A DNA stretch of 64,000 bases from Sphingobium sp. Its GTDB lineage: Bacteria; Pseudomonadota; Alphaproteobacteria; Sphingomonadales; Sphingomonadaceae. Location: assembly GCA_035196065.1 (NCBI GenBank), contig CP136575.1:215001-279000 (forward strand), written 5' to 3'. A model generated the notes under the pieces. That model saw only the letters and a list, made by a program, of their open reading frames with translations, was not told where the DNA came from and did no database searches. The first letter of the stretch is position 1. Every line of letters begins with the position of its first letter. Both the position numbers and the translations under genes were made by a program. Shown here piece by piece: positions 1 to 64,000 of this stretch.

Positions 1-1212
1 GGAGCGCTGGCGCTGATCCAGCTGCTGGTGGCAGCCCCTCTCGCCGCTGCATATTATCGCGAACCTATCATTGCAGAGATGTTGCGCTGGCAGGCGCTGA
101 TCTATCTTTCGACGCCCTTCCTCATTCTTCCCGAAGCGCTGATGACCCGTGACCTGCAATTCCGGAAGCCGGCGATCATCAATCTGGCGACTGCAGCAGT
201 CGGCGCGGCAGTATCGCTGATTCTCGCTCTGAATGATCAAGGCGTGTGGACGCTGGTCTTCGCACCGATTGCGATGTTCTGGTGCCGGGCCATCCTTCTG
301 ACCGTCTCGACACGTTTTCTGGTGATGCCCAGTTTCGATTTCCGGGGTTCGGGAAATATGTTCGGGTTCGGAATGGCTTTGCTTGCGGCGCAGGCCTTCT
401 TCATCATCCAGAGCCAGTCGGACATCTTTATAGCGGGGCGCCATTTCGACACCCATGACCTAGGCCTATATGCCGAGGCGCTGTTCCTGACCCAATTGTT
501 CGCGGTTAAATTCGTGCCGCCACTCAACGAAGTCGCCTTCCCTGCCTATGCCCGGCTGCAAGATAATCGTCCCGCATTGACCCGCGGTTTTCTCAAGGCA
601 GTTCGGTTGATCATGCTGGTGGCCTGCCCGCTCTATCTCGGCATGGCGATTTCAGCAGGGCCGTTTGTCGAAACGTTGATGGGCCCCAAATGGTTTGAGG
701 CCGCGCCTTTGGTAGCGACACTGGCACTGGCGATGCCTTTTGTGACGCTGCAAATCCTGTTCGCCCCCGCGCTCAATGCTGTGGGGCTGCCGCGCCTGAC
801 GCTGCACCTGACGATTGCCGGCGCGATCATCATGCCCGCCATCTATCTGATCGCTGTTCGTTATGGTGCGCAGGGCCTTGCGACAGGCTGGCTGGTGTCG
901 GTGCCGCTGCTTCTGGCTTTCACCATCTACAAGGCGAAGCCGCATGTGGGCTTCACATACCGGCAATTGGGTGCGGCAATCGCCCCAGGACTTGGCGCTG
1001 CTTTGGTGATGGCTGCCGTCACCTGGACGGCGGACCATATTGTCATGGCCTATGTCTGGCAGGATATGCCCGCACCGCTGCACCTGGCCGCGCTGACGCT
1101 CGCCGGCGGGATCAGCTATGTCGCGCTTCTATGGTACGGATCCCGCGCGACGGCGATGGAGGTGGTCAATCTCCTCATCCGTCGCAAGCCGCCCGAAGCC
1201 GAGACGGCCTGA
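1..1212 (+). CDS. Oligosaccharide flippase (MOP superfamily), 5' truncated
   Basis: This is the C-terminal part of an inner-membrane lipid-linked oligosaccharide flippase or exporter (Wzx/PST branch of the MOP superfamily). The frame is open to the left edge, so the true start lies outside the window; an internal GTG at 28 should not be taken as the start. About 400 residues remain of a usual 450-500, with eight or nine strongly hydrophobic segments. The tail is short and charged (RRKPPEAETA). The glycosyltransferase and methyltransferase genes that follow are convergent to it, so this looks like the end of an exopolysaccharide or LPS cluster. The substrate cannot be told from sequence. Confidence 0.85.
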   Translation, partial: GALALIQLLVAAPLAAAYYREPIIAEMLRWQALIYLSTPFLILPEALMTRDLQFRKPAIINLATAAVGAAVSLILALNDQGVWTLVFAPIAMFWCRAILLTVSTRFLVMPSFDFRGSGNMFGFGMALLAAQAFFIIQSQSDIFIAGRHFDTHDLGLYAEALFLTQLFAVKFVPPLNEVAFPAYARLQDNRPALTRGFLKAVRLIMLVACPLYLGMAISAGPFVETLMGPKWFEAAPLVATLALAMPFVTLQILFAPALNAVGLPRLTLHLTIAGAIIMPAIYLIAVRYGAQGLATGWLVSVPLLLAFTIYKAKPHVGFTYRQLGAAIAPGLGAALVMAAVTWTADHIVMAYVWQDMPAPLHLAALTLAGGISYVALLWYGSRATAMEVVNLLIRRKPPEAETA

Positions 1213-1222
1213 CAGCGAATCA

Positions 1223-2089
1223 TTACGCGCGAATCGAACGCGCCATGCGGCGAAGCGCCAGCCGGTCGAACAGGCTGTGCACCAACCCGCTGCGCGCGCG
1301 CAACGCCGGCAATGCGCTTGGATAAAGATCCGAAAGCCGGGCCGGCAATCCGGATGGCCCTGTGCTACGCATGATCTGACTGATCAGGATATTCTGAAAA
1401 TGGCGCACGCTGTAGCTGATCATCCGCCGATATTGCATCCGCCAGCTTATCGGAGACCAGATACTGACCGGTGCGCAGAAAAAACCCGCACCCTCACAAA
1501 TGACCACGCGCCGATCATCCCAACAGCTTTCATCGGCAAGATTGGTCTTGGCGAGCGCACAAACCAGTCCATCATCGCCAACGACATCGTCTGGCAAGCG
1601 CAACGATGCAGCCTGAAGGCGCGCCAGAAAGTCGCCGCGCAGGGCATATAGATCACCGAACAAGCCATGTTCGCGCCGCATCTGATCGCGATAGGCAGCA
1701 GCCTTCCGGCCATTCATGGGCAGACCTGCCGCGGCAAGGGCGTGCGGATCGGCAGCCAGCGCTGCTGCCAGCGCGCGAATAGAGCCTGGTGCCACCTCTG
1801 CATCGCCATCAACAAAAACATGCACGGCATGGAAGCCGGGCAGTTCATCGTAGAGGATGCGGTTCCAGCTGCGCGCCTTTCCGCCCTCGGCAAAGACATG
1901 CAGCTCAAGATTATCGTGCCTTGCAGCAAAGCCCTGCGCGATTTGCGCGGTGCCGTCAGTCGAGCCGTTGACGACGACGTGGTAGGCAATGTCCTTGTCC
2001 GCCAGCGGCAGGCTGTTCAGGCAGGCGGCGATGCGCGCCTCCTCATTATGCGCCAATATGACGACGCAGATCGCGGCGGTCATGGTCAC
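1223..2089 (-). CDS. Glycosyltransferase family 2
   Basis: This is a 288-residue GT-A fold glycosyltransferase that would transfer a sugar from a nucleotide sugar to a glycan or lipid acceptor at the cytoplasmic membrane face. The N-terminus carries the family 2 signature AHNEE (residues 13-17), then VNGSTDGT (about 40-47) and a DxD-type metal site, VDGDAEV, with DGD at 94-96. The downstream half has the usual length and no obvious membrane segment. Its ATG overlaps the TGA of the upstream methyltransferase (ATGA), so the two are translationally coupled. The context is the flippase at the window edge, so polysaccharide assembly is the likely role. Donor and acceptor are unknown. Confidence 0.85.
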   Translation of the reverse strand: MTMTAAICVVILAHNEEARIAACLNSLPLADKDIAYHVVVNGSTDGTAQIAQGFAARHDNLELHVFAEGGKARSWNRILYDELPGFHAVHVFVDGDAEVAPGSIRALAAALAADPHALAAAGLPMNGRKAAAYRDQMRREHGLFGDLYALRGDFLARLQAASLRLPDDVVGDDGLVCALAKTNLADESCWDDRRVVICEGAGFFCAPVSIWSPISWRMQYRRMISYSVRHFQNILISQIMRSTGPSGLPARLSDLYPSALPALRARSGLVHSLFDRLALRRMARSIRA

Positions 2090-2721
2090 TGTTTCTGCGC
2101 CATCGCCCAGACGGTGACAGGGAAGCGTTCGTCATTGGGCAGGCGGCGTTGCCAACCGGTTCGTGCCCAGCGATGGAAATTCGCCTTCACGGCCGAGGCA
2201 TTGCCCCAGCTACCGGTCACGATTCGCGCCGGATCAAAGCCGGCTTCTTCAAGAAAATGGCTCATCCCCAATTCGGTCCAGCGGCTGCAGTCTGTCGGGA
2301 TCGGGTGATATCGGATCATGAAAGGCGTGATGTTCACAAACCAGCCGCCCGGCCGCAGCATCGAGTGCACATTGCGCGCGGCGCGGTAGGGATAAAGCAG
2401 ATGTTCCCAGACATTGTCGGCGATGACGATGTCGAACTGACGGTCGAGCACATCCTTGCAGATGTCGTGCTGCGGCCAGTTCATTTCGGTAAAGCTGCCC
2501 CATTGCCGCTGACGCCATTTCCAGCCAGCACTGATCTCAAGTGCATCAAGACTTTCGGTACCCAGCGCATCAAGCCAGCGATCGATTTCGCGATAGGCGA
2601 CAGTGCGAGTGACGTGCTGCTTGTCATAGCCGACCGCAGCGGCCAGCTTTTCCAACCCGTTTTTCAGTGCCTGATTCATCGCCATCCTGGAACCGCGCCA
2701 TAATTGCAGCACTGTCCCCAT
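2086..2721 (-). CDS. Class I SAM-dependent methyltransferase
   Basis: This is a small methyltransferase-11 type protein. The motif-I region is atypical (LEISAGWKW rather than a GxGxG loop), but IVIADNVWEHL matches the post-motif II pattern of the family and is followed by MLRPGGWFVNITPF, the usual 'lRPGG' strand. The longest reading gives 211 residues; ATG codons at residues 13 and 15 (MAMNQALKN) are equally possible starts. It overlaps the following glycosyltransferase gene by four bases. A sugar or glycolipid methylating role is inferred only from that neighbour. Confidence 0.8.
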   Translation of the reverse strand: MGTVLQLWRGSRMAMNQALKNGLEKLAAAVGYDKQHVTRTVAYREIDRWLDALGTESLDALEISAGWKWRQRQWGSFTEMNWPQHDICKDVLDRQFDIVIADNVWEHLLYPYRAARNVHSMLRPGGWFVNITPFMIRYHPIPTDCSRWTELGMSHFLEEAGFDPARIVTGSWGNASAVKANFHRWARTGWQRRLPNDERFPVTVWAMAQKQ

Positions 2722-2755
2722 AGCAGATCAGCCGTTTACGTGGCGTAAACTCCGC

Positions 2756-3697
2756 TCAAGCCTTGAGCAATCCGATCTCGATCAACCGTTCCCGAAGATA
2801 ATCGTCGGCAAGGATGGGTTCCGGATAGCGGTTGGGATTATCGGCACTCACGCATTGGGGCAGCGTCGCGATGGGATAGTCACTATTCAGATGTAGGAAG
2901 AAGGGCATCGAATAACGACTATATTTCGCTCGCTCGCCACTGGGGTTGACCACCCGATGGGTGGTTGAGGGCAGCATATGGTTGCACAGCCGCTGCAGCA
3001 TGTCGCCGACATTGATTGCAAGGCCACCTTCCGGGGGCGAGACATCCATCCAGCTGCCATCAGGGCGCAGAATCTGAAGCCCGGCCTCCTCGGCTCCGAG
3101 TAATAGCGTGATGAGATTGATATCCTCATGCGCGCCGGCGCGGATGCAACCTTCAGTATCGCCTTCGATCGGCGGATAGTGGAGCAATCGCAGGATCGAA
3201 TTGCCAACATTGATCTTGTCGGCAAACCAGTCTTCGGGAAGACCAAGATAGATGGCAATATAGGACAGGATGCGCGCGCCAATCCGATCGAAATCGGCAT
3301 AAAGTTGTTCGAACACGGCGCGGAATTCGGGCACGCTTTCCGGCCAGATATTTGTCAACATCTGGCCTGCAAGCGGATGATCGACCGGCATCGTGCGACC
3401 GACATGCCAGAATTCCTTCAGATCATGATGATCTGCACCCTTGGCGATCTCGGTCTTGAATGGGGTATATCCGCGCTGCCCGGCAATTGCCGAATCATAG
3501 CCACGCCGCTTTTCCGATTCGGGCAGGTCGAATAACTCTCTCGACAGCCGCCAAGCATCGCGGGCCAACTGCGGATCAAGGCCATGATCGACGACCTTTG
3601 CAAATCCGTAGGTTTTGAAACTATCGCCGAGCGCTTGCGCAATCGCATTTGCATCGCCCCCGGCGAGTGAAATATCGGGCATGTTTGTCATGGACAT
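2756..3697 (-). CDS. 2-oxoglutarate/Fe(II)-dependent dioxygenase, isopenicillin N synthase-like
   Basis: This is a non-haem iron oxygenase of the IPNS/2OG-FeII family. I start it at the ATG at 3697, which has AAGGA about nine bases upstream; a longer reading to 3754 exists. Counted from 3697, the iron ligands are H190 and D192 (HED motif) and H247 (TTHRVV). The co-substrate motif RYS follows at 261-263. The N-terminal half has the DIOX_N fold pattern (YGFAKVVDHGL). At 313 residues the length is normal. It is transcribed divergently from the EVE-domain gene. The substrate is unknown: close relatives range from flavonoid-type oxygenases to antibiotic enzymes, so no pathway is assigned. Confidence 0.85.
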   Translation of the reverse strand: MSMTNMPDISLAGGDANAIAQALGDSFKTYGFAKVVDHGLDPQLARDAWRLSRELFDLPESEKRRGYDSAIAGQRGYTPFKTEIAKGADHHDLKEFWHVGRTMPVDHPLAGQMLTNIWPESVPEFRAVFEQLYADFDRIGARILSYIAIYLGLPEDWFADKINVGNSILRLLHYPPIEGDTEGCIRAGAHEDINLITLLLGAEEAGLQILRPDGSWMDVSPPEGGLAINVGDMLQRLCNHMLPSTTHRVVNPSGERAKYSRYSMPFFLHLNSDYPIATLPQCVSADNPNRYPEPILADDYLRERLIEIGLLKA

Positions 3698-3771
3698 GCG
3701 AATAGTCCTTGACGATTTGCTGCGCCAGAGAAATTGACCGCGCTCAAAATGCACGCCTGCAAGGAACGAAA

Positions 3772-4191
3772 ATGACCCAACAATTCTGGCTGATGAAATC
3801 CGAACCCGATGTTTACAGCTGGGACGATCTTCTCGCCGAAAAGGAAGGCATGTGGGACGGTGTGCGCAACCATGGCGCCGCTCTGAACCTGAAGGCCATG
3901 AAAAAGGGCGACCTCGCCTTTTTCTACCACAGCAATGTCGGCGTCGAGGTGGTGGGCATCATAGAAATCAGCGAAGAGGCATTTATTGACCCGACTGACG
4001 AGAAAGGCCGGTTCGTTGCCGTGCGGGTAAAGCCGGTCAGGAAACTGGGGACGGCTGTGCCGCTAAAGGCGATCAAGGCCAATCCGAAGCTGGAGCAGAT
4101 GGACCTTGTCCGCCTTTCCCGTCTTTCGGTGGGCAAGGTGCGCCCCGAAGAATGGGCAGAGGTATTGAAGATGGCGGGCGAATCGAGTTGA
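3772..4191 (+). CDS. EVE domain-containing protein
   Basis: This 139-residue protein consists of a single EVE domain (the thymocyte nuclear protein 1/YTH-like PUA fold), which is thought to bind modified bases in DNA or RNA. It opens with the diagnostic WLMKSEPDVYSWDDL and contains WDGVRNHGA and FFYHSNVG. The chosen ATG at 3772 has an AAGGAACGAAA ribosome-binding stretch; the longer frame from 3709 has no family similarity. It is a common stand-alone gene in alphaproteobacteria. Nothing nearby suggests a modification-dependent restriction system, so a housekeeping RNA or base-sensing role is as likely as defence. Confidence 0.9.
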   Translation: MTQQFWLMKSEPDVYSWDDLLAEKEGMWDGVRNHGAALNLKAMKKGDLAFFYHSNVGVEVVGIIEISEEAFIDPTDEKGRFVAVRVKPVRKLGTAVPLKAIKANPKLEQMDLVRLSRLSVGKVRPEEWAEVLKMAGESS

Positions 4192-4245
4192 ATAACCCCG
4201 ATCATCGTCAAAGCCGGTCGGCATAGCGGCTGAGCCAGAGAGCAA

Positions 4246-5103
4246 ATGCCCGTGTCCATCTGTATTCTGACCCCTGCCCCGGACTATTGGGAGGACTGGT
4301 CGCTGCCCAAGGCGCATTATGAGCGGCTACTTGGTCCCGATCTTAGCTTTCGCAGTTGGACCGATACTGGCGATCTTTCAGGCTTCAGCCTTATCCTGCC
4401 GTTGCTCGCCTGGGGTTATCAGCGCAACGTCGCCAGTTGGTATGCACTGCTCGATCGGCTGGAGCGCGAAGCCCTGCCGGTCGCCAATCCGGCAAGGGTA
4501 CTGCGCTGGAATAGCGACAAGGCCTATCTGGCGGAAATGGCGGCAGCAGGCGTGCCGACGGTACCGACGATGATGCGCGAAGCCATGAATGACGCCGCGC
4601 TCGATTCGGCTCGGTCGCTGTTCGGCACCAACCGCCTCGTCATCAAGCCGCCGGTATCGGGCGGTGCGGACGGCACTTTCCTGATCGGCGCATCCGATCC
4701 GCTTCCCGCCGAAGCGGTTGGACGACGGATGCTGATCCAGCCTTACCTGCCGGCAATCGCCGCCGAGGGTGAAATGTCGCTCTTCTTTTTTGGTGGCCGA
4801 TACAGCCATGCGATCAGCAAGCACCCCGCAAATGGCGACTTTCGCGTGCAGGAACAATTTGGCGGCAGCGAACGGCGCATTGATCCGCCCGCCGAAGCGC
4901 TGGCAATGGCGGAAACCGTCTTTGCCGCGACCGAAGAAATAATGGACCATACCCCGCTGACTTACGCTCGGGTAGACATGCTGCGCGACGAGGATGGCAA
5001 CTTTCGGCTGATGGAACTGGAAGCGATCGAGCCAAGCCTGTTCCTGCACTTTGCCGGCGACCAGGGCGCGCTATTAGCCGATGCAGTTCGGGCGCGGAGC
5101 TAA
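4246..5103 (+). CDS. ATP-grasp family protein
   Basis: This is a 285-residue protein with the layout of a RimK/glutathione-synthetase-like ATP-grasp enzyme. The N-terminal segment is short (residues 1-90). The ATP-binding subdomain has RLVIKPPVSGGADGTFLI (around 128-147) and the strand MLIQPYLPAI, and the metal-binding end reads RLMELEAIEPSLFL near residue 255. ATP-grasp enzymes join a carboxylate to an amine or thiol through an acyl phosphate; the substrates here are unknown. It lies 54 bases after the EVE gene and is probably cotranscribed with it. The next gene is convergent. Confidence 0.78.
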   Translation: MPVSICILTPAPDYWEDWSLPKAHYERLLGPDLSFRSWTDTGDLSGFSLILPLLAWGYQRNVASWYALLDRLEREALPVANPARVLRWNSDKAYLAEMAAAGVPTVPTMMREAMNDAALDSARSLFGTNRLVIKPPVSGGADGTFLIGASDPLPAEAVGRRMLIQPYLPAIAAEGEMSLFFFGGRYSHAISKHPANGDFRVQEQFGGSERRIDPPAEALAMAETVFAATEEIMDHTPLTYARVDMLRDEDGNFRLMELEAIEPSLFLHFAGDQGALLADAVRARS

Positions 5104-5111
5104 AATCCGTT

Positions 5112-5798
5112 TCAGCTGGCGCGATAGTCGGCGATCACCTCTCCACAAGCGCTCAATTCTTCCTCATGGCCGACCTCGCGCCAGCTTTCCATGAGGGCCT
5201 CGGCTTCCCAAAGCTGCATCGCGGGGTGCGCGATGATATGGTCGACCCATGCCTGCCCGACCGGGCCGATATCGAGGCCATAGGTGCGCACACGATAGGC
5301 AACAGGGGCGAAGAATGCGTCAACGGCGCTGAAATCTGCCCCGGCAAGCCAAGGCCCGCCAAAATGACCGAGGCCTTCCTCCCACAATTCGCGGATGCGC
5401 GCGACGTCCGCTTTCAACCGATCGGACATCGGCTTGGGTTTTACCCGCACGCCGACATTCATCGTGCAATCATTGCGCAACGCGGAAAAGCCGCTGTGCA
5501 TTTCGCTCGCCGCACATTGCGCCCATGCGCGCGCGTCGGGGTCTTTCGGCCAGACGCCATCACACCGGTCAGCAAGGTATAGCGCGATGCCCATACTGTC
5601 ATGGATGGTGCGGCCTTCGTGCAGCAGAACCGGCACCTGCCCGGTCGGCGAGAAGTCTCTGAACTCCTCATAGTTGTTTGGCTTGGTAAAGGGCACGAAC
5701 CTGTCCTCAAACGCAATACCCAGCGCCCGCATCAGCAGCCAGGGACGCAGGCTCCAGCTGGAATAATTGCGGTTAGCCGTGATCAATACATAGCTCAT
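5112..5798 (-). CDS. Glutathione S-transferase family protein
   Basis: This is a 228-residue cytosolic GST. The N-terminal thioredoxin-like half starts with ANRNYSSWSLRPWLLMRAL, where the Ser/Tyr near residue 12 is the likely glutathione-activating residue. GQVPVLLHEGRTIHDSMGI is the cis-Pro and glutathione gamma-glutamyl binding segment. The C-terminal half is helical and contains the N-capping motif FSAVDAFFAP. The start overlaps the stop of the upstream serine hydrolase by four bases (ATGA). It probably conjugates or reduces small electrophiles; the natural substrate is not evident. Confidence 0.88.
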   Translation of the reverse strand: MSYVLITANRNYSSWSLRPWLLMRALGIAFEDRFVPFTKPNNYEEFRDFSPTGQVPVLLHEGRTIHDSMGIALYLADRCDGVWPKDPDARAWAQCAASEMHSGFSALRNDCTMNVGVRVKPKPMSDRLKADVARIRELWEEGLGHFGGPWLAGADFSAVDAFFAPVAYRVRTYGLDIGPVGQAWVDHIIAHPAMQLWEAEALMESWREVGHEEELSACGEVIADYRAS

Positions 5799-7102
5799 GC
5801 TTTGCCCACTCCCTTGATGCCTTCGGCTGATGCATCGCCTGCGCGCCGCGCACCGATACGCGCCCTTGGCAAACGCCCCGTATCAAGCCAGTTTGAATCG
5901 GCGCGCTGATGATAGGCATCGATCACCGCAAAGGGGATACGGAAAGGCCAACCCCAATTGCTGTTCCACATCGCCACCACGCCCGTGCGGGTTTCAGGTT
6001 CGAAAATCAGTGTCGCCCGATAGCCGTCGACCGAACCCGAATGCCCTTCAAGCCGGTAATCGCCGTAGGCAAAGCTGCGCCAGCCCAGACCATAGGCACC
6101 ATCCTTGTTCGCCTGACGCAGATCGCCCCCATAAAGCCGGCCAGTGGTTACCCGCGGCGCGCGGGCGATGCGCAATACCTTCGCCGGCAGCACGTCCGGC
6201 TGTTCGCCCATCACTGCCTGCAGCCACCTTGCAAAATCGACAATATTGCTATCCACCCCCGCTGCAGCGGGAACCCGCCAATAGTTTTCTTTCAGCGGAC
6301 GGACACTACTGCCACTATGCGGCCGTGCCCAATCCTTGGCCTCCACCAACGGGGCCATGCCGAAACCCGCACTCGCCATACCCAGCGGGCGAAAAAAGGC
6401 GCGACTTGCCACTTCTGCATAGGGCATTCCGGCAGATGCGGTCAGAATCTCTGACGCCGCGTCAAAAGCGATGTTCTGATAGGTATGGCACGTGCCTGGT
6501 TGGCATTGCAGCGGCGCGTTCGCCAGGCTGGTGCGCAACACATCCGGCTGTTCACCGCTTTCCAGCCGCTCGTCATAGGCATTTTTGGTCAAGCCCGTTT
6601 GCTGGGAAAGCAACTGAGCAAAGCTGATTCGCGCCTCCGCACCATCGGGAAGCCGCAGCGATCCGCCCCAGCTTGCAACCGGCCGGTCGAGATCGACCTT
6701 TCCGCTTGTTGCAAGTTTCGCCGCGAGCATCCCGGCAACGGTTTTCGACACCGACGCCCAACGAAAGACCGTGTCGGTCGTTACCGGCGCACCGGTCGAT
6801 CGATCGGCCACGCCATAGGTTCGCACGAAACGCAACTTGCCGTCCTCGACAATCGCGACGGCAAGACCTGCCATTTCGGGCCGCGCCGCGATGTCAGCGA
6901 ATTGCTGGTCGAGCGCGCGATAGTCGATTCGCCCCTCCCACTCCTCTGGCGTATCGGGCAGATCGGCGATCACATGCGCCCATGGCGGCGCAATTGAGGC
7001 AGAGGCGATCTCGCGCGGTTCGGCATCATCCGACCATTGCAGCGCGAGCCAGCCGACAAGAATGACGGCAACGGCGGCAACCCAAATCCGTTTCATCGGC
7101 AC
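5795..7102 (-). CDS. Serine hydrolase, class C beta-lactamase/DD-peptidase family
   Basis: This is a 435-residue penicillin-binding-like serine hydrolase with an N-terminal membrane anchor or signal (about residues 5-22), so it acts in the periplasm. The SxxK motif is SVSK (117-120), the Tyr of the YxN motif is Y207-Q-N209, and an HSG triad stands near the C-terminus (EGHSGSVDGYR). These are the three active-site boxes of Pfam beta-lactamase. Family members include esterases, DD-carboxypeptidases and AmpC-like enzymes; nothing here shows true beta-lactamase activity. It forms a two-gene unit with the GST. Confidence 0.87.
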   Translation of the reverse strand: MPMKRIWVAAVAVILVGWLALQWSDDAEPREIASASIAPPWAHVIADLPDTPEEWEGRIDYRALDQQFADIAARPEMAGLAVAIVEDGKLRFVRTYGVADRSTGAPVTTDTVFRWASVSKTVAGMLAAKLATSGKVDLDRPVASWGGSLRLPDGAEARISFAQLLSQQTGLTKNAYDERLESGEQPDVLRTSLANAPLQCQPGTCHTYQNIAFDAASEILTASAGMPYAEVASRAFFRPLGMASAGFGMAPLVEAKDWARPHSGSSVRPLKENYWRVPAAAGVDSNIVDFARWLQAVMGEQPDVLPAKVLRIARAPRVTTGRLYGGDLRQANKDGAYGLGWRSFAYGDYRLEGHSGSVDGYRATLIFEPETRTGVVAMWNSNWGWPFRIPFAVIDAYHQRADSNWLDTGRLPRARIGARRAGDASAEGIKGVGKA

Positions 7103-7163
7103 ACAGCCGTCAGGCAGTTAGCACCGCCGCAATACCAGCCAGAATGTGCAGCGCTAACAAATA

Positions 7164-7829
7164 TCAAAGGGCAACCTCATAATGGGCGGTGGTGCGCGCC
7201 GAAACATCGTCTGCGGTCACGCCAGGGGCCAGTTCGATCAAGCGGAAGGGCGATGCGTGATCAATACGGTGGAACACGCACAGATCGGTGATCACCATAT
7301 CCACAACGTTGCGGCCGGTAAGTGGCAATGTGCATTGCGGGATGAATTTCGGGCTCCCGTCCTTTGCGCAATGTTCCATCACGACGATGATTTTCTTGAC
7401 GCCTGCGACCAGATCCATCGCGCCGCCCATCCCCTTGATCATTTTCCCCGGTACCATCCAGTTGGCGATATCGCCATTTTCGGCAACCTCCATCGCGCCC
7501 AAAACGGTGAGGTCGATATGACCGCCACGGATCATCGCGAAGGATTGGGCGCTATCAAAATAGGCCGATTGCGGCAATTCGCTGATCGTCTGCTTGCCGG
7601 CATTGATCAGGTCGGGATCGACTTCATCATCATAAGGGAAGGGCCCGATGCCCAGCATTCCGTTTTCAGACTGCAGGGTAACGTCCATTCCGGCAGGGAT
7701 GTGGTTGGCGACCAGCGTCGGAATACCAATGCCGAGATTGACGTAGAAACCGTCCTGTAACTCCTGCGCGGCGCGGGCGGCGATCTGGTCGCGGTTCCAT
7801 CCTGTTGCGATACCGTCATGGCTGGTCAT
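7164..7829 (-). CDS. 3-oxoacid CoA-transferase subunit B
   Basis: This is the beta subunit of a family I CoA-transferase (succinyl-CoA:3-ketoacid or acetoacetate type), which moves CoA between carboxylic acids in ketone-body or short-chain acid metabolism. The catalytic glutamate is E55 in SENGMLG, which forms the glutamyl-CoA thioester. [14 protein letters not shown] and [18 protein letters not shown] are family hallmarks. I place the start at 7829 (221 residues, normal length); the frame stays open upstream to 7994, but that part has no family similarity. It overlaps the upstream exported-protein gene by 14 bases. Its partner subunit A lies on the far side of that gene. Confidence 0.92.
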
Positions 7830-8553
7830 TTGGCTGTTCCAATTCTTTTGCTTCGGGAGAGAGTTCAGCATCCGCGACACTTGCTGGATAAGGCAAGAGA
7901 AACCAGCCCCGATCCATCCAAGCCTCCAGCCGGATCGCATAATCGGGATCGCGCAGATAATCGAACAATATGTCGAAATCGGCGCGGCGGTCACCTGCTA
8001 TGGCAAGCACGCAATGCGAGGCGGCAAGGCCAAGCCGCCGATCCTGCTTGGCAGGGCTGGACGCGGCGGGCAACTGGATATCGTCATCGCGAAAGGCCGG
8101 AACCGGACCGCTGCGAAGCGCATCAATATCGCTTTCCAGCATTGCCGGTGTGCGCTGGCTGATCCAGCCAATGGCAATGTCAGCGTCGCGCAGCAGTTGT
8201 AGCAACGTTCCAAAACCTGCAGGCTCACCCTCAATAATCGTATCGCCGGGCGCGGGATCAACGTCGATTAATATAGCGAGCGGCTTTTCGCCGCATTCGA
8301 TCGCCTTGGGCTCGATCAACGAAACACGATCAACCAATATGGCACCGCGCACCGATTGCCCCGCCGCCCGCAAATCTGCCTGTTCAAGCGCATAACGCAC
8401 CAGCGGCAAATAGGGGTGGTTGCTGTTCAATACTGTCAGCCGGGACAGCGCCTCGGCCGGTGCAATTGACGTGAAGGGGCTTTCCTCCGCCTGCACCTGT
8501 GCCGCAGGCAAGAGGATCATGGCAGACAATAAGGTAAGCGCGCCGCGGCGCAT
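7816..8553 (-). CDS. Exported protein of unknown function between CoA-transferase subunits
   Basis: This is a 245-residue protein with a clear Sec signal peptide (residues 1-22, cleavage after QVQA). I do not recognise the family with certainty. The core has a strand-loop [11 protein letters not shown] followed by helical stretches and [13 protein letters not shown], which recalls a HAD-type fold or an exported acid-phosphatase-like protein, but without a complete catalytic DxD set. The C-terminus is acidic. The ATG overlaps the stop of subunit A (TGATG) and the 3' end overlaps subunit B, so all three genes must be cotranscribed. A link to CoA-transferase activity is unlikely because this product is exported. 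Confidence 0.72.
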
Positions 8554-9272
8554 CAGGCCAGCTCCCGCTCCCTTGTGGTGCGGAATTCAATCTGCTTGTC
8601 ATAAGGCGCGCCGACAATCACGCGCTGCACATAGACGCCGGGCAGATGGATCGCATCGGGATCAAGGCTGCCAACCGGCACAATTTCTTCAACCTCTACG
8701 ATGCAGACCCGGCCGCAAGTCGCCGCCGGCACATTGAAATTGCGCGCCGTCTTGCGGAAAACGACGTTGCCGCTTTCATCGGCCTTCCAAGCTTTCACCA
8801 GTGCAAGGTCGGCGAAGATACCGCGTTCGAGGATATATTCTTCCGGCCCATTGGGGCCATCGAAAACCTTCACTTCCTTGCCTTCGGCAACTTTGGTGCC
8901 AACGCCGGTTTTGGTGTAAAAGCCGGGGATGCCTGCACCACCGGCGCGCATCCGCTCTGCAAGCGTCCCTTGCGGGCAGAATTCGACCTCCAACTCACCG
9001 TTGAGATATTGCCGTTCGAATTCCTTATTCTCCCCGACATAGGAGGAAATCATCTTTTTCACCTGCCGCGTACGCAACAATTTGCCGATGCCTTCATTAT
9101 CGATACCCGCATTGTTCGAAGCGAAAGTAAGGCCGGTGACGCCGCTGTCGCGTACCGCATCAAGCAAGCGTTCAGGTATACCGCACAGGCCAAAGCCGCC
9201 ACAAGCGATGAGAAGATCGTTTTTGAGCAGGCCGTCCAGCGCGGACTTTGCATCGGGGTAAAGCTTTTTCAT
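8553..9272 (-). CDS. 3-oxoacid CoA-transferase subunit A
   Basis: This is the alpha subunit of the same family I CoA-transferase, 239 residues. The CoA-binding loop GGFGLCG lies at residues 25-31. SSYVGENKEFERQYLNGELE and the stretch RAGGAGIPGFYT are typical of SCOT/AtoD-type alpha subunits. It pairs with subunit B, from which it is separated by the exported-protein gene. The whole unit reads on the minus strand and starts at an ATG at 9272. It would activate acetoacetate or another 3-oxoacid using succinyl-CoA; the exact acid is not resolvable. Confidence 0.92.
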   Translation of the reverse strand: MKKLYPDAKSALDGLLKNDLLIACGGFGLCGIPERLLDAVRDSGVTGLTFASNNAGIDNEGIGKLLRTRQVKKMISSYVGENKEFERQYLNGELEVEFCPQGTLAERMRAGGAGIPGFYTKTGVGTKVAEGKEVKVFDGPNGPEEYILERGIFADLALVKAWKADESGNVVFRKTARNFNVPAATCGRVCIVEVEEIVPVGSLDPDAIHLPGVYVQRVIVGAPYDKQIEFRTTRERELA

Positions 9273-9362
9273 GGATATCCACCCTAGCGGCTGGTGTTTG
9301 GGAGGCCCCAGTCCCTACTTCCAAGCGCCGCGCGCTGCAAGCGCGGCAGTGGTATAACCCCC

Positions 9363-10010
9363 TTAGCGCAGCGACTTGCCGAGCGCGGCTTCCAGATCGG
9401 TCAGTGCCTGTTCGCCGCTGGTCACCTTGATCGCGTGCATCCCAAGCTGTGCGGCCGGTTTGCAGTTGATGCCGAGATCGTCGAGATAGATGCAGACCTG
9501 CGCCTCGACGCCCAATGTCGCGCACATCATCTGATAGATTCGCGGATCAGGCTTTCGCACCCCCGCCTTGCTGCTTTCGATAACATGGTCAAAACGCGCC
9601 ATGATGCTTTCGATATGCAGCGCCTTGTCCTCGCTACGGGCCATTGCCGCGCCCTTGCCGGCTTTTACGTTGTTGGTGATGCAGCCGATGCCAAACCCAG
9701 CCTCTTTCAGACGGTCCAGCGCCGTCACCATATAGGGCCGCACATCCCCTGCCAGGCAGGCAACCACCGATGCGCCATCCAGCGCATGGCCCAATGCCTC
9801 GGCTTCAGCCGCGAACTGTGCATCAAACCCTGCCACATCGATCTCGGCACGCTCGAACTTCGCCCAGGCATTGTCATCGGGATTGGTCGCATTGACCCGG
9901 CGCACGAAATCAAGGGGAAGCCCGCGCTCGGCCTCCAGCCGGTTAAACGCTTCAAAAGGCGACGAGGTAATCACACCGCCAAAATCGAAAATCACATGGG
10001 TAAAGGTCAT
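9363..10010 (-). CDS. HAD family hydrolase (subfamily IA-like)
   Basis: This is a 215-residue HAD-superfamily protein. The nucleophile is D9 in FDFGGV; the second motif-I position, Asp in phosphatases, is Gly, as in the ACAD10 and soluble-epoxide-hydrolase N-domain groups. Motif II is in CITNN, the motif III lysine is in RKPDPRIY, and motif IV is YLDDLGIN. Loss of the acid/base Asp means ordinary phosphatase chemistry is doubtful. The start overlaps the stop of the upstream DUF2855 gene by four bases, so the two are coupled. The substrate is unknown. Confidence 0.85.
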   Translation of the reverse strand: MTFTHVIFDFGGVITSSPFEAFNRLEAERGLPLDFVRRVNATNPDDNAWAKFERAEIDVAGFDAQFAAEAEALGHALDGASVVACLAGDVRPYMVTALDRLKEAGFGIGCITNNVKAGKGAAMARSEDKALHIESIMARFDHVIESSKAGVRKPDPRIYQMMCATLGVEAQVCIYLDDLGINCKPAAQLGMHAIKVTSGEQALTDLEAALGKSLR

Positions 10011-11104
10011 GGGGTAATGATAAGTCCTGTCTTGGGATCGGCCCTGCCGCCCAGCACTTCATGATAAGCATCGAGCGCACCTGCGCTGCCGCTGCGAGTT
10101 TCAATCGTTGCAATCTGGGGCGCCACTTCCATAAAGCCGAGCCATGCATGGGCGATGCGCTCGCCAAAACCGCGCGGTCCCCAGTCCGATATGCGTTTCT
10201 GGCTGCGGCCCGGCGCGAAAAAGCCTTCGCGCACAGGGCCGGGCAAAGCACTGTCATCGGCCGCGGCATCCCAATGTGACTTGCCGACAATGATCGACTT
10301 GACCAGCCTATCACCAAAATGGCCATGCACTGCGGCGGTTACGGCGCCATTCCCTGCAATGTCCACCAAAGCCGATGGCTTTGCGGGATCAAGCGAGGCG
10401 ATATCGTCATAGGCGACCACCGCATCATAAAGGCCAAGTTCGGCAAGACCTGCTGCATTGGCGCTGCTGGTAAGGCCGATGGTACGCGGACGGATCGATC
10501 TTTGTTTCATGGCATGGGCCAGCCCGATCGCCGTCTTGCTCGAAGCGCTGGCGATCAGCACCTGATCCGCGCCATAATCGCCCTCATCCTCAAACTGGTC
10601 AGCGATCAGCCAGCCGGTTAGGAACAGAGGGCGAAATACCGGCCAATAATCATGATGCTCTGATTGATAATCGGGGATCGCATCGATGCGCTGATACTGG
10701 TTGTAGATCGGCGGCAAAGTTGTGCGGCGGGGCGTAATGTCGGTGAAACCGCCCGGTCCGATCTGGCCCGGCATCAGAACCGCATGGCTTGCCATCGGAT
10801 AATAGCCATAAAAGCGATCACCCGGCGCAACGCCCTCCAAATCGCTGACCAAAACCGTTGCAAACCCCCAGACGGGCAAGCGTCCTGGGGCGTTCCGCTC
10901 GGCAAAGAAGTCCCAATAGCCCTGGTCGTTTCCAAAAAGCCCCGCCGGCTTTCCGAAAACGGCATAGGTCACATTGTTCGCAGTCATCGCAAAACTGTCG
11001 ATCTGCACCAATATCTCGCCGGGTCCGACTTCGGTGTCAGGAACGGCAATTGCCGTTTGGGTCACATCATCGCGGTCGATGTCAATTGCCCATGATCCAC
11101 TCAT
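10007..11104 (-). CDS. DUF2855 family protein (MDR-like)
   Basis: This is a 365-residue protein that matches the DUF2855 family by its opening pattern: EILVQIDSFAMTANNVTYAVFG, then WDFFAERNAPGRLPVWGFATV and GDRFYGYYPMASHAVL. The fold resembles medium-chain dehydrogenases without the zinc ligands. The central part VLIASASSKTAIGLAHAMK would be the Rossmann region. The natural reaction is not known; an oxidoreductase role on a thioester or ketone is inferred. It is transcribed with the HAD gene (four-base overlap) and just after the peptidase gene (two-base gap). Confidence 0.83.
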   Translation of the reverse strand: MSGSWAIDIDRDDVTQTAIAVPDTEVGPGEILVQIDSFAMTANNVTYAVFGKPAGLFGNDQGYWDFFAERNAPGRLPVWGFATVLVSDLEGVAPGDRFYGYYPMASHAVLMPGQIGPGGFTDITPRRTTLPPIYNQYQRIDAIPDYQSEHHDYWPVFRPLFLTGWLIADQFEDEGDYGADQVLIASASSKTAIGLAHAMKQRSIRPRTIGLTSSANAAGLAELGLYDAVVAYDDIASLDPAKPSALVDIAGNGAVTAAVHGHFGDRLVKSIIVGKSHWDAAADDSALPGPVREGFFAPGRSQKRISDWGPRGFGERIAHAWLGFMEVAPQIATIETRSGSAGALDAYHEVLGGRADPKTGLIITP

Positions 11105-11106
11105 TC

Positions 11107-12045
11107 TTAGTCTCCAAGGTCCCGCTTGATGCTGAATTTATACCCGGCCCGTTTATAGGATAGCGTCAGCCGGTCAAAGGCAAAGGATTTGCAGGCACCG
11201 GATTTGCCAACCATGGCCCGCGCGACACCGCCTGCGCCGAGAATCTCGGCGCGTCCGCTTTCCAACCGGATCAGGAGCGCGCTGTCCTCATCAATGCCAA
11301 AGCCATATCGCACATCTCCACCGGCACAAGCGGTCGCGCGCAACAACCGGACCCAACGGTTACGCTGGCTGAAATGCTGGTCAATCACTGCGCCCTTGAG
11401 GAACCCTAGCCCCTTGCCGAGCACCAAAGGCACCGGCTGGTCATCAGGCGCCTCGCAATCGGCCGGGTTGCGGCTCAGTTGGCCTGTTGCCGCGATATCG
11501 GGCGTGCCGCAGACGATCATCCCACTGCCCATGATCGCTGCACCGGCGCTGGTGCCTGCAACCACCGCGCCTGCGGCAAGCCGCGTGCGGATCGCGGCGA
11601 GCATCGGTGTGTCGCTGCCATCTGGGTTCACCAGCAGGCGAAAGGTGCGCAGCTGGTCGCCACCAGTGAACCAGATTGCGTCGGCAGCGGCGATCTTGGC
11701 AATTTCCGCTGGGTCGGATGCATTGTCCGCCCAGCTGGCCTCATCGACCCCAGGGGAAAGTTCGTCGTCGATCATTGCGATATGCACCGCAAAGACTTTT
11801 TCCGGCGCTATTCCGACTGCCGCAAGTTTTTCGGTCAGTTCGGATATTGCAACGCTGGCTTCACCCGAAGCCGCGGGGATGATCGCAACCCGGCCGCCGG
11901 GGTCCGGCATCTGCGCGCGTAACCTAGATAGGATCGCACCGTCCTGATCACGCATCCCGCCACCGATGATCAGCAAAGAGCCAGACCCGGCAGCCAGCGG
12001 TGCGGAGCAGAGCCCGAGCAGCGCAGCAATCAACCATTTGCGCAT
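11107..12045 (-). CDS. Exported cyanophycinase-like peptidase (S51 family)
   Basis: This 312-residue protein has a signal peptide (residues 1-20) and an S51 class I glutamine amidotransferase-like fold. LLIIGGGMRD opens the domain, FTGGDQ lies at 126-131, and the nucleophile elbow GTSAG has the likely catalytic S166. The family includes intracellular and secreted cyanophycinases (CphB/CphE) and aspartyl dipeptidases. I start it at 12045, where the ATG overlaps the upstream TGA (TGATG); a longer frame to 12111 lies inside the neighbouring gene. Export suggests degradation of external Asp-Arg polymer or isoaspartyl peptides. No cyanophycin synthetase is present in the window. Confidence 0.86.
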   Translation of the reverse strand: MRKWLIAALLGLCSAPLAAGSGSLLIIGGGMRDQDGAILSRLRAQMPDPGGRVAIIPAASGEASVAISELTEKLAAVGIAPEKVFAVHIAMIDDELSPGVDEASWADNASDPAEIAKIAAADAIWFTGGDQLRTFRLLVNPDGSDTPMLAAIRTRLAAGAVVAGTSAGAAIMGSGMIVCGTPDIAATGQLSRNPADCEAPDDQPVPLVLGKGLGFLKGAVIDQHFSQRNRWVRLLRATACAGGDVRYGFGIDEDSALLIRLESGRAEILGAGGVARAMVGKSGACKSFAFDRLTLSYKRAGYKFSIKRDLGD

Positions 12046-12743
12046 CACGCCACCGCCGTGCCGAACAGCGAACCGATCGCCGCCGTCGCCGCCATGGCGA
12101 CAGCCCCCCAAAAGGTAACGCGCAGCACAGCCTTGGCGATCGGTGCGCCGCCTGCGCGCGCGCCGATGCCGCCCAAAAGTGCAAGGAACAGCAGCGACCC
12201 GCCGGTAACCGCCCAGGTCAGCATAGGTCCTGCAAATAGAAGGACCAGCGCCAGCGGCAGCGCAGCGCCAACAGCAAAACTGCCGGCAGAGGCAAACGCC
12301 GCCTGCACCGGCCGCGCCGACATTTCGGTCGTGAGCCCAAGCTCGTCGCGCATGTGCGCTTCAAGCGGGTTATTGGCCATCAACTGGCTAACAACCTTTT
12401 CGGCAAGTGCCCGATCCAGTCCGCGCTTTTGATAAATCGCAATCAGCTCTTCCCGCTCGAAATCGGGCTGTGTTTCAAGTTCCGCAGTCTCGCGCGCAAT
12501 ATCGGCACGTTCAGCGTCGGCCTGTGAGCTGACCGAGACATATTCGCCAGCGGCCATCGACATGGCGCCGGCGACCAAGCCGGCAATACCCGTGACCAAT
12601 AAGCTTTGCGGCGATGCGCCAGCAGCAGCCACCCCTGCAATAAGGCTTGCCGTCGAAACTATGCCATCATTTGCGCCCAGAATCGACGCACGCAACCAAC
12701 CTATGCGGTCAATAACGTGGCGCTCAAGGTGGCGATGCGGCAT
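12045..12743 (-). CDS. VIT1/CCC1 family iron/manganese transporter
   Basis: This is a 232-residue membrane protein of the vacuolar iron transporter family. The first segment has the signature GWLRASILGANDGIVSTASLI; the second hydrophobic stretch AMSMAAGEYVSVSSQADAE ends in the family's charged cytoplasmic metal-binding helices (about 70-140, rich in Glu); three more membrane segments follow. Members export or sequester Fe2+ or Mn2+. The gene sits six bases from the lactonase gene and is coupled to the downstream peptidase. No Fur or Mn-responsive site was identified in the short gaps. Confidence 0.9.
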   Translation of the reverse strand: MPHRHLERHVIDRIGWLRASILGANDGIVSTASLIAGVAAAGASPQSLLVTGIAGLVAGAMSMAAGEYVSVSSQADAERADIARETAELETQPDFEREELIAIYQKRGLDRALAEKVVSQLMANNPLEAHMRDELGLTTEMSARPVQAAFASAGSFAVGAALPLALVLLFAGPMLTWAVTGGSLLFLALLGGIGARAGGAPIAKAVLRVTFWGAVAMAATAAIGSLFGTAVA

Positions 12744-12749
12744 GACAGA

Positions 12750-13670
12750 TCAATAATTCAGCTTGAGGCCAGGGCGGTTCCACCGCGTCTTGACGAGGCG
12801 ACCACTACCCGACAGCGTTATATAGGCATCCATCATGTCCTCCCCACCAAAGGCAATATTGGTCGTAAAGATATCATCGGTCGGCACGAACTCCACCAGC
12901 TCGCCTTCCGGGGAGATCACGCTGATCCCGCACTCGCCGATCGTCGCAACGCAAATGTTACCTCCGGCCTCGACTGCCAGACTGTCGAAAAATTTATATC
13001 CGGCGGGCCGGTAGAGAGGGATGCCCGGACCGCCCGGACCCGCATCGGGCGCGACCTTGCCTGGGGCGGTGATATTGAACTTCATCAACCGGCAGGTGTA
13101 AGTTTCGGCTGCATATAATGCACTGCCGTCAGGTGCGAGACCGACCCCATTGGGATTGTTCGACGGGAAGACTACTTCTTCCAGATGGCTGCCGTCGGTC
13201 TTTCCATAAAAAATGCCAACAATGTCGTGGCAGCGCGCAGCATAATCGACCTTGCCATGGTCGGTGAACCAGAAGCCGCCATGTTCGTCGAAGACGATAT
13301 CATTCGGCCCTCGCAACACACAGCCATGATCACCCGATTTGTAGAGTATTTCGACTTCGCCCGTGTCGATATCGATCCGTTCGATGCGCCCGCCGGAATA
13401 GTCGCTGGCAATACCATGCGGCGCGAGGAAACCTCCAGCTTCACTCCAGTTGAAGCCACCATTGTTGCAGCAGTACAGCTTCCCATCGGGCCCGATCGCA
13501 AGACCGTTGGGGCCGCCACCGGGCGTCGCCACTACCGTTTTCGAACCATCGGGGGCGACCCTCGTGATACGGCCCTGTTCGATCTCGGTCACTATCACGC
13601 TGCCGTCCGGCATGACGACCGGTGCCTCCGGAAAACGAAGGCCTTCGGTAATGATTTGCATGTCTGCCAT
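12750..13670 (-). CDS. SMP-30/gluconolactonase/LRE-family protein
   Basis: This is a six-bladed beta-propeller lactonase-like protein, about 306 residues. Start at 13670 is supported by GGGAGGAATC seven bases upstream. The opening EGLRFPEAPVVMPDG carries the metal-ligand Glu typical of SMP-30 (FPEGP/FPEAP). GGGPNGLAIGPDGKLY, GPNDIVFDEHGGFWFTD and NPNGVGLAPDGSALY supply the Asn and Asp ligands. Family members hydrolyse sugar or other lactones with Ca2+ or Zn2+. It heads the minus-strand run that continues to the HAD gene. The substrate is not defined. Confidence 0.88.
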   Translation of the reverse strand: MADMQIITEGLRFPEAPVVMPDGSVIVTEIEQGRITRVAPDGSKTVVATPGGGPNGLAIGPDGKLYCCNNGGFNWSEAGGFLAPHGIASDYSGGRIERIDIDTGEVEILYKSGDHGCVLRGPNDIVFDEHGGFWFTDHGKVDYAARCHDIVGIFYGKTDGSHLEEVVFPSNNPNGVGLAPDGSALYAAETYTCRLMKFNITAPGKVAPDAGPGGPGIPLYRPAGYKFFDSLAVEAGGNICVATIGECGISVISPEGELVEFVPTDDIFTTNIAFGGEDMMDAYITLSGSGRLVKTRWNRPGLKLNY

Positions 13671-13739
13671 GTGATTCCTCCCAAATTCTCTCCCGACCAA
13701 GCTGACAGTGCCGGGCGGATTTGGGAAGATGCTTTGTCG

Positions 13740-15626
13740 CTATTCGATGCGGCCCTGGAAAGAAATCGTGAAACTCGGCTGTCCGGCTGCGGTTGCGCCT
13801 GCCATTGCACCTTGCGGCCGGAAACAGACATAGCGGATGGCAAGGTTAAAACCGGTTCCTGCCGGAAGCGTACACGCCGCAAAATTCGCCGGTGGCGCTC
13901 CTGCTCCTGCAAAACGGACATCAGTGGCAGCGTTGAACGTCAGCCCACTGGTCGGCGATCCTTGCGTGAATAGCGGCGCAGAGGAAGCATTATAGGTGAA
14001 ATTGGGGGGCAAGGCATCGAGCACGAACACGCTGTTCGCGTCAGTCGTAAGCGTGCCGCTGTTCGATACGCCAATCGTATAGCGTACCACTGCGCCGGGT
14101 ATTGCCTTGGGATTACTGGCACTGACGCCGTCGGAAAGCACCGTTGAAACCTTTGTGCTGGCGAGCGTCGCATTGTTCGACCGACGGGTGTTGGTGATCG
14201 TGCAGGTGATAACATCGCCCAATTGCGGCGTAATGTTGCCGGGCACACTGGTCGGCAACGAGGTGCTGGACGTCGCCCACGCATTTGTGCAGCCCATCGC
14301 CGCATTATATTGCACAAGTGCCGTCGTGCCTGATGCTGCCTCTGCCATCGTGTAGGCGGTGGCGGCGTTCACCTGCGTCAGGGCGGTCGCGCCATTGGTG
14401 ACAGTCGTGCCGGTTCCTGTCGTTGTCGTGGTTGCGATCACCGTCGACCCCTGGGCGATGTTCATGGTGAACTGGTCGGTCGCAAAAAGCCGCCCCCCGG
14501 TGCCCAATGCCTTTTGCAAACGCACATGCGGAAATGCGGCATTGATGAAGCTGCATTGCACCGCATCGCCAAATTGCAGCGCGCCAAAGTTGAAACTGGT
14601 TGTCGCCACATTGTTCGGCATCGGCGTCGACGAACCGGTCGCGGTGTTGCTGCAGCTCAGCCGGGAGCTATATTGTGATAAGCTGCTGACGCTGCCCGGT
14701 GCCATGCTTTCGGACAGGGTCAGCGGAACCCCCGATGCAAGCGAAACCGCCGCCGCAGTGAACGGCCCATTGCCCGTTCCGCTGGTCGTGCCAGTCGCCA
14801 GCACCGTGCTTGTAGCAGTGGCGCGGATATCGAAACGGAACTGGTCGGCACTGTTTACACGCGCGCCCACGATCTGCTTGTTCAGCCGGATTGACGCAAA
14901 GCGCACGGCAAACATGACGCCTTGCAAGCCGCTCCCGACCATCGTCGTTGTTACTGTGGTCGGACTGGTTGACCCGACGATATAGCCGCCAACCGTCCCG
15001 GGCACGCCGGTTTCGGTAAAGGTCTGGGTGTTGGTGCCACTGATGGTGGGGTAATTATTGCCGCTGATCGGGTTCACCTGATCAAGGATCGTCCAGGCAC
15101 CGCCATTGGTGTTCCAGCTTAGCGATTCTCCATCATTGGTCGATTCCGCATCCGCAGCGACGAACATATAGGCGGTGACTGCCGGTGAACCGGGCGGCGG
15201 TGTGATCGTTATCCCAGAGATCGTAAAGACCGTGGTTCCGCCCGCTTGTTGGTAAAGGATCGGTCGGTTGGGAATGTTCAGAAATGCGGTGTTGCCCACC
15301 GCCGCACCTCCCCATGAAGGCGCGGTGATGGAAAGGATGCCCGGTGACCCTGTCGTGCGCAGGTTGAAACTCAACGTCGCGCCATCGGACAGCGTGAAGG
15401 CAAAATTCTGGCCCGACGCGGATTTCGCCGTCGCGTCATTGTAATTTGTGAAATCGAGCCAGCAATAGGTCTGCCAACTTGGCGGCGCGGTGCCTTGCGC
15501 CCCGGCCCCCGAACAGCTTTGCGCCTGCACCGGCGACGTCCACAGCGCTGCAAGGGCAAGAAGCAACAGCGCCAAAAGCCTGAAAGGAGGCGCGTTCCAG
15601 CGCAAAAATGCCGTCACTACTTGCAT
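13740..15626 (-). CDS. Large secreted repeat protein with DUF11-like C-terminus
   Basis: This is a 628-residue secreted protein. An arginine-containing signal peptide covers residues 1-36 (cleavage near VQAQS). Residues about 40-245 form a Ser/Thr/Gly-rich beta domain. Two related modules of about 115 residues follow (about 246-362 and 365-482); each starts with an LxK motif and 'DQF', has a short Cys-bearing strand, and ends in 'V.CTI/SFIN'. They look like prealbumin-like (SpaA/Cna-B type) domains. The last 140 residues resemble DUF11 (VRYTIGVSNSGTL). There is no C-terminal membrane anchor or sorting motif. A surface or extracellular-matrix role is likely; no enzymatic domain is seen. Confidence 0.78.
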   Translation of the reverse strand: MQVVTAFLRWNAPPFRLLALLLLALAALWTSPVQAQSCSGAGAQGTAPPSWQTYCWLDFTNYNDATAKSASGQNFAFTLSDGATLSFNLRTTGSPGILSITAPSWGGAAVGNTAFLNIPNRPILYQQAGGTTVFTISGITITPPPGSPAVTAYMFVAADAESTNDGESLSWNTNGGAWTILDQVNPISGNNYPTISGTNTQTFTETGVPGTVGGYIVGSTSPTTVTTTMVGSGLQGVMFAVRFASIRLNKQIVGARVNSADQFRFDIRATATSTVLATGTTSGTGNGPFTAAAVSLASGVPLTLSESMAPGSVSSLSQYSSRLSCSNTATGSSTPMPNNVATTSFNFGALQFGDAVQCSFINAAFPHVRLQKALGTGGRLFATDQFTMNIAQGSTVIATTTTTGTGTTVTNGATALTQVNAATAYTMAEAASGTTALVQYNAAMGCTNAWATSSTSLPTSVPGNITPQLGDVITCTITNTRRSNNATLASTKVSTVLSDGVSASNPKAIPGAVVRYTIGVSNSGTLTTDANSVFVLDALPPNFTYNASSAPLFTQGSPTSGLTFNAATDVRFAGAGAPPANFAACTLPAGTGFNLAIRYVCFRPQGAMAGATAAGQPSFTISFQGRIE

Positions 15627-15807
15627 CTGCCGATGGTCGACTATCCAAATTGGCCCGATCTTGTTCGGCCTGCACCTAACGGAAATTGGTTAATGCCGGT
15701 TAAAAGAAGGGCCGGTGACTTGACCGAAATGCGTAAAATCTGCGTCGCCCTTTCCACACGCGCAGCCAGTGCCTAAAGAAGGCAATCAATTGTTTTCAGG
15801 ATCTGAC

Positions 15808-17241
15808 ATGACCGCAAACTACGCCGCCGATCTAGCACTCTTCATCAATGGCAGCTGGCGCACCGGCGAAGGCCGGGATGCCTTTCCCGTTCTCAACCCG
15901 GCAACCGGAAAGGCGATCGCCGATCTTCCCATCGCGACCGAGGCCGATCTGCAAGAGGCGCTTGCAGCTTCCGAGGCGGGTTTTGCGCAATGGAAGACGC
16001 AGGACGTCGAAGTCCGCGGCGCAATCCTGCACAAGGTTGCAGACCTTATCCGTGAACGCGCCGATTCGATCGCAGTGCTGCTCACCATGGAGCAGGGCAA
16101 ACCGCTCGATCAGGCGCGCGGCGAAATCATCGGCGCCGCGTCGATGTTCGATTTCTATGCCGAAGAGGCAAAGCGGGCTTATGGCCGGGTGCTGGTGCGC
16201 CCGACAGGCCAGCGCGCAATGGTTTTGAAGCAGCCGGTGGGGCCAACCGCCATTTTCACGCCATGGAACTTCCCGGTTTACCTGCTCGCAAAAAAGCTGG
16301 CTCCTGCATTGGCCGCAGGCTGTTCGGTGATTGCAAAGCCGGCCGAGGAAACCCCCGGCAGCACGGCTGCGCTGATGCGTTGTCTGGCCGATGCAGGCGT
16401 TCCCGCCAATGTCGCGCAACTTGTCTATGGCGTTCCTGACATGGTCAGCCGCACGCTGATCGGATCACCGGTGATCCGTAAGGTCAGCTTCACCGGTTCA
16501 ACCGCAGTGGGCAAGCATCTGATGCGCCTCGCCGCCGACGGCGTAAAGCGGATCACGATGGAACTGGGCGGCCATGCGCCGGTTCTGGTGTTTGACGATG
16601 TCGACCTCGACAAGACGCTCGATATGCTTGTGCCGCAAAAATTCCGCAACGCTGGGCAAGTCTGCGTGTCGCCGACCCGTTTTTACGTGCAGGCAGGGAT
16701 ATATGACGCCTTTATCAAGGGATTTGCCGAGCGCACCGCCAAAGTGCAGGTCGGCAACGGCCTTGATGCCGGGGTGCAGATGGGGCCGTTGGCCAATCCG
16801 CGCCGGCCCGACGCGATCGAGGCACTGGTCGCGGATGCACGGGCAAAGGGAGCGAAGCTGATGGCAGGCGGCGAAGCCTATGGCGACGGTTATTTTTTCC
16901 AGCCGACGCTGCTCGCCGATGTGCCGGTTGAAGCTGATATCATGTCGACCGAACCCTTTGGTCCCGTTGCAGTCTCGCGCCCGTTCGAGACGCTGGACGA
17001 GGCGATTATGCAGGCGAACCGGGTGCCCTTTGGGCTTGCTGCCTTTGCCTTTACCAACGATCTGAGAACCGCAAATCTGGTTGGCGATGCGATCGAGGCC
17101 GGTATGGTCGGGATCAACAGCTTTGCCATCTCGGTTGCCGATGCGCCCTTTGGCGGAGTCAAACAAAGCGGCTTTGGCAGTGAAGGCGGCCCCGAAGGGC
17201 TGGACAGCTATATGGTCACCAAGGCGATCCACCAGGCATGA
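15808..17241 (+). CDS. NAD(P)-dependent aldehyde dehydrogenase (succinate-semialdehyde dehydrogenase-like)
   Basis: This is a 477-residue aldehyde dehydrogenase. The catalytic cysteine is C286 (NAGQVCVSPTR), the general base E252 (MELGGHAP), the oxyanion Asn N154 (PWNFP) and the cofactor Lys K177. The family context (MEQGKPL, VSFTGSTAVGK, the C-terminal PFGGVKQSGFGSEGG) best fits GabD-type succinate-semialdehyde dehydrogenases, but related aldehydes cannot be excluded. The ATG at 15808 is preferred over an upstream in-frame start at 15769 that adds unconserved residues. No aminotransferase for a GABA pathway lies nearby. A 181-base divergent region separates it from the secreted repeat protein. 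Confidence 0.9.
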   Translation: MTANYAADLALFINGSWRTGEGRDAFPVLNPATGKAIADLPIATEADLQEALAASEAGFAQWKTQDVEVRGAILHKVADLIRERADSIAVLLTMEQGKPLDQARGEIIGAASMFDFYAEEAKRAYGRVLVRPTGQRAMVLKQPVGPTAIFTPWNFPVYLLAKKLAPALAAGCSVIAKPAEETPGSTAALMRCLADAGVPANVAQLVYGVPDMVSRTLIGSPVIRKVSFTGSTAVGKHLMRLAADGVKRITMELGGHAPVLVFDDVDLDKTLDMLVPQKFRNAGQVCVSPTRFYVQAGIYDAFIKGFAERTAKVQVGNGLDAGVQMGPLANPRRPDAIEALVADARAKGAKLMAGGEAYGDGYFFQPTLLADVPVEADIMSTEPFGPVAVSRPFETLDEAIMQANRVPFGLAAFAFTNDLRTANLVGDAIEAGMVGINSFAISVADAPFGGVKQSGFGSEGGPEGLDSYMVTKAIHQA

Positions 17242-17248
17242 CGAACGG

Positions 17249-17602
17249 GTGAAGCGCCAGCTTTATCTTGCCGCCGGCTGGCTGTCGGTTGGCGCCGGGG
17301 CGATCGGCATATTCCTGCCGATCCTGCCCACCGTCCCGTTCATGATCCTTGCCGCATTTTGTTTTGCGCGCAGCAGCCCGGCACTTGAAGCCAAACTGCT
17401 CAACCACCCGCGTTATGGCCCGCATCTGGTTGCGTGGCGCGAAAAGGGCGTTGTCGGTCGGCGCGCCAAATGGTCAGCCACCAGCGCGTTCATTGCAAGC
17501 GCGCTTATCGGCTTACTGACGCTCAGCCTGCCCTGGTCGCTGCTTCCGGCGGCAGTCGGGATTGTCTGCGGAACGTGGCTCTGGCGGCGACCGGAAAGCT
17601 AA
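17249..17602 (+). CDS. YbaN/DUF454 family inner-membrane protein
   Basis: This is a small membrane protein (117 residues) of the DUF454 family. The signature LAAGWLSVGAGAIGIFLPILPTVPFMILAAFCFARSSP is followed by HPRYGPHLVAWREKG and two C-terminal membrane helices. No ATG fits; I start it at GTG 17249, eight bases after the aldehyde dehydrogenase stop, so it is probably cotranscribed. Function is unknown in the family. It converges on crtZ and their stop codons overlap by four bases. Confidence 0.85.
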   Translation: MKRQLYLAAGWLSVGAGAIGIFLPILPTVPFMILAAFCFARSSPALEAKLLNHPRYGPHLVAWREKGVVGRRAKWSATSAFIASALIGLLTLSLPWSLLPAAVGIVCGTWLWRRPES

Positions 17603-18114
17603 AGCGCGGCGTCGCGCACAACGGCAACGCCCGCCTCGCGCTGGACTTTCAGTTCTTGCTTGAGCGCCGCAGGGTCACGCGCGAAGACAAAGCCGAAGCT
17701 AACGCCGCCTTCCTTCCCGATTGTTGCATGGTGCAGCTTGTGCGCCTGAACCAACCGCTTTGCATAGCCGCGCTTGGGCACCCAACGGAAATAGCGTTGG
17801 TGGACAAGGCCGTCATGGATCAGCGTATAGACGATGCCATAAAACAGGATACCCAGCCCGATCCATGTTCCCGGATCCCAGGCTGACGCCCCCATCACCA
17901 AGGGGCTGCCGATGGCGAACATCGAAATGCTCATCGCTGCACCGACCAGCCCGTAAAGATCGTTTTTCTCAAGCCGGTTGTCATGCGGTTCATGATGGTC
18001 GCGATGCCAGCCCCAGCCAAAACCGTGCATGATATATTTGTGGCTGCTCCAGGCGACAAATTCCATCGCAAGGAAGGTGGCGATGACAGTGGCAATGATG
18101 GCGAACAGCGACAT
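17599..18114 (-). CDS. crtZ: Beta-carotene hydroxylase CrtZ
   Basis: This is a 171-residue membrane-bound non-haem di-iron hydroxylase that adds 3-hydroxyl groups to beta-carotene to make zeaxanthin, a step in the yellow pigments of sphingomonads. All histidine boxes are present: H25/H30 (HKYIMH), H37/H40/H41/H44 (HRDHHEPH), H100/H105 (HDGLVHQRY) and H125/H128/H129 (HKLHHA). Four hydrophobic segments are visible. Length is normal for CrtZ. Other carotenoid genes are not in the window, so this copy stands apart from any crt cluster here. Convergent stop overlap with the DUF454 gene. Confidence 0.92.
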   Translation of the reverse strand: MSLFAIIATVIATFLAMEFVAWSSHKYIMHGFGWGWHRDHHEPHDNRLEKNDLYGLVGAAMSISMFAIGSPLVMGASAWDPGTWIGLGILFYGIVYTLIHDGLVHQRYFRWVPKRGYAKRLVQAHKLHHATIGKEGGVSFGFVFARDPAALKQELKVQREAGVAVVRDAAL

Positions 18115-18132
18115 GGCAGCTTCTATAGCGGG

Positions 18133-18534
18133 TCAATCGCCCTTCGGAAAGAAATAGGCGGCAATATCATTGCCGATGCGGGCCGGGCGCAGCGTCTGGG
18201 CATCAATGCAGCACCAGCTGGATTTCACCTCAGCCAACACCTCTTCGCCCCGCTTGATCACCGTTTCGTAAAAGGCGCGCGCACCATGGATGCTTTCCAG
18301 CACGACATTGGCAACGACAACATCATCAAGAAAGGCGGGTCTGCGATAGGTGATCTCATGCTTCAGCGCGACCCAGGCGCGCTGGGCAACCGCATCGGGG
18401 GGAGCGAGGTTACGCCAATGTTCCAGGACCGCTTCTTGCACCCAGTTCAGGTAACGGCTGTTGTTCACATGGCCCATGAAGTCGATATCTTCAGGTACAA
18501 TCTTGATCGGGAACAGGTGGGAAAGGGTTGTCAT
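18133..18534 (-). CDS. Acyl-CoA thioesterase, 4HBT hot-dog fold
   Basis: This is a 133-residue hot-dog fold thioesterase of the 4-hydroxybenzoyl-CoA thioesterase type. DIDFMGHVNNSRYLNWVQEAVL is the diagnostic N-terminal motif with the catalytic Asp before MGHVNN, and HEITYRRPAFLDDVV follows. It would hydrolyse acyl-CoA thioesters in the cytoplasm; chain length is not predictable. It sits 18 bases upstream of crtZ on the same strand. A second paralogue of this family is at 38639-39031. Confidence 0.88.
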   Translation of the reverse strand: MTTLSHLFPIKIVPEDIDFMGHVNNSRYLNWVQEAVLEHWRNLAPPDAVAQRAWVALKHEITYRRPAFLDDVVVANVVLESIHGARAFYETVIKRGEEVLAEVKSSWCCIDAQTLRPARIGNDIAAYFFPKGD

Positions 18535-18632
18535 CGCAATTCCGATTATAGGGACGAAGGATTACAATTTCCAGAATGGCGGCAGAATAACCTTGCTTGC
18601 AAAGCATGCTTTCCTGTGTTTTGGCGCTGTGC

Positions 18633-20063
18633 ATGAACAGCCCCCGCACACTTTATCAAAAAATCTGGGATGCCCATGTCGTCGAGCAACGCGATGATGG
18701 CACCGCGATCATTTTCATCGACCGGCATCTCGTTCACGAAGTTACCAGTCCGCAGGCGTTCGAAGGCTTGCGCACGGCAGGGCGCAAGGTGCGCCGCCCC
18801 GATCTGACGCTGGCGGTTCCCGACCATAATCTGCCAACCACCGCGCGCCGCGATGCAAGCGGCAACCGCGTCCCCATTGCCGATCCTGAAAGCGCACAAC
18901 AGCTGGAAGCGCTTGAGGCGAACGCCCCAGCCTTTGGTATACGCTATATTGGCGATGCCGACCGCGAACAGGGCATTGTTCATGTTGTCGGGCCCGAACA
19001 GGGCTTTTCGCTTCCCGGCACCACGATCGTCTGTGGCGACAGCCATACGGCCTGCCATGGAGGCCTTGGCGCGCTCGCATTCGGTATCGGCACCAGCGAG
19101 GTCGAACATGTGCTGGCAACGCAAACGCTGCAATTGAAGCAGTCGAAATCGATGGAAGTTCGTGTCGAAGGCGATGTCGGCCCAGGCGTAAGCGCCAAGG
19201 ATATTGTGCTGCACATCACCGGCGTCCTCGGCGCTGCAGGCGGGACCGGCTATGTCATCGAATATAGCGGCAGCGCGATCAGCAACCTGTCGGTCGAAGG
19301 CCGATTGACCGTCAGCAACATGGCGATCGAACATGGCGCGCGCGCCGGTCTTTGCGCGCCTGACGAGAAAACCTTCGCCTATCTGAAGGGCCGGCCAATG
19401 GCCCCCAAAGGTGCAGACTGGGATGCAGCAGTCGCTTACTGGCAGACCCTGAAAACCGATCCGGGCGCAACCTTTGACAAGGTCGTCGTCATCAACGCCG
19501 CCGATATCGCGCCGAGCGTGACCTGGGGCACCAGCCCAGAAGACGTGGTGCCCATCACCGGCACCGTTCCCGACCCCAAAAGTTTTGCCGATCCTTCGAA
19601 GCAGGAGGCTGCCGCCAAGAGCCTCGCCTATATGGGCCTCGAACCCGGCACCCCCTTAAACGAAGTCGAGGTGCAGAATATCTTCATCGGCAGTTGCACC
19701 AACAGCCGCATCGAAGATCTGCGCGCAGCCGCCGCGGTACTGAAGGGCAAGCGCAAGGCGGCCAATATCAAATGGGCGATCGTCGTTCCCGGTTCCGGCC
19801 TTGTAAAGGCTCAGGCCGAGGCAGAGGGCCTTGACCGCATCTTCATCGACGCAGGCCTCGAATGGCGCGAACCCGGCTGCTCTGCCTGTCTCGGTATGAA
19901 TCCCGACAAAGTCCCGCCCGGCGAACGCTGCGCCTCCACCAGCAACCGCAATTTTGTAGGGCGACAAGGCCCGGGTGCGCGCACCCATCTTGTCAGCCCC
20001 GCCATGGCAGCGGCGGCGGCAGTAACCGGGCGGCTTGCCGATGTTCGGGAGTTGGTCGCATGA
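18633..20063 (+). CDS. leuC: 3-isopropylmalate dehydratase large subunit
   Basis: This is the large, iron-sulfur subunit of isopropylmalate isomerase, which converts 2- to 3-isopropylmalate in leucine synthesis. At 476 residues it has the normal length. The cluster cysteines are in [11 protein letters not shown] and [35 protein letters not shown] and [11 protein letters not shown] are aconitase-superfamily signatures. The ATG at 18633 starts [15 protein letters not shown], as in the family. The stop overlaps the leuD start (ATGA). No leader peptide or attenuator was seen in the short upstream region. Confidence 0.96.
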
Positions 20064-20668
20064 ACCCCGTTTCCACCATCTCCGGCAAGGCCTATCCCTT
20101 TGGCCTCAAAAATGTCGATACCGACGTTATCATCCCGGCAGCATGGCTGAAAACGATCAGCCGTACCGGCCTTGGCAAAGGCGCGTTCGAGGCGCTGCGC
20201 AAGGAACCGGACAATCTGTTCGACAGCGCGCCCTATGCCGGTTCGCCCATCCTGATCGCAGGCGACAATTTCGGCTGTGGTTCCAGCCGTGAACATGCCG
20301 CATGGGCGCTGGCCGACATGGGCATAACGGCCGTAATCGCGCCCAGCTTTTCCGACATATTTTCAGGCAATGCGTTCAAGAACGGCCTGTTGACGGTCGT
20401 CTTGCCGCAGGAAGCGGTCGACCGTCTGCTGCAGGTTGCTCAGGAAAATCCCGATTTATCCGATCCGATCCATATTGATCTGGAAAACCAGGTGGTGACC
20501 ACGCCCTTTCAGGATCGCTTCACGTTTGAAATTGACCCGTTCCGCAAGCATTGCCTGCTGAACGGCCTCGACGAAATCGGGATCACACTGGCAAGCAGCG
20601 ATGCGATTTCCGTCTATGAGGCAAAGCTGGCGGCGGAAAAGCCCTGGCTGGCGCCGCACATGATTTGA
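20060..20668 (+). CDS. leuD: 3-isopropylmalate dehydratase small subunit
   Basis: This is the swivelling small subunit of isopropylmalate isomerase, 202 residues. [33 protein letters not shown] and [18 protein letters not shown] are LeuD hallmarks. The ATG at 20060 overlaps the leuC stop, so the subunits are translationally coupled; the longer frame back into leuC is a shadow. The remaining leucine genes (leuA, leuB) are not in the window. Confidence 0.96.
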
Positions 20669-20682
20669 GGAGAGTGAGAGAA

Positions 20683-21678
20683 ATGAAAGCGCTGTTATCG
20701 ACTGCCACTGGCGGCCCCGAAACCCTGGTACTGGGCGAATTGCCTGAACCCACTGCTGGCCCCGGACAGGTTGTCGTCGCGGTCAAGGCCTGCTCCATCA
20801 ACTTTCCTGACACATTGATGATTGTCGACAAATACCAGTTCAAACCGCCGCGCCCCTTTGCGCCGGGCGGCGAGATTGCGGGCGTGATCGAAGCCGTTGG
20901 CGAAGGCGTCACCGGCTTTGCTATCGGGGACCGGGTAATGGCGGGCTGCGGCAATGGCGGGTTGTCTGAAAAAATCGCGGTATCGGCACACAACCTCTAC
21001 AAAATGCCCGATGAAATGCCATTCGAAGACGGCGCCTCGATCCTGATGACCTATGGCACCAGTGCCCATGCTCTGAAGGATCGCGGACGGATGAAGCCCG
21101 GCGATAATGTGCTGGTCCTTGGCGGTGCAGGCGGCATCGGCATTTCGGCAATCGAACTGGCCAAGGCCTATGGCGGACGCGTTGTCGCCGGCGTATCCAG
21201 CGAGGCAAAGGCACAGGTTGCACGTGAAGCCGGGGCTGATGACGTGGTCGTCTATCCCTACCAGCCGTTCGACAAGGATCAGTCAAAAGCAGTCGCCGAA
21301 ATGTTCAAGGCGGCTGCAGGCCCCAATGGTTTCGACATCATCTATGATACCGTTGGCGGCGATTATTCCGAACCAGCCGTGCGTTCGATCGCCTGGGAAG
21401 GCCGCTTCCTTGTGGTCGGCTTCCCCGCGGGAATCGCAAAGTTGCCGCTCAACTTGACGCTGCTCAAAAGTTGCGATGTGTGCGGCGTCTTCTGGGGCGC
21501 CTACACGATGCGCGAACCGGAAAAGAACCGGGCGAACGTCAATGAACTGTTCGAACTGTACAAGGCCGGCAAGATCAAGCCTCGCATTTCAGAGACCTTT
21601 CCGCTTGAACAGGGCGGTGACGCAATTGCCAAGCTGGGCAATCGCGAAGCCGTCGGCAAGCTGGTGGTGACGATCTAA
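20683..21678 (+). CDS. NADPH:quinone oxidoreductase family protein (zinc-free MDR)
   Basis: This is a 331-residue medium-chain dehydrogenase/reductase without the structural or catalytic zinc ligands, of the quinone reductase (QOR) type. The catalytic domain has CSINFPDTLMI and FAPGGEIAGVIEAVGEGV; the nucleotide domain has VLVLGGAGGIGISAIELAK. It would reduce quinones or enones with NADPH. The ATG at 20683 has GAGGAGAGTGAGAG just upstream. It starts 14 bases after leuD, so it may be cotranscribed with the leucine genes, though no functional link is apparent. Confidence 0.9.
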   Translation: MKALLSTATGGPETLVLGELPEPTAGPGQVVVAVKACSINFPDTLMIVDKYQFKPPRPFAPGGEIAGVIEAVGEGVTGFAIGDRVMAGCGNGGLSEKIAVSAHNLYKMPDEMPFEDGASILMTYGTSAHALKDRGRMKPGDNVLVLGGAGGIGISAIELAKAYGGRVVAGVSSEAKAQVAREAGADDVVVYPYQPFDKDQSKAVAEMFKAAAGPNGFDIIYDTVGGDYSEPAVRSIAWEGRFLVVGFPAGIAKLPLNLTLLKSCDVCGVFWGAYTMREPEKNRANVNELFELYKAGKIKPRISETFPLEQGGDAIAKLGNREAVGKLVVTI

Positions 21679-21705
21679 AGCGCCGCTCGGCGATTTGGGC
21701 AAATC

Positions 21706-21732
21706 TGCGGCGCGGAAAAGTTTCGCGCCGCA
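21706..21732. terminator. GC-rich stem-loop, possible terminator
   Basis: A 9-bp perfect stem (TGCGGCGCG/CGCGCCGCA) with a 9-base A/T-rich loop lies 27 bases after the quinone oxidoreductase stop and before the zeta-inhibitor gene. No clear T-run follows, so termination may be weak or factor-assisted. Confidence 0.4.
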
Positions 21733-21805
21733 CCGCCTTGCGCTACCGCCCCTTGTTTGGCAGTGCAGCCATACCTATTTCCAAACAAAGAGCCGGGGAC
21801 TGACC

Positions 21806-22129
21806 ATGACCACATTCAACGATCGCGAAAATGCATTCGAGAATAAGTTTGCCCGCGACGAAGAGTTGCAGTTCAAGGTGACCGCACGCCGCAACAAGCT
21901 GGTCGGGCTATGGGCAGCAGAGAAGATGGGGCTGACTGCCGAGGAATCGGACAGCTATGCAAAATCGGTTGTGCAGGCGGATTTTGAGGAAGCGGGCGAC
22001 GAAGATGTCGTGCGCAAGATCCTTGGCGACCTGACCTCTGCCGGCGTCGACAGCGACGAAGCAACGATCCGCGCGGCACTTGACGCGAAGATGGTTGAGG
22101 CGCGCCGCCAGTTTATCGAAGAGGCATAA
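21806..22129 (+). CDS. ATPase inhibitor subunit zeta (DUF1476)
   Basis: This is a 107-residue soluble protein of the DUF1476 family, which in Paracoccus denitrificans was identified as the zeta subunit, a natural inhibitor that blocks reverse rotation of the F1-ATPase. It opens with MTTFNDRENAFENKFARDEE, the N-terminal inhibitory segment, and continues with the four-helix part (RRNKLVGLWAAEKMGL). The ATG at 21806 gives the family start; the upstream frame is not conserved. In many non-Paracoccus alphaproteobacteria the protein inhibits weakly, so strength is unknown. It is followed by bolA ten bases later. Confidence 0.9.
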   Translation: MTTFNDRENAFENKFARDEELQFKVTARRNKLVGLWAAEKMGLTAEESDSYAKSVVQADFEEAGDEDVVRKILGDLTSAGVDSDEATIRAALDAKMVEARRQFIEEA

Positions 22130-22139
22130 GGCAAAAACG

Positions 22140-22373
22140 ATGCCGATGGCGGCTGAAGAAATCGAAGGCATGATCAAGGCCGCTTTTCCCGATGCGACGG
22201 TCGAGATTACCGACCTGCGCGGCGACGGCGATCATTATGCCGCCCGTGTGGTGAGCGCCGCATTTAAGGGAATGCCCCGCGTGCGGCAGCATCAGGCGGT
22301 TTATAACGCGCTGGGTGGCCGGATGGGCGGCGTATTGCACGCACTGCAACTGACCACTGCAGTGCCGGAATGA
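22140..22373 (+). CDS. BolA family protein
   Basis: This is a 77-residue BolA/IbaG-type protein. EIEGMIKAAFPDATVEITDLRGDGDHYAARVVS and the C-terminal RVRQHQAVYNALGGRM carry the conserved His that coordinates a shared [2Fe-2S] cluster with a CGFS glutaredoxin. That glutaredoxin is the next gene, 25 bases downstream, so the pair forms an iron-sulfur trafficking module. The ATG at 22140 lies ten bases after the zeta gene; the three genes are probably one transcript. Confidence 0.92.
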   Translation: MPMAAEEIEGMIKAAFPDATVEITDLRGDGDHYAARVVSAAFKGMPRVRQHQAVYNALGGRMGGVLHALQLTTAVPE

Positions 22374-22398
22374 TTTTAGTAATTTGGAGTTGAGTGAC

Positions 22399-22725
22399 AT
22401 GTCCGCAAACGAACGCATCGACGAAATGGTCAAAGGCAATGACGTCGTCCTTTTCATGAAGGGCACGCCGCTTTTCCCGCAATGCGGCTTTTCCAGCCGC
22501 GCAATCGCGATCCTCGATCATCTGGGTGTCGAATATGCGAGCGTCGATGTGCTGCAGGATCAGGAAATCCGTCAGGGCATCAAGGAATATTCGGATTGGC
22601 CCACAATCCCCCAGCTCTATGTGAAGGGCGAATTTCTTGGCGGCAGCGACATCATGATGGAAATGTACGAAGCAGGCGAGCTGCACGAACTGGTCGAACA
22701 GCACGGGCTTACCAAGGCAAGCTGA
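22399..22725 (+). CDS. grxD: Monothiol glutaredoxin, Grx4 family
   Basis: This is a 108-residue monothiol glutaredoxin with the CGFS active site at residues 29-32 (FPQCGFSSRA). DWPTIPQLYVKGEFLGGSDIMMEM is the glutathione and target-binding part. Two Grx molecules with two glutathiones, or one with BolA, bind a labile [2Fe-2S] cluster for delivery and iron sensing. The ATG at 22399 has GGAG twelve bases upstream; an in-frame TTG at 22384 is less likely. Partner: the BolA gene just before. Confidence 0.94.
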   Translation: MSANERIDEMVKGNDVVLFMKGTPLFPQCGFSSRAIAILDHLGVEYASVDVLQDQEIRQGIKEYSDWPTIPQLYVKGEFLGGSDIMMEMYEAGELHELVEQHGLTKAS

Positions 22726-22805
22726 GACCGGAAACCGGCCAGCGCCAGCGGGCGCATATGTAAACCCGACTTTCCAAAACCCTTGCTTATGGCTAAGCGG
22801 CCCTC

Positions 22806-23879
22806 ATGCAGATGCCGCGCAGCGATATTCCTTATGTTGCCGACCTTTATGGCGAAACATTGCTTGGCGAAAGCGATGGAGGGTCGGCTGTACGCAAGAA
22901 GCTAGCAGACTATTTTCCGGGGCTTGCCGCCGTTACCATAGCGGCCGCAGCCGCAACCTGGTTTTCCGAACATTATGGCATGCCGGTCATCCTTGCCGGT
23001 TTGCTGCTCGGCCTCGCGCTCAACTTCATTTCAACCCAGCCCAAGGTGCATGCAGGTCTTGATCTGTGCGGCACCACCGGGCTGCGCTGGGGTATCGTGC
23101 TTCTGGGCACACAGGTGACCGCGATGCAGATTGGCAGCCTAGGCGGCCTTGCATTTGCCGGGCTGGTCGCAATCATGGCACTGACCATTCTAGCAGGGCT
23201 GATAGGCGCACGATTGGGCGGGCAAAGCAATCTGGCTGGCTGGCTGGCCGGCGGAGCAACCGCAATTTGCGGTGCCTCTGCCGCGCTCGCCATTTATGCA
23301 CTGATCGGCAAGAAACGCCTCGACCAGTCACAATTCACCCTGACCTTGGTTGGCATCACCATGGCGAGCGCGATTGCCATGTCCTTCTATCCGCTGATCG
23401 CCGCATGGCTTGATTTCAGCGACCGGCAGGCTGGTTTTCTGATCGGTGCCGCAACGCATGATGTCGCGCAGGCGCTGGGCGGTGGCTACAGCTATTCGCA
23501 AGCCGCTGGCGAGACTGCCACGATCGTCAAATTGTCGCGTGTCGCCCTGCTGGCGCCTGCCGTTGCGCTGATCGGGCTCGCAATCGGTTCAGCAGGCGGA
23601 GAATCGAAAGGGTTTCTGGGCCGGATACGCCTGCCTTGGTTCATCATCGCATTCTTTGCGCTCATGATTGCAAACTCGCTGGTGATCGCGCCGCCATGGG
23701 TCGCCGAATATGGCCTGATCATATCAAAGACGCTGTTGCTGTTTGCCGTCACCGCAACAGCCATGCGGTCACGCCTTGACGCATTGCTCAGTCAGGGCTG
23801 GCGGGCATTGCTTCCTGTGATCCTCGCCTCGCTGACTGCCTTCCTGCTTTCACTAGCCGTGGCGTCGACACTGTCATGA
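22806..23879 (+). CDS. YeiH family putative sulfate exporter
   Basis: This is a 357-residue inner-membrane protein of the YeiH/UPF0324 (PSE) family, with ten or so hydrophobic segments. The repeated motifs LRWGIVLLGTQVT and GGATAICGASAALAI are family signatures. Some members are linked to sulfur or sulfonate metabolism, but transport of sulfate is not firmly shown. It overlaps glpD by four bases (ATGA), so it is coupled to a glycerol-phosphate gene, an uncommon pairing. Confidence 0.86.
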   Translation: MQMPRSDIPYVADLYGETLLGESDGGSAVRKKLADYFPGLAAVTIAAAAATWFSEHYGMPVILAGLLLGLALNFISTQPKVHAGLDLCGTTGLRWGIVLLGTQVTAMQIGSLGGLAFAGLVAIMALTILAGLIGARLGGQSNLAGWLAGGATAICGASAALAIYALIGKKRLDQSQFTLTLVGITMASAIAMSFYPLIAAWLDFSDRQAGFLIGAATHDVAQALGGGYSYSQAAGETATIVKLSRVALLAPAVALIGLAIGSAGGESKGFLGRIRLPWFIIAFFALMIANSLVIAPPWVAEYGLIISKTLLLFAVTATAMRSRLDALLSQGWRALLPVILASLTAFLLSLAVASTLS

Positions 23880-25366
23880 CTGGGCAGCCATATGATCTTG
23901 CCGTCATTGGCGGCGGCGTGAATGGCTGCGGCATTGCACGCGATGCGGCCGGCCGAGGCGCAAAAGTGATCCTGTTTGAGCGCGGCGATCTTGCCAGTGG
24001 CACGTCATCGGGGTCGACCAAGCTCATCCATGGCGGGCTGCGCTATCTTGAACATTATGAATTCGGGCTGGTGCGCGAAAGCCTGATCGAGCGCGAGAAA
24101 CTCTGGGCGATCGCGCCGCATATCATCTGGCCGATGCGTTTCGTGCTACCCTATCGCACCGGATTGCGCCCGCGCTGGATGCTGCGCGCCGGCCTTTTCC
24201 TTTATGATCATATTGGCGGGCGCAAGCGGCTGCCTGCAACGCGGACGATCGATCTTCGAAAGGACGCATCAGGCAAGGCGCTGAAAGCCGGTTTCTCGAC
24301 CGCTTTCGAATATTCCGATTGCTGGGTCGATGATGCACGGTTGGTCATCCTCAACGCGCGTGATGCCGCCGATCATGGTGCTGACATCCGCACACGGACC
24401 GAGGTGAAGCGGCTCACCCGCACCGATGGGCTTTGGCGGATCGAGCTTGGCGACGGGGAAATCGTCATTGCCAAGGCGATTGCCAATGCTGCCGGGCCAG
24501 CCGTACTCAACCTGCTCGACCGGGTGCAGGCGCGCCAGCATAACCCTGACGAGAAAATCCGGCTCGTGCGCGGATCACATATCGTCGTGCGTCAGCGCTT
24601 TGACAGCCCGCAGGCCTATTTCTTCCAGAACCCCGACGGCCGCATCTTCTTTGCGATTCCTTATGAGGATGATTTCACGCTGATCGGAACGACGGACGCA
24701 GATCATCAGCCTGGCGACCCGATTGAAGCCAGCGCCGAGGAAATCGCCTATCTGTGCGCCGGGGCAAGCGAATATCTGCGCGAACCAGTGACGCCTGCCG
24801 ACGTTGTGTGGAGCTATGCTGGCGTGCGCCCGCTTGTCGACGACGGGTCGGGCAAACCCGAAACGGCATCGCGCGGCTATCGCTTCGATGTCGACACCGA
24901 TGCGAACGGAAATGCGCCATTGCTGTCGATATTCGGAGGCAAGATCACCACCTATCGCCATCTTGCAGAAGGTGCGATCGCCGAATTGGCGCGATGGTTG
25001 CCGCAATTCAAATCGGGCAGCTGGACTGCAAAAGCGCCGCTTCCCGGTGGCGGCTTTGCCATTGACGGCGCGCCCGCGCTGCGCGCCGAACTGGCGGCGG
25101 AATATCCCTTCCTCGACGCCGCAACGGTCGACAGGCTGGTGCGCAGCTATGGCACCAGTGCGCGCGAATGGCTGGGCAATGCCCGGTCTGCAGCCGATCT
25201 TGGCCAAGCATTTGGCCATGGCTTGACCGAAGCAGAAGTGCGCTATCTGATTGACCGCGAATGGGCCCAGTCTGCCGATGACATTTTGTGGCGGCGCAGC
25301 AAATTGGGGCTGCGCTTCGATGGCGCGCAACGCACCACGCTCGAGGATTTTTGCGCGCGCGTTTAA
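23876..25366 (+). CDS. glpD: Glycerol-3-phosphate dehydrogenase
   Basis: This is a 496-residue FAD-dependent sn-glycerol-3-phosphate dehydrogenase of the respiratory, membrane-associated type, oxidising G3P to dihydroxyacetone phosphate and passing electrons to quinone. The dinucleotide motif is GGGVNGCGIARDAAGRG near the N-terminus, followed by DLASGTSSGSTKLIHGGLRYLE. YSDCWVDDARL and IFGGKITTYRHLAE are further signatures. No glpK or glpF is in the window. Its start is inside the YeiH stop. Confidence 0.94.
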   Translation: MTGQPYDLAVIGGGVNGCGIARDAAGRGAKVILFERGDLASGTSSGSTKLIHGGLRYLEHYEFGLVRESLIEREKLWAIAPHIIWPMRFVLPYRTGLRPRWMLRAGLFLYDHIGGRKRLPATRTIDLRKDASGKALKAGFSTAFEYSDCWVDDARLVILNARDAADHGADIRTRTEVKRLTRTDGLWRIELGDGEIVIAKAIANAAGPAVLNLLDRVQARQHNPDEKIRLVRGSHIVVRQRFDSPQAYFFQNPDGRIFFAIPYEDDFTLIGTTDADHQPGDPIEASAEEIAYLCAGASEYLREPVTPADVVWSYAGVRPLVDDGSGKPETASRGYRFDVDTDANGNAPLLSIFGGKITTYRHLAEGAIAELARWLPQFKSGSWTAKAPLPGGGFAIDGAPALRAELAAEYPFLDAATVDRLVRSYGTSAREWLGNARSAADLGQAFGHGLTEAEVRYLIDREWAQSADDILWRRSKLGLRFDGAQRTTLEDFCARV

Positions 25367-25415
25367 GGGTTTAACTGCGGCCCTGTTGTTGTAACCTTGG
25401 CCCTCATGATTCGCG

Positions 25416-27002
25416 ATGGGGGGCCATTTCATGCCGAAGGCCAGCGGCAATCAGGTTCCAGCAGCAGACGGGCGCTTTGCCGCCTTCATCAGCTATAGCC
25501 ATGCCAATGCCGAAAGCGCTGCGTTGTTGCAGCGGCGGCTGGAGCGCTATCGCCTGCCTCCGCAGGTTGCGGCCGAAAAGGGCGAACGGAACCGGGCTAT
25601 CGGACGCATCTTCCGCGATCGTGAAGATCTGGCCGCTGCACCCAGCCTGACCGACGCCATCAAAGAGGCGCTGGCAGAATCAGATGCGCTTATCGTCATC
25701 TGTTCGCCAGCGGCCAAGGCATCGCGCTGGGTGGCAGAGGAAATCGCGCTGTTCCGGCAGATCAACCCGGGGCGGCCCGTGCTCGCGGCCTTGGTCGATG
25801 GTGAGCCCGCCGACGCCCTGCCCGAAGCGCTGACTGACGGCGGCCTTGAACCGCTGGCGGCAGATCTGCGCAAGGCGGGTGATGGCTGGTCGCTCGGCTT
25901 TCTGAAAATCGTCGCCGGAATTGCAGGCGTGCAGCTCGATTCGCTGGTGCAGCGGGACGCCCAGCGCCGCGTCCGCCGCGTGACATGGATCACGCTGGCG
26001 GCAGTAAGCGCGATGTTAGTGATGGCGGTGATGACCAGCTTTGCGATCCAAGCCCGTAACGAAGCCGCCCGGCAACGGGCAAGCGCCGAGGGGCTTGTCG
26101 AATATATGCTGACCGACCTGCGAACCAAGCTGAAAGGCGTCAACCGCCTTGACGTGATGGAAGGCGTAAACGAGCGTGCGATGGCGCATTATCGCCAGCA
26201 GGGCGATCTTGCGTCGCTGCCCGCCGACAGTCTGGAACAGCGCGCGCGCATCCTTCTCGCAATGGGCGAAGACGATCAGAGCCGCAACAAGAACGACATT
26301 GCGCTTGCCAAGTTCGAAGAAGCGCATCGCGCGACCGCAGCATTGCTGGCCCGCGAACCCGACAACAGCCAACGGATCTTTGCGCACGCACAGAGCGAAT
26401 ATTGGGTGGGCTATGCTGCATTTCGCGCAAACCAGCCCGACAAAACCATGCGGCACTTCCTGGAGTATAAACGGCTCGCTGACCGATTGGTCGCGCTCGA
26501 ACCCGAAAAGGCCGAATGGCATCGCGAAGTTGGCTATGCCAATGGCAATTTGTGCACCCAATATCTGACCGAGCCGCTTGATGCGGATGCCGCCGTGCGT
26601 TTCTGCAAACTGGCACTCGGCAATGTGCGCCGTTTCATCGCTGCACGCCCACAGGACCCTTCGGGCAGGATTGATCTCGCCAACCGCCATGCCTGGCTAT
26701 CAGACGCATTGTTCGAAGCAGGGGCAATCGACGAAGCTTGGTCACATCGGCAGCAGCAGCTTGCTTTGCTTGATGCTGCAGTGAAAGCAGATCCACGCAA
26801 CGCCGATTATCGCCTGCATTGGGCGCAGTTCTATATTGCCGTCGCGAAATTCCCGCAGACCCGCAACAATGTGGAGGCCAGCCGCGAGGCTTATCGCAAG
26901 GCGCGAAGCTATCTTGATGCGCTGCTTGCCGGCGATCCGGAGAATGAGGTTATTCGTAGCTACAGGAGCAAGCTTGACAACGCCTACCGATTTCTGACGT
27001 GA
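25416..27002 (+). CDS. TIR domain protein with membrane segment and TPR-like C-terminus
   Basis: This is a 528-residue TIR-TM-TPR protein. The TIR domain spans about 19-130: RFAAFISYSHAN opens it, DREDL gives a BB-loop-like segment, and SRWVAEEI carries E109 at the position of the catalytic Glu of NAD-cleaving TIR enzymes (WVxxEI, as in SARM1). One membrane helix follows (about 190-211), then 300 helical residues in TPR-like repeats, presumably on the other side of the membrane from the TIR. ATG 25431 is an alternative start. It heads a four-gene unit; 17 bases separate it from the next gene. NADase activity and signalling are inferred, not shown. Confidence 0.82.
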   Translation: MGGHFMPKASGNQVPAADGRFAAFISYSHANAESAALLQRRLERYRLPPQVAAEKGERNRAIGRIFRDREDLAAAPSLTDAIKEALAESDALIVICSPAAKASRWVAEEIALFRQINPGRPVLAALVDGEPADALPEALTDGGLEPLAADLRKAGDGWSLGFLKIVAGIAGVQLDSLVQRDAQRRVRRVTWITLAAVSAMLVMAVMTSFAIQARNEAARQRASAEGLVEYMLTDLRTKLKGVNRLDVMEGVNERAMAHYRQQGDLASLPADSLEQRARILLAMGEDDQSRNKNDIALAKFEEAHRATAALLAREPDNSQRIFAHAQSEYWVGYAAFRANQPDKTMRHFLEYKRLADRLVALEPEKAEWHREVGYANGNLCTQYLTEPLDADAAVRFCKLALGNVRRFIAARPQDPSGRIDLANRHAWLSDALFEAGAIDEAWSHRQQQLALLDAAVKADPRNADYRLHWAQFYIAVAKFPQTRNNVEASREAYRKARSYLDALLAGDPENEVIRSYRSKLDNAYRFLT

Positions 27003-27019
27003 CCAGCAGGAGCAGAAAG

Positions 27020-27529
27020 ATGATGAAACAGCCGACCAAAGACGGATTTGCGCAAAAGAAGATAGGGTCGAAAAAGCCCGATGGCTTCTCTGACAATCCA
27101 ATCAGGGCACAATTGACGCTTGCGCTGGAACAACGCGGGCGGGCGATCGATCTCATCATGGTGGCGGGCAAAGCCTGCGACGAAGCCGCGTCGAACATTC
27201 TGCGTCAGACCAAGGAAGGTGAATTTTATCTGGCGATCGAAAAAGACACGATCATCAGCTTCGCACTTTCGGACAAGATCGACTGGCGCTGGAACCAGAA
27301 ACAGGCCGCGTTGACGACCAAGGATGACCGCGAAACCCTATATGCGGTTGATGGCGGCTTCGACGATCCGCTGACCGGCGAGATCCAGTTTTACTGCAAG
27401 GCGCGCGGCGGCGATGTGCCACAGACCGACGGTTTGAGCATTGCGGTCGACCTGCAACAAAGCGGTGGAAGCTATCTTCCGATCACCATCGATCCCGATA
27501 TCCGCAACCCGCCACCGGGCGGCGGCTGA
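27020..27529 (+). CDS. Unrecognised protein in the TIR operon
   Basis: This is a 169-residue soluble protein I do not recognise. The N-terminus is basic and lysine-rich; the middle (QLTLALEQRGRAIDLIM) is helical; the second half is beta-rich with EGEFYLAIEKDTII and RETLYAVDGGF, and it ends in a Gly/Pro tail. No signal peptide or membrane segment. A good ribosome site (AGGAGCAGAAAG) precedes the ATG at 27020. It lies 17 bases after the TIR gene and 17 bases before the SLOG-like gene, so all are in one transcript. A regulator or effector of the TIR module is possible. Confidence 0.75.
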   Translation: MMKQPTKDGFAQKKIGSKKPDGFSDNPIRAQLTLALEQRGRAIDLIMVAGKACDEAASNILRQTKEGEFYLAIEKDTIISFALSDKIDWRWNQKQAALTTKDDRETLYAVDGGFDDPLTGEIQFYCKARGGDVPQTDGLSIAVDLQQSGGSYLPITIDPDIRNPPPGGG

Positions 27530-27546
27530 AAGGAAGGACGCTGGAT

Positions 27547-28929
27547 TTGGCGCAGGAGCACAGCCTGCAAACGATCCTGTCAATCGCACGCACAGGCGCG
27601 ACATCGCGCGCCTGGGCGGCCTTCATCGCGGCCGGCTATGACCAGTCCGGAGATATGCGCGCACTGACGCTCAAGGGCCGGCTGTTGAAGGATCGCGCGC
27701 GTCTGGCGGCGGGCGCCGAACGCCAGGCACTGTTTGCCCAATCCGCCGAAGCCTATGAAATAGCGGCCGCGATCCACAATGACAGCTATCCACTGATCAA
27801 CGCAGCGGCGATGGCATTATTTGCCGGCGACAAAGCCCGCACACAGGCAATAGCCAGCCGGGTGCTCGAACTGATAGACGGCGGCGTCGATAGGGGTGAG
27901 ACACCCTATTGGGGCGAGGCAACGCGCGCCGAGGCACTGCTGCTGCTTGATCGCCGTGAAGATGCCGAAGCCAGCTTTGCGCGGGCGATCCAACTGGCAC
28001 CCGAAGCGTGGGAGGATCATGCCGCAACGCTGCGGCAGTTCGCGCTCCTGACCACACAGCATGGCGGCGATGTGCGCTGGCTCGATCGTTTCCGTCCGCC
28101 GCCCGTGCTACATTTCAGCGGAATGATGGGCATTGCCAGCGATGATCACGACAGCAATTCCGCCATCTTCAATGCCATTGAAGCGATTGCTCCCGGCTTT
28201 GGCGTTGGCGCGCTCGCTGCCGGATCGGACATTATTGCCGCCGAAGCGCTGGCTGCACGGGGGGCCGAACTGCATGTCGTTCTGCCATCCGACCCTGCCG
28301 ATTTCCGCCGGTCCTCGGTCGAACCATTCGGCCAGGACTGGGCAACGCGTTTCGATGCCTTGTTATCCGGCGCGCATAATCTGGTGATCTGCGGCACTGG
28401 CGACGTAACGAGCGAAGCCAGCGTGGCGCTTGCCGACTATCATGCAATGGGCCTTGCAGCAGAGCTGGCCGGACAACTTGAAACACGGGCCGTCGCACTG
28501 CGGGTCGAGCCCGTTAACCGGGGCGAGCGGCAGGACCCATGGAGCCTGTCCGGACGGGATATACAGCGCGTGGCAATCGCCGCCTCGGCTCCCGCTCGCG
28601 CACTACCGTTACCACAAGACCAGCTGCGTTTCGACATTGTAGTCGATGACGGCACCGTGCGGACGGTCACGCAGCTTGCAGATGCAGTGGCAGCGCTTGC
28701 CGATGGGCGCGATGCGATCACAGCCATCGACTGCCGGCTTGACGGCGCACCGCGTGTGGCAGCCTTCCTCGCGCACGGGCAGCCGGGAATGGTTGCCGCG
28801 AGCCGTGATGCCGCACTCGCCCTTCTGGCGTGCGGCGCGGTGCAACGGATCGAACCCATTGGTGAAATGGCGAGTGCAGTTGGCCCGGTTGAGCTGTGCC
28901 TCGTCGTGCTCAACCGGGCGCAGAGCTGA
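27547..28929 (+). CDS. TPR protein with SLOG-like nucleotide-binding region
   Basis: This is a 460-residue protein, read from a TTG at 27547 with AAAGGAAGG upstream. Residues 1-180 are helical repeats of the TRAFs-binding/TPR type. Residues about 185-320 look like a SLOG (LOG/DprA-like) Rossmann domain: GALAAGSDIIAAEALAARGA (221-240) and ELHVVLPSDPADFRRSSV (241-258). The last hundred residues have a pattern (PGMVAASRDAALALL, then IEPIGEM) like the end of class III nucleotide cyclases but without visible catalytic Asp/Lys residues. Known relatives often carry an active cyclase there. Placement between the TIR gene and a Crp-type gene suggests nucleotide signalling; this is inference. Confidence 0.72.
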   Translation: MAQEHSLQTILSIARTGATSRAWAAFIAAGYDQSGDMRALTLKGRLLKDRARLAAGAERQALFAQSAEAYEIAAAIHNDSYPLINAAAMALFAGDKARTQAIASRVLELIDGGVDRGETPYWGEATRAEALLLLDRREDAEASFARAIQLAPEAWEDHAATLRQFALLTTQHGGDVRWLDRFRPPPVLHFSGMMGIASDDHDSNSAIFNAIEAIAPGFGVGALAAGSDIIAAEALAARGAELHVVLPSDPADFRRSSVEPFGQDWATRFDALLSGAHNLVICGTGDVTSEASVALADYHAMGLAAELAGQLETRAVALRVEPVNRGERQDPWSLSGRDIQRVAIAASAPARALPLPQDQLRFDIVVDDGTVRTVTQLADAVAALADGRDAITAIDCRLDGAPRVAAFLAHGQPGMVAASRDAALALLACGAVQRIEPIGEMASAVGPVELCLVVLNRAQS

Positions 28930-28935
28930 TCGCCG

Positions 28936-29598
28936 ATGGCTGATACGCTGACCCATGATGACAGGGCCGCCATTCGCGCCTGTTTCAATTGCAGCGCGCA
29001 AGCCGCCGACCGGCTGACTGCGGAAATGGCCGTGCGCAGCGCTCCGCATCGCGGCAAGGTGGCACTTGCCGGCGATGAAGCGACCCAGTTGCTGTTCGTC
29101 GTCGAAGGTGCGGTCTGCGCCGAACTGTTCGGAATTGATGGCCAGCAGGCTCAGCTTGCACGGCACGGGCCTGGCGAAGTGTTCGGCGCCTATCCTGCCG
29201 AAACCGTTTATCGCGCGAACATGACGGCCGTGGGGCAAACGCGGCTGTTATTCATTCCGACGCGCAAATTGCGGGTGCTTGCCGCCGAAGATGGCGAAAT
29301 CGCCAATGGCATCGCCGAACTGCTCGCCCGCCAGCTTGACCTGGTGCTTGACCGCATGGCGGCGCGCATTGGGTTGAGCGCAACCGGACGTTTCTATCGC
29401 GCGCTGTTGATGCTGGCAGATGATGAAGGGACGATCCGTCCGGCCCCTGTCGTCGCCGCGATGGCGTTAAGCGTTCACACCACCCGTGAGACCGGATCAC
29501 GCGCATTGGCGGCCCTTTTGCGCCGAGGCATTGCCGAGCGTCTGCCCGACGGGCTTCGTATCGTATCGCGCCGGATGCTCGAGGATTTGGTGGTCTAG
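28936..29598 (+). CDS. Crp/Fnr family transcriptional regulator
   Basis: This is a 220-residue regulator with an N-terminal cyclic-nucleotide-binding-like beta barrel (about 40-125) and a C-terminal winged helix (VVAAMALSVHTTRETGSRALAALLRRG). The phosphate-binding cassette is degenerate: GEVFGAYPAETVYRANM keeps the Gly and Arg positions but lacks the Glu that contacts cAMP ribose in CRP. There are no Fnr-type cluster cysteines. The ligand may therefore differ or be absent. It ends the TIR/SLOG unit, starting seven bases after that gene, and its stop overlaps the convergent ribA stop by four bases. Confidence 0.85.
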   Translation: MADTLTHDDRAAIRACFNCSAQAADRLTAEMAVRSAPHRGKVALAGDEATQLLFVVEGAVCAELFGIDGQQAQLARHGPGEVFGAYPAETVYRANMTAVGQTRLLFIPTRKLRVLAAEDGEIANGIAELLARQLDLVLDRMAARIGLSATGRFYRALLMLADDEGTIRPAPVVAAMALSVHTTRETGSRALAALLRRGIAERLPDGLRIVSRRMLEDLVV

Positions 29599-30644
29599 AG
29601 GCTGTGTCCGGTACGGTCGCGCTTGGTTGCCAGATAATGGGCGTTGTGGGGGTTTGCAGCGATTTTCAAAGGAAGCCGCTCGACAACCGCGATGCCCTCC
29701 GCCTCCAGCCCGGCAACCTTTTCCGGATTGTTCGTCAAAAGCCGGACATTTTCGATCGCCAATAGGCGCAGCATCTGTGCGGCGACCGAAAAATCGCGCG
29801 CGTCGATGGCAAAACCCAGCCGGATATTTGCGTCCACGGTGTCGAAACCCTGATCCTGCAACGCATAGGCGCGCAATTTGTTGACGAGGCCAATGCCGCG
29901 ACCTTCCTGTCGCAGGTACAGCAGCACGCCCCATTGGGCGTCGGCAATCTGATGCAGCGCTTCATGAAGTTGCGGGCCGCAATCGCATTTCAGGCTGCCC
30001 AGAACATCGCCCGTGAGGCATTCGCTATGCAGGCGCACCACGGGGGGCGATCCATCGCGATTACCGACAACCAGCGCGACATGATCCGCCGCATCGGCGA
30101 CAGAGCGGTAGGCAACAAGTTCGGCATTTTCGGCGGCAGCAACCGGCAGCTTCGCACGCGCCGCAATCCGCAAGCCATTCGCATCCTGAAACGCCGCAAT
30201 ATCTGCTGCGGACACATCCACCTCGGCTTGCGCGTCGACAATCAGAAAAGCGGGAAGAAGCCCTGCTTCGCGCGCAAGCTCCATTGCTGCGAGCGCGGCC
30301 TGCGGCTGCTCAAGCGGTTGGGCGGCAAAGGGGCCCTTATAGGGGTAGCGTAGATCGAGAGAAGGATCGGCAATCGCCAACGCAAGCGTCGCGTCAAGAT
30401 CAGAGGGCGGCGCGATACGAACGGGCAACTGCACATCAGCCGCGGAAAACTGGTTTGCCAGTTTCAGCGTCGCTGCCCGTGCCGATGATAAAAGCAGGCC
30501 AGCCACTGCGTCGCCATCGCCGATTGCGCCGGTCTCGATCGCCACCAGCGTCAGCGCGCCGCGTACATCGGCAAAGCGCACCGGCCAGCCGCGCCGCAGC
30601 GCGTCTATGGCCTTGGCCGCACGTTTGGCGGCCGCATCACTCAA
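29595..30644 (-). CDS. ribA: GTP cyclohydrolase II with degenerate N-terminal domain
   Basis: This enzyme opens GTP to a pyrimidine in the first committed step of riboflavin synthesis. The C-terminal half is intact: HSECLTGDVLGSLKCDCGPQL has the three zinc cysteines, YLRQEGRGIGLVNKLRAYALQD and LLTNNPEKV complete the site. The first ~170 residues look like a RibB (DHBP synthase) domain that lost its acidic active site (RRGWPVRFADV where DDEDRE-type residues would stand). I start it at TTG 30644, which overlaps the xth stop (TTGA); an ATG at 30701 would extend 20 codons into xth. Confidence 0.9.
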   Translation of the reverse strand: MSDAAAKRAAKAIDALRRGWPVRFADVRGALTLVAIETGAIGDGDAVAGLLLSSARAATLKLANQFSAADVQLPVRIAPPSDLDATLALAIADPSLDLRYPYKGPFAAQPLEQPQAALAAMELAREAGLLPAFLIVDAQAEVDVSAADIAAFQDANGLRIAARAKLPVAAAENAELVAYRSVADAADHVALVVGNRDGSPPVVRLHSECLTGDVLGSLKCDCGPQLHEALHQIADAQWGVLLYLRQEGRGIGLVNKLRAYALQDQGFDTVDANIRLGFAIDARDFSVAAQMLRLLAIENVRLLTNNPEKVAGLEAEGIAVVERLPLKIAANPHNAHYLATKRDRTGHSL

Positions 30645-31435
30645 AAGCGAAACTCCGTCACGATCGGCACATGATCCGACGGCTTGCCCCAGCCGCGGCA
30701 AGGTTTGTGCACGACATGGGAATGCGCCTTGTCCTTAAGGTCGGGCGTTACCCACATATGGTCGAGGCGGCGACCGCGATCGGAACTTTCCCAATCCTGC
30801 GCGCGATAGCTCCACCAAGTATACAGCTTTTGCGCCGGCGGCACAAATTCGCGGGCAAGATCGATCCAACCGCCGGCAGCCTGCATCCCGCTCAGCGCCT
30901 CTATCTCGATCGCCGTATGGCTGACGACATTGACCAACTGCTTGTGGCTCCAGACATCCTGTTCCAACGGTGCGACGTTAAAGTCGCCGGTCAAGATCGT
31001 CGGCTGCGCGACCGTGGCGGACCATTCGGTCATCCGTGCCAGAAAGTCGAGTTTTTGTCCGAATTTCACATTTTGCGTGCGATCCGGAGTATCGCCGCCT
31101 GCCGGAACATATACATTTTCCAGACGCACGCCGTTGCGCAATTCCACACCAACATGCCGCGCCTCGCCATTGGCCTGCCAATCATGCGCGGTGCGGTTTG
31201 CCACCGGTACCTTGCTGAGAATCGCAACGCCATGGTGCATCTGCTGCCCGTTGATCACGATATGATTATAGCCAAGCTGGCGGAACGGCCCTTCGGGAAA
31301 TTGCGGGTCGGCAACCTTGGTTTCCTGCAGACACAAAATGTCGGGCGCCATTTCCCGAAGGAAACGTTCGACGATGTCGATACGGGCGCGAACCGAATTG
31401 ATGTTCCAGGATGCAATGCGAAGCGTGGATATCAT
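30641..31435 (-). CDS. xth: Exodeoxyribonuclease III
   Basis: This is a 264-residue exonuclease III/AP-endonuclease of the EEP fold, active in base-excision repair. MISTLRIASWNINSVRARI and LCLQETKVAD (metal Glu) open it; TGDFNVAP supplies the Asp-Asn pair and SDHVPIVTEF the catalytic His. The ATG at 31435 matches the family start; the frame runs further upstream without similarity. It precedes ribA with a stop/start overlap. Confidence 0.94.
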   Translation of the reverse strand: MISTLRIASWNINSVRARIDIVERFLREMAPDILCLQETKVADPQFPEGPFRQLGYNHIVINGQQMHHGVAILSKVPVANRTAHDWQANGEARHVGVELRNGVRLENVYVPAGGDTPDRTQNVKFGQKLDFLARMTEWSATVAQPTILTGDFNVAPLEQDVWSHKQLVNVVSHTAIEIEALSGMQAAGGWIDLAREFVPPAQKLYTWWSYRAQDWESSDRGRRLDHMWVTPDLKDKAHSHVVHKPCRGWGKPSDHVPIVTEFRF

Positions 31436-31495
31436 GCCGCGCTGCTTAGGGATGCTGCGCGGACGGGGCAAGGGGGCGGATGCCAAAATAGCAAA

Positions 31496-31527
31496 GCCCC
31501 CATCCCGGGGGCATTTGGGATGGGGGC
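31496..31527 (-). terminator. Rho-independent terminator of lolA
   Basis: An 11-bp perfect stem (GCCCCCATCCC/GGGATGGGGGC) with a 10-base loop, followed on the minus strand by TTTGCTATTTT. It lies about 190 bases after the lolA stop and just before xth on the same strand, so it probably isolates xth-ribA from lolA-ftsK. The rest of the 277-base gap shows nothing else. Confidence 0.65.
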
Positions 31528-31712
31528 CGAGCTTGCGTTCGTCACGCTGAATCAAAGGCCGTCATTGATGCTACGGGCAACAGGGGGAAAACCGCGCAGC
31601 GTTCTAACCTTTGATGCATGCAGAATAGGTCTGATTTCCTGTCGCCAGTATGAACGGCATCGTTAAGCCATTCATTTGGTCGGCGGAAATACTCCGTTCG
31701 CCGAAGGTTGAA

Positions 31713-32327
31713 TCAGCTTTTCCGGCGGGGACGCGGATCACGCCATGTGAAACTCGATTGCGCGATCGGCATATTATAGCGGACATTGTCGAGTCGAACG
31801 GTCGTGCGGTTGTTTTTCGAATCGAGCGCAACCCAGCCATTCAGGGTCCAGCCGCCCGGCGCAGCTGCCTGCCGGATGAAAATCATGGTCATCGTGCCAT
31901 ATTCGGGGCGTTTGGGATCGCGCACCTGCACGCTGATCACATTGGGATTGTCGGTTGGCATCCGCTTGCCGAAACGGGAAAGGTCTTTGCCCGGGTCGAG
32001 CAGCGCGGCAAGCGGGCTGTTCCTGATCGGCCAGCGCTGAACTTGCTTCACCTCATAATCGACCATCGTCAGCGCCTTGCCATCGGCAACGATCAGCAGC
32101 GGTACACCTTTCTGATATTCGAAACGCACATGCCCTGGCCGCTTCAGCAACAATTTGCCTGTCACGCTCTGCCCGGTGCGATCGGTCTGGGTGAAGGTCG
32201 CGCTCATCGTCTGCACGGCCTGCATATGACCGACAACGGCGGACAGATCATTCGATTGCTGCGCAGGCGCGCTGGTAGCCAGCGCGACCGCAATCGGGGC
32301 GAGGAGGAAAGGAGAGTATCTGTTCAT
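31713..32327 (-). CDS. lolA: Outer-membrane lipoprotein carrier LolA
   Basis: This is a 204-residue periplasmic chaperone that takes lipoproteins from LolCDE to the outer membrane. The signal peptide covers residues 1-22 (cleavage near TSAPAQQ). The mature part has MSATFTQTDRTGQSVTGKLLLKRPGHVRFEY, the LolA hallmark, and VSVQVRDPKRPEYGTMTMIF near the end. Length fits. It is the second gene after ftsK on the minus strand, 145 bases downstream, the usual ftsK-lolA order in alphaproteobacteria. Confidence 0.93.
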   Translation of the reverse strand: MNRYSPFLLAPIAVALATSAPAQQSNDLSAVVGHMQAVQTMSATFTQTDRTGQSVTGKLLLKRPGHVRFEYQKGVPLLIVADGKALTMVDYEVKQVQRWPIRNSPLAALLDPGKDLSRFGKRMPTDNPNVISVQVRDPKRPEYGTMTMIFIRQAAAPGGWTLNGWVALDSKNNRTTVRLDNVRYNMPIAQSSFTWRDPRPRRKS

Positions 32328-32472
32328 TCTGTTTGTCCTTGGCCGTTCGGGAGAGATTTAGGCAAGCGCTTTTGAACGGAGCGTTAATCCGCCTCGATTG
32401 GCTTTCCTCTCAATCAGCACCCGAAAGTCCGCAGGAAAATGGCCGCAGATTCGGCGTCCCTTCTCGCATCCG

Positions 32473-34791
32473 TCAAATCGGTTCGCCGTTGCGGTCTCTC
32501 AACACTTCGCGGCGGCCGATATGGTTGGGCGCGCTGATATAACCATCCTCTTCCATCCGGTCGATCAGCCGCGCCGCGCTGTTATAGCCGATGCGCAACT
32601 GGCGCTGGATCCAGCTTGTCGACGCCTTCTGGCTTTCGAAAACAATCTGGCATGCCTTGCGATAGGTGGCATCTTCGGGACTGTCATCGTCGCCCAGCCC
32701 ATCAAGCGCAAAGCCGCCATCTTCGGGTTCTTCGGTAACCGACTGGATATAGTCGGGTGCACCCTGCGCCCGCCAATGATCAGCAACCTTGCGCACCTCG
32801 TCGTCGGAAACAAAAGGCCCATGGATACGGGTCAACCCCCGTCCACCAGCCATATAGAGCATATCACCCTTGCCGAGCAGCTGTTCGGCACCCTGTTCAC
32901 CCAAGATAGTGCGGCTGTCGATCTTGCTGGTCACATGGAAACTGATCCGCGTCGGCAAATTCGCCTTGATCACGCCGGTGATGACATCGACCGACGGGCG
33001 CTGCGTTGCCATGATCAGATGGATGCCTGCCGCACGCGCCTTTTGCGCAAGCCGCTGGATCAGGAATTCAACCTCCTTGCCCGCAGTCATCATCAGATCG
33101 GCCAATTCGTCCACGACCACGACAATCTGGGGCAGCGGCTGATAATCATGCTGCTGTTCTTCATATTGGGGCAGACCGGTCATCGGATCATAGCCGACCT
33201 GCACCTTATGCCCTAATGGCTGGCCCTTCGCCTTGGCGGCCAGAATCTTTTCATTGAAACCCTGCAGGTTGCGTACGCCAACCGAAGACATCATTCGGTA
33301 GCGGTCTTCCATCTGCTCGACCGCCCATTTCAATGCGCGGATCGCCTTGGCCGGTTCCGTTACAACCGGTGCCAGCAAATGGGGAATATCATCATAGATG
33401 CTGAGTTCGAGCATCTTTGGATCGATCATGATCATCCGGCATTGATCGGGCGTCAACCTGTAGAGCAGCGACAGGATCATACAGTTAAGACCGACCGACT
33501 TACCCGACCCGGTGGTACCTGCGACCAACAAATGCGGCATAGGCTGCAAATCGGCGACAACCGGATCGCCAGAGATATTCTTGCCCAAAATGATCGGCAG
33601 TTGGCCTTTCTGGTCGGCAAAGGCCGAGGAAGCGATCATCTCCTGCAACACCACGGCCTCGCGGTTATGATTGGGCAGCTCGATGCCGATCACGGTGCGC
33701 CCCGGAACAGTCGACACGCGCGCAGAGAGCGCCGACATGTTGCGGGCAATATCTTCGGCCAACTGCACCACGCGCTGCGCGCGCACGCCTGGCGCGGGTT
33801 CCAGTTCGTACATGGTTACCACGGGGCCGGGGCGAACCGCGACGATTTCGCCCTGAACCTTGAAATCATCCAGTACCGATTCAAGCAGCCGTGCGTTGGA
33901 TTCAAGCGCAGCCTTGTCGAGCTTGGGCGCGGTCGATGGCGGCGGTGCATCCAACAGATCGATTGAGGGCAACGCGAAGTTACCGAAAAAGTCGCCTTGC
34001 TTCGCACCTGATGCAAAGCTCGCCTTTTTGGGTGCCAACTGCCGTTCTGCAATTTCGGGCGCCCTGCGCGCTTCCTTTTCAACCGGCTTGCGCGGGACCG
34101 GATCGGCGACGAATTCCGGTTCGCGCCGAACATCGATTGCGTTCGCATCGGCAAGGGCCAATCCATCAGCGGACGCCCGGCTAGGCAATGAAATCGTCGG
34201 AATCGAGAACAGAGGACGGCTGAGTTCCAGCGAGCGGGTGATGAGCATCATCCCGCCGACCATCGACGCCGCGATCGCAATCCAGCGGAGCAGCTTGCTC
34301 CAATTATCGCCAGCCCGGTCGATCAGCGCGCTATAGCCATGATCGAGCAACAATGCCGGAAGACCGCCCCAGCCCGCCGGCAGGCCGATATCGCTGCCAT
34401 GCTGCCAATGGGCGAGACCAAATCCGACCAGCAATATGCCGACCAGACACAAGATAAACTGCCGTTTCCAGCGCGGCTGGGGGACATCCCGCCACAAACG
34501 GCGTGCGACGACCAGCAGCAAGGGCAGCAACAGGATCGCCGGAAGACCGAAAAGGAACAAAGCTGCGTCGGCCATATAGGCACCGGCTTGTCCGAACCAA
34601 TTGCTGTCGGCCCCCGCAGCCGTGCTGTTGAAGGCATTGTCACCCGGATCGTAGCTAAGGATGGAAATGGCGTAGAATAAAGCGAACAGCGCCAAAACAC
34701 CGGCCCACAGAATCGCCCCGCTGCGCAAGAGCGACTGACGCATCATCTGCCGCCAGTTTGCCAGCGGTATCTTTGGAGAACGCGATGCCAT
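32473..34791 (-). CDS. ftsK: DNA translocase FtsK
   Basis: This is a 772-residue cell-division DNA pump that clears the chromosome terminus and activates XerCD recombination. Four hydrophobic segments lie in the first 200 residues, followed by a short linker rich in Ala/Glu. The motor has Walker A GTTGSGKSVGLN and Walker B IVVVVDELADLMM. The C-terminal gamma winged helix reads QRQLRIGYNSAARLIDRMEEDGYI, which binds KOPS sites. Start at 34791 (MASRSPKIP) is preferred to 34827. The linker is shorter than in E. coli, as usual in alphaproteobacteria. Confidence 0.95.
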   Translation of the reverse strand: MASRSPKIPLANWRQMMRQSLLRSGAILWAGVLALFALFYAISILSYDPGDNAFNSTAAGADSNWFGQAGAYMADAALFLFGLPAILLLPLLLVVARRLWRDVPQPRWKRQFILCLVGILLVGFGLAHWQHGSDIGLPAGWGGLPALLLDHGYSALIDRAGDNWSKLLRWIAIAASMVGGMMLITRSLELSRPLFSIPTISLPSRASADGLALADANAIDVRREPEFVADPVPRKPVEKEARRAPEIAERQLAPKKASFASGAKQGDFFGNFALPSIDLLDAPPPSTAPKLDKAALESNARLLESVLDDFKVQGEIVAVRPGPVVTMYELEPAPGVRAQRVVQLAEDIARNMSALSARVSTVPGRTVIGIELPNHNREAVVLQEMIASSAFADQKGQLPIILGKNISGDPVVADLQPMPHLLVAGTTGSGKSVGLNCMILSLLYRLTPDQCRMIMIDPKMLELSIYDDIPHLLAPVVTEPAKAIRALKWAVEQMEDRYRMMSSVGVRNLQGFNEKILAAKAKGQPLGHKVQVGYDPMTGLPQYEEQQHDYQPLPQIVVVVDELADLMMTAGKEVEFLIQRLAQKARAAGIHLIMATQRPSVDVITGVIKANLPTRISFHVTSKIDSRTILGEQGAEQLLGKGDMLYMAGGRGLTRIHGPFVSDDEVRKVADHWRAQGAPDYIQSVTEEPEDGGFALDGLGDDDSPEDATYRKACQIVFESQKASTSWIQRQLRIGYNSAARLIDRMEEDGYISAPNHIGRREVLRDRNGEPI

Positions 34792-34912
34792 TTTCAGTGT
34801 CGATGCCTTTTTCAGCCAGTTCGGCACCTTTTCGCGGAGCGCAGACTCGCCGTCAAGGCTTCGCCGTTTTTGCTGCCTTTTCAGCGAACCGATTCGGGCC
34901 TAAGCGACGTCC

Positions 34913-36142
34913 ATGTCTAACACCCAAATCGCCGACATCATCATCATCGGCGGCGGCCTGAACGGCTTTGCCCAGGCGCTCGCCTTTGCCGCACATGGCG
35001 TGACATGCCATGTGATTGACCGTGCCGATCCCAAGACCATGCTGGCCCCCGATTTTGACGGTCGCGTTTCCGCAATTTCCAGTTCCAGCATGAAGTTGCT
35101 CTCGACCATCGGCCTTGGCGACGCGCTGGAGGGCAAGGGATGCCCGATCGAACAGATATGGGTAAGCGACCAGTTGAAACCCGGCGCGCTAGATTTCGTT
35201 CCCGAACAGGGCGACGGCTATCTGGGGGAGATGATCGAGAATCGGCTGATCCGCCAGTTGCTTTTCGATGCAGTAAAGGCCCGCCCGGAAATCCATCTGC
35301 ACATGCCCGCTGAAATCACCGCAACCGAGGTGAGCGATGGCGGCGTGCGCGTGACGCTCGCCAATGGCACGCAACTCTCGGCATCCCTGCTGGTCGTTGC
35401 CGAAGGCCGGCGCAGCGCAACCCGCGATGGCGCAGGGATAAAGCTGACCGAGTGGGATTATGCCCATCAGGCCATGGTCACGGCGATCATTCACGAGCGT
35501 CCGCATAACAATATCGCCTATGAAATCTTCTATCCGACAGGGCCCTTCGCGATCCTGCCGATGCTGGATGACGAGGCGGGCCAGCATCGTTCGGCGATAG
35601 TCTGGTCGGTACCGCGCAAGGAGGCGCCGGTTTATGGCAAGCTGGGGCTGCGCGCGATGGCGCACGAAATTTCAAAGGCCATGGGCGGCTTGCTGGGCGA
35701 CATCCGAATGAATGCCCCGGTTTCAGGCTATCCGCTCAGTTTTCAGCATGCCAATCGCATCACCGATACGCGGCTGGCGCTGATTGGCGACAGTGCACAT
35801 GGGATGCACCCGATTGCTGGCCAGGGCCTTAATCTTGGCCTGCGCGATGTGGCGGCATTGGCGCAGGTCGTCGTCGAAGGCATGCGTCTGGGGCTTGATC
35901 CGGGCGATGCCCAGATCCTCGACCGCTATGCCCGCTGGCGCAGCCTCGACATCCAATCGGTGATGATGGCGACCGATACGTTGAACAAATTGTTCGGCGT
36001 TCCCGGCAAGACCGCATCCGCCGCCCGTCGCCTCGGGCTCGCGGCTGTGCAACGGATGAAGCCATTGAAGGATTTTTTCATGGCCGAAGCGCGCGGCGAA
36101 TCGGGCGATCTTCCCAAATTGCTGCAAGGCATGCCCGTTTAA
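34913..36142 (+). CDS. UbiH/UbiF-family FAD-dependent hydroxylase (ubiquinone synthesis)
   Basis: This is a 409-residue flavin monooxygenase of the UbiH/COQ6 family, hydroxylating the ubiquinone ring precursor at the membrane. The N-terminal GGGLNGFAQALAFAAHG binds FAD, DFDGRVSAISSSS is the DG-type second motif, and LIGDSAHGMHPIAGQGLNLGLRD is the GD motif with the family tail. Regiospecificity (UbiH, UbiF, UbiI or UbiL) cannot be told, so no symbol is given. Divergent from ftsK across 121 bases. Confidence 0.9.
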   Translation: MSNTQIADIIIIGGGLNGFAQALAFAAHGVTCHVIDRADPKTMLAPDFDGRVSAISSSSMKLLSTIGLGDALEGKGCPIEQIWVSDQLKPGALDFVPEQGDGYLGEMIENRLIRQLLFDAVKARPEIHLHMPAEITATEVSDGGVRVTLANGTQLSASLLVVAEGRRSATRDGAGIKLTEWDYAHQAMVTAIIHERPHNNIAYEIFYPTGPFAILPMLDDEAGQHRSAIVWSVPRKEAPVYGKLGLRAMAHEISKAMGGLLGDIRMNAPVSGYPLSFQHANRITDTRLALIGDSAHGMHPIAGQGLNLGLRDVAALAQVVVEGMRLGLDPGDAQILDRYARWRSLDIQSVMMATDTLNKLFGVPGKTASAARRLGLAAVQRMKPLKDFFMAEARGESGDLPKLLQGMPV

Positions 36143-36147
36143 TTGAA

Positions 36148-36178
36148 CGAAGCGCGGGCAATAAAGCGCCGCGCTTCG
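36148..36178. terminator. Bidirectional stem-loop terminator
   Basis: A 10-bp perfect stem (CGAAGCGCGG/CCGCGCTTCG) with an 11-base loop sits between the convergent hydroxylase gene and the OmpA-family gene. Moderately T-rich stretches flank both sides, consistent with termination in both directions. Confidence 0.6.
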
Positions 36179-36200
36179 CATTTATGAAACCGAAACAGCC

Positions 36201-36866
36201 TCAGTTGGCGGTCACCGGCACCAGCCTGATTTCGACGCGGCGGTTTTGGGCGCGGCCTTCTTCGGTGGTGTTAGATGCGCGCGGCTGGCTTTCGCCATAA
36301 CCCCGCGTCGCGAGCCGGGCGCGTTGTACGCCGCGGCCGGTCAGATAATCGGCGACGGTCTGCGAACGCTGCTCGGAAAGCGTCTGGTTGAACGCGTCTG
36401 ATCCAACCGAATCGGTATGACCAAGCACATCGACATAGGTTTTTTCATATTCGGTCAGCGTCGCACCGATCTTGTCGAGCGTGCCACGGAATTGGGGCGA
36501 AAGGTTCGAACTGCCAGAGGCGAAGGTCACTTCGGATGGCATGTCGAGGACAAGCTGATCGCCATCACGCACGACTTCGACGCCGCTACCCGCTGTCTGT
36601 TGGCGAAGCTTCTTTTCCTGCTGGTCCATATAATAGCCGACACCGGCCCCCGCGACCGCGCCAATGCCTGCGCCGAGAATCTTTTCAGTCCGGTCGCGCC
36701 GGCCGCCAATCAGGTCGCCCAACAGATAGCCGCCCAAGGCGCCACCTATCCCGCCAATCGCGGTTTTTGAAATGCTGCGTTCCCCGGTGTCGGGGTTAGT
36801 CGTGCACCCGGTGAGGGGCAGTGCGATGACGAGCAGCGCGGCGGCGATCTTGGTGTTCCGGTTCAT
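36201..36866 (-). CDS. OmpA family lipoprotein with glycine-zipper segment
   Basis: This is a 221-residue lipoprotein. The signal ends in the lipobox LPLTGC. A glycine-zipper region follows (GGIGGALGGYLLGD and GAGIGAVAGAGVGYYMD), probably membrane-associated. The C-terminal OmpA peptidoglycan-binding domain has FASGSSNLSPQFRGTLDKI and VLGHTDSVGSDAFNQTLSEQRSQTV. It anchors the outer membrane to peptidoglycan. The ATG at 36866 has AGGAG upstream; the longer frame to 37061 is spurious. It corresponds to the YiaD/Pal-like group. Confidence 0.9.
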   Translation of the reverse strand: MNRNTKIAAALLVIALPLTGCTTNPDTGERSISKTAIGGIGGALGGYLLGDLIGGRRDRTEKILGAGIGAVAGAGVGYYMDQQEKKLRQQTAGSGVEVVRDGDQLVLDMPSEVTFASGSSNLSPQFRGTLDKIGATLTEYEKTYVDVLGHTDSVGSDAFNQTLSEQRSQTVADYLTGRGVQRARLATRGYGESQPRASNTTEEGRAQNRRVEIRLVPVTAN

Positions 36867-36939
36867 GCCATAAACTCCTGTTCTACTTCTTGTCTTTATG
36901 CAGAACCAAGCTGAACGGAAAATGATCCAAAAGGTAAAA

Positions 36940-37398
36940 TTATCCCCTGCCGCGATAGGGGGCCACGCCGGGATCGGGCACCCACAGCCCTTCGGGCGGC
37001 AAGCCGGATTGCCAGAAAACGTCAATGGGGATGCCGCCGCGCGGATACCAATAGCCGCCAATGCGCAGCCAACGTGGCTTCATTTCGTCAAACAAGCGCT
37101 GGCCGATGCCGACGGTGCAATCCTCGTGAAAGGCAGCATGGTTGCGGAACGAGCCGAGAAACAGCTTCAGCGACTTCGATTCGACGATGGTATCACCGGG
37201 GGCATAATCGATTACCAGATGCGCGAAATCGGGTTGGCCGGTTACCGGGCAAAGCGAGGTGAATTCAGGCACGGCAAACCGCGCCAGATAAAGAGTGCCC
37301 GGGCGCGGATTGGGGACATAATCCAATTCGGCTTCTTCGGGCGATGCGGGCAGCGCGCTTGTCTGCCCCAGAAATTTGGGATTGGGTGTTTGAGTCAT
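36940..37398 (-). CDS. queF: NADPH-dependent 7-cyano-7-deazaguanine reductase
   Basis: This is a 152-residue single-domain (YkvM-type) QueF that reduces preQ0 to preQ1 in queuosine synthesis. The catalytic C50 is in [12 protein letters not shown] with D57, and [22 protein letters not shown] is the substrate-binding motif. Length is normal for the unimodular class. No other que gene and no preQ1 riboswitch is seen near it. Confidence 0.93.
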
Positions 37399-37487
37399 GC
37401 AGCTCGTCTAGCGCCTTGCACGGCCCATGTCATTCCCACTTGGCCATTCACCCAAAGTTCAGCGGCGCGGGCGATGGCAGGCGCGTG

Positions 37488-38636
37488 ATGACCAGCCATG
37501 CCCAGCGGATCTTCTTCCTCGCGTTGACGTCCATGGCTGGCGCATCGGCCCTACAGGCGCAGCAGACCGACGCCCCACCCATCAACCAGACGCCGCCCGA
37601 ATTACGCGACTTCCGGCTCGATCCGCCAGCCCCTGCAGCGCAGGGGCCTGAACAGCGCCCGCCTTTGCCAAGCGAACGGCCTGCAACCGCACCGCCCACT
37701 GCACAGCCATCGGCGTCGCAACCTGAATCAAGCGAACCAGCAACAGGAACGGCGCGGCGTGAAACCGCAGGCCCCGCCCCTGCCAGCCGCGAAAGGGACA
37801 TTGAAACCACGGCGAATCGCAACGCACGCGGCGCTCCGTCTGCAGACGACGGAGCATCCGGACCGCAAGACAGCGCAGCACCGACAGCGCCACCAGCTTC
37901 GGCGCCACCGCCACCGTCAGCCGAAACCTCGCCCTCGGCGACAGAAACCGACGCATGGTGGCCCTGGATCGTTGGCGGCCTTGCACTGCTTACAGCCTTG
38001 ATCGCCATAGCTGTGATCGCGCGCCGCCAAAGCAGGTCTGCGCAACCTTCGTTATTTCCCAAAGCTGGGAGCAATACAGCGCCACTGACAGAACGCCCGC
38101 CCCGGCCTGCACCTGCACCGCCGCAACAACCTGCCCCTTGCTTGGCTCTCCTTTCGGCCAGCTTCACAGCCGAAAACGCACAGCTCAGTATTGCCAGCCT
38201 GACAGTGACGGGGACATTGAAGATTCGCAATGAGGGAAGCGCCCTGCTGACCGGTGCGCGGCTGCGCAGCCTGATGATCTCGGCTCAGGAAGGGCAGGAG
38301 GGCACAGCAGCGGCATTCCACAACGGCGACCTGCCCGGCGACGCCCAGCCATTGGGTGACCTTGCCCCCGGCGAACAGATCGACGCGCGGCTCGAATTCC
38401 GACTGCCGCGCAACGAACTCGCCTCCTTTCGCTGGAGCGAGCGCGAATTTGTCGCACCGATCCTGCTGATAAACCTGCGCGCCGACCGCGGAGGAGATGT
38501 GCAGGAAATCCGGCTATCGCAGCTAATCGGCCGCGCAGCTGAAGGTGACGCGGCGACAGAACGGCTGAAACCATTGGCCATCGATCGCGGCCCGCGACGC
38601 TATCCGGCGCTGGCGGCCAAAGCCATTTTTGCCTGA
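37488..38636 (+). CDS. Single-pass membrane protein with Pro/Ala-rich linker, unknown function
   Basis: This is a 382-residue protein I do not recognise. A signal peptide (residues 1-24, ending ALQAQQ) is followed by a 120-residue low-complexity Pro/Ala/Ser/Glu segment, then one membrane helix (WWPWIVGGLALLTALIAIAVIA) about residues 155-178 with a basic stop. A second Pro-rich stretch leads to a C-terminal beta-type domain (SASFTAENAQLSIASLTV to the end). Topology suggests a periplasmic spacer and a cytoplasmic sensory or structural domain. Start at 37488 is preferred; the upstream frame lacks a signal. Nearest genes (queF, thioesterase) give no hint. Confidence 0.72.
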   Translation: MTSHAQRIFFLALTSMAGASALQAQQTDAPPINQTPPELRDFRLDPPAPAAQGPEQRPPLPSERPATAPPTAQPSASQPESSEPATGTARRETAGPAPASRERDIETTANRNARGAPSADDGASGPQDSAAPTAPPASAPPPPSAETSPSATETDAWWPWIVGGLALLTALIAIAVIARRQSRSAQPSLFPKAGSNTAPLTERPPRPAPAPPQQPAPCLALLSASFTAENAQLSIASLTVTGTLKIRNEGSALLTGARLRSLMISAQEGQEGTAAAFHNGDLPGDAQPLGDLAPGEQIDARLEFRLPRNELASFRWSEREFVAPILLINLRADRGGDVQEIRLSQLIGRAAEGDAATERLKPLAIDRGPRRYPALAAKAIFA

Positions 38637-38638
38637 GT

Positions 38639-39031
38639 TCAGAGAAAAAAGGGCGCGGCGACTTCGGCAGGCACACGGCACAGCCGGCCGCTGGCGCGAT
38701 CGATCATCGCCCATGTCGTATTTGCGCTAACGATCGTCTTTCCGGCGGCATTCACAAACTCGACCCGCCGGTCGAAAGTCGCACCGCGCGGCTGCTTCTC
38801 GATCCAGGTCTTTGCCGTGACACTTTCGCCCAGCGCAACATTACCGCGATAGTCGATCTCGTGTCGGGTCACGACCCAGATGTAAGCCTCCACATGGGCA
38901 GGATCGGCAACCGCCGCCCAATGCGCGGTCGCCATATCCTGTATCCACCGCACCCACACGGCATTGTTGACATGACCCAGCTCGTCAATGTCGGCGGGCG
39001 TGGGGGTGAAGATGCGGGTGAAGGGGGTCAC
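38639..39031 (-). CDS. Acyl-CoA thioesterase, 4HBT hot-dog fold
   Basis: This is a 130-residue hot-dog thioesterase of the same family as the protein at 18133. DIDELGHVNNAVWVRWIQDMA is the active-site motif. It starts at a GTG that overlaps the stop of the upstream exported-protein gene (GTGA). It hydrolyses acyl-CoA in the cytoplasm; substrate unknown. It is convergent with the Pro/Ala-rich membrane protein, two bases apart. Confidence 0.86.
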   Translation of the reverse strand: MTPFTRIFTPTPADIDELGHVNNAVWVRWIQDMATAHWAAVADPAHVEAYIWVVTRHEIDYRGNVALGESVTAKTWIEKQPRGATFDRRVEFVNAAGKTIVSANTTWAMIDRASGRLCRVPAEVAAPFFL

Positions 39032-39738
39032 TTTGTTGGTTCATTTCCATTGGCAGGATCATTTGTAATCGCCGCTAATATCCTTGGTTCGACCAAATCT
39101 GCGCGATCAATCCCGTATAGTCTGAGATATTCGGAACTGACCCACTGCCCTTGAACCAATTGGCTGCTGCTCGCCCAGTTGGCAAAGACGGCGATTTCAT
39201 CGCCGGGATAACTAAATGCCAACGAGCCGTCGTTTGAGGACCCGCAACTCGTCATCCCGCCAACCTGTTGCCATGATGCGGAAAAATCTTGCGGTCCCTT
39301 TATCCAGCGGATTGGCCGGAGATAGGCTTGGTAACTTTCTCCGAACTTTGGGAAAACTGGCATTAGTACGGGCGGGGGTGGAACTGGAAGTTTACCAGCT
39401 TTGCGCTTTGGCTGTTTCGGTTCGGGTTGTGGATAGATTTTCCCATGCAGCTTTATTTTTTCCACCCGCGCTAGGAAAATGAGTGCATTATAATTCCACA
39501 GCTGTGATTGTTCGTCCAGCGCACGTTCGGCGGGTGTCTTTTTCTCATAAGCTATGCGCGCCGCTTCTCGGTCAGCATACCATTTCTCGGCTCGCGTCTG
39601 ACAATCGGCTTCGCTCTCAGTTGCTTCGCATGATGGCGGCGCAGCAACGACACAGGCTGCAACCGGGCCGCCCGAGATGGTAATGAGCAGGGCTGCTAAC
39701 CCTGCAGTACCTGCCGATAAGCGGCGCCGTTTTTTCAC
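39028..39738 (-). CDS. Exported cysteine-containing protein of unknown function
   Basis: This is a 236-residue protein with a basic N-terminus and signal peptide, then a Cys-containing region (ACVVAAPPSCEATESEADC) and a helical stretch AEKWYADREAARIAYEKK. A Pro/Lys-rich linker leads to a beta-type C-terminus with GGMTSCGSSNDGS. I do not recognise it. I start it at GTG 39738, which overlaps the peptidase stop. The DNA is visibly AT-richer than its neighbours, which suggests recent arrival or relaxed selection. Confidence 0.68.
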   Translation of the reverse strand: MKKRRRLSAGTAGLAALLITISGGPVAACVVAAPPSCEATESEADCQTRAEKWYADREAARIAYEKKTPAERALDEQSQLWNYNALIFLARVEKIKLHGKIYPQPEPKQPKRKAGKLPVPPPPVLMPVFPKFGESYQAYLRPIRWIKGPQDFSASWQQVGGMTSCGSSNDGSLAFSYPGDEIAVFANWASSSQLVQGQWVSSEYLRLYGIDRADLVEPRILAAITNDPANGNEPTK

Positions 39739-41933
39739 TCCGCCTTCCCTAACTGCCAAAGCAGGAACGCCGCCTCATCGGCATTTTCGCGCAGTCGTTC
39801 CCAGCGCCCGGATTTGCCGCCATGGCCTGCGCCCATATTGGTCTTGAGCAGCAGGATATTGTCGTCCGTCTTTGTCGCGCGCAGTCGTGCGACCATCTTT
39901 GCCGGTTCCCAATAAGTGACGCGCGGGTCGTTGAGGCCGGCAGTCCAGAGCATCGGCGGATAGGCCTGCGCCTTGATATTGTCATAAGGCGAATAGCTGC
40001 GGATATAATCGAACGCGGCCTTGTCGGTGATCGGATTGCCCCATTCGGGCCATTCGCCCGGGGTCAATGGCAGGCTTTCATCAAGCATGGTGTTAAGCAC
40101 ATCGACAAAGGCAACATGGCTGACAACCGCACCGAAGATTTCTGGGGCCTGGTTGATCACAGCACCCATCAGTTCACCGCCCGCTGAACCGCCGCTCGCG
40201 GTCAGCTTGCCCTTGCCGGTATAACCCATGTTGATGAGCGCATTTCCGGCATCGACAAAGTCGTTGAAGGTATTGGTGCGCTTCATCAGCTTGCCGTCGA
40301 GATACCATTGATATCCCAGATCATCGCCGCCGCGGATATGCGCGATGGCATAGGCAAAGCCGCGATCGACAAGGCTTAACCGGTTCGAACTGAAACCCGG
40401 CGGGGTCGCATAGCCATAAGCGCCATAAGCATAGAGATGGAGCGGCTGGCTGCCGTCCTTTTTGAAGCCCTTTTTGGTCAGGATCGACACCGGAACCTTG
40501 GTGCCATCGCGCGCGGTGATCATCACCCGCTCGGTCACATATTGGCTGGCATCATAGCCTGACGGGATTTCCTGTACCTTCAGCGTTTCCATGCGGCCAT
40601 CAGCAAGATGATAGTCGAGCACCGCGTCGGGCGTGACCATCGATTCATAATCAAGCCGCAATTTCTGCACATCATATTCGGGATTGTCGCCAAGCCCCGC
40701 AACATAGCTTGCCTCTGGGAAGCGGATTGGCGTTGTGCGTTCGGGGTCATCATAATAGCGGATTTCGACCTGATCGAGCCCTTCCTCGCGGCCTTCAACG
40801 ACATAAAAGTCTTTGAACAGGCTGAGGCCGGTAATGTAATAATCGTCCGCGCCGCCGATCAGCGTTTTCCACTCTCCGGGCTTTTTCAGGTCAGCCGTCG
40901 CTATGCGGAAATTGACATGGTCATCATTGGTCAGGACATAAATGACACCATCGCGCACATCGACGCTGTACTGTCGGCCTTCCTTGCGTGGTGAGACCAG
41001 GATCGGTTTTGCGGTCGGATCCTTGGCGGGAACCAGCCAGTTTTCACTGGTCACATTGTCGCCGGTGGCAATCACGATCCAATCTTCTTGCGCTGTCAAA
41101 CCGGCGCCAACAATGAAGCCCAGCTGTTTTTCCTCAAAGATCAGCCGGTCCTCGATTTGCGGCGTGCCGATCTTGTGCAGCATCAGCTTGTCCACCCGCC
41201 AATTGTCATTGACCAGCCCGTAGACAAGCTGCGTGCCGTCGCTGGAAAAGACCAAATTGCCGAGCGTCCCTTCGATTGCGTCATCGCCCCAGCCGGCATA
41301 GGCACCGCACAATTGGTCTTTCAGTGCCTCGCCTGTCTCCAGACATTTGAATTTAACGCGATATCGTTCCGATCCGTCATCATCGAAGGAATAAGCCAGC
41401 AATTTGCCATCAGGGCTGATCTCCGCCGCGCCAAGGCGGAAATATTCCTTGCCCTTCGCAAGCTCATTCTCGTCGAGGATCAGTTGGTCCGCGCCGCCCT
41501 TCACCGGCTTGCGGTAATGCTTGCGATATTGCGCGCCCTCGTCAAATTTCGACCAATAGATCCAGTCGCCATCCTTTTGCGGGACCGACGAATCATCTTC
41601 CTTGATCCGGCCCTTCATCTCTTGGAAAATCGTCTCGGCCAGCGCCACTTGCGGCTTCATCTGCGCCTGATAATAGGCGTTTTCCGCTTCGAGATGGGCG
41701 AGGATTTCCTTATCGTCGATCACCGGATAGCTCTGGTCGCGCAGCCAGTGATATTCGTCGCTGATCGTCACGCCGTGCGCGGTGTATGCATGCGCGCGCT
41801 TTTCGGCAAATGGCGGCTTGACGGCGGTGTCGGTCTTTTCGGTCATGGTGTCTTTCTGGCTGTCGGCGGCGAGGATCGGAACCGCACTGATGCTGAGGGC
41901 AATCGAGGTGCCAAGTTTCAGGAGCAGTTTCAT
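39735..41933 (-). CDS. S9 family oligopeptidase (PtrB/prolyl oligopeptidase-like)
   Basis: This is a 732-residue serine peptidase with a signal peptide (residues 1-22), so it is periplasmic. A beta-propeller occupies the middle and an alpha/beta hydrolase domain the C-terminus. The nucleophile is in TASGGSAGGELMG, the Asp is in AGLNDPRVTYWEPAK, and the His in NMGAGHGGKSGR. The N-terminal HGVTISDEYHWLRDQSYP and overall pattern match oligopeptidase B (cleaves after Arg/Lys). ATG 41933 follows AGAGGA. It is divergent from the aminopeptidase P gene. Confidence 0.9.
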   Translation of the reverse strand: MKLLLKLGTSIALSISAVPILAADSQKDTMTEKTDTAVKPPFAEKRAHAYTAHGVTISDEYHWLRDQSYPVIDDKEILAHLEAENAYYQAQMKPQVALAETIFQEMKGRIKEDDSSVPQKDGDWIYWSKFDEGAQYRKHYRKPVKGGADQLILDENELAKGKEYFRLGAAEISPDGKLLAYSFDDDGSERYRVKFKCLETGEALKDQLCGAYAGWGDDAIEGTLGNLVFSSDGTQLVYGLVNDNWRVDKLMLHKIGTPQIEDRLIFEEKQLGFIVGAGLTAQEDWIVIATGDNVTSENWLVPAKDPTAKPILVSPRKEGRQYSVDVRDGVIYVLTNDDHVNFRIATADLKKPGEWKTLIGGADDYYITGLSLFKDFYVVEGREEGLDQVEIRYYDDPERTTPIRFPEASYVAGLGDNPEYDVQKLRLDYESMVTPDAVLDYHLADGRMETLKVQEIPSGYDASQYVTERVMITARDGTKVPVSILTKKGFKKDGSQPLHLYAYGAYGYATPPGFSSNRLSLVDRGFAYAIAHIRGGDDLGYQWYLDGKLMKRTNTFNDFVDAGNALINMGYTGKGKLTASGGSAGGELMGAVINQAPEIFGAVVSHVAFVDVLNTMLDESLPLTPGEWPEWGNPITDKAAFDYIRSYSPYDNIKAQAYPPMLWTAGLNDPRVTYWEPAKMVARLRATKTDDNILLLKTNMGAGHGGKSGRWERLRENADEAAFLLWQLGKAE

Positions 41934-41985
41934 GTTGATGATGTCCTCTCTATATGGGGTGGACAATTAGATTCAGGAATCAACC

Positions 41986-43794
41986 ATGTCCACCTATGAA
42001 GCCCGCCTTGCCGCCCTGCGCGAACAATTGAAGACCGATCGCCTCGACGGTTTCGTCGTCCCTATCTGCGACGAACATATGAGCGAATATGTCGGCGAAT
42101 ATGCGCAGCGGCTGGGTTGGCTCACCGGCTTTGGCGGATCGGCCGGAAGCGCAGTTGTGCTGAGCGAGGAAGCCGCGATCTTCACCGATGGACGATACAC
42201 GCTGCAGGTGCGCGAGCAGGTTGATGGCAAGCACTGGGAATATGTCGGCGTTCCCGAAACCAGCATATCCGACTGGCTGCGGGCGCATGCGCCTGCAGGT
42301 GCGCGGATCGGCTATGATCCATGGGTGCACACCAAGGGCTGGGTGGAGAGCGCAACCAAGGCGTTGAAAGCCAAGGGTGCCGAGCTTGTGGCGGTTTCGC
42401 GCAACCCGATCGACGCTGTCTGGGGCGATCAGCCCGCGAAAAGCAATGCGCGGCTTGTGGTCCATGAAGACCGTTATGCCGGGCAAAGCAGCGCCGAAAA
42501 ACGCGCACAGATTGCCGAATGGCTGGCTGCCAACAAACTCGACAGCACGGTGGTCGCCGCGCTCGATTCGGTAGCCTGGTTGCTGAATGTGCGCGGTGCG
42601 GACGTATCGCGCACGCCGGTAGCGCTCAGCTTTGTGCTCGCCCATGCCGATGGCACCGCTGACCTTTTTGTCGCACCTGAAAAGGTGAGTGACGAGGTGC
42701 GCGCCCATCTCGGCAATGCCGTCCGCCTGCGCACACCTGAAGAATTTGTTCCCGAACTGAAGGCGATGGCCGGCAAGCGGATTGCGGTCGATCCCGACCG
42801 TTCGGTCGCCGCCATCTTCGGCGCTCTGGGGGATGCTGGCGCCACGATTGTCGAGGCGCGCGACCCTACAATATTGCCCAAGGCGCAGAAGAACCCGATC
42901 GAACAGGCCGGTCATCGTGCGGCGCAGGCACGTGATGGTGCGGCGCTCAGCAATTTTCTCCACTGGATGCACGAAACCGCGCATCAGGGCGGGCTCACCG
43001 AACTTTCGGTGGCGGCAAAGCTGCAGGATTTCCGGGCCGCGACCGGCCAGCTCAAGGATTTGAGCTTCGACACCATCTCTGCCACCGGCCCCAATGGCGC
43101 GCATTGCCATTATAAGGTGGATGAAACGAGCAACCGGGCGATCGAGCCAAACAGCATCTATCTGGTCGACAGCGGCGGGCAATATCTTGACGGCACCACC
43201 GACGTGACGCGCACCATCTGGGTTGGCCCTGGCGAACCAACGGCTGAGATGAAGGACCGCTTCACCCGCGTGCTCAAGGGCCATATCGCCTTGGCGCTGG
43301 CCGTGTTTCCCGAAGGCACACGCGGCGCGCAACTCGACACGATGGCGCGCGCCTCATTATGGCAGGCGGGCCTTGATTATGCACATGGCACCGGCCACGG
43401 CGTCGGCAGCTTCCTCGCGGTGCATGAAGGCCCGCAGCGGATCGCAAAATTCACCGGCAGCCAGCCCGGAACCGACGAGCCCTTGCTTCCCGGCATGATC
43501 CTCTCGAACGAGCCCGGCTATTACAAGGCAGGCGAATATGGCATCCGTATTGAAAATCTCGTGCTGGTCGAGGAACGCAGCATCGCGGGCGCGGAAGGCC
43601 GCTATTTCGGCTTTGAAAACCTGACCTGGGCCCCGATTGACAAGACGCTGGTCGACACCAGCCTCCTTAACCGGGACGAACTGCGCTGGTGGGATGAATA
43701 TCACGCCCGCGTGCTCGAAATTGTCGGGCCGCAACTGGAGGGCGATGCGCTTGCTTGGGTGACGGAGGCATGTGCGCCTTTGGGGCGGGGGTAA
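41986..43794 (+). CDS. Aminopeptidase P family (M24B) metallopeptidase
   Basis: This is a 602-residue, three-domain aminopeptidase P that removes an N-terminal residue before proline. Two creatinase-like N-terminal domains (about 1-310) precede the pita-bread catalytic domain. Metal ligands are the Asp pair in YLVDSGGQYLDGTTDVTRTI, the His in HGTGHGVGSFLAVHEGP, and Glu residues in LSNEPGYYKAGEYGIRIENLVLVEE. It is the eukaryote-like long form. No signal peptide. It pairs naturally with the peptidase on the other side of the 52-base divergent promoter region. Confidence 0.92.
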   Translation: MSTYEARLAALREQLKTDRLDGFVVPICDEHMSEYVGEYAQRLGWLTGFGGSAGSAVVLSEEAAIFTDGRYTLQVREQVDGKHWEYVGVPETSISDWLRAHAPAGARIGYDPWVHTKGWVESATKALKAKGAELVAVSRNPIDAVWGDQPAKSNARLVVHEDRYAGQSSAEKRAQIAEWLAANKLDSTVVAALDSVAWLLNVRGADVSRTPVALSFVLAHADGTADLFVAPEKVSDEVRAHLGNAVRLRTPEEFVPELKAMAGKRIAVDPDRSVAAIFGALGDAGATIVEARDPTILPKAQKNPIEQAGHRAAQARDGAALSNFLHWMHETAHQGGLTELSVAAKLQDFRAATGQLKDLSFDTISATGPNGAHCHYKVDETSNRAIEPNSIYLVDSGGQYLDGTTDVTRTIWVGPGEPTAEMKDRFTRVLKGHIALALAVFPEGTRGAQLDTMARASLWQAGLDYAHGTGHGVGSFLAVHEGPQRIAKFTGSQPGTDEPLLPGMILSNEPGYYKAGEYGIRIENLVLVEERSIAGAEGRYFGFENLTWAPIDKTLVDTSLLNRDELRWWDEYHARVLEIVGPQLEGDALAWVTEACAPLGRG

Positions 43795-43868
43795 ACCCCG
43801 CCTTATCCCCACAAGATTGACAAACCCCGACCACAAACTAGCCTCGTCCGAACAGGAGAGGCCAATAA

Positions 43869-44702
43869 ATGCAAATAACCCCATCCGGCCAAGCATGCGG
43901 TGCGAGTGTGAGCGGTGTTGACCTGCGCCAGCCTTTGTCCGCCGATCTGGTCGGCGCGATCCGCGCGGCGTGGTTGGAGCATCATGTTCTCGCTTTTCCC
44001 CATCAGGATCTGACCGACGACGATCTCGAACGCTTCACGCTGGCTTTTGGCGGCTTTGGCGATGATCCCTTCATTGCGCCGATCCCGGGGCGCAAACATG
44101 TGATTGCGGTTGAGCGGCTGGCGGATGAGACCTCGCCGCTGTTCGCCGAAAACTGGCACAGCGACTGGAGTTTTCAGGCGCGGCCGCCTGCGGGCACTTG
44201 CCTGTATGGCATCAAGATCCCGCCCCTTGGCGGCGACACGCTGTTTGCTAACCAGCATGCGGCGCTTGATGCGATGCCCGATGCGCTGCGTGCGCGGGTC
44301 GAGGGGCGGATGGCGATCCATTCGGCGAAGCGAGCCTATGCCCCCGATGGCTTTTATGGCGAAGGCGATAAGGCAAAGCGTTCGATGGACATTCGTCCGT
44401 CAAAGGATGCCGAGGCGACCCAGCTTCACCCCTATATCCGCGCGCATCCCGAAACCGGGCGGCTGGGGCTGTTCAGCTGTTTCGGCTATATCATCGGTTT
44501 TGACGGCATGGACGATGCAGAGGCGCTGCCGCTCCTCATCGAGCTCTACCAGTTTCAGGGGCAGGAAGCCTTCGTATATCGCCACAAATGGCAGCCGGGG
44601 ATGCTGCTGATGTGGGACAATCGCTCAGTCCTCCACGCCGCGACCGGCGGCTATGACGGCCACCACCGGTTGCTGCACCGCACGACCATCGCAGCGGCGT
44701 GA
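43869..44702 (+). CDS. TauD/TfdA family 2-oxoglutarate dioxygenase
   Basis: This is a 277-residue alpha-ketoglutarate-dependent oxygenase. WHSDWSFQARPPAGTCLYG holds the HxD iron ligands, and VLHAATGGYDGHHRLLHRTTI the distal His and the 2OG-binding Arg. A good AGGAGAGG site precedes the ATG. Members oxidise taurine, sulfonates, phenoxyacetates and many others. No sulfonate transport genes are near, so a substrate is not assigned. Confidence 0.88.
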   Translation: MQITPSGQACGASVSGVDLRQPLSADLVGAIRAAWLEHHVLAFPHQDLTDDDLERFTLAFGGFGDDPFIAPIPGRKHVIAVERLADETSPLFAENWHSDWSFQARPPAGTCLYGIKIPPLGGDTLFANQHAALDAMPDALRARVEGRMAIHSAKRAYAPDGFYGEGDKAKRSMDIRPSKDAEATQLHPYIRAHPETGRLGLFSCFGYIIGFDGMDDAEALPLLIELYQFQGQEAFVYRHKWQPGMLLMWDNRSVLHAATGGYDGHHRLLHRTTIAAA

Positions 44703-44794
44703 GGCCGGAGCAGGTGCTGCTTTAATCCCCCTACCCAAAGCGCCGCCGCGCGTTATACCGGTTGCAAAGAAAAACCGATAGCGAGGAGCGCCCG

Positions 44795-45703
44795 ATGCCT
44801 GAGACCCCGAACCAGACCCTTTCCGAATATGTACCGCCCAAGGTCTGGGAGTGGAACAAGGAGAATGGCGGGCGTTTTGCCAATATCAATCGGCCGATCG
44901 CGGGCGCGACGCATGACAAGGAATTGCCGGTCGGCAAGCATCCGCTGCAATTGTATTCGCTAGGCACGCCCAATGGCGTGAAGGTGACGGTGCTGCTCGA
45001 GGAACTGCTGGCGGCGGGCCATGCCGGTGCCGAATATGACGCCTGGCTGATCAATATCGGCAGCGGTGACCAATTCGGTTCGGGCTTTGTCGACGCGAAC
45101 CCCAATTCGAAGATCCCCGCGCTGGTCGACCGGTCTGGCCCTGTGCCGCAGCGCGTGTTCGAATCGGGCGCGATCCTGCTCTATCTCGCCGAGAAGTTCG
45201 GGGCCTTTCTGCCAACCGACCCAGCCAAGCGGGCCGAGGCGCTGAGCTGGCTTTTCTGGCAGATGGGCAGCGCGCCCTATCTGGGCGGCGGCTTCGGCCA
45301 TTTCTATGCCTATGCGCCGTTCAAGATCGAATATTGCGTCGATCGCTTTGCCATGGAGGTGAAGCGGCAAATGGACGTTCTCGACCGCAACCTTGCAGAC
45401 CGCGAATATATGGCCGGCGACGAATATTCGATCGCCGATATATCAATCTGGCCTTGGTATGGCGCGCTGGCCATGGGGCTGATCTATGAGGCGGGCGAAT
45501 TCCTTGACGTTGCAAGCTACAAAAATGTGCAGCGCTGGACCAAGCAGATCGCCGCGCGCCCCGCTGCGCAGCGAGGACGGATGGTCAACCGCGTGATGGG
45601 CGATCCAGCCACTTGCCTGCCCGAACGCCATGATGCCGGTGATTTCGAAACGCGCACGCTGGAAAAGATGGTTGCGGCAGGGGAATGGCCGAAGGCAGGT
45701 TAG
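44795..45703 (+). CDS. yghU: Glutathione-dependent disulfide-bond oxidoreductase YghU
   Basis: This is a 302-residue GST-family protein of the nu class (YghU/YfcG). The N-terminal extension YVPPKVWEWNKENGGRFANINRPIAGATHDKELPVGKHPLQLYS is specific for YghU, which binds two glutathiones and reduces disulfides. DANPNSKIPALVDRSG and SIADISIWPW are GST landmarks. The ATG at 44795 has GAGGAGCGCCCG upstream. A single transcription unit; functional partner unknown. Confidence 0.92.
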   Translation: MPETPNQTLSEYVPPKVWEWNKENGGRFANINRPIAGATHDKELPVGKHPLQLYSLGTPNGVKVTVLLEELLAAGHAGAEYDAWLINIGSGDQFGSGFVDANPNSKIPALVDRSGPVPQRVFESGAILLYLAEKFGAFLPTDPAKRAEALSWLFWQMGSAPYLGGGFGHFYAYAPFKIEYCVDRFAMEVKRQMDVLDRNLADREYMAGDEYSIADISIWPWYGALAMGLIYEAGEFLDVASYKNVQRWTKQIAARPAAQRGRMVNRVMGDPATCLPERHDAGDFETRTLEKMVAAGEWPKAG

Positions 45704-45747
45704 CATCGCTTGCCGGCCCGTCCCCCGTTCGACAAGAAGCAGCCAAA

Positions 45748-45774
45748 TTGACACCATCTGATTGTTCGCATAAT
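45748..45774 (+). promoter_or_regulatory. Candidate sigma-70-type promoter for the VOC gene
   Basis: A perfect TTGACA (45748-45753) and CATAAT (45769-45774) are separated by 15 bases, 30 bases before the ATG. The spacer is two bases short of ideal. An AAGGAGG ribosome site follows at the expected place. Confidence 0.4.
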
Positions 45775-45803
45775 GTTCTCTTTCCATTGAAGGAGGCGAG
45801 TCG

Positions 45804-46178
45804 ATGATCGGATATGTGACACTCGGGACCAATGACCTTGCGCGCGCGGCAACGTTTTACGACGCCATTGCCGCAGAACTTGGCACGAAGCGGATGATGG
45901 AGTTTGATGGCTTCATCGCCTGGGGCAGCCTTGAAGGCGAAGCTGCCGGCATCGGCCTGACCAAGCCGTTTGACGGCAATCCCGCGACGGTCGGCAATGG
46001 CGTGATGGTCGCGCTGGAGGCAAAGGACAAAGATCAGGTCCACCGGCTTTACGAGATCGCGCTCGCCAATGGCGGCACCTGCGACGGCCCGCCCGGACCG
46101 CGCGGCGATGAAGGATTTTATGCAGGCTATTTCCGCGATCCGGATGGCAACAAGCTGAACGCTTTCATAATGGGGTGA
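45804..46178 (+). CDS. VOC family protein (glyoxalase/dioxygenase superfamily)
   Basis: This is a 124-residue VOC-fold protein with the usual paired beta-alpha-beta3 units. MIGYVTLGTNDLARAATFYDAI opens it and GYFRDPDGNKLNAFIMG closes it with the last metal-ligand position. The conserved His/Glu ligands are partly replaced, so metal binding is uncertain. AAGGAGG precedes the ATG. Function may be glyoxalase-like, dioxygenase-like or ligand-binding; not assignable. Confidence 0.88.
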   Translation: MIGYVTLGTNDLARAATFYDAIAAELGTKRMMEFDGFIAWGSLEGEAAGIGLTKPFDGNPATVGNGVMVALEAKDKDQVHRLYEIALANGGTCDGPPGPRGDEGFYAGYFRDPDGNKLNAFIMG

Positions 46179-46229
46179 ATCGGCATCCGGTCGGCAGTCA
46201 ATCCGGCCAGGACTGGTAAAATCTGTATA

Positions 46230-48394
<2,165 letters not shown>

Positions 48395-48398
<4 letters not shown>

Positions 48399-49312
48399 GC
48401 GGCAAAACCGTTGCATTGACCGGGGCGACCGGTTTTGTCGGCAAGGCAGTGCTTGCCCGGCTGGTCGAAGCCGGATGGCAGGTACGCGCCCTCACCCGCC
48501 GCGCGCAACAATCGCAGCCTGGGGTTAGTTGGATCGACGGCGCGCTCGACAGGCCAGAAACGCTGATTTCCCTGTGCGAAGGCGCGGATGCGGCGCTGCA
48601 TGTCGCAGGTGTTGTCAACGCGCCCGATCCCGCCGGGTTTGAGGCAGGGAATGTCACCGGAACGGCAAATATGCTCGCCGCTGCCAAGGACTGCGGGGTC
48701 AGCCGTTTTGTCCATGTCTCCTCGCTTGCCGCGCGTGAACCGCAGCTTTCCGTCTATGGCGCGAGCAAGGCCAAGGCGGAAAAACTGGTCGGCACCAGCC
48801 TTCTGGACTGGACGATCCTGCGCCCGCCCGGGGTTTATGGCCCCGGCGACACCGAGGTCCTCGAAATGTTCAAAATGGCGAAGAACGGTTTCTGCCTTCT
48901 GCCGCCTGCTGGGCGCAGTTCATGGATCCATGTCGACGATCTGGCCCGGTTGCTGGTCGCCTTGCTCCCCGTCCATGAAGACGCCACAGCGCGCCTGTTC
49001 GAAGCCGATGACGGCGAAGCCGGTGGATGGGACCATGCACGATTTGGACGCGCGATCGGTTGGGCACTGGGCAAAAGGATCGTCACATTTTCCGCCCCCC
49101 GCCCGCTTTTGAACATCGCTGCATGGGGCGACCGGTTGGTGCGCCGGGAAAATGCAAAGCTGACGCCTGATCGTGCCAGCTATATGTGTCATCCGGATTG
49201 GGTGATCGACCGCAGCGCCGCACCGCCCGCATCGCTCTGGACCGCTGAAATCGGCACCATGGAAGGGCTCAAGCAAACTGCACGTTGGTATAAAGCAGAA
49301 GGCTGGCTATAG
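48395..49312 (+). CDS. cerR: NAD(P)-dependent reductase, CerR-like (ceramide pathway)
   Basis: This is a 305-residue extended SDR/epimerase-type protein. The Rossmann motif is TGATGFVGKAVLARL; the active site is HVSSLAAREPQLSVYGASKAKAE with the YxxxK pattern. It starts at TTG 48395. In Caulobacter the reductase beside acp and spt (CerR) reduces the 3-oxo group formed by serine palmitoyltransferase. The gene order cerR-acp-spt is the same here, so the assignment rests on family plus synteny. Other epimerase functions are possible if the context misleads. Confidence 0.72.
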
Positions 49313-49388
49313 GCTTGACCGAAAATTCGCCCTTTTGCCGCCTTATTCCGCTGGCAATGGCGCAACAGATTATAGTTAGGGACAAGAT

Positions 49389-49631
49389 ATGACCGACCGC
49401 AACGAGATGTTCGACAAGCTCAAGGAGTTGATCGGGCCATTCAACAAAAAAGGCGTCGAACTGAACGAGGCAACAACTTTTGCCGGCGATCTCGAATGGG
49501 ACAGCCTGACCGTGATGGATTTCGTTGCCGAGGTCGAAGATATGTTCGACATCGTGATCACGATGAATATGCAAGCCGAAATCGAAAATGTCGGCCAGTT
49601 GGTCGATGCAGTCATCAAGCTGACAGACTGA
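49389..49631 (+). CDS. Acyl carrier protein dedicated to sphingolipid synthesis
   Basis: This is an 80-residue acyl carrier protein. The phosphopantetheine serine is S39 in LEWDSLTVMDF; helix II (VAEVEDMFDIVI) is acidic as expected for partner docking. It differs from housekeeping AcpP (no GADSLD) and sits six bases before spt. In Caulobacter the equivalent AcpR supplies the acyl thioester to SPT. The 76-base gap before it is the only sizeable space between proB and spt. Confidence 0.9.
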   Translation: MTDRNEMFDKLKELIGPFNKKGVELNEATTFAGDLEWDSLTVMDFVAEVEDMFDIVITMNMQAEIENVGQLVDAVIKLTD

Positions 49632-49636
49632 CAGAC

Positions 49637-50836
49637 ATGACCGACCTGTTTTCCAAATTCGATGCGCTGATCGAACAGCGCCGCACGCTGCTCGACACCG
49701 GCGTCACCGACCCCTTCAACCTCGTCATGGAAAAGGTATTGTCGCCGACCGTCGCCATCTGCAACGGACGCGAAACCATCCTCTTGGGCACCTATAATTA
49801 TATGGGCATGACCTTTGACGATGATGTCATCGCCGCGGGCAAGCAGGCCTTTGACGATTTCGGTGCGGGCACCACGGGAAGCCGCGTCCTGAACGGCACC
49901 TTTTTCCACCATCGTGACGTCGAAGCCGCGCTGCGCGAATTTTACGCGATGGACCATGCCATGGTCTTTTCGACCGGATATCAGGCCAATCTGGGTATCA
50001 TTTCGACGATTGCCGGCAAGGGCGACTATATCATCCTTGATATCGACAGCCATGCGTCAATCTATGACGGCTGCGCCATGGGCAATGCCGAAATCGTGCC
50101 TTTCCGCCACAATGATATCGAGGCGCTGGAAAAGCGGCTGAAGCGTTTGCCGGCAGAGGCGGGCAAGTTGGTCGTCCTTGAAGGCGTCTATTCGATGATG
50201 GGCGATGTCGCGCCGCTGAAGGAAATGGTCCGCATCGCCAAGGAAAATGGCGCGATGGTGCTGGTCGACGAGGCCCATTCAATGGGCTTTATCGGCGAAA
50301 ATGGCCGCGGTGTTGCCGAGGAGCAGGGCTGCATCGACGATGTCGACTTCATCATCGGCACCTTCAGCAAATCGGTCGGCACGGTCGGCGGCTTCTGCGT
50401 ATCAAACCATCCCAAGTTCGAAATCATGCGCCTTGTGTGCCGCCCTTATGTGTTCACCGCGGCGCTGCCGCCAAGCGTGATGGCATCGAGCGCGGCGAGC
50501 ATTCGCAAACTGATGCACAATGGTAACAAGCGCGCGCACCTTTGGGAAAACTCCAAGACCCTGCACAAGGGATTGCGCGATCTTGGTTTCCAATTGGGTA
50601 CTGAAAGCCCGCAAAGCGCGATCATCGCGGTGATCATGCCCGATCTGGAAAAGGGCGCAATGATGTGGGAGGCACTGTTGCAGCAGGGCCTTTACGTCAA
50701 CCTTGCGCGTCCGCCGGCAACACCCGCCGGGATGACATTGCTGCGCTGCTCGCTATGTGCCGAACATACGAGTGAACAGGTGCAGGATATTCTCGGCCGG
50801 TTCGAACGCGCAGGCAAGGCGATCGGGATTATCTGA
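49637..50836 (+). CDS. spt: Serine palmitoyltransferase
   Basis: This is a 399-residue PLP-dependent alpha-oxoamine synthase that condenses serine with an acyl thioester to form 3-ketodihydrosphingosine. H139 (stacks on PLP), D211 and H214 (DEAHSMGF) and the Schiff-base K245 (GTFSKSVGTV) are each exactly 20 positions below the Sphingomonas paucimobilis enzyme (H159, D231, H234, K265). R358 and R370 correspond to R378 and R390. The protein is about 21 residues shorter at the N-terminus. ATG at 49637; the longer frame through the ACP gene is spurious. Confidence 0.96.
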   Translation: MTDLFSKFDALIEQRRTLLDTGVTDPFNLVMEKVLSPTVAICNGRETILLGTYNYMGMTFDDDVIAAGKQAFDDFGAGTTGSRVLNGTFFHHRDVEAALREFYAMDHAMVFSTGYQANLGIISTIAGKGDYIILDIDSHASIYDGCAMGNAEIVPFRHNDIEALEKRLKRLPAEAGKLVVLEGVYSMMGDVAPLKEMVRIAKENGAMVLVDEAHSMGFIGENGRGVAEEQGCIDDVDFIIGTFSKSVGTVGGFCVSNHPKFEIMRLVCRPYVFTAALPPSVMASSAASIRKLMHNGNKRAHLWENSKTLHKGLRDLGFQLGTESPQSAIIAVIMPDLEKGAMMWEALLQQGLYVNLARPPATPAGMTLLRCSLCAEHTSEQVQDILGRFERAGKAIGII

Positions 50837-50843
50837 TCCTGAG

Positions 50844-51704
50844 TTAACGCACCGCGCCCTTGGCGAGCAATTTGGGCACCAAAACCAGCGCCGCCACCAG
50901 CGGCCATTTGCGCTGCCAGGGCTTGATCTCGATCTGGGTGCCGGCGTGCCGGTTGATCTTCCAGGCGAGATAATCGATCCCGCCGGCATAGGTGAACGCC
51001 GCCTTGGCTAGCCGGGCGACCGAAAGAAGCTTGCCTTCCAGCCGCCGGCGACCCCAAAGCCCTGCTTGCGCCCCTTCAGGGGTTGCGGCCATGGCTGCCG
51101 TGCTGAAGCGCTGATAACGGGCCGTGTCTGCTTCCACCACCGAGTTTGACCGGCTCTTTCGTTCCGCCCGCAATTCGACCGAATAGGTCAGTGCAAAGGC
51201 CCGCCGCCACCAGTCGAGCGGCGCTTCTCCATCGATGGATCCTGCAGCGGCAAGCAACGTCGGCGCCGCGCGCGCGACAGCGGCAACGGCACGACCCTGC
51301 GCGGCGTCATCTGCCGTCCATACCAGCCGCGCCGGTTGCGCAAAGCGTGCCCAGACAGACACATTGCGGGTTTCGGGGCCATTCAGCCGGTGAAAATCCG
51401 CCTCGCTGAGAACCGCATATTTGGCGATTAATCCGCGATGTTCGAACGGAAAAACATTGGGCGGGATCAACCTGTTGGCACGGGCCAGCCAGCCATGGCC
51501 ATAGGCCGCATCATAATCCGAAACGATCAGGTAGAAATCGAGCATCAGCCCTTCGAGCTGACTTTCGCGCAGGCAGCTGCCGTAAAACAGCACCGACCGC
51601 GCAGCATTCGGATAACGCGCCGCAATGGCAACGGCCATTTCCGTCACGCGCGGATCGGCCGGAATTGCCAATTCTTCGGCAACAAGCTGTTCAATCGGGG
51701 ACAT
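50844..51704 (-). CDS. Nucleotidyltransferase-like protein of the ceramide locus
   Basis: This is a 286-residue protein that I cannot place firmly. FYGSCLRESQLEGLMLDFYLIVSDY near residue 40-64 resembles the GS...DxD motif of nucleotidyltransferase folds, with one acidic position replaced. The rest is helical, with a basic, hydrophobic C-terminus (KWPLVAALVLVPKLLAKGAVR), perhaps membrane-attached. It lies on the strand opposite spt and next to the lipid kinase, so a role in adding a headgroup to ceramide phosphate (as CpgC is proposed to do in Caulobacter) is plausible. Confidence 0.68.
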   Translation of the reverse strand: MSPIEQLVAEELAIPADPRVTEMAVAIAARYPNAARSVLFYGSCLRESQLEGLMLDFYLIVSDYDAAYGHGWLARANRLIPPNVFPFEHRGLIAKYAVLSEADFHRLNGPETRNVSVWARFAQPARLVWTADDAAQGRAVAAVARAAPTLLAAAGSIDGEAPLDWWRRAFALTYSVELRAERKSRSNSVVEADTARYQRFSTAAMAATPEGAQAGLWGRRRLEGKLLSVARLAKAAFTYAGGIDYLAWKINRHAGTQIEIKPWQRKWPLVAALVLVPKLLAKGAVR

Positions 51705-51744
51705 GGATTGTCTTTAGCGCCGATGGGGAGAGAGCGCGAGGGCG

Positions 51745-52713
51745 TCAGGCCGCGAGTTTCAGGAAAGGTACCGGCGGCGTCGAGCGGAGCACGATCGGAC
51801 GTTCATTATCGGCTTCGAACACTTCGCCATCAAGTATGACATTGCTGCGCCCGCCATCGATGCGGATCACATCGCCATTGCTGATATGGATGCCTTCCAT
51901 CCTCGACTTGCCGAGCCGACCCATGAGCGAGGCCATGACCATGCGCAGCAACACCCAAGGTTTGTGATCGACCGCCATCATTTTCAGACGACCGTCGCCC
52001 TGGCTGCGCACCCTGCCGCCGAGCAGGAGTTTTTCAAGCGTGGTCACGATCAGCACCGAAAACCGGCCTTTGAGTTCGCCATCACGGATCAGCGAAATGC
52101 GGATCGCCTCTGACCGACGCGGCAGGAAATTCGCTGTCAGCCCGAAAAACACCGAAATGATGGCAACAATTGCGGCAATAAGATGGCTAACCCCATTGGG
52201 TAGCCCCAGCGGATAGATCTTGTCGCGACAATAGAGAATCGTCTCTGCCAGATAGGCCCCGCCGAGGAACATGCCGATCACCGGGCGGCTATTTTCGCCA
52301 CTTTCCGAAAGGGCAATAAGCTCCCGCGCGACGACATGATTGCGCAGATCGCCTTTGGCGAGTTCCAATATCTCGGCAAGCGCATCAAGCGGATCGCCGG
52401 TTGCGCCAAGATCAAGCGCGATAAGATTGGTCTTGCCATTCGGCAACACCGCGACAGGCGGCGGCGTACCTTCAAAATGGCCGCCATGATAGAGTTCGGT
52501 AAGCGCTGCCTGAACCGTGCCATCGCCGCCATTGATCACCAGAACCTTGGGCGACACCCGCGCAATCATTTCGAGCGCGCGGGCGATCTGGGCGACTTCC
52601 TCGACCTCATAGTGAAAAACGTCGGAATGCGTTGCGCAAAAGCTCCGCACCTGCGGCAACAGGCTTTTGTTGCCGGTCGAATGCGGATTTGAAAGAAGCG
52701 CGACGAGTGCCAA
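51745..52713 (-). CDS. Diacylglycerol/sphingosine-kinase family lipid kinase, likely ceramide kinase
   Basis: This is a 322-residue lipid kinase of the DAGK catalytic family. The nucleotide motif INGGDGTVQAALTEL has GGDGT at residues 62-66, and VAVLPNGKTNLIALDLG follows (the usual GTxND is GKTNL here). The C-terminal beta-sandwich ends with ISNGDVIRIDGG and VILDGEVFE, including the conserved D in 'DGE'. Position next to spt matches the Caulobacter ceramide kinase (CpgB), so ceramide is the likely substrate; diacylglycerol or other lipid alcohols remain possible. Confidence 0.78.
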   Translation of the reverse strand: MALVALLSNPHSTGNKSLLPQVRSFCATHSDVFHYEVEEVAQIARALEMIARVSPKVLVINGGDGTVQAALTELYHGGHFEGTPPPVAVLPNGKTNLIALDLGATGDPLDALAEILELAKGDLRNHVVARELIALSESGENSRPVIGMFLGGAYLAETILYCRDKIYPLGLPNGVSHLIAAIVAIISVFFGLTANFLPRRSEAIRISLIRDGELKGRFSVLIVTTLEKLLLGGRVRSQGDGRLKMMAVDHKPWVLLRMVMASLMGRLGKSRMEGIHISNGDVIRIDGGRSNVILDGEVFEADNERPIVLRSTPPVPFLKLAA

Positions 52714-52729
52714 TTGCCCCCCTATTGCG

Positions 52730-53206
52730 TCACATATAACGCATGTTGATGCTGACGGTGGTTACGCCCGCATCTGCATAAAAACTGACCCGACCAACCG
52801 ACGGTTTTCCCAGATTGAGGATGCTGATCGACGGATTGTTCGAAAAACCGCCTCCATCCGAGGAAATATCTGTGTTGCCATTGCCATTTTTGTCGTGGCG
52901 AACGGCGATCGCATAATGGCCTGCCTCACCAACAGGGATGCAAAAGCTCATCGTGCCGGCACGAGCGCCGCTTTCGATACGGTGCAACCAGCGGCCTTTG
53001 GCCAGCCAAGCAGCCTTTGTCGCCGGATAGCTTTGCACCCGCACACGGCCGTTTGAGCTGCGAATCCCGTTGACAATCACCTTCACAGCAGGCCCCTGAT
53101 CTGCGGCACAGCGACCCATATCATTTGGTATAACGCTTCCAGCCGAGGCCGAATTCGTCATTGCGAGCGCGGCGGCGGCGCAGAAAGCGGCAATGTAACG
53201 TGCCAT
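52730..53206 (-). CDS. Exported DUF2141 family protein
   Basis: This is a 158-residue periplasmic protein. A signal peptide (about residues 1-22) precedes a DUF2141 beta-sandwich: VKVIVNGIRSSNGRVRVQSY, GEAGHYAIAVRHDKNGNGNTD and GGGFSNNPSISILN are family motifs. Function is unknown; its place just upstream of the lipid kinase suggests a role with periplasmic sphingolipids. Start at 53206 has GGAGA upstream. Divergent from lptF across 122 bases. Confidence 0.84.
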   Translation of the reverse strand: MARYIAAFCAAAALAMTNSASAGSVIPNDMGRCAADQGPAVKVIVNGIRSSNGRVRVQSYPATKAAWLAKGRWLHRIESGARAGTMSFCIPVGEAGHYAIAVRHDKNGNGNTDISSDGGGFSNNPSISILNLGKPSVGRVSFYADAGVTTVSINMRYM

Positions 53207-53328
53207 TGCTGTCTCCAATCCCGTTCCTTAAGCGTCGGTCAAACTACGACCAACGATATTGCTCCTGATCCTGTTCGGGTATATCGGAACGATTTGCGGC
53301 CAAATTAGGGTGACAGGGCGACCACAAG

Positions 53329-54549
53329 TTGAAATTTTTGACTGCCACGGACCGCTATATCGCAAAGCTTGTCGCGTTGCCGCTTATCGGCACGCTGGTG
53401 ATTGCCGCGATGTTGCTGCTGCTCGACAAGATGCTGCGCCTGTTCGACTTCGTCGCGGCAGAGGGCGGCCCTGTTGATGTTGTCTGGCGAATGCTCGCCA
53501 ATCTGATCCCCGAATATATGTCGCTCGGCATTCCGATCGGGCTGTTGCTGGGCATATTGCTTGCCTTTCGCAAGCTGGCGACCACCTCTGAAATCGATAT
53601 CTTCCGGGCAGTGGGGCAAAGCTATTGGCGGCTGCTGCGCGTTCCCTATCTCTACGCGATCGGGCTGGCGCTGGTGAATTTCGCAATTGTCGGATGGGTG
53701 CAGCCCACCTCGCGCTATTTATATGAAGAACTGCGCTTCGATCTGCGGTCAGGTGCGTTGGGCGCATCGATCAAGATTGGCGAGTTCAACAATTTGGGCG
53801 ACAATCTGACCATGCGGATCGAAGAGAGCCGCAATCAGGGCAATGATCTGTCGGGCCTGTTCGTTTTTGCAGAGAACAAGAAGGGCCAGTCAATTTCGGT
53901 ATCAGCGGAAAAGGGCAAGTTCCTGCGCACCGACGATCCGGACACCATCATCCTGCGCCTTACCAACGGCACCCTCGTCCATGATGCGCCCACTTACCGA
54001 AACCCCCGCGTGTTGAGCTTTTCAAGCCATGACGTGCCGATCGATCTGCCGGAGATCGAACAATTCCGCAGCCGCGGCGGCAAGGATCGCGAATATACTT
54101 TCAACGAACTGGTCGAGGTCGGCACCAACGCCAAACTGCCGCAAAGGCTTCGCAATGCCGCTTGGGCGAATTTCAATTTCCGCCTCGTCGAGGTCGCGAT
54201 GATGCTGTTGCTGCCCTTGCTCGCGCTCGCGCTGGCTATTCCGCCTAAACGATCCACATCGGCGCTTGGCGTCTTCCTGTCGATCGTGATGGTCGTCACC
54301 TATCACAAGGTAAATGAATATGCCGAGAGCCTTGGCGCGCTCGGCACGGTCAACCCGGTCATTGCACTCTGGGTGCCCTTCATCGCCTTCGCTGCGCTGA
54401 TTTTGTGGATGTATCATGTGATTGCCCATGTCCCGGGCGGGCAGCCGATTGGTGCGCTCGAAGTCTTTGCCGCAAAGGCCGGCAAGACGCTCAAAAAACT
54501 ATTCCGCTTCGGCCGCCGCAAGTCGCGCCTTTTGACGCAGGAGGGCTGA
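53329..54549 (+). CDS. LptF/LptG family permease (LptF-like)
   Basis: This is a 406-residue inner-membrane permease of the YjgP/YjgQ family, part of the ABC exporter that extracts lipopolysaccharide. Three membrane helices at each end flank a periplasmic beta-jellyroll (FDLRSGALGASIKIGEFNN). The only in-frame starts are TTG codons at 53329 and 53338, because a stop at 53311 blocks anything longer. It is translated ahead of the LptG-like gene. Location inside a sphingolipid cluster raises the question of whether it moves LPS or ceramide-type lipids. Confidence 0.88.
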   Translation: MKFLTATDRYIAKLVALPLIGTLVIAAMLLLLDKMLRLFDFVAAEGGPVDVVWRMLANLIPEYMSLGIPIGLLLGILLAFRKLATTSEIDIFRAVGQSYWRLLRVPYLYAIGLALVNFAIVGWVQPTSRYLYEELRFDLRSGALGASIKIGEFNNLGDNLTMRIEESRNQGNDLSGLFVFAENKKGQSISVSAEKGKFLRTDDPDTIILRLTNGTLVHDAPTYRNPRVLSFSSHDVPIDLPEIEQFRSRGGKDREYTFNELVEVGTNAKLPQRLRNAAWANFNFRLVEVAMMLLLPLLALALAIPPKRSTSALGVFLSIVMVVTYHKVNEYAESLGALGTVNPVIALWVPFIAFAALILWMYHVIAHVPGGQPIGALEVFAAKAGKTLKKLFRFGRRKSRLLTQEG

Positions 54550-54552
54550 CCG

Positions 54553-55647
54553 ATGCGACTGGCCCTTTTCCCGTCCCGCCAGATCGGCTGGTATATGGCG
54601 CGGCTGTTTCTGGTGCGGACATTTGCCGTGCTGCTGATGCTGGTGCTCGTGCTGCAAACGCTCGACCTTCTCGGCGAAAGCGGCAAGATTCTGTCGGTGG
54701 CAGGCAATAGCGAGGCTGACCTATGGGCCTATGTCGGCATGCGCGTGCCCCAGATTGTCGCGCGCTTCCTGCCATTTTCGGTGTTGCTGGCAACATTGAT
54801 CACCTTTGCAACACTCAGCCAGAATAGCGAAGTTGTCGCGATGAAGGCCGCTGGCCTCTCCGCACACCAGATACTTGCGCCCATGTTTGCAGCCAGCCTG
54901 CTGGTCGCGGGCATTTCCTTTGTGTTCAACGACAATGTTGTCGCACCGGCGACGGCAAAGCTGAAAGTGTGGCAGGATGTCGATTATGGCCCGGTGCCGC
55001 TGGATGATGGCGTGCGAACCAATGTCTGGGTCCGCGAGGGCCGCGATCTGATCCAGGTGCGCACCGTTTCCGGCTATGGCAATGCAACGCAATTGCAGGA
55101 TGTGCGGCTTTACCAGCGCATCGACGGCAGCCTGAAAAGCGTGATCCACGCCGAAAGCGGGCGCTGGGACGATGGCGCATGGCGGATCGAAAAGGTGCGG
55201 ATTTTCGATCTGAGCAAGGCCGAGCAGCAGCAGCTACCTGCTCTGGTGGTCGGACGCGGGATTGATCCCGAAAGGTTCAATCGCAAGAAAGTCGATGGCG
55301 ATGCGCTCGGTTTCTTTCCGTTGATGCGCGCAATCGACGATTTGAAGGCCGCAGGACGGCGGACCGATACGCTTGAGGGCATTTTGTGGCACAAGATTTC
55401 GGGCCCGCTCTCTGCATTGCTCATGCCCTTGCTCGGCGCCATTGCAGCCTTTGGCCTTGCACGCTCGGGTGCGCTCTTCCTGCGCGCAGTCATCGGCATG
55501 GCACTGGGTTTTGCCTATTTCGTTGCTGACAATTTCGCGCTCGCCATGGGCAATTTGGGCGCTTACCCTCCGTTCATTGCCGCCTGGGCGCCCTTCCTGC
55601 TGTTCCTGCTGATCGGCGAGACGGTGCTCGTACGCACCGAAGAATGA
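54553..55647 (+). CDS. LptF/LptG family permease (LptG-like)
   Basis: This is a 364-residue permease of the same family, the second half of the LptFG pair. RQIGWYMARLFLVRTFAVLLMLVLVLQ is the first helix; the jellyroll includes DDGVRTNVWVREGRDLIQVRTV; the C-terminal helices end with IGETVLVRTEE. Its start is three bases after the partner stop, and its own stop overlaps the flippase start (ATGA). The ATPase (LptB) is not in this window. Confidence 0.9.
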   Translation: MRLALFPSRQIGWYMARLFLVRTFAVLLMLVLVLQTLDLLGESGKILSVAGNSEADLWAYVGMRVPQIVARFLPFSVLLATLITFATLSQNSEVVAMKAAGLSAHQILAPMFAASLLVAGISFVFNDNVVAPATAKLKVWQDVDYGPVPLDDGVRTNVWVREGRDLIQVRTVSGYGNATQLQDVRLYQRIDGSLKSVIHAESGRWDDGAWRIEKVRIFDLSKAEQQQLPALVVGRGIDPERFNRKKVDGDALGFFPLMRAIDDLKAAGRRTDTLEGILWHKISGPLSALLMPLLGAIAAFGLARSGALFLRAVIGMALGFAYFVADNFALAMGNLGAYPPFIAAWAPFLLFLLIGETVLVRTEE

Positions 55648-57188
55648 GCGGGCCGCAGGAAGAGGCGCTGGTCGAGGCGCAGGCACAGACCATCGATCGC
55701 AAGGATGTTGCCAAGGGTGCCGGCCTTGCCGCGGTCGCCCGGCTAGGCGCCTTGATCGAAGTCATCGCGCAGCCTGCTTATACATGGATGTTCGGCCTGA
55801 CTGGCTATGGCGTCTATGTCGTGCTGTGGGCGATGGTGAACATTCTTGCCAATCTGCTTGATCTCGCCATGGGTCAGGCGTTGCAACGCATCGTTCCCGC
55901 CAGCGCAAATGAAACCGAACGCCATGGCGCCGTCCGCTTCGCGTTGCTGGTCAGCACGGGGCTCGGCGTTGCCGCGGGGGTCATCATCAGCATTTCAGCC
56001 TCTATGCTTGCACCGTGGATCGCAACCGCCCCCGGGGATGCGGCGCAATTACCGCAGGCAATCGCGATCTTTGCATGGAGCCTTCCGCTTTGGATCTTTG
56101 TCGAAACCGCGACCGCGGCTGCGCGGGCCAAGCGCGCCTTTGGCCCGGAAATCAGGCTGCGGATATTCTGGGAGCAGATTGCACGGCTTGTCTTTGCTGC
56201 AGGTTTCTTTCTTGCAGGCTTCGGCTTTGAAGGGCTGCTTTTTGCACATCTGGCGTCGCTGGCGCTCACCGCTTGGCTGAGTTGGAAATTGCTGGCCCGC
56301 TATTATGACGCCGGCCTGCTGTTGCGCGCACCGATCCCGGCCCATCTAAGCGGAAATGCTCTGGCGACAGGGCTTGCGATGCTGCCTCCGGCGCTTGCGC
56401 GGCGCGCCTATAATGATCTGCCTCCGATCCTGCTGAACCTGATGATCCCCGGTGCGGGTGGCGCGGCGGCGGCCGGCATATTCGGTATCGCGCGCAAGAT
56501 CGCATCGATCCCGCTGATCGTGCGCCAATCTTTCCTCTATGTGCTGGCACCGCTGGCATCGGCACAGGCTGCGCTCGACCGCCGGGAGATCGCGCCGCTC
56601 TATAGCTTTTCGACGCATGTATCGCTGCTGCTTGCGGCGCCGCTCGCCGGTTTCCTGATCCTCGTCGCCGCCGACATGCTCAGCGCCTTTGCACCGGGGA
56701 GCGAGGCGGGACTGTCGGTCGTGATCATCCTGCTGGCCGCACGGGCGGCAGAGGCGGCATTGGGCCCGGCCACACCGATTATCGAGATGACAGGGCATCG
56801 CATATTGCCCTTGGCCAACAGCCTGGCCGGCCTTGTTATCTGGCTGGCGCTCGGGATGTGGCTGGTGCCGCAGCGCGGCGCCGAAGGGATGGCGATGGCC
56901 GTTTCCGCGGCAGTGGTGCTGACGGCAATCCTCGCAATGGTCGAGCTGTACTGGGTCGACCGCATCTCCCCGCTGGGGCATGGCTTCTGGCGGGCGCTGT
57001 TCTCCGCGGCTGGCTGTATCGCACTTTTGTGGGGATTGGGCGAACTGCTCTCCCCTATTGGGCAGCCGGTGCGCGCACTCTCGCTGCTCGTCCTGTTCTG
57101 GCCTGCACTGTGGGTCACGCTGCGCATCGGCCTATTGCCCGAGGACAAGGCTGGGCTGGGCAGTTTCGCGCGAAAGCTGCGCCTCTAA
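55644..57188 (+). CDS. MOP/polysaccharide-type flippase in the lipid locus
   Basis: This is a 514-residue integral membrane protein with 12-14 hydrophobic segments, of the polysaccharide biosynthesis/MATE-like flippase superfamily. It has the conserved early region VAKGAGLAAVARLGALIEV and a middle NDLPPILLNLMIPG. It starts inside the LptG stop codon and is followed by the GNAT-fold gene, with no glycosyltransferases around, so the cargo may be a lipid rather than an oligosaccharide. A second, unrelated copy of the superfamily is at the left window edge. Confidence 0.84.
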   Translation: MSGPQEEALVEAQAQTIDRKDVAKGAGLAAVARLGALIEVIAQPAYTWMFGLTGYGVYVVLWAMVNILANLLDLAMGQALQRIVPASANETERHGAVRFALLVSTGLGVAAGVIISISASMLAPWIATAPGDAAQLPQAIAIFAWSLPLWIFVETATAAARAKRAFGPEIRLRIFWEQIARLVFAAGFFLAGFGFEGLLFAHLASLALTAWLSWKLLARYYDAGLLLRAPIPAHLSGNALATGLAMLPPALARRAYNDLPPILLNLMIPGAGGAAAAGIFGIARKIASIPLIVRQSFLYVLAPLASAQAALDRREIAPLYSFSTHVSLLLAAPLAGFLILVAADMLSAFAPGSEAGLSVVIILLAARAAEAALGPATPIIEMTGHRILPLANSLAGLVIWLALGMWLVPQRGAEGMAMAVSAAVVLTAILAMVELYWVDRISPLGHGFWRALFSAAGCIALLWGLGELLSPIGQPVRALSLLVLFWPALWVTLRIGLLPEDKAGLGSFARKLRL

Positions 57189-57252
57189 GCGGTTGCTCTA
57201 AACGCAGCATCGACGCATAAGGCGCGCCGGTGGAATAAGAGGGGCAGTCATC

Positions 57253-58416
57253 ATGCAAGCAGGCGAAGTGCGGATCGAACGGGTGACGGGCAAAGGCGCG
57301 ACTGCCGAATTTATCGACCTGCCTTTCCGCCTTTATGCCGATGATCCCAATTGGGTGCCGCCGTTAAAGGATGAAGTGCGCGGCTTGCTGACGCCGGGTA
57401 AAAACCCCTGGTTCGAACATGCCGAGGCTCAGCTTTTCCTCGCGCGGCGCGCAGGCGAAGTGGTCGGCCGCATTTCCGCCCATATCGACTATCTGGCGCT
57501 GCAGCAGCCTGCCGAACAGGGCATGGGCCCCGGCACGGGCTTCTGGGGTTTTTACGAGGCAGAGAGCGCCGAGATTGGCAAGCTGTTGCTCGACGAGGCC
57601 GCAAGTTGGCTGCGCACGCGCGGCATGACGCAGATGCTGGGCCCTGTAAGTTTCGCTATGTGGGATGAACCGGGATTGTTGGTCGAAGGGCATGATCATC
57701 CGCCGACCGTAATGATGGGGTTCAACAGCGCCGCCTATCAGGCGTGGATCGAGGCCGAGGGCCATGAAAAGGCAGAGGATCTTTATACCTATGCGCTGAA
57801 GATTGACGAGGGTTTCCCCGAACTGACCAACCGTATCGTCGCCATGGGCGAGAAAAGCGGCAAGATCAAAGTCCGCCGGGTGAACAAGCGCCGCTTCGAT
57901 GAAGAAGCAGCCCTGATCCTGTCGATCCTCAACGATGCCTGGAGCGACAATTGGGGCTTTGTTCCCTTCACCCCAGCCGAGGTCGCCTATGCCGGCAAAA
58001 AATTGAAACCCATCGTCTTCGAAGACCTGATCCGCGTCGCCGAAATCGACGGTGAACCGGTTGCCTTCATGATGACCGTGCCTGATTTGAACGAACAGCT
58101 GGTAAAATATGGCGGATCCTTATGGCCGTTCAACTGGGCAAAGCTGCTCTGGTGGCTGAATGTCGGAACGCCGCAGGTCACCACAATGCGTGTGCCATTG
58201 ATGGGCGTCGTCAAGAAATTGCAGGGAAGCCGCATGGCAAGCCAGTTGGCCTTCATGATGATCGAATATATCCGTCGCGATTCGGTGACGAAATTCGGTG
58301 CGACCCGCGGCGATTTCGGCTGGGTCCTGTCGTCAAACGGCCCCATGGGTTCGGTCGGCGAAGCCGTTGGCGGCAAGAAGAGCAAGGTTTACCGCATCTA
58401 CCGCAAGGCGCTTTAA
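57253..58416 (+). CDS. GNAT-fold acyltransferase, likely bacterial ceramide synthase
   Basis: This is a 387-residue protein with an N-terminal GNAT-like pattern (FRLYADDPNWVPPLKDEVRGLL) and a second acyltransferase-like half (LILSILNDAWSDNWGFVPFTPAEVAY). Similar proteins are often misannotated as dATP pyrophosphohydrolase. In Caulobacter the gene of this type near spt (bCerS) N-acylates the sphingoid base to form ceramide. Family plus position in this cluster support the same role here. No membrane segment is evident. The stop overlaps the convergent DUF815 gene by four bases. Confidence 0.7.
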   Translation: MQAGEVRIERVTGKGATAEFIDLPFRLYADDPNWVPPLKDEVRGLLTPGKNPWFEHAEAQLFLARRAGEVVGRISAHIDYLALQQPAEQGMGPGTGFWGFYEAESAEIGKLLLDEAASWLRTRGMTQMLGPVSFAMWDEPGLLVEGHDHPPTVMMGFNSAAYQAWIEAEGHEKAEDLYTYALKIDEGFPELTNRIVAMGEKSGKIKVRRVNKRRFDEEAALILSILNDAWSDNWGFVPFTPAEVAYAGKKLKPIVFEDLIRVAEIDGEPVAFMMTVPDLNEQLVKYGGSLWPFNWAKLLWWLNVGTPQVTTMRVPLMGVVKKLQGSRMASQLAFMMIEYIRRDSVTKFGATRGDFGWVLSSNGPMGSVGEAVGGKKSKVYRIYRKAL

Positions 58417-59231
58417 AGCCCGCGCCCTGCCCTTCCGGCCAGTTCAACCGCATAATGCCACGCGATCCGGCCTGATCGGCCGCCCCGCTGATGCGCAAAG
58501 GCAAGCGCATCGGCCGCGTCCCAGTCGAGGCTAAAATGCGCGGCATAGGCGGCCACCATTCCCAGGAAGGCCGGCTGGTCGGGATATTGAAAACCGAGTT
58601 TGAGGCCAAAGCGATCAGCCAGCGCCAGCCTGTCGTCGGCAACGTCACGGGCATTAACGGCGGCGTCTTCCTCATCTTGGCGGCGCTCAACGATGTTACG
58701 CCGGTTCGAGGTCACATAAAGCCGGACATTGGCCGGGCGCGCTTCTGACCCGCCTTCGAGCAAGGAGCGGAGACGACGCGGCGCGGCATCATCGCCTTCA
58801 AAGGCCATATCGTCGATGAACAGAATGAAGCGGCGGTCGTACGCTGCCAGAAGCGCGAACAGTTCAGGCAGGCTGGCAAGCTGGTCGGCGGAGGTTTCGA
58901 CAAGCGCAACCGGCAGCCCATCGGCCTGCAGGCCCGCGAGCACCGATTTGACCAGAGCCGACTTTCCCATGCCGCGCGCACCCCAAAGCAGCACATCATG
59001 CGCGGCATGGCCCTGTGCGAGACGGAGGCTGTTTTGCGTGACAGCATCCTTTTGTCGGTCGACGCCGACGATCAGATCGGCCGGCAGCGGGGCAAAATGG
59101 GCAATCGCCGCCAAACCGCGGCCATCCCAATGATAGGCCGGATGCGCGCCAAGATCGGCGGATAGGCGGGGCGGCGGAACCAGCCGTTCAAGCGCACCGG
59201 CAATTCGGCGAAGGGTTTCACTATCGGTCAC
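58413..59231 (-). CDS. DUF815 family AAA-type ATPase
   Basis: This is a 272-residue ATP-binding protein of the DUF815 family. Walker A is LLWGARGMGKSALVKSVL and Walker B is FILFIDDMAFEGDD; RLYVTSNRRNIVERR supplies sensor residues. The first 70 residues are a family-specific cap (RLVPPPRLSADLGAHPAYHWDG). Function is unknown in the family; a clamp-loader or DnaA/HolB-like role is sometimes suggested. It is divergent from no promoter of note; its 3' end meets the GNAT gene. Confidence 0.88.
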   Translation of the reverse strand: MTDSETLRRIAGALERLVPPPRLSADLGAHPAYHWDGRGLAAIAHFAPLPADLIVGVDRQKDAVTQNSLRLAQGHAAHDVLLWGARGMGKSALVKSVLAGLQADGLPVALVETSADQLASLPELFALLAAYDRRFILFIDDMAFEGDDAAPRRLRSLLEGGSEARPANVRLYVTSNRRNIVERRQDEEDAAVNARDVADDRLALADRFGLKLGFQYPDQPAFLGMVAAYAAHFSLDWDAADALAFAHQRGGRSGRIAWHYAVELAGRAGRGL

Positions 59232-59275
59232 GCCCTGCCCCTTCCGGTTTCGTCATGCTGAAACAGTTTCAGCAT

Positions 59276-61006
59276 TTACGCCGCCAGTTCGTCCGCATCC
59301 AAGGCATAGAGCAAATCCGCTCCCGCCATCGCGCTGCCCTTCAAAGACAGCGCCTCAGGCACCATCACGTCCAGATAATAGCGGCAGGCAGCAATCTTGG
59401 CCTTAAGGAACGGCGTGTCGCCACCTTCCGCCTCGGCCGCCGCCAATTGCCGCGCCATCAGCCAGCCGCTGGTCGCCACCGCCATCATCGTCGTGAAGGG
59501 ATAGCTGCCTGCCAGCCGGTCGTCGGTCGACGCTGAACCGATCATCCATTCGGCAATTTCAGCACAGGCCCCGGCCAGCGCCTTCAGCGCGCCATGATTG
59601 CCAGCCTCCTGCCCAATCCGCGCCAGAAGGTCGCGCACAGCGTCCCCGCCGCGCATGCCAAGCTTGCGGCCGACAAGATCGGCCGCCTGGATACCATTGG
59701 TGCCTTCGTAAATCGCAGCAATGCGGATATCGCGATACAGCTGCGCCGCGCCGGTTTCCTCTACATAGCCCATGCCACCATGCACCTGAATGCCAAGCGA
59801 CGCGATCTCGCTGCCCATATCGGTGCCATAGGTTTTGGCCAGCGGGGTCAGGAGGTCGACCATCTCCTGCGCGCCCTCAATCCCCAGCGCCGCGCGATCG
59901 ACAAAGCCGCTGGCGCAATAAAGCAGCGCGCGGATCGCCTGCGTCCCCGCCTTCATCCGCATCAGCATGCGGCGGACATCGGGATGTTCAACGATAGCGA
60001 CGGAATCGCGGCTCGCCCCGCCGGCACGAGCCGACTGCACCCGATCCCGGGCAAAGGCGACCGCCTTTTGCGTCGCCGCCTCGGCAATCTGCACGCCTTC
60101 AAGTCCGACATTGAGTCGCGCATTGTTCATCATCGTGAACATCGCGCGCATGCCGCCAAATTCGGGGCCGATCAATTCGCCGATGCAATCGCCTTCCTCG
60201 CCATAGGCAAGCACGCAGGTAGGTGAGGCATTGATCCCCATCTTATGCTCGATCGAAACCGTCTTGATATCCTGTTCAGCGCCCAGCGAACCATCGGGAT
60301 TCACAAGATATTTGGGTACCAGGAAGAGCGAAATACCCTTTGTCCCCGGGGGTGCATCGGGCGTGCGTGCCAGCACAAGATGGACGATATTTTCCACCAT
60401 GTCATGGTCGCCGAAGCTGATGTAAATCTTCTGGCCTCTGATCTGGTAAGTGCCGTCGCCACGCGGCGTCGCGCTTGCCTTCAGCGCGCCGACATCGCTG
60501 CCTGCCTGTGGTTCGGTGAGGTTCATCGTACCAGACCATTCGGCGGTCGAAAGCTTGGGCAAATACATCGCCTTTTGCGCATCGGAGCCGTGGTGATGGA
60601 TCGCCTCGATCGCGCCGACCGACAGGATCGGACAGAGCGCAAAGGCCATGTTGGCGGCCCCGAGCGAATCGAGCGCGACGCTCGCAAGGGTGAAAGGCAG
60701 GCCCTGCCCGCCATAGGCTGCAGGCGCGTTGATCGATCCCCAACCATTGGCGACATAGGCCTTGTAAGCATCAACATAGCCTTCGGGCATCCGCACCCGC
60801 CCATCGATCAGCCGGGCACCGACGGTATCGCCAATCCGGCGCAGCGGATAGAATTGCTCCTCGGCAAATTCGCCGATGCCGCCGACAATCGCCTCGACCA
60901 TGTCGGGGCTGGCATCGGCAAAGCGAGCATGCCCCGCCAGTTCATCGATGCCGGTGATATGCTTGAGCACGAACAATTGTTCGGCGACGGGTGCGGTGAA
61001 GGTCAT
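59276..61006 (-). CDS. Acyl-CoA dehydrogenase, long C-terminal form
   Basis: This is a 576-residue FAD acyl-CoA dehydrogenase of the group with an extra C-terminal helical domain. MNLTEPQAGSDVGALKASA and IRGQKIYISFGDHDM are the FAD/substrate motifs; the domain IQVHGGMGYVEETGAAQLYRDIRIAAIYEGTNGIQA includes the second FAD contact. Catalytic Glu is expected in the 'YEGT' segment as in short and long chain enzymes of this clade. A 9-bp inverted repeat follows the stop but without a T-run. Role: fatty-acid beta-oxidation, chain length unknown. Confidence 0.92.
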   Translation of the reverse strand: MTFTAPVAEQLFVLKHITGIDELAGHARFADASPDMVEAIVGGIGEFAEEQFYPLRRIGDTVGARLIDGRVRMPEGYVDAYKAYVANGWGSINAPAAYGGQGLPFTLASVALDSLGAANMAFALCPILSVGAIEAIHHHGSDAQKAMYLPKLSTAEWSGTMNLTEPQAGSDVGALKASATPRGDGTYQIRGQKIYISFGDHDMVENIVHLVLARTPDAPPGTKGISLFLVPKYLVNPDGSLGAEQDIKTVSIEHKMGINASPTCVLAYGEEGDCIGELIGPEFGGMRAMFTMMNNARLNVGLEGVQIAEAATQKAVAFARDRVQSARAGGASRDSVAIVEHPDVRRMLMRMKAGTQAIRALLYCASGFVDRAALGIEGAQEMVDLLTPLAKTYGTDMGSEIASLGIQVHGGMGYVEETGAAQLYRDIRIAAIYEGTNGIQAADLVGRKLGMRGGDAVRDLLARIGQEAGNHGALKALAGACAEIAEWMIGSASTDDRLAGSYPFTTMMAVATSGWLMARQLAAAEAEGGDTPFLKAKIAACRYYLDVMVPEALSLKGSAMAGADLLYALDADELAA

Positions 61007-61085
61007 CTTTTGCCCTGTTGTTGGAAGGTTACACCGCCTATAGCGCGGGATGATGGCAGGCTCAAATCCCCTAGGTCAAAGCCCT

Positions 61086-62006
61086 ATGACAAAGGCCGAT
61101 GACGGCGGAATCGACGCTGCAGTCGATGCATTGCGCGCGGGCCATGTTGTCGCGATTCCGACCGAGACCGTCTACGGCCTTGCCGCCGATGCCAGCAACG
61201 CGGAAGCCGTTGCCCGCATCTATCGCACCAAGGGACGGCCCGATTTCAATCCGCTGATCGTGCACGTTCCCGATCATGCCACCGCCGAAACGCTTGCCCG
61301 GTTCGATGATCGCGCAAGCAGGCTTGCCGCGCGTTTCTGGCCGGGGCCATTGACGCTTGTCCTGCCGCTCTTGCCCGGTGCGCCGGTGGCCAGCGCCGTG
61401 ACCGCAGGACTTGCCACCATTGCGCTGCGCTGCCCCGCGCATCCGGTGATGCAGGCCGTGCTGCAACGCAGTGGCCTGTGCCTTGCTGCGCCCTCTGCCA
61501 ACCGCAGTGGCGGGATCAGCCCGACCCGCGCCGAACATGTGGCGCACAGCCTTGGCGCAGATACACCGCTGCTGCTCGATGCAGGGCCATGCAGTGCGGG
61601 GCTGGAATCGACGATTGTCGCGGTACGCGAAAATGGCTGGCAGTTGCTGCGCCCCGGCCCGGTAACCACCGCTGCGATTGAGGGCCTTCTTGGCGAGCCG
61701 CCTTTGCCCGTTACCGAAGCCAAAATCGAAGCCCCCGGCCAGCTTGCGAGCCATTATGCACCGACCAAGCCCGTGCGCCTGAATGGCGAAACTGCGCAAG
61801 ACGATGAATGGCATATCGGTTTTGGCGCGATTGCAGGCGATGACAATCTGTCGCCCGACGGCGATCTGGCCATGGCAGCTGCACGGCTGTTCGATGCCCT
61901 CCACCGCGCCGACGCAAGCGACCGGCGCGCCATCGTCGTTGCGCCGATCCCAGATCTGGGCATTGGTGCTGCGATCAATGACAGGCTGCGGCGGGCGGCA
62001 GCGTGA
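61086..62006 (+). CDS. L-threonylcarbamoyladenylate synthase (Sua5 type)
   Basis: This is a 306-residue enzyme that makes threonylcarbamoyl-AMP for the t6A modification of tRNA. The YrdC domain (about 1-200) has IPTETVYGLAADASNAEAVARIY and FNPLIVHVPD, plus ANRSGGISPT. A C-terminal Sua5-like domain follows (about 210-306), with ASHYAPTKPV at the linker. ATG at 61086 gives the family start; the next gene starts inside its stop. Confidence 0.93.
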   Translation: MTKADDGGIDAAVDALRAGHVVAIPTETVYGLAADASNAEAVARIYRTKGRPDFNPLIVHVPDHATAETLARFDDRASRLAARFWPGPLTLVLPLLPGAPVASAVTAGLATIALRCPAHPVMQAVLQRSGLCLAAPSANRSGGISPTRAEHVAHSLGADTPLLLDAGPCSAGLESTIVAVRENGWQLLRPGPVTTAAIEGLLGEPPLPVTEAKIEAPGQLASHYAPTKPVRLNGETAQDDEWHIGFGAIAGDDNLSPDGDLAMAAARLFDALHRADASDRRAIVVAPIPDLGIGAAINDRLRRAAA

Positions 62007-63004
62007 AGCTGCTGGTCGCTTTGCTCTCGCTATGCGGCCTGCTCGGGCTGGCAGCGACGGCGCGCAACGCACCGCCACAGGATCCTGTTGTCGTCGCCTA
62101 TCAGGAACTGATCGCAACCGACTTGCGTCTTGCAACTGTCGGCTATCATCTGGCGAAAGGCAGTGCGGACTATTGCCGCAATAAATGGCGCAATCCCGGC
62201 TGGGTGCTGCATGACGAACGCCAATATCCAGACCTCGCGCTAGCCCGCCGCGCCTTTACCTTTCGCCGACCGGTCAGCATTGCGGCGTTGGTACCCGATG
62301 GTCCGGCAGAAAAGGCCGGCATGCAGGTCGGCGACGGTTTGGTCGGAACCGATAATGGCTTGATCTGGTATGGTGGGGATCCAATTCGTCACCAGCCTTC
62401 GGTCGATCGGCTTGATTCGGTGAAGGACGGATTGCGCAAGATTTTGGCGCAGAGCGGTCCCATCGCCTATCGCATGGAAACCGCAAGCAGCATGTCCCAA
62501 CGCAATGAATTTTCGCGCTTCACGCTTGATCCGCCCGAAATCTGTGCATCCGATGTCTGGGTCGATGTCAGCGGCAAACGCGATGCTGGCGCCGATGGTG
62601 AACGGGTGCGGGTCACGAGCGGCCTGATCGCCTATGTACGCGACGATGACGAGCTGGCCGCTGTCGTGGCGCATGAAATGGCGCACAACCTGCTTGACCA
62701 CCGCGCACGCATCAACGCGGCTAAGAGCGGGAAGACGCGCATCACCCGTGAAACCGAGGAGGAAGCCGACCGGCTGTCAGTCTGGCTGATGGCCAATGCA
62801 GGCTATGATCCCGAAGCGGCGGTCACATTCTGGGAACGTTATGGCGCGGAAACAGGGCTCGGCATATTTACCGAACCCACCCATAATCGCTGGCAGACCC
62901 GCGTCGCGATGTTGCAGGAGGAAATTGCCCGGATCAATGCAACCGCCGCAGTCGCAGGCCGGCGCGATCCGCCCTTGCTGGCCCGGCACCGGAGCGTGCA
63001 ATAA
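62003..63004 (+). CDS. Exported M48 family metalloprotease with PDZ-like domain
   Basis: This is a 333-residue zinc protease from a GTG start that overlaps the previous stop (GTGA). A signal peptide covers residues 1-20. A PDZ-like segment lies about 85-130 (VPDGPAEKAGMQVGDGLVG), then the M48 domain with HEMAH at 224-228 and the third ligand Glu at 254 (EEEADRLSVW). It resembles exported BepA/YggG-type quality-control proteases, but has the PDZ ahead of the catalytic part and no TPR. A role in outer-membrane assembly is plausible. Confidence 0.85.
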   Translation: MKLLVALLSLCGLLGLAATARNAPPQDPVVVAYQELIATDLRLATVGYHLAKGSADYCRNKWRNPGWVLHDERQYPDLALARRAFTFRRPVSIAALVPDGPAEKAGMQVGDGLVGTDNGLIWYGGDPIRHQPSVDRLDSVKDGLRKILAQSGPIAYRMETASSMSQRNEFSRFTLDPPEICASDVWVDVSGKRDAGADGERVRVTSGLIAYVRDDDELAAVVAHEMAHNLLDHRARINAAKSGKTRITRETEEEADRLSVWLMANAGYDPEAAVTFWERYGAETGLGIFTEPTHNRWQTRVAMLQEEIARINATAAVAGRRDPPLLARHRSVQ

Positions 63005-63087
63005 ATTGCATTTCAAAATGCAATCGACTGTTTCCTTATGTCCGCAAATCTCTTAACTGTTGGCGATAGAGAGAAATGGGAGGGAAA

Positions 63088-64000
63088 GTGCCAGTTCGAG
63101 CACATCGCCTTACAATTGCCGGATTATTGCTAAGCCTGTCGCTTGCCGGCTGTGCTGATGAACCGGCGACTGTGAACAGTTCAGAGGAAGTCTTTCCCGT
63201 CCAGACAATGACGGTGCAGCCCGGCAATATGGTGCAGACGTTGAGCGCCATAGGCACTGTGCGCTATCGCCGCGAAACGCCGCTTGGCTTTACCTCGGCA
63301 GGCAAGGTTGCCCGGGTAAGATTCGAAGAAGGCGATACCGTGCGCCAGGGCGCATTGCTCGCCGCGCTCGATACCACCAGTGTTGGCGCCGACCTGAGCA
63401 TCGCCGAAGCGGAACGCAGCCGCGCCCAAGCCGATTTCGAACGCATCAAGCAGCTCTATGCAGAAGGCTGGATAACCAAGGCACGCTATGAAGCCGCCGA
63501 AGCCGCCGCCAAAGGCGCAACCGCGCGCGTTGCACAGGCAGGTTTTGCGAGCGGAACGGCACAGCTTTACGCGCCGTCCAACGGCGTCGTGCTGACCCGC
63601 AATGTCCAGCCTGGCCAGGTCATTGCCGCAGGCACGCCTGCGCTGATCCTGGGCGAGGCGGATGACGGCTTTGTCTTTCGCGCACCCGTGATTGATCGCA
63701 ACGCTAGCCGGCTGCGCATCGGCATGCCGGCGCAAATTTCCTTGCCGGCACTTGGCAACGCCCCGGTGACCGCAACAATCAGCGAAATTGACGGCCGGGC
63801 CAATCAGGCGACCGGCGCCTTCACCGTCCAGTTCAAACTGCCGTCTGCCGCCGGACTGAAATCGGGCCAGATCGGCACTGCGAGCATCGCCCTTCCTGCC
63901 GCCGAGGACGGGTCGTTGCAGATCCCGGCAAGCGCCATTTTTGGCCTGCGCACCGGGGAGGCTCTTGTCTATATCGTCGATCCCAAGACCAGCCGCGTCG
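63088..64000 (+). CDS. RND efflux periplasmic adaptor subunit, 3' truncated
   Basis: This is the N-terminal ~304 residues of a membrane-fusion protein, open at the right edge. It starts at GTG 63088 with GGGAGG six bases upstream. The signal ends in the lipobox LSLAGC, so it is a lipoprotein. The lipoyl half-motifs (FTSAGKVARVRFEEGDTVRQGALLAALD and LYAPSNGVVLTRNVQPGQVIAAGTPAL) flank a helical hairpin (AEAERSRAQADFERIKQLYAEGW). The beta-barrel starts afterwards. The matching inner-membrane pump should lie beyond the window. Substrate unknown (drug, metal or other). Confidence 0.87.
   Translation, partial: MPVRAHRLTIAGLLLSLSLAGCADEPATVNSSEEVFPVQTMTVQPGNMVQTLSAIGTVRYRRETPLGFTSAGKVARVRFEEGDTVRQGALLAALDTTSVGADLSIAEAERSRAQADFERIKQLYAEGWITKARYEAAEAAAKGATARVAQAGFASGTAQLYAPSNGVVLTRNVQPGQVIAAGTPALILGEADDGFVFRAPVIDRNASRLRIGMPAQISLPALGNAPVTATISEIDGRANQATGAFTVQFKLPSAAGLKSGQIGTASIALPAAEDGSLQIPASAIFGLRTGEALVYIVDPKTSRV

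Follow-up and report, generated by a model that had tools for sequence, protein, structure and literature searches.

The locus described here lies in the window, a stretch of 64,000 nucleotides of a Sphingobium sp. contig (CP136575.1), to which all coordinates below refer. It consists of four genes, and all features are given on the plus strand. Gene 1 (25416..27002, 528 aa) is predicted to encode a TIR domain followed by a transmembrane segment and a TPR-like region; gene 2 (27020..27529, 169 aa) a pNTSase1-family protein (PF20301, E 2.3e-9); gene 3 (27547..28929, 460 aa) a protein with TPR-S, SLOG-like and decayed cyclase parts (PF20308, E 2.3e-7); and gene 4 (28936..29598, 220 aa) a Crp-type regulator (cNMP_binding, E 3.8e-11). 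The ORF calls, all on the plus strand, leave intergenic gaps of 17, 17 and 6 nt, as an earlier note on this DNA had reported. Gene 1 has an alternative ATG start at 25431, gene 2 starts with the ATG at 27020 (an in-frame GTG upstream, at 26999, would overlap gene 1), and the start codon of gene 3 is TTG. No Rfam family reached its gathering score in 24800-30200.

The unit recurs in Sphingomonadaceae. The earlier note had proposed a survey of homologous loci for conservation of the four genes together, and all four were found together in 31/48 close-clade loci. The close clade is bounded at a gene 3 score of 172 bits, set after the scores had been seen (the next value is 143); the counts omit L003, whose gene 3 is 98% identical to that of the window, and L006, a locus already present as L053. 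Surroundings were covered for 60/75 gene 3 places, which do not include the close-clade genome G185. In 28 of the 31 full loci crp is convergent with the other genes, not co-directional, and in some close-clade loci the TIR gene is located elsewhere or gene 2 was not found. The four-gene arrangement is beyond chance, as it is present in dozens of genomes. Its presence is patchy (6/18 genus genomes). The earlier note had also suggested looking for enrichment in defence islands; no such setting was seen by eye, and the flanks look like housekeeping genes. Two loci, L055 and L217, have a yeiH-glpD flank in common.

Gene 1 had been described as a membrane TIR-TPR protein with a putative NADase glutamate, and this description holds. 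The TIR domain occupies 25485..25871 (residues 24-152; Pfam TIR_2, E 6.6e-12), the only TPR match above cut-off is Fis1_TPR_C (26.4 vs 25.3 bits), and a presumed transmembrane segment at 25992..26048 corresponds to a hydropathy peak over residues 193-211, with a value of 2.06 in the window protein and a range of 1.67 to 3.21 across all 44 proteins of the alignment. The putative catalytic Glu, E109 (codon 25740-25742), is invariant in 44/44 aligned TIR proteins, which supports the earlier note on this point. An internal start at Met231, 3' of the presumed promoter described below, was considered, and the codon scan showed no clear ribosome-binding site for it.

Gene 2 matches Pfam pNTSase1 with 37.8 bits (cut-off 25), and by its family name it is predicted to have nucleotide synthetase activity. 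It is very divergent between loci, with 10-31% identity to the window copy in the alignment A3, and it carries a conserved C-terminal tail, IDPDIRNPPP (27488..27517). Gene 2 ORFs starting within the TIR gene were trimmed to a later start for the comparison of copies. The structure prediction has a pLDDT of 46, and a search against PDB sequences gave nothing below E 0.89. The Pfam model matches 24/40 gene 2 copies at E up to 1 and thus misses 16; the low counts in broad searches, 2/289 class genomes with the Pfam model and 2/299 phylum genomes with our own alignment, come from samples holding few Sphingomonadaceae and are no measure of rarity.

Gene 3 matches Pfam TPR-S (PF20308) with 31.7 bits (cut-off 27.6), as do 46/47 members of its alignment (A1, from which L076 was excluded) at E 0.01 or better. 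The AlphaFold2 model (mean pLDDT 83) consists of TPR-like helices and a Rossmann-like segment, residues 187-344 (28105..28578), with an alternating strand-helix topology and a DprA-like motif, GALAAGSD...ELHVVLP; both would fit a putative SLOG fold. An alignment of the segment showed no sequence match to SLOG families in Pfam or the PDB; hhalign gave probabilities of 0.5% for DprA and 1.1% for LOG, a comparison without power because the DprA-LOG control was itself negative (0.2%). Among the 50 Foldseek matches listed for the model, most are TPR-containing O-GlcNAc transferases, with TM-scores to the query of 0.16-0.27.

The C-terminal part of gene 3 (residues 352-460, 28600..28926) can be assigned by homology to the class III nucleotidyl cyclases: the A1 profile matches the cyclase Ma1120 in the PDB (E 0.0015), and hhalign aligns the close-clade C-terminus with the outgroup cyclase domain at 98.7% probability (E 2.6e-16). 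Both metal Asp residues are present in 19/19 for the outgroup clade plus L083, against 2/46 close-clade members. The window protein has a gap at the first, an aligned Asp at the second and an Ala at the Arg position. L083 keeps both Asp, yet has no Pfam Guanylate_cyc match at E 0.01, so its cyclase may or may not be intact. In its ancestral form gene 3 probably encoded a functional class III cyclase, which decayed in this clade.

Gene 4 had been called Crp-like, and its assignment to the CRP/FNR type, with a cNMP-binding-type domain and a Crp helix-turn-helix, is supported by a cNMP_binding match of 43.3 bits (cut-off 27.5) and a marginal HTH_Crp_2 match, at 26.6 bits just below the cut-off of 27. 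Its presumed recognition helix, T-T-R-E-T-G-S-R (residues 182-189, 29479..29502), is highly conserved: in 33 Crp orthologs T182, R184, E185, T186 and S188 are invariant, and R189 nearly so. By analogy to E. coli CRP, we take R184, E185 and R189 to fit a GTGA half-site, and the sensor domain presumably lacks the residues that bind the phosphate of a cyclic nucleotide.

A Crp ortholog (set apart by a score gap, 170 vs 103 bits) is present in 43/298 family genomes, all of them within the 44 that carry a close-clade gene 3 (Fisher p 2.6e-51, not corrected for relatedness). The search profile, A9, was made of 33/41 orthologs, and each genome search scored part of the first-pass candidates; six of the 43 orthologs are encoded at a distance from the other genes of the system, and these six are outside the profile. 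The sole genome with a close-clade gene 3 and no Crp ortholog is that of L083, the locus that keeps both cyclase metal Asp. The Crp-type protein is thus a near-obligate partner of the system.

A CRP-like palindrome of the pattern GTGA-N6-TCAC, CGTGACATGGATCACG, lies within gene 1 at 25979..25994 (codons 188-193), and is followed by the TA step of a presumed -10 element at 26017..26018, in the rare NTA codon 201. The whole element, 25979-26018, is thus inside the TIR gene. The transcription start predicted from it is at about 26029, with the palindrome centred at about -42.5, and in class II CRP-dependent promoters GTGA-N6-TCAC precedes the start by about 42 bp. In the window the palindrome alone is not remarkable (1 found, 0.25 expected) and with up to three mismatches it occurs at chance (30 vs 29.6 expected), while palindrome plus TA is found once against 0.02 expected. 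At its last position the -10-like hexamer mostly has A instead of T, and no sigma-70 promoter match was found in 25300-29900.

The in-frame GTGA-N6-TCAC occurs in 39/44 TIR genes and is kept at synonymous positions: the Val189 codon is GTG in 39/39, and that of residue 192 is GTC wherever the residue is Val (25/25) and ATC wherever it is Ile (16/16). The TA step is present, by NTA codons, in 38/39 TIR genes with the palindrome. Across three genes, codon choice deviates most strongly at these codons once start codons and Ser are set aside (Ser scores reach -11.4, and Ser was omitted as its two codon boxes are not one-step interchangeable), and the same holds among 27 representatives sharing less than 60% identity. 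Since the positions encode the start of the membrane segment and NTA codons are rare in these genes, the bias over residues 189-201 might serve translation, as a rare-codon pause during membrane insertion, rather than a DNA site. We regard this as very improbable: a pause does not account for a palindrome written in invariable common codons (GTG, followed by GTC or ATC), for the recurrence of palindrome plus TA off the locus and in front of some crp genes, or for the absence of the palindrome from seven outgroup TIR genes, which lie at loci without the Crp. One locus, L042, has the Crp and lacks the intragenic site. From the co-occurrence and the residue analogy to E. coli CRP we infer that the Crp-type protein binds the palindrome.

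Related sites outside the TIR gene, including those upstream of some crp genes, point in the same direction. Among 34 such sites, 11 have the TA at +36 and 14 have it at +37, with counts at other offsets mostly 0-5. A genome-wide count gave 108 sites, or 0.98 per Mb, for 30 genomes with the system and 31 sites, or 0.34 per Mb, for 30 others. The difference per Mb has p 1.2e-6, and the system's own sites make up part of the excess. Off the locus, the TA accompanies 10 of 21 sites taken from those listed for the system genomes (the G000 sites being listed in part) and 1 of the 16 listed for genomes without the system (p 0.010). At 8/10 off-locus TA sites a candidate ORF, chosen by hand, begins 13-46 nt past the predicted start, and six of the ten candidate targets resemble secreted proteins or lipoproteins on visual inspection. 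At four loci with an unlinked crp, no exact site was found in the stretch around that crp.

These distances bear on whether the Crp-type protein activates or represses. Intragenic sites can act as road-blocks, and the location of this site inside a gene would suit a repressor that holds back a toxic TIR unit until a signal arrives. We consider such a role quite unlikely, because a road-block needs no -10 element, whereas the TA stands at a fixed, activator-like distance in 38/39 intragenic cases and is enriched at that distance outside TIR genes; the candidate ORFs just past the predicted start at 8/10 off-locus TA sites also argue against it.

We therefore favour, with a probability of roughly 0.6, a TIR / TPR-S signalling system whose output is transcriptional, with a dedicated activator of the Crp type driving transcription from an intragenic promoter. 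The earlier note had proposed that the TIR product is sensed by the SLOG-like protein and passed to transcription. The second part is well motivated, because the Crp tracks the system genome by genome and likely sites lie in and around the unit; the first, a TIR product acting as the signal and sensed through a SLOG fold, is a possibility. In the mechanism that we envisage, the membrane-tethered TIR enzyme would make an NAD-derived signal, which gene 3, with its TPR-S and SLOG-like parts, would sense together with the fast-evolving gene 2. The cyclase of gene 3 has decayed in the close clade, which the dedicated Crp-type regulator accompanies. This regulator would most likely activate promoters in which GTGA-N6-TCAC precedes the start by about 42 bp, and its targets would be crp itself in some relatives, the promoter inside the TIR gene and a few genes not linked to the locus, several of which seem by eye to encode a secretion or lipoprotein signal. 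Transcripts from the intragenic promoter would cover the TPR part of gene 1, genes 2 and 3 and, here, also crp, and would remake no NADase. Activation of the promoter by the Crp, the ligand of the sensor and the trigger of the TIR enzyme are inferred, and the chain from TIR product to sensor to Crp, like any antiviral role, may be read in the same conditional way. The full sequence of events, in which an NAD-derived signal passes through a TPR-S/SLOG-like pseudo-enzyme to the Crp activator and on to the TIR-gene promoter, so that more sensor, gene 2 product and regulator are made without more NADase and a few mostly uncharacterised genes are induced instead of the cell being killed, is a tentative proposal to which we give somewhat less than even odds.

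What the system responds to allows other readings. The product of the TIR enzyme could trigger death or stalling of the cell through gene 3 (or gene 2), with the Crp only tuning expression. Thoeris TIR enzymes with SLOG sensors act in this way, according to the available parts of PMC7272460 and PMC11204291, and the patchy presence (6/18) and fast divergence of gene 2 fit a conflict system. We nevertheless think such abortive infection unlikely, as searches of the four proteins against Pfam, NCBIfam and PADLOC, read up to E 1, gave no convincing SIR2, nuclease, protease or pore match. Alternatively, the unit might be a non-immune module for envelope or redox stress that uses a TIR enzyme. The surroundings, housekeeping by eye (with the yeiH-glpD flank of L055 and L217), the lack of any match of gene 3 in the phage collection, its single plasmid-collection match, which lies on a replicon of 1.8 Mb, and the secreted or lipoprotein-like look of 6/10 off-locus candidates are in keeping with this. 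The patchy distribution and very divergent gene 2 count against it, as does the fact that most discussion of TPR-S and TIR domains concerns conflict systems; such a module is possible but doubtful. For the favoured reading, a transcriptional output through the Crp-type activator, the conserved site points to a regulon and therefore offers a route to what the system responds to.

Bacterial TIR signalling is known mainly for triggering suicide. If true, a TIR system with a near-obligate transcription factor gives bacteria a counterpart of those TIR pathways whose end point is gene expression, and a cyclase that decayed in the lineage acquiring the Crp illustrates how such circuits may rewire. 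The families of genes 2 and 3, the decay of the gene 3 cyclase, the near-obligate Crp and the intragenic site go beyond what the earlier note had described. Our literature search found no paper tying TIR, a Crp-type regulator and TPR-S together.

The system resembles several known ones in part. The TPR-S and pNTSase1 families, matched by genes 3 and 2 (PF20308 and PF20301), reportedly stem from the work of Burroughs and Aravind in J Bacteriol in 2020, in which TPR-S is said to have been proposed as a sensor scaffold for NAD-derived signals; the present system differs in that gene 3 has a decayed cyclase and in the dedicated Crp-type regulator and the intragenic site. With class II CRP promoters it shares a GTGA-N6-TCAC placed some 42 bp before the presumed start, but here the site is in coding sequence and the regulator, judged by analogy, lacks the cNMP-contact residues. 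In Kaur et al. 2020 (PMC7159879), as far as the available text goes, genes for CRP-like cNMP-recognising transcription factors are linked to some peptide-processing conflict systems and TIR or SLOG domains make signals in others; that text describes no TPR-S, pNTS, such TIR-Crp pairing or intragenic site. Pycsar, in the available parts of PMC11224242, likewise combines a cyclase-derived domain with the fold of a cyclic-nucleotide receptor, but in our case the cyclase is decayed, the loss of metal Asp in gene 3 being at odds with an active pyrimidine cyclase, and the Crp protein has a DNA-binding domain. As in Thoeris, a TIR enzyme (gene 1 also matches ThsB_TIR, E 8e-9, with E109 in 44/44) adjoins a possible nucleotide sensor. 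In contrast with Thoeris, there is no SIR2 domain (genes 1-4 gave no SIR2 or macro-domain match of the ThsA-effector type, except a PADLOC SIR2 match on gene 2 at E 0.027), the TIR protein appears membrane-tethered, and a transcription factor takes the place of a known killing effector.

Reading the ORFs of the window returned the four plus-strand genes, TIR (gene 1, 25416–27002), gene 2 (27020–27529), gene 3 (27547–28929) and crp (gene 4, 28936–29598), with the gap sizes given in the earlier note. They lie in a 3.02 Mb chromosome; their neighbours, named by eye, are a yeiH-like gene with glpD at one end and ribA with xth at the other. Pfam supports the TIR domain (TIR_2, 6.6e-12; ThsB_TIR, 8e-9), the best PADLOC match, SAVED_TIR (2.6e-6), falls on the same part of gene 1, and E109, proposed earlier as the putative catalytic residue, is invariant in 44/44 aligned TIR proteins, as are F24, S26, Y27, H29, F66, D68, S103 and W105. 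Gene 1, described earlier as a membrane TPR protein, has a hydropathy peak at residues 193–211, a presumed transmembrane segment; its TPR matches are weak. Gene 4 is a Crp-type protein, as proposed. Both middle genes have family names: gene 2, called unknown in the earlier note, matches Pfam pNTSase1 (2.3e-9), described as a 'predicted novel nucleotide synthetase', an activity predicted only by the family name, while the match for gene 3 is TPR-S ('Tetratricopeptide Repeats-Sensor', 2.3e-7). An NCBIfam search with the four proteins gave nothing above a cut-off. The same genome carries a second, weak TPR-S match, under the family cut-off (G000:C1:2921960-2922247).

Gene 3 was matched in 74 of 298 family genomes at E 1e-10; in 44 of these it scores at least 172 bits (next best, 143 bits), which defines the close clade. 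We examined the surroundings of 60 gene 3 places, plus the loci of a nearest-relative search; the nearest named relatives are Sphingomonadales and Sphingorhabdus MAGs. The survey for joint conservation proposed in the earlier note found all four genes side by side, by simple distance rules, in 31 of 48 close-clade loci. The other 17 break a rule: crp is not nearby, the TIR gene is too distant or elsewhere, or gene 2 was not found. Among the 31 full loci, 28 have a convergent crp and three (the window, L004 and L005) a co-directional one. Gene 3 is matched in 6/18 genomes of the genus, in one of them only in part. In two of these genomes (L055, L217) genes 1 and 3 adjoin the same yeiH–glpD pair as in the window, and crp is separate from the other genes, beside ribA (L211, L204), which in the window is the next gene after crp. 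crp is absent at E 1e-15 from 11 other ribA neighbourhoods, two of which belong to system genomes with crp next to gene 3 (L066, L218).

The association with Crp is nearly complete. A profile built from 33 orthologs detected a Crp ortholog at E 1e-40 in 43/298 family genomes, and every one of the 43 belongs to the close clade of 44 (Fisher p 2.6e-51, ignoring relatedness). A looser search left a gap between the weakest member (170 bits) and the strongest other protein (103 bits). Six of the 43 orthologs (G005, G050, G185, G192, G228, G265), all outside the profile set, are on a different contig from the rest of the system or at least some 50 kb distant from it. The sole close-clade genome without an ortholog, G040, outside the 114 genomes of the looser search, keeps both metal Asp in gene 3 and has a weaker Crp-family gene (2.3e-22) beside its TIR gene (locus L083). 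Distances between 37 loci correlate best for gene 3 and Crp (Spearman 0.64; TIR–gene 3, 0.53; TIR–Crp, 0.48). The Crp partner presumably lacks the phosphate-binding residues of E. coli CRP, and its R184, E185 and R189 presumably correspond to the three residues with which CRP reads GTGA.

The best gene 3 model has a mean pLDDT of 83 (five models, 57 to 83; 8 sequences), with TPR-like helices up to residue 182, a 187–344 stretch in which strands and helices alternate, and a less certain third domain. TPR-S is matched by 46/47 gene 3 relatives and MAP3K_TRAF_bd, a domain of animal ASK kinases, by 31/47. The middle segment has a DprA-like motif, and sequence tests gave no link to SLOG, the profile comparison among them being without power. 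The third domain is, judged by sequence, a decayed class III cyclase. In the PDB, a profile of gene 3 relatives matches the cyclase Ma1120 (E 0.0015), and profile alignment joins the close-clade domain to that of more distant, cyclase-bearing TPR-S proteins, the outgroup clade (98.7% probability, E 2.6e-16). Guanylate_cyc matches 18/19 members of the outgroup alignment, all except L083, and both metal Asp are kept in 19/19 of these, L083 included, versus 2/46 in the close clade; in the window's protein the first metal position is a gap, the second aligns with an Asp, and Ala takes the place of the Arg. At outgroup loci L084–L101 the cyclase keeps both metal Asp, another TIR gene is often near and no Crp ortholog is close. 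A gene 1 relative lies inside the examined flanks of 7/18 outgroup loci, and L101 has, by eye, an adjoining TIR gene. Because TIR genes occur near these loci, the older arrangement may have been TIR together with TPR-S-cyclase.

The gene 2 copies are highly divergent (10–31% identity to the window's protein), and pNTSase1 recognises 24/40 copies. Most copies, in the window (27488–27517) and at 39 other loci compared, end in an IDPDxxNPPP-like tail, replaced in five by a GGIHPP-like one; this conserved end may serve an otherwise variable protein for docking.

GTGA-N6-TCAC is the top palindrome in a count upstream of genes (11/41 crp regions, expected 0.1; 6/44 TIR regions, expected 0.13) and, in a wider scan, lies within most TIR genes. 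There it is in frame and at identical codons in 39/44, being missing in L042, L077, L079, L080 and L083. The codon of Val189 is GTG in 39/39 (background 36%), that of residue 192 is GTC for 25/25 Val (41%) and ATC for 16/16 Ile (64%), and a TA step, the presumed -10, follows the palindrome core by 23 bases in 38/39, residue 201 being encoded there by a rare NTA codon (8–11%). In a codon-choice scan of gene 1, gene 3 and crp these three residues are the strongest outliers, start codons apart (log10 scores -33.8, -17.0 and -11.5; next, -7.4, Ser left out); with Ser included, three gene 1 Ser residues score -11.4, -10.1 and -8.0. Among 27 representatives below 60% identity the codon pattern is complete at 189 and 192 and holds in 26/27 at 201, while identical residues elsewhere share a codon in 42% of pairs. 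The palindrome with TA occurs once in the window (25979–26018; expected 0.02, or 0.25 for the palindrome alone).

Outside TIR genes, close-clade loci hold 34 exact sites, followed, both strands counted, by TA at +36 in 11 and +37 in 14, other offsets having mostly 0–5 (+17 has 9). Five loci with no TIR gene identified ahead of gene 3 (L064, L077, L079, L080, L082) have a site 407–567 nt upstream of gene 3. As a control, 244,674 bases of outgroup loci contain 4 sites versus 82 in 667,204 for the close clade, and seven outgroup TIR genes have none. Across 30 system genomes the strict pattern CGTGAYNNNNRTCACG has 108 matches (0.98 per Mb; 18 for the reversed pattern as control), and 30 genomes without the system have 31 (0.34 per Mb; 13 for the control), a density difference (p 1.2e-6 per Mb) due in part to the system's own sites. 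One genome (G057) contributes 15 of the 108, G021, without the system, has five, and two system genomes (G068, G220) have none, their TIR genes carrying a looser form (L066, L062). TA at +36 or +37 follows 10/21 off-locus sites of system genomes versus 1/16 of other genomes (p 0.010). At eight of these ten, the hand-picked candidate ORF begins 13–46 nt beyond the predicted start (the other two, 0 and 150). Of the ten candidate target proteins, one is a response regulator and nine lack a Pfam match at E 0.01; six begin, by eye, with secretion or lipoprotein signals; the genes behind these sites are a possible regulon. The off-locus promoter layout is seen at L219, L223, L225, L227, L228, L230, L231, L236 and L238.

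On the simplest reading, the Crp partner would activate transcription from a class II-like position, as in the layout of CRP promoters. Against this, the -10-like element is weak outside the TA, the stretches examined around four unlinked crp genes contain no exact site, and L042 carries Crp without an intragenic site. The intragenic promoter would boost genes 2 and 3, and crp in the window, leaving the NADase unraised. By inference, the Crp partner itself would bind the site, and the TIR product would act as the signal, which gene 3 would relay to Crp.

Our literature search, which did not cover the paper defining TPR-S, found no description of this wiring, and we stop short of calling the gene set new to the literature. 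The component families are already known. CRP-like regulators linked to other conflict systems are reported in PMC7159879, and passages of PMC8195603 discuss NAD-derived signals made by TIR proteins and transcriptional responses in other systems.
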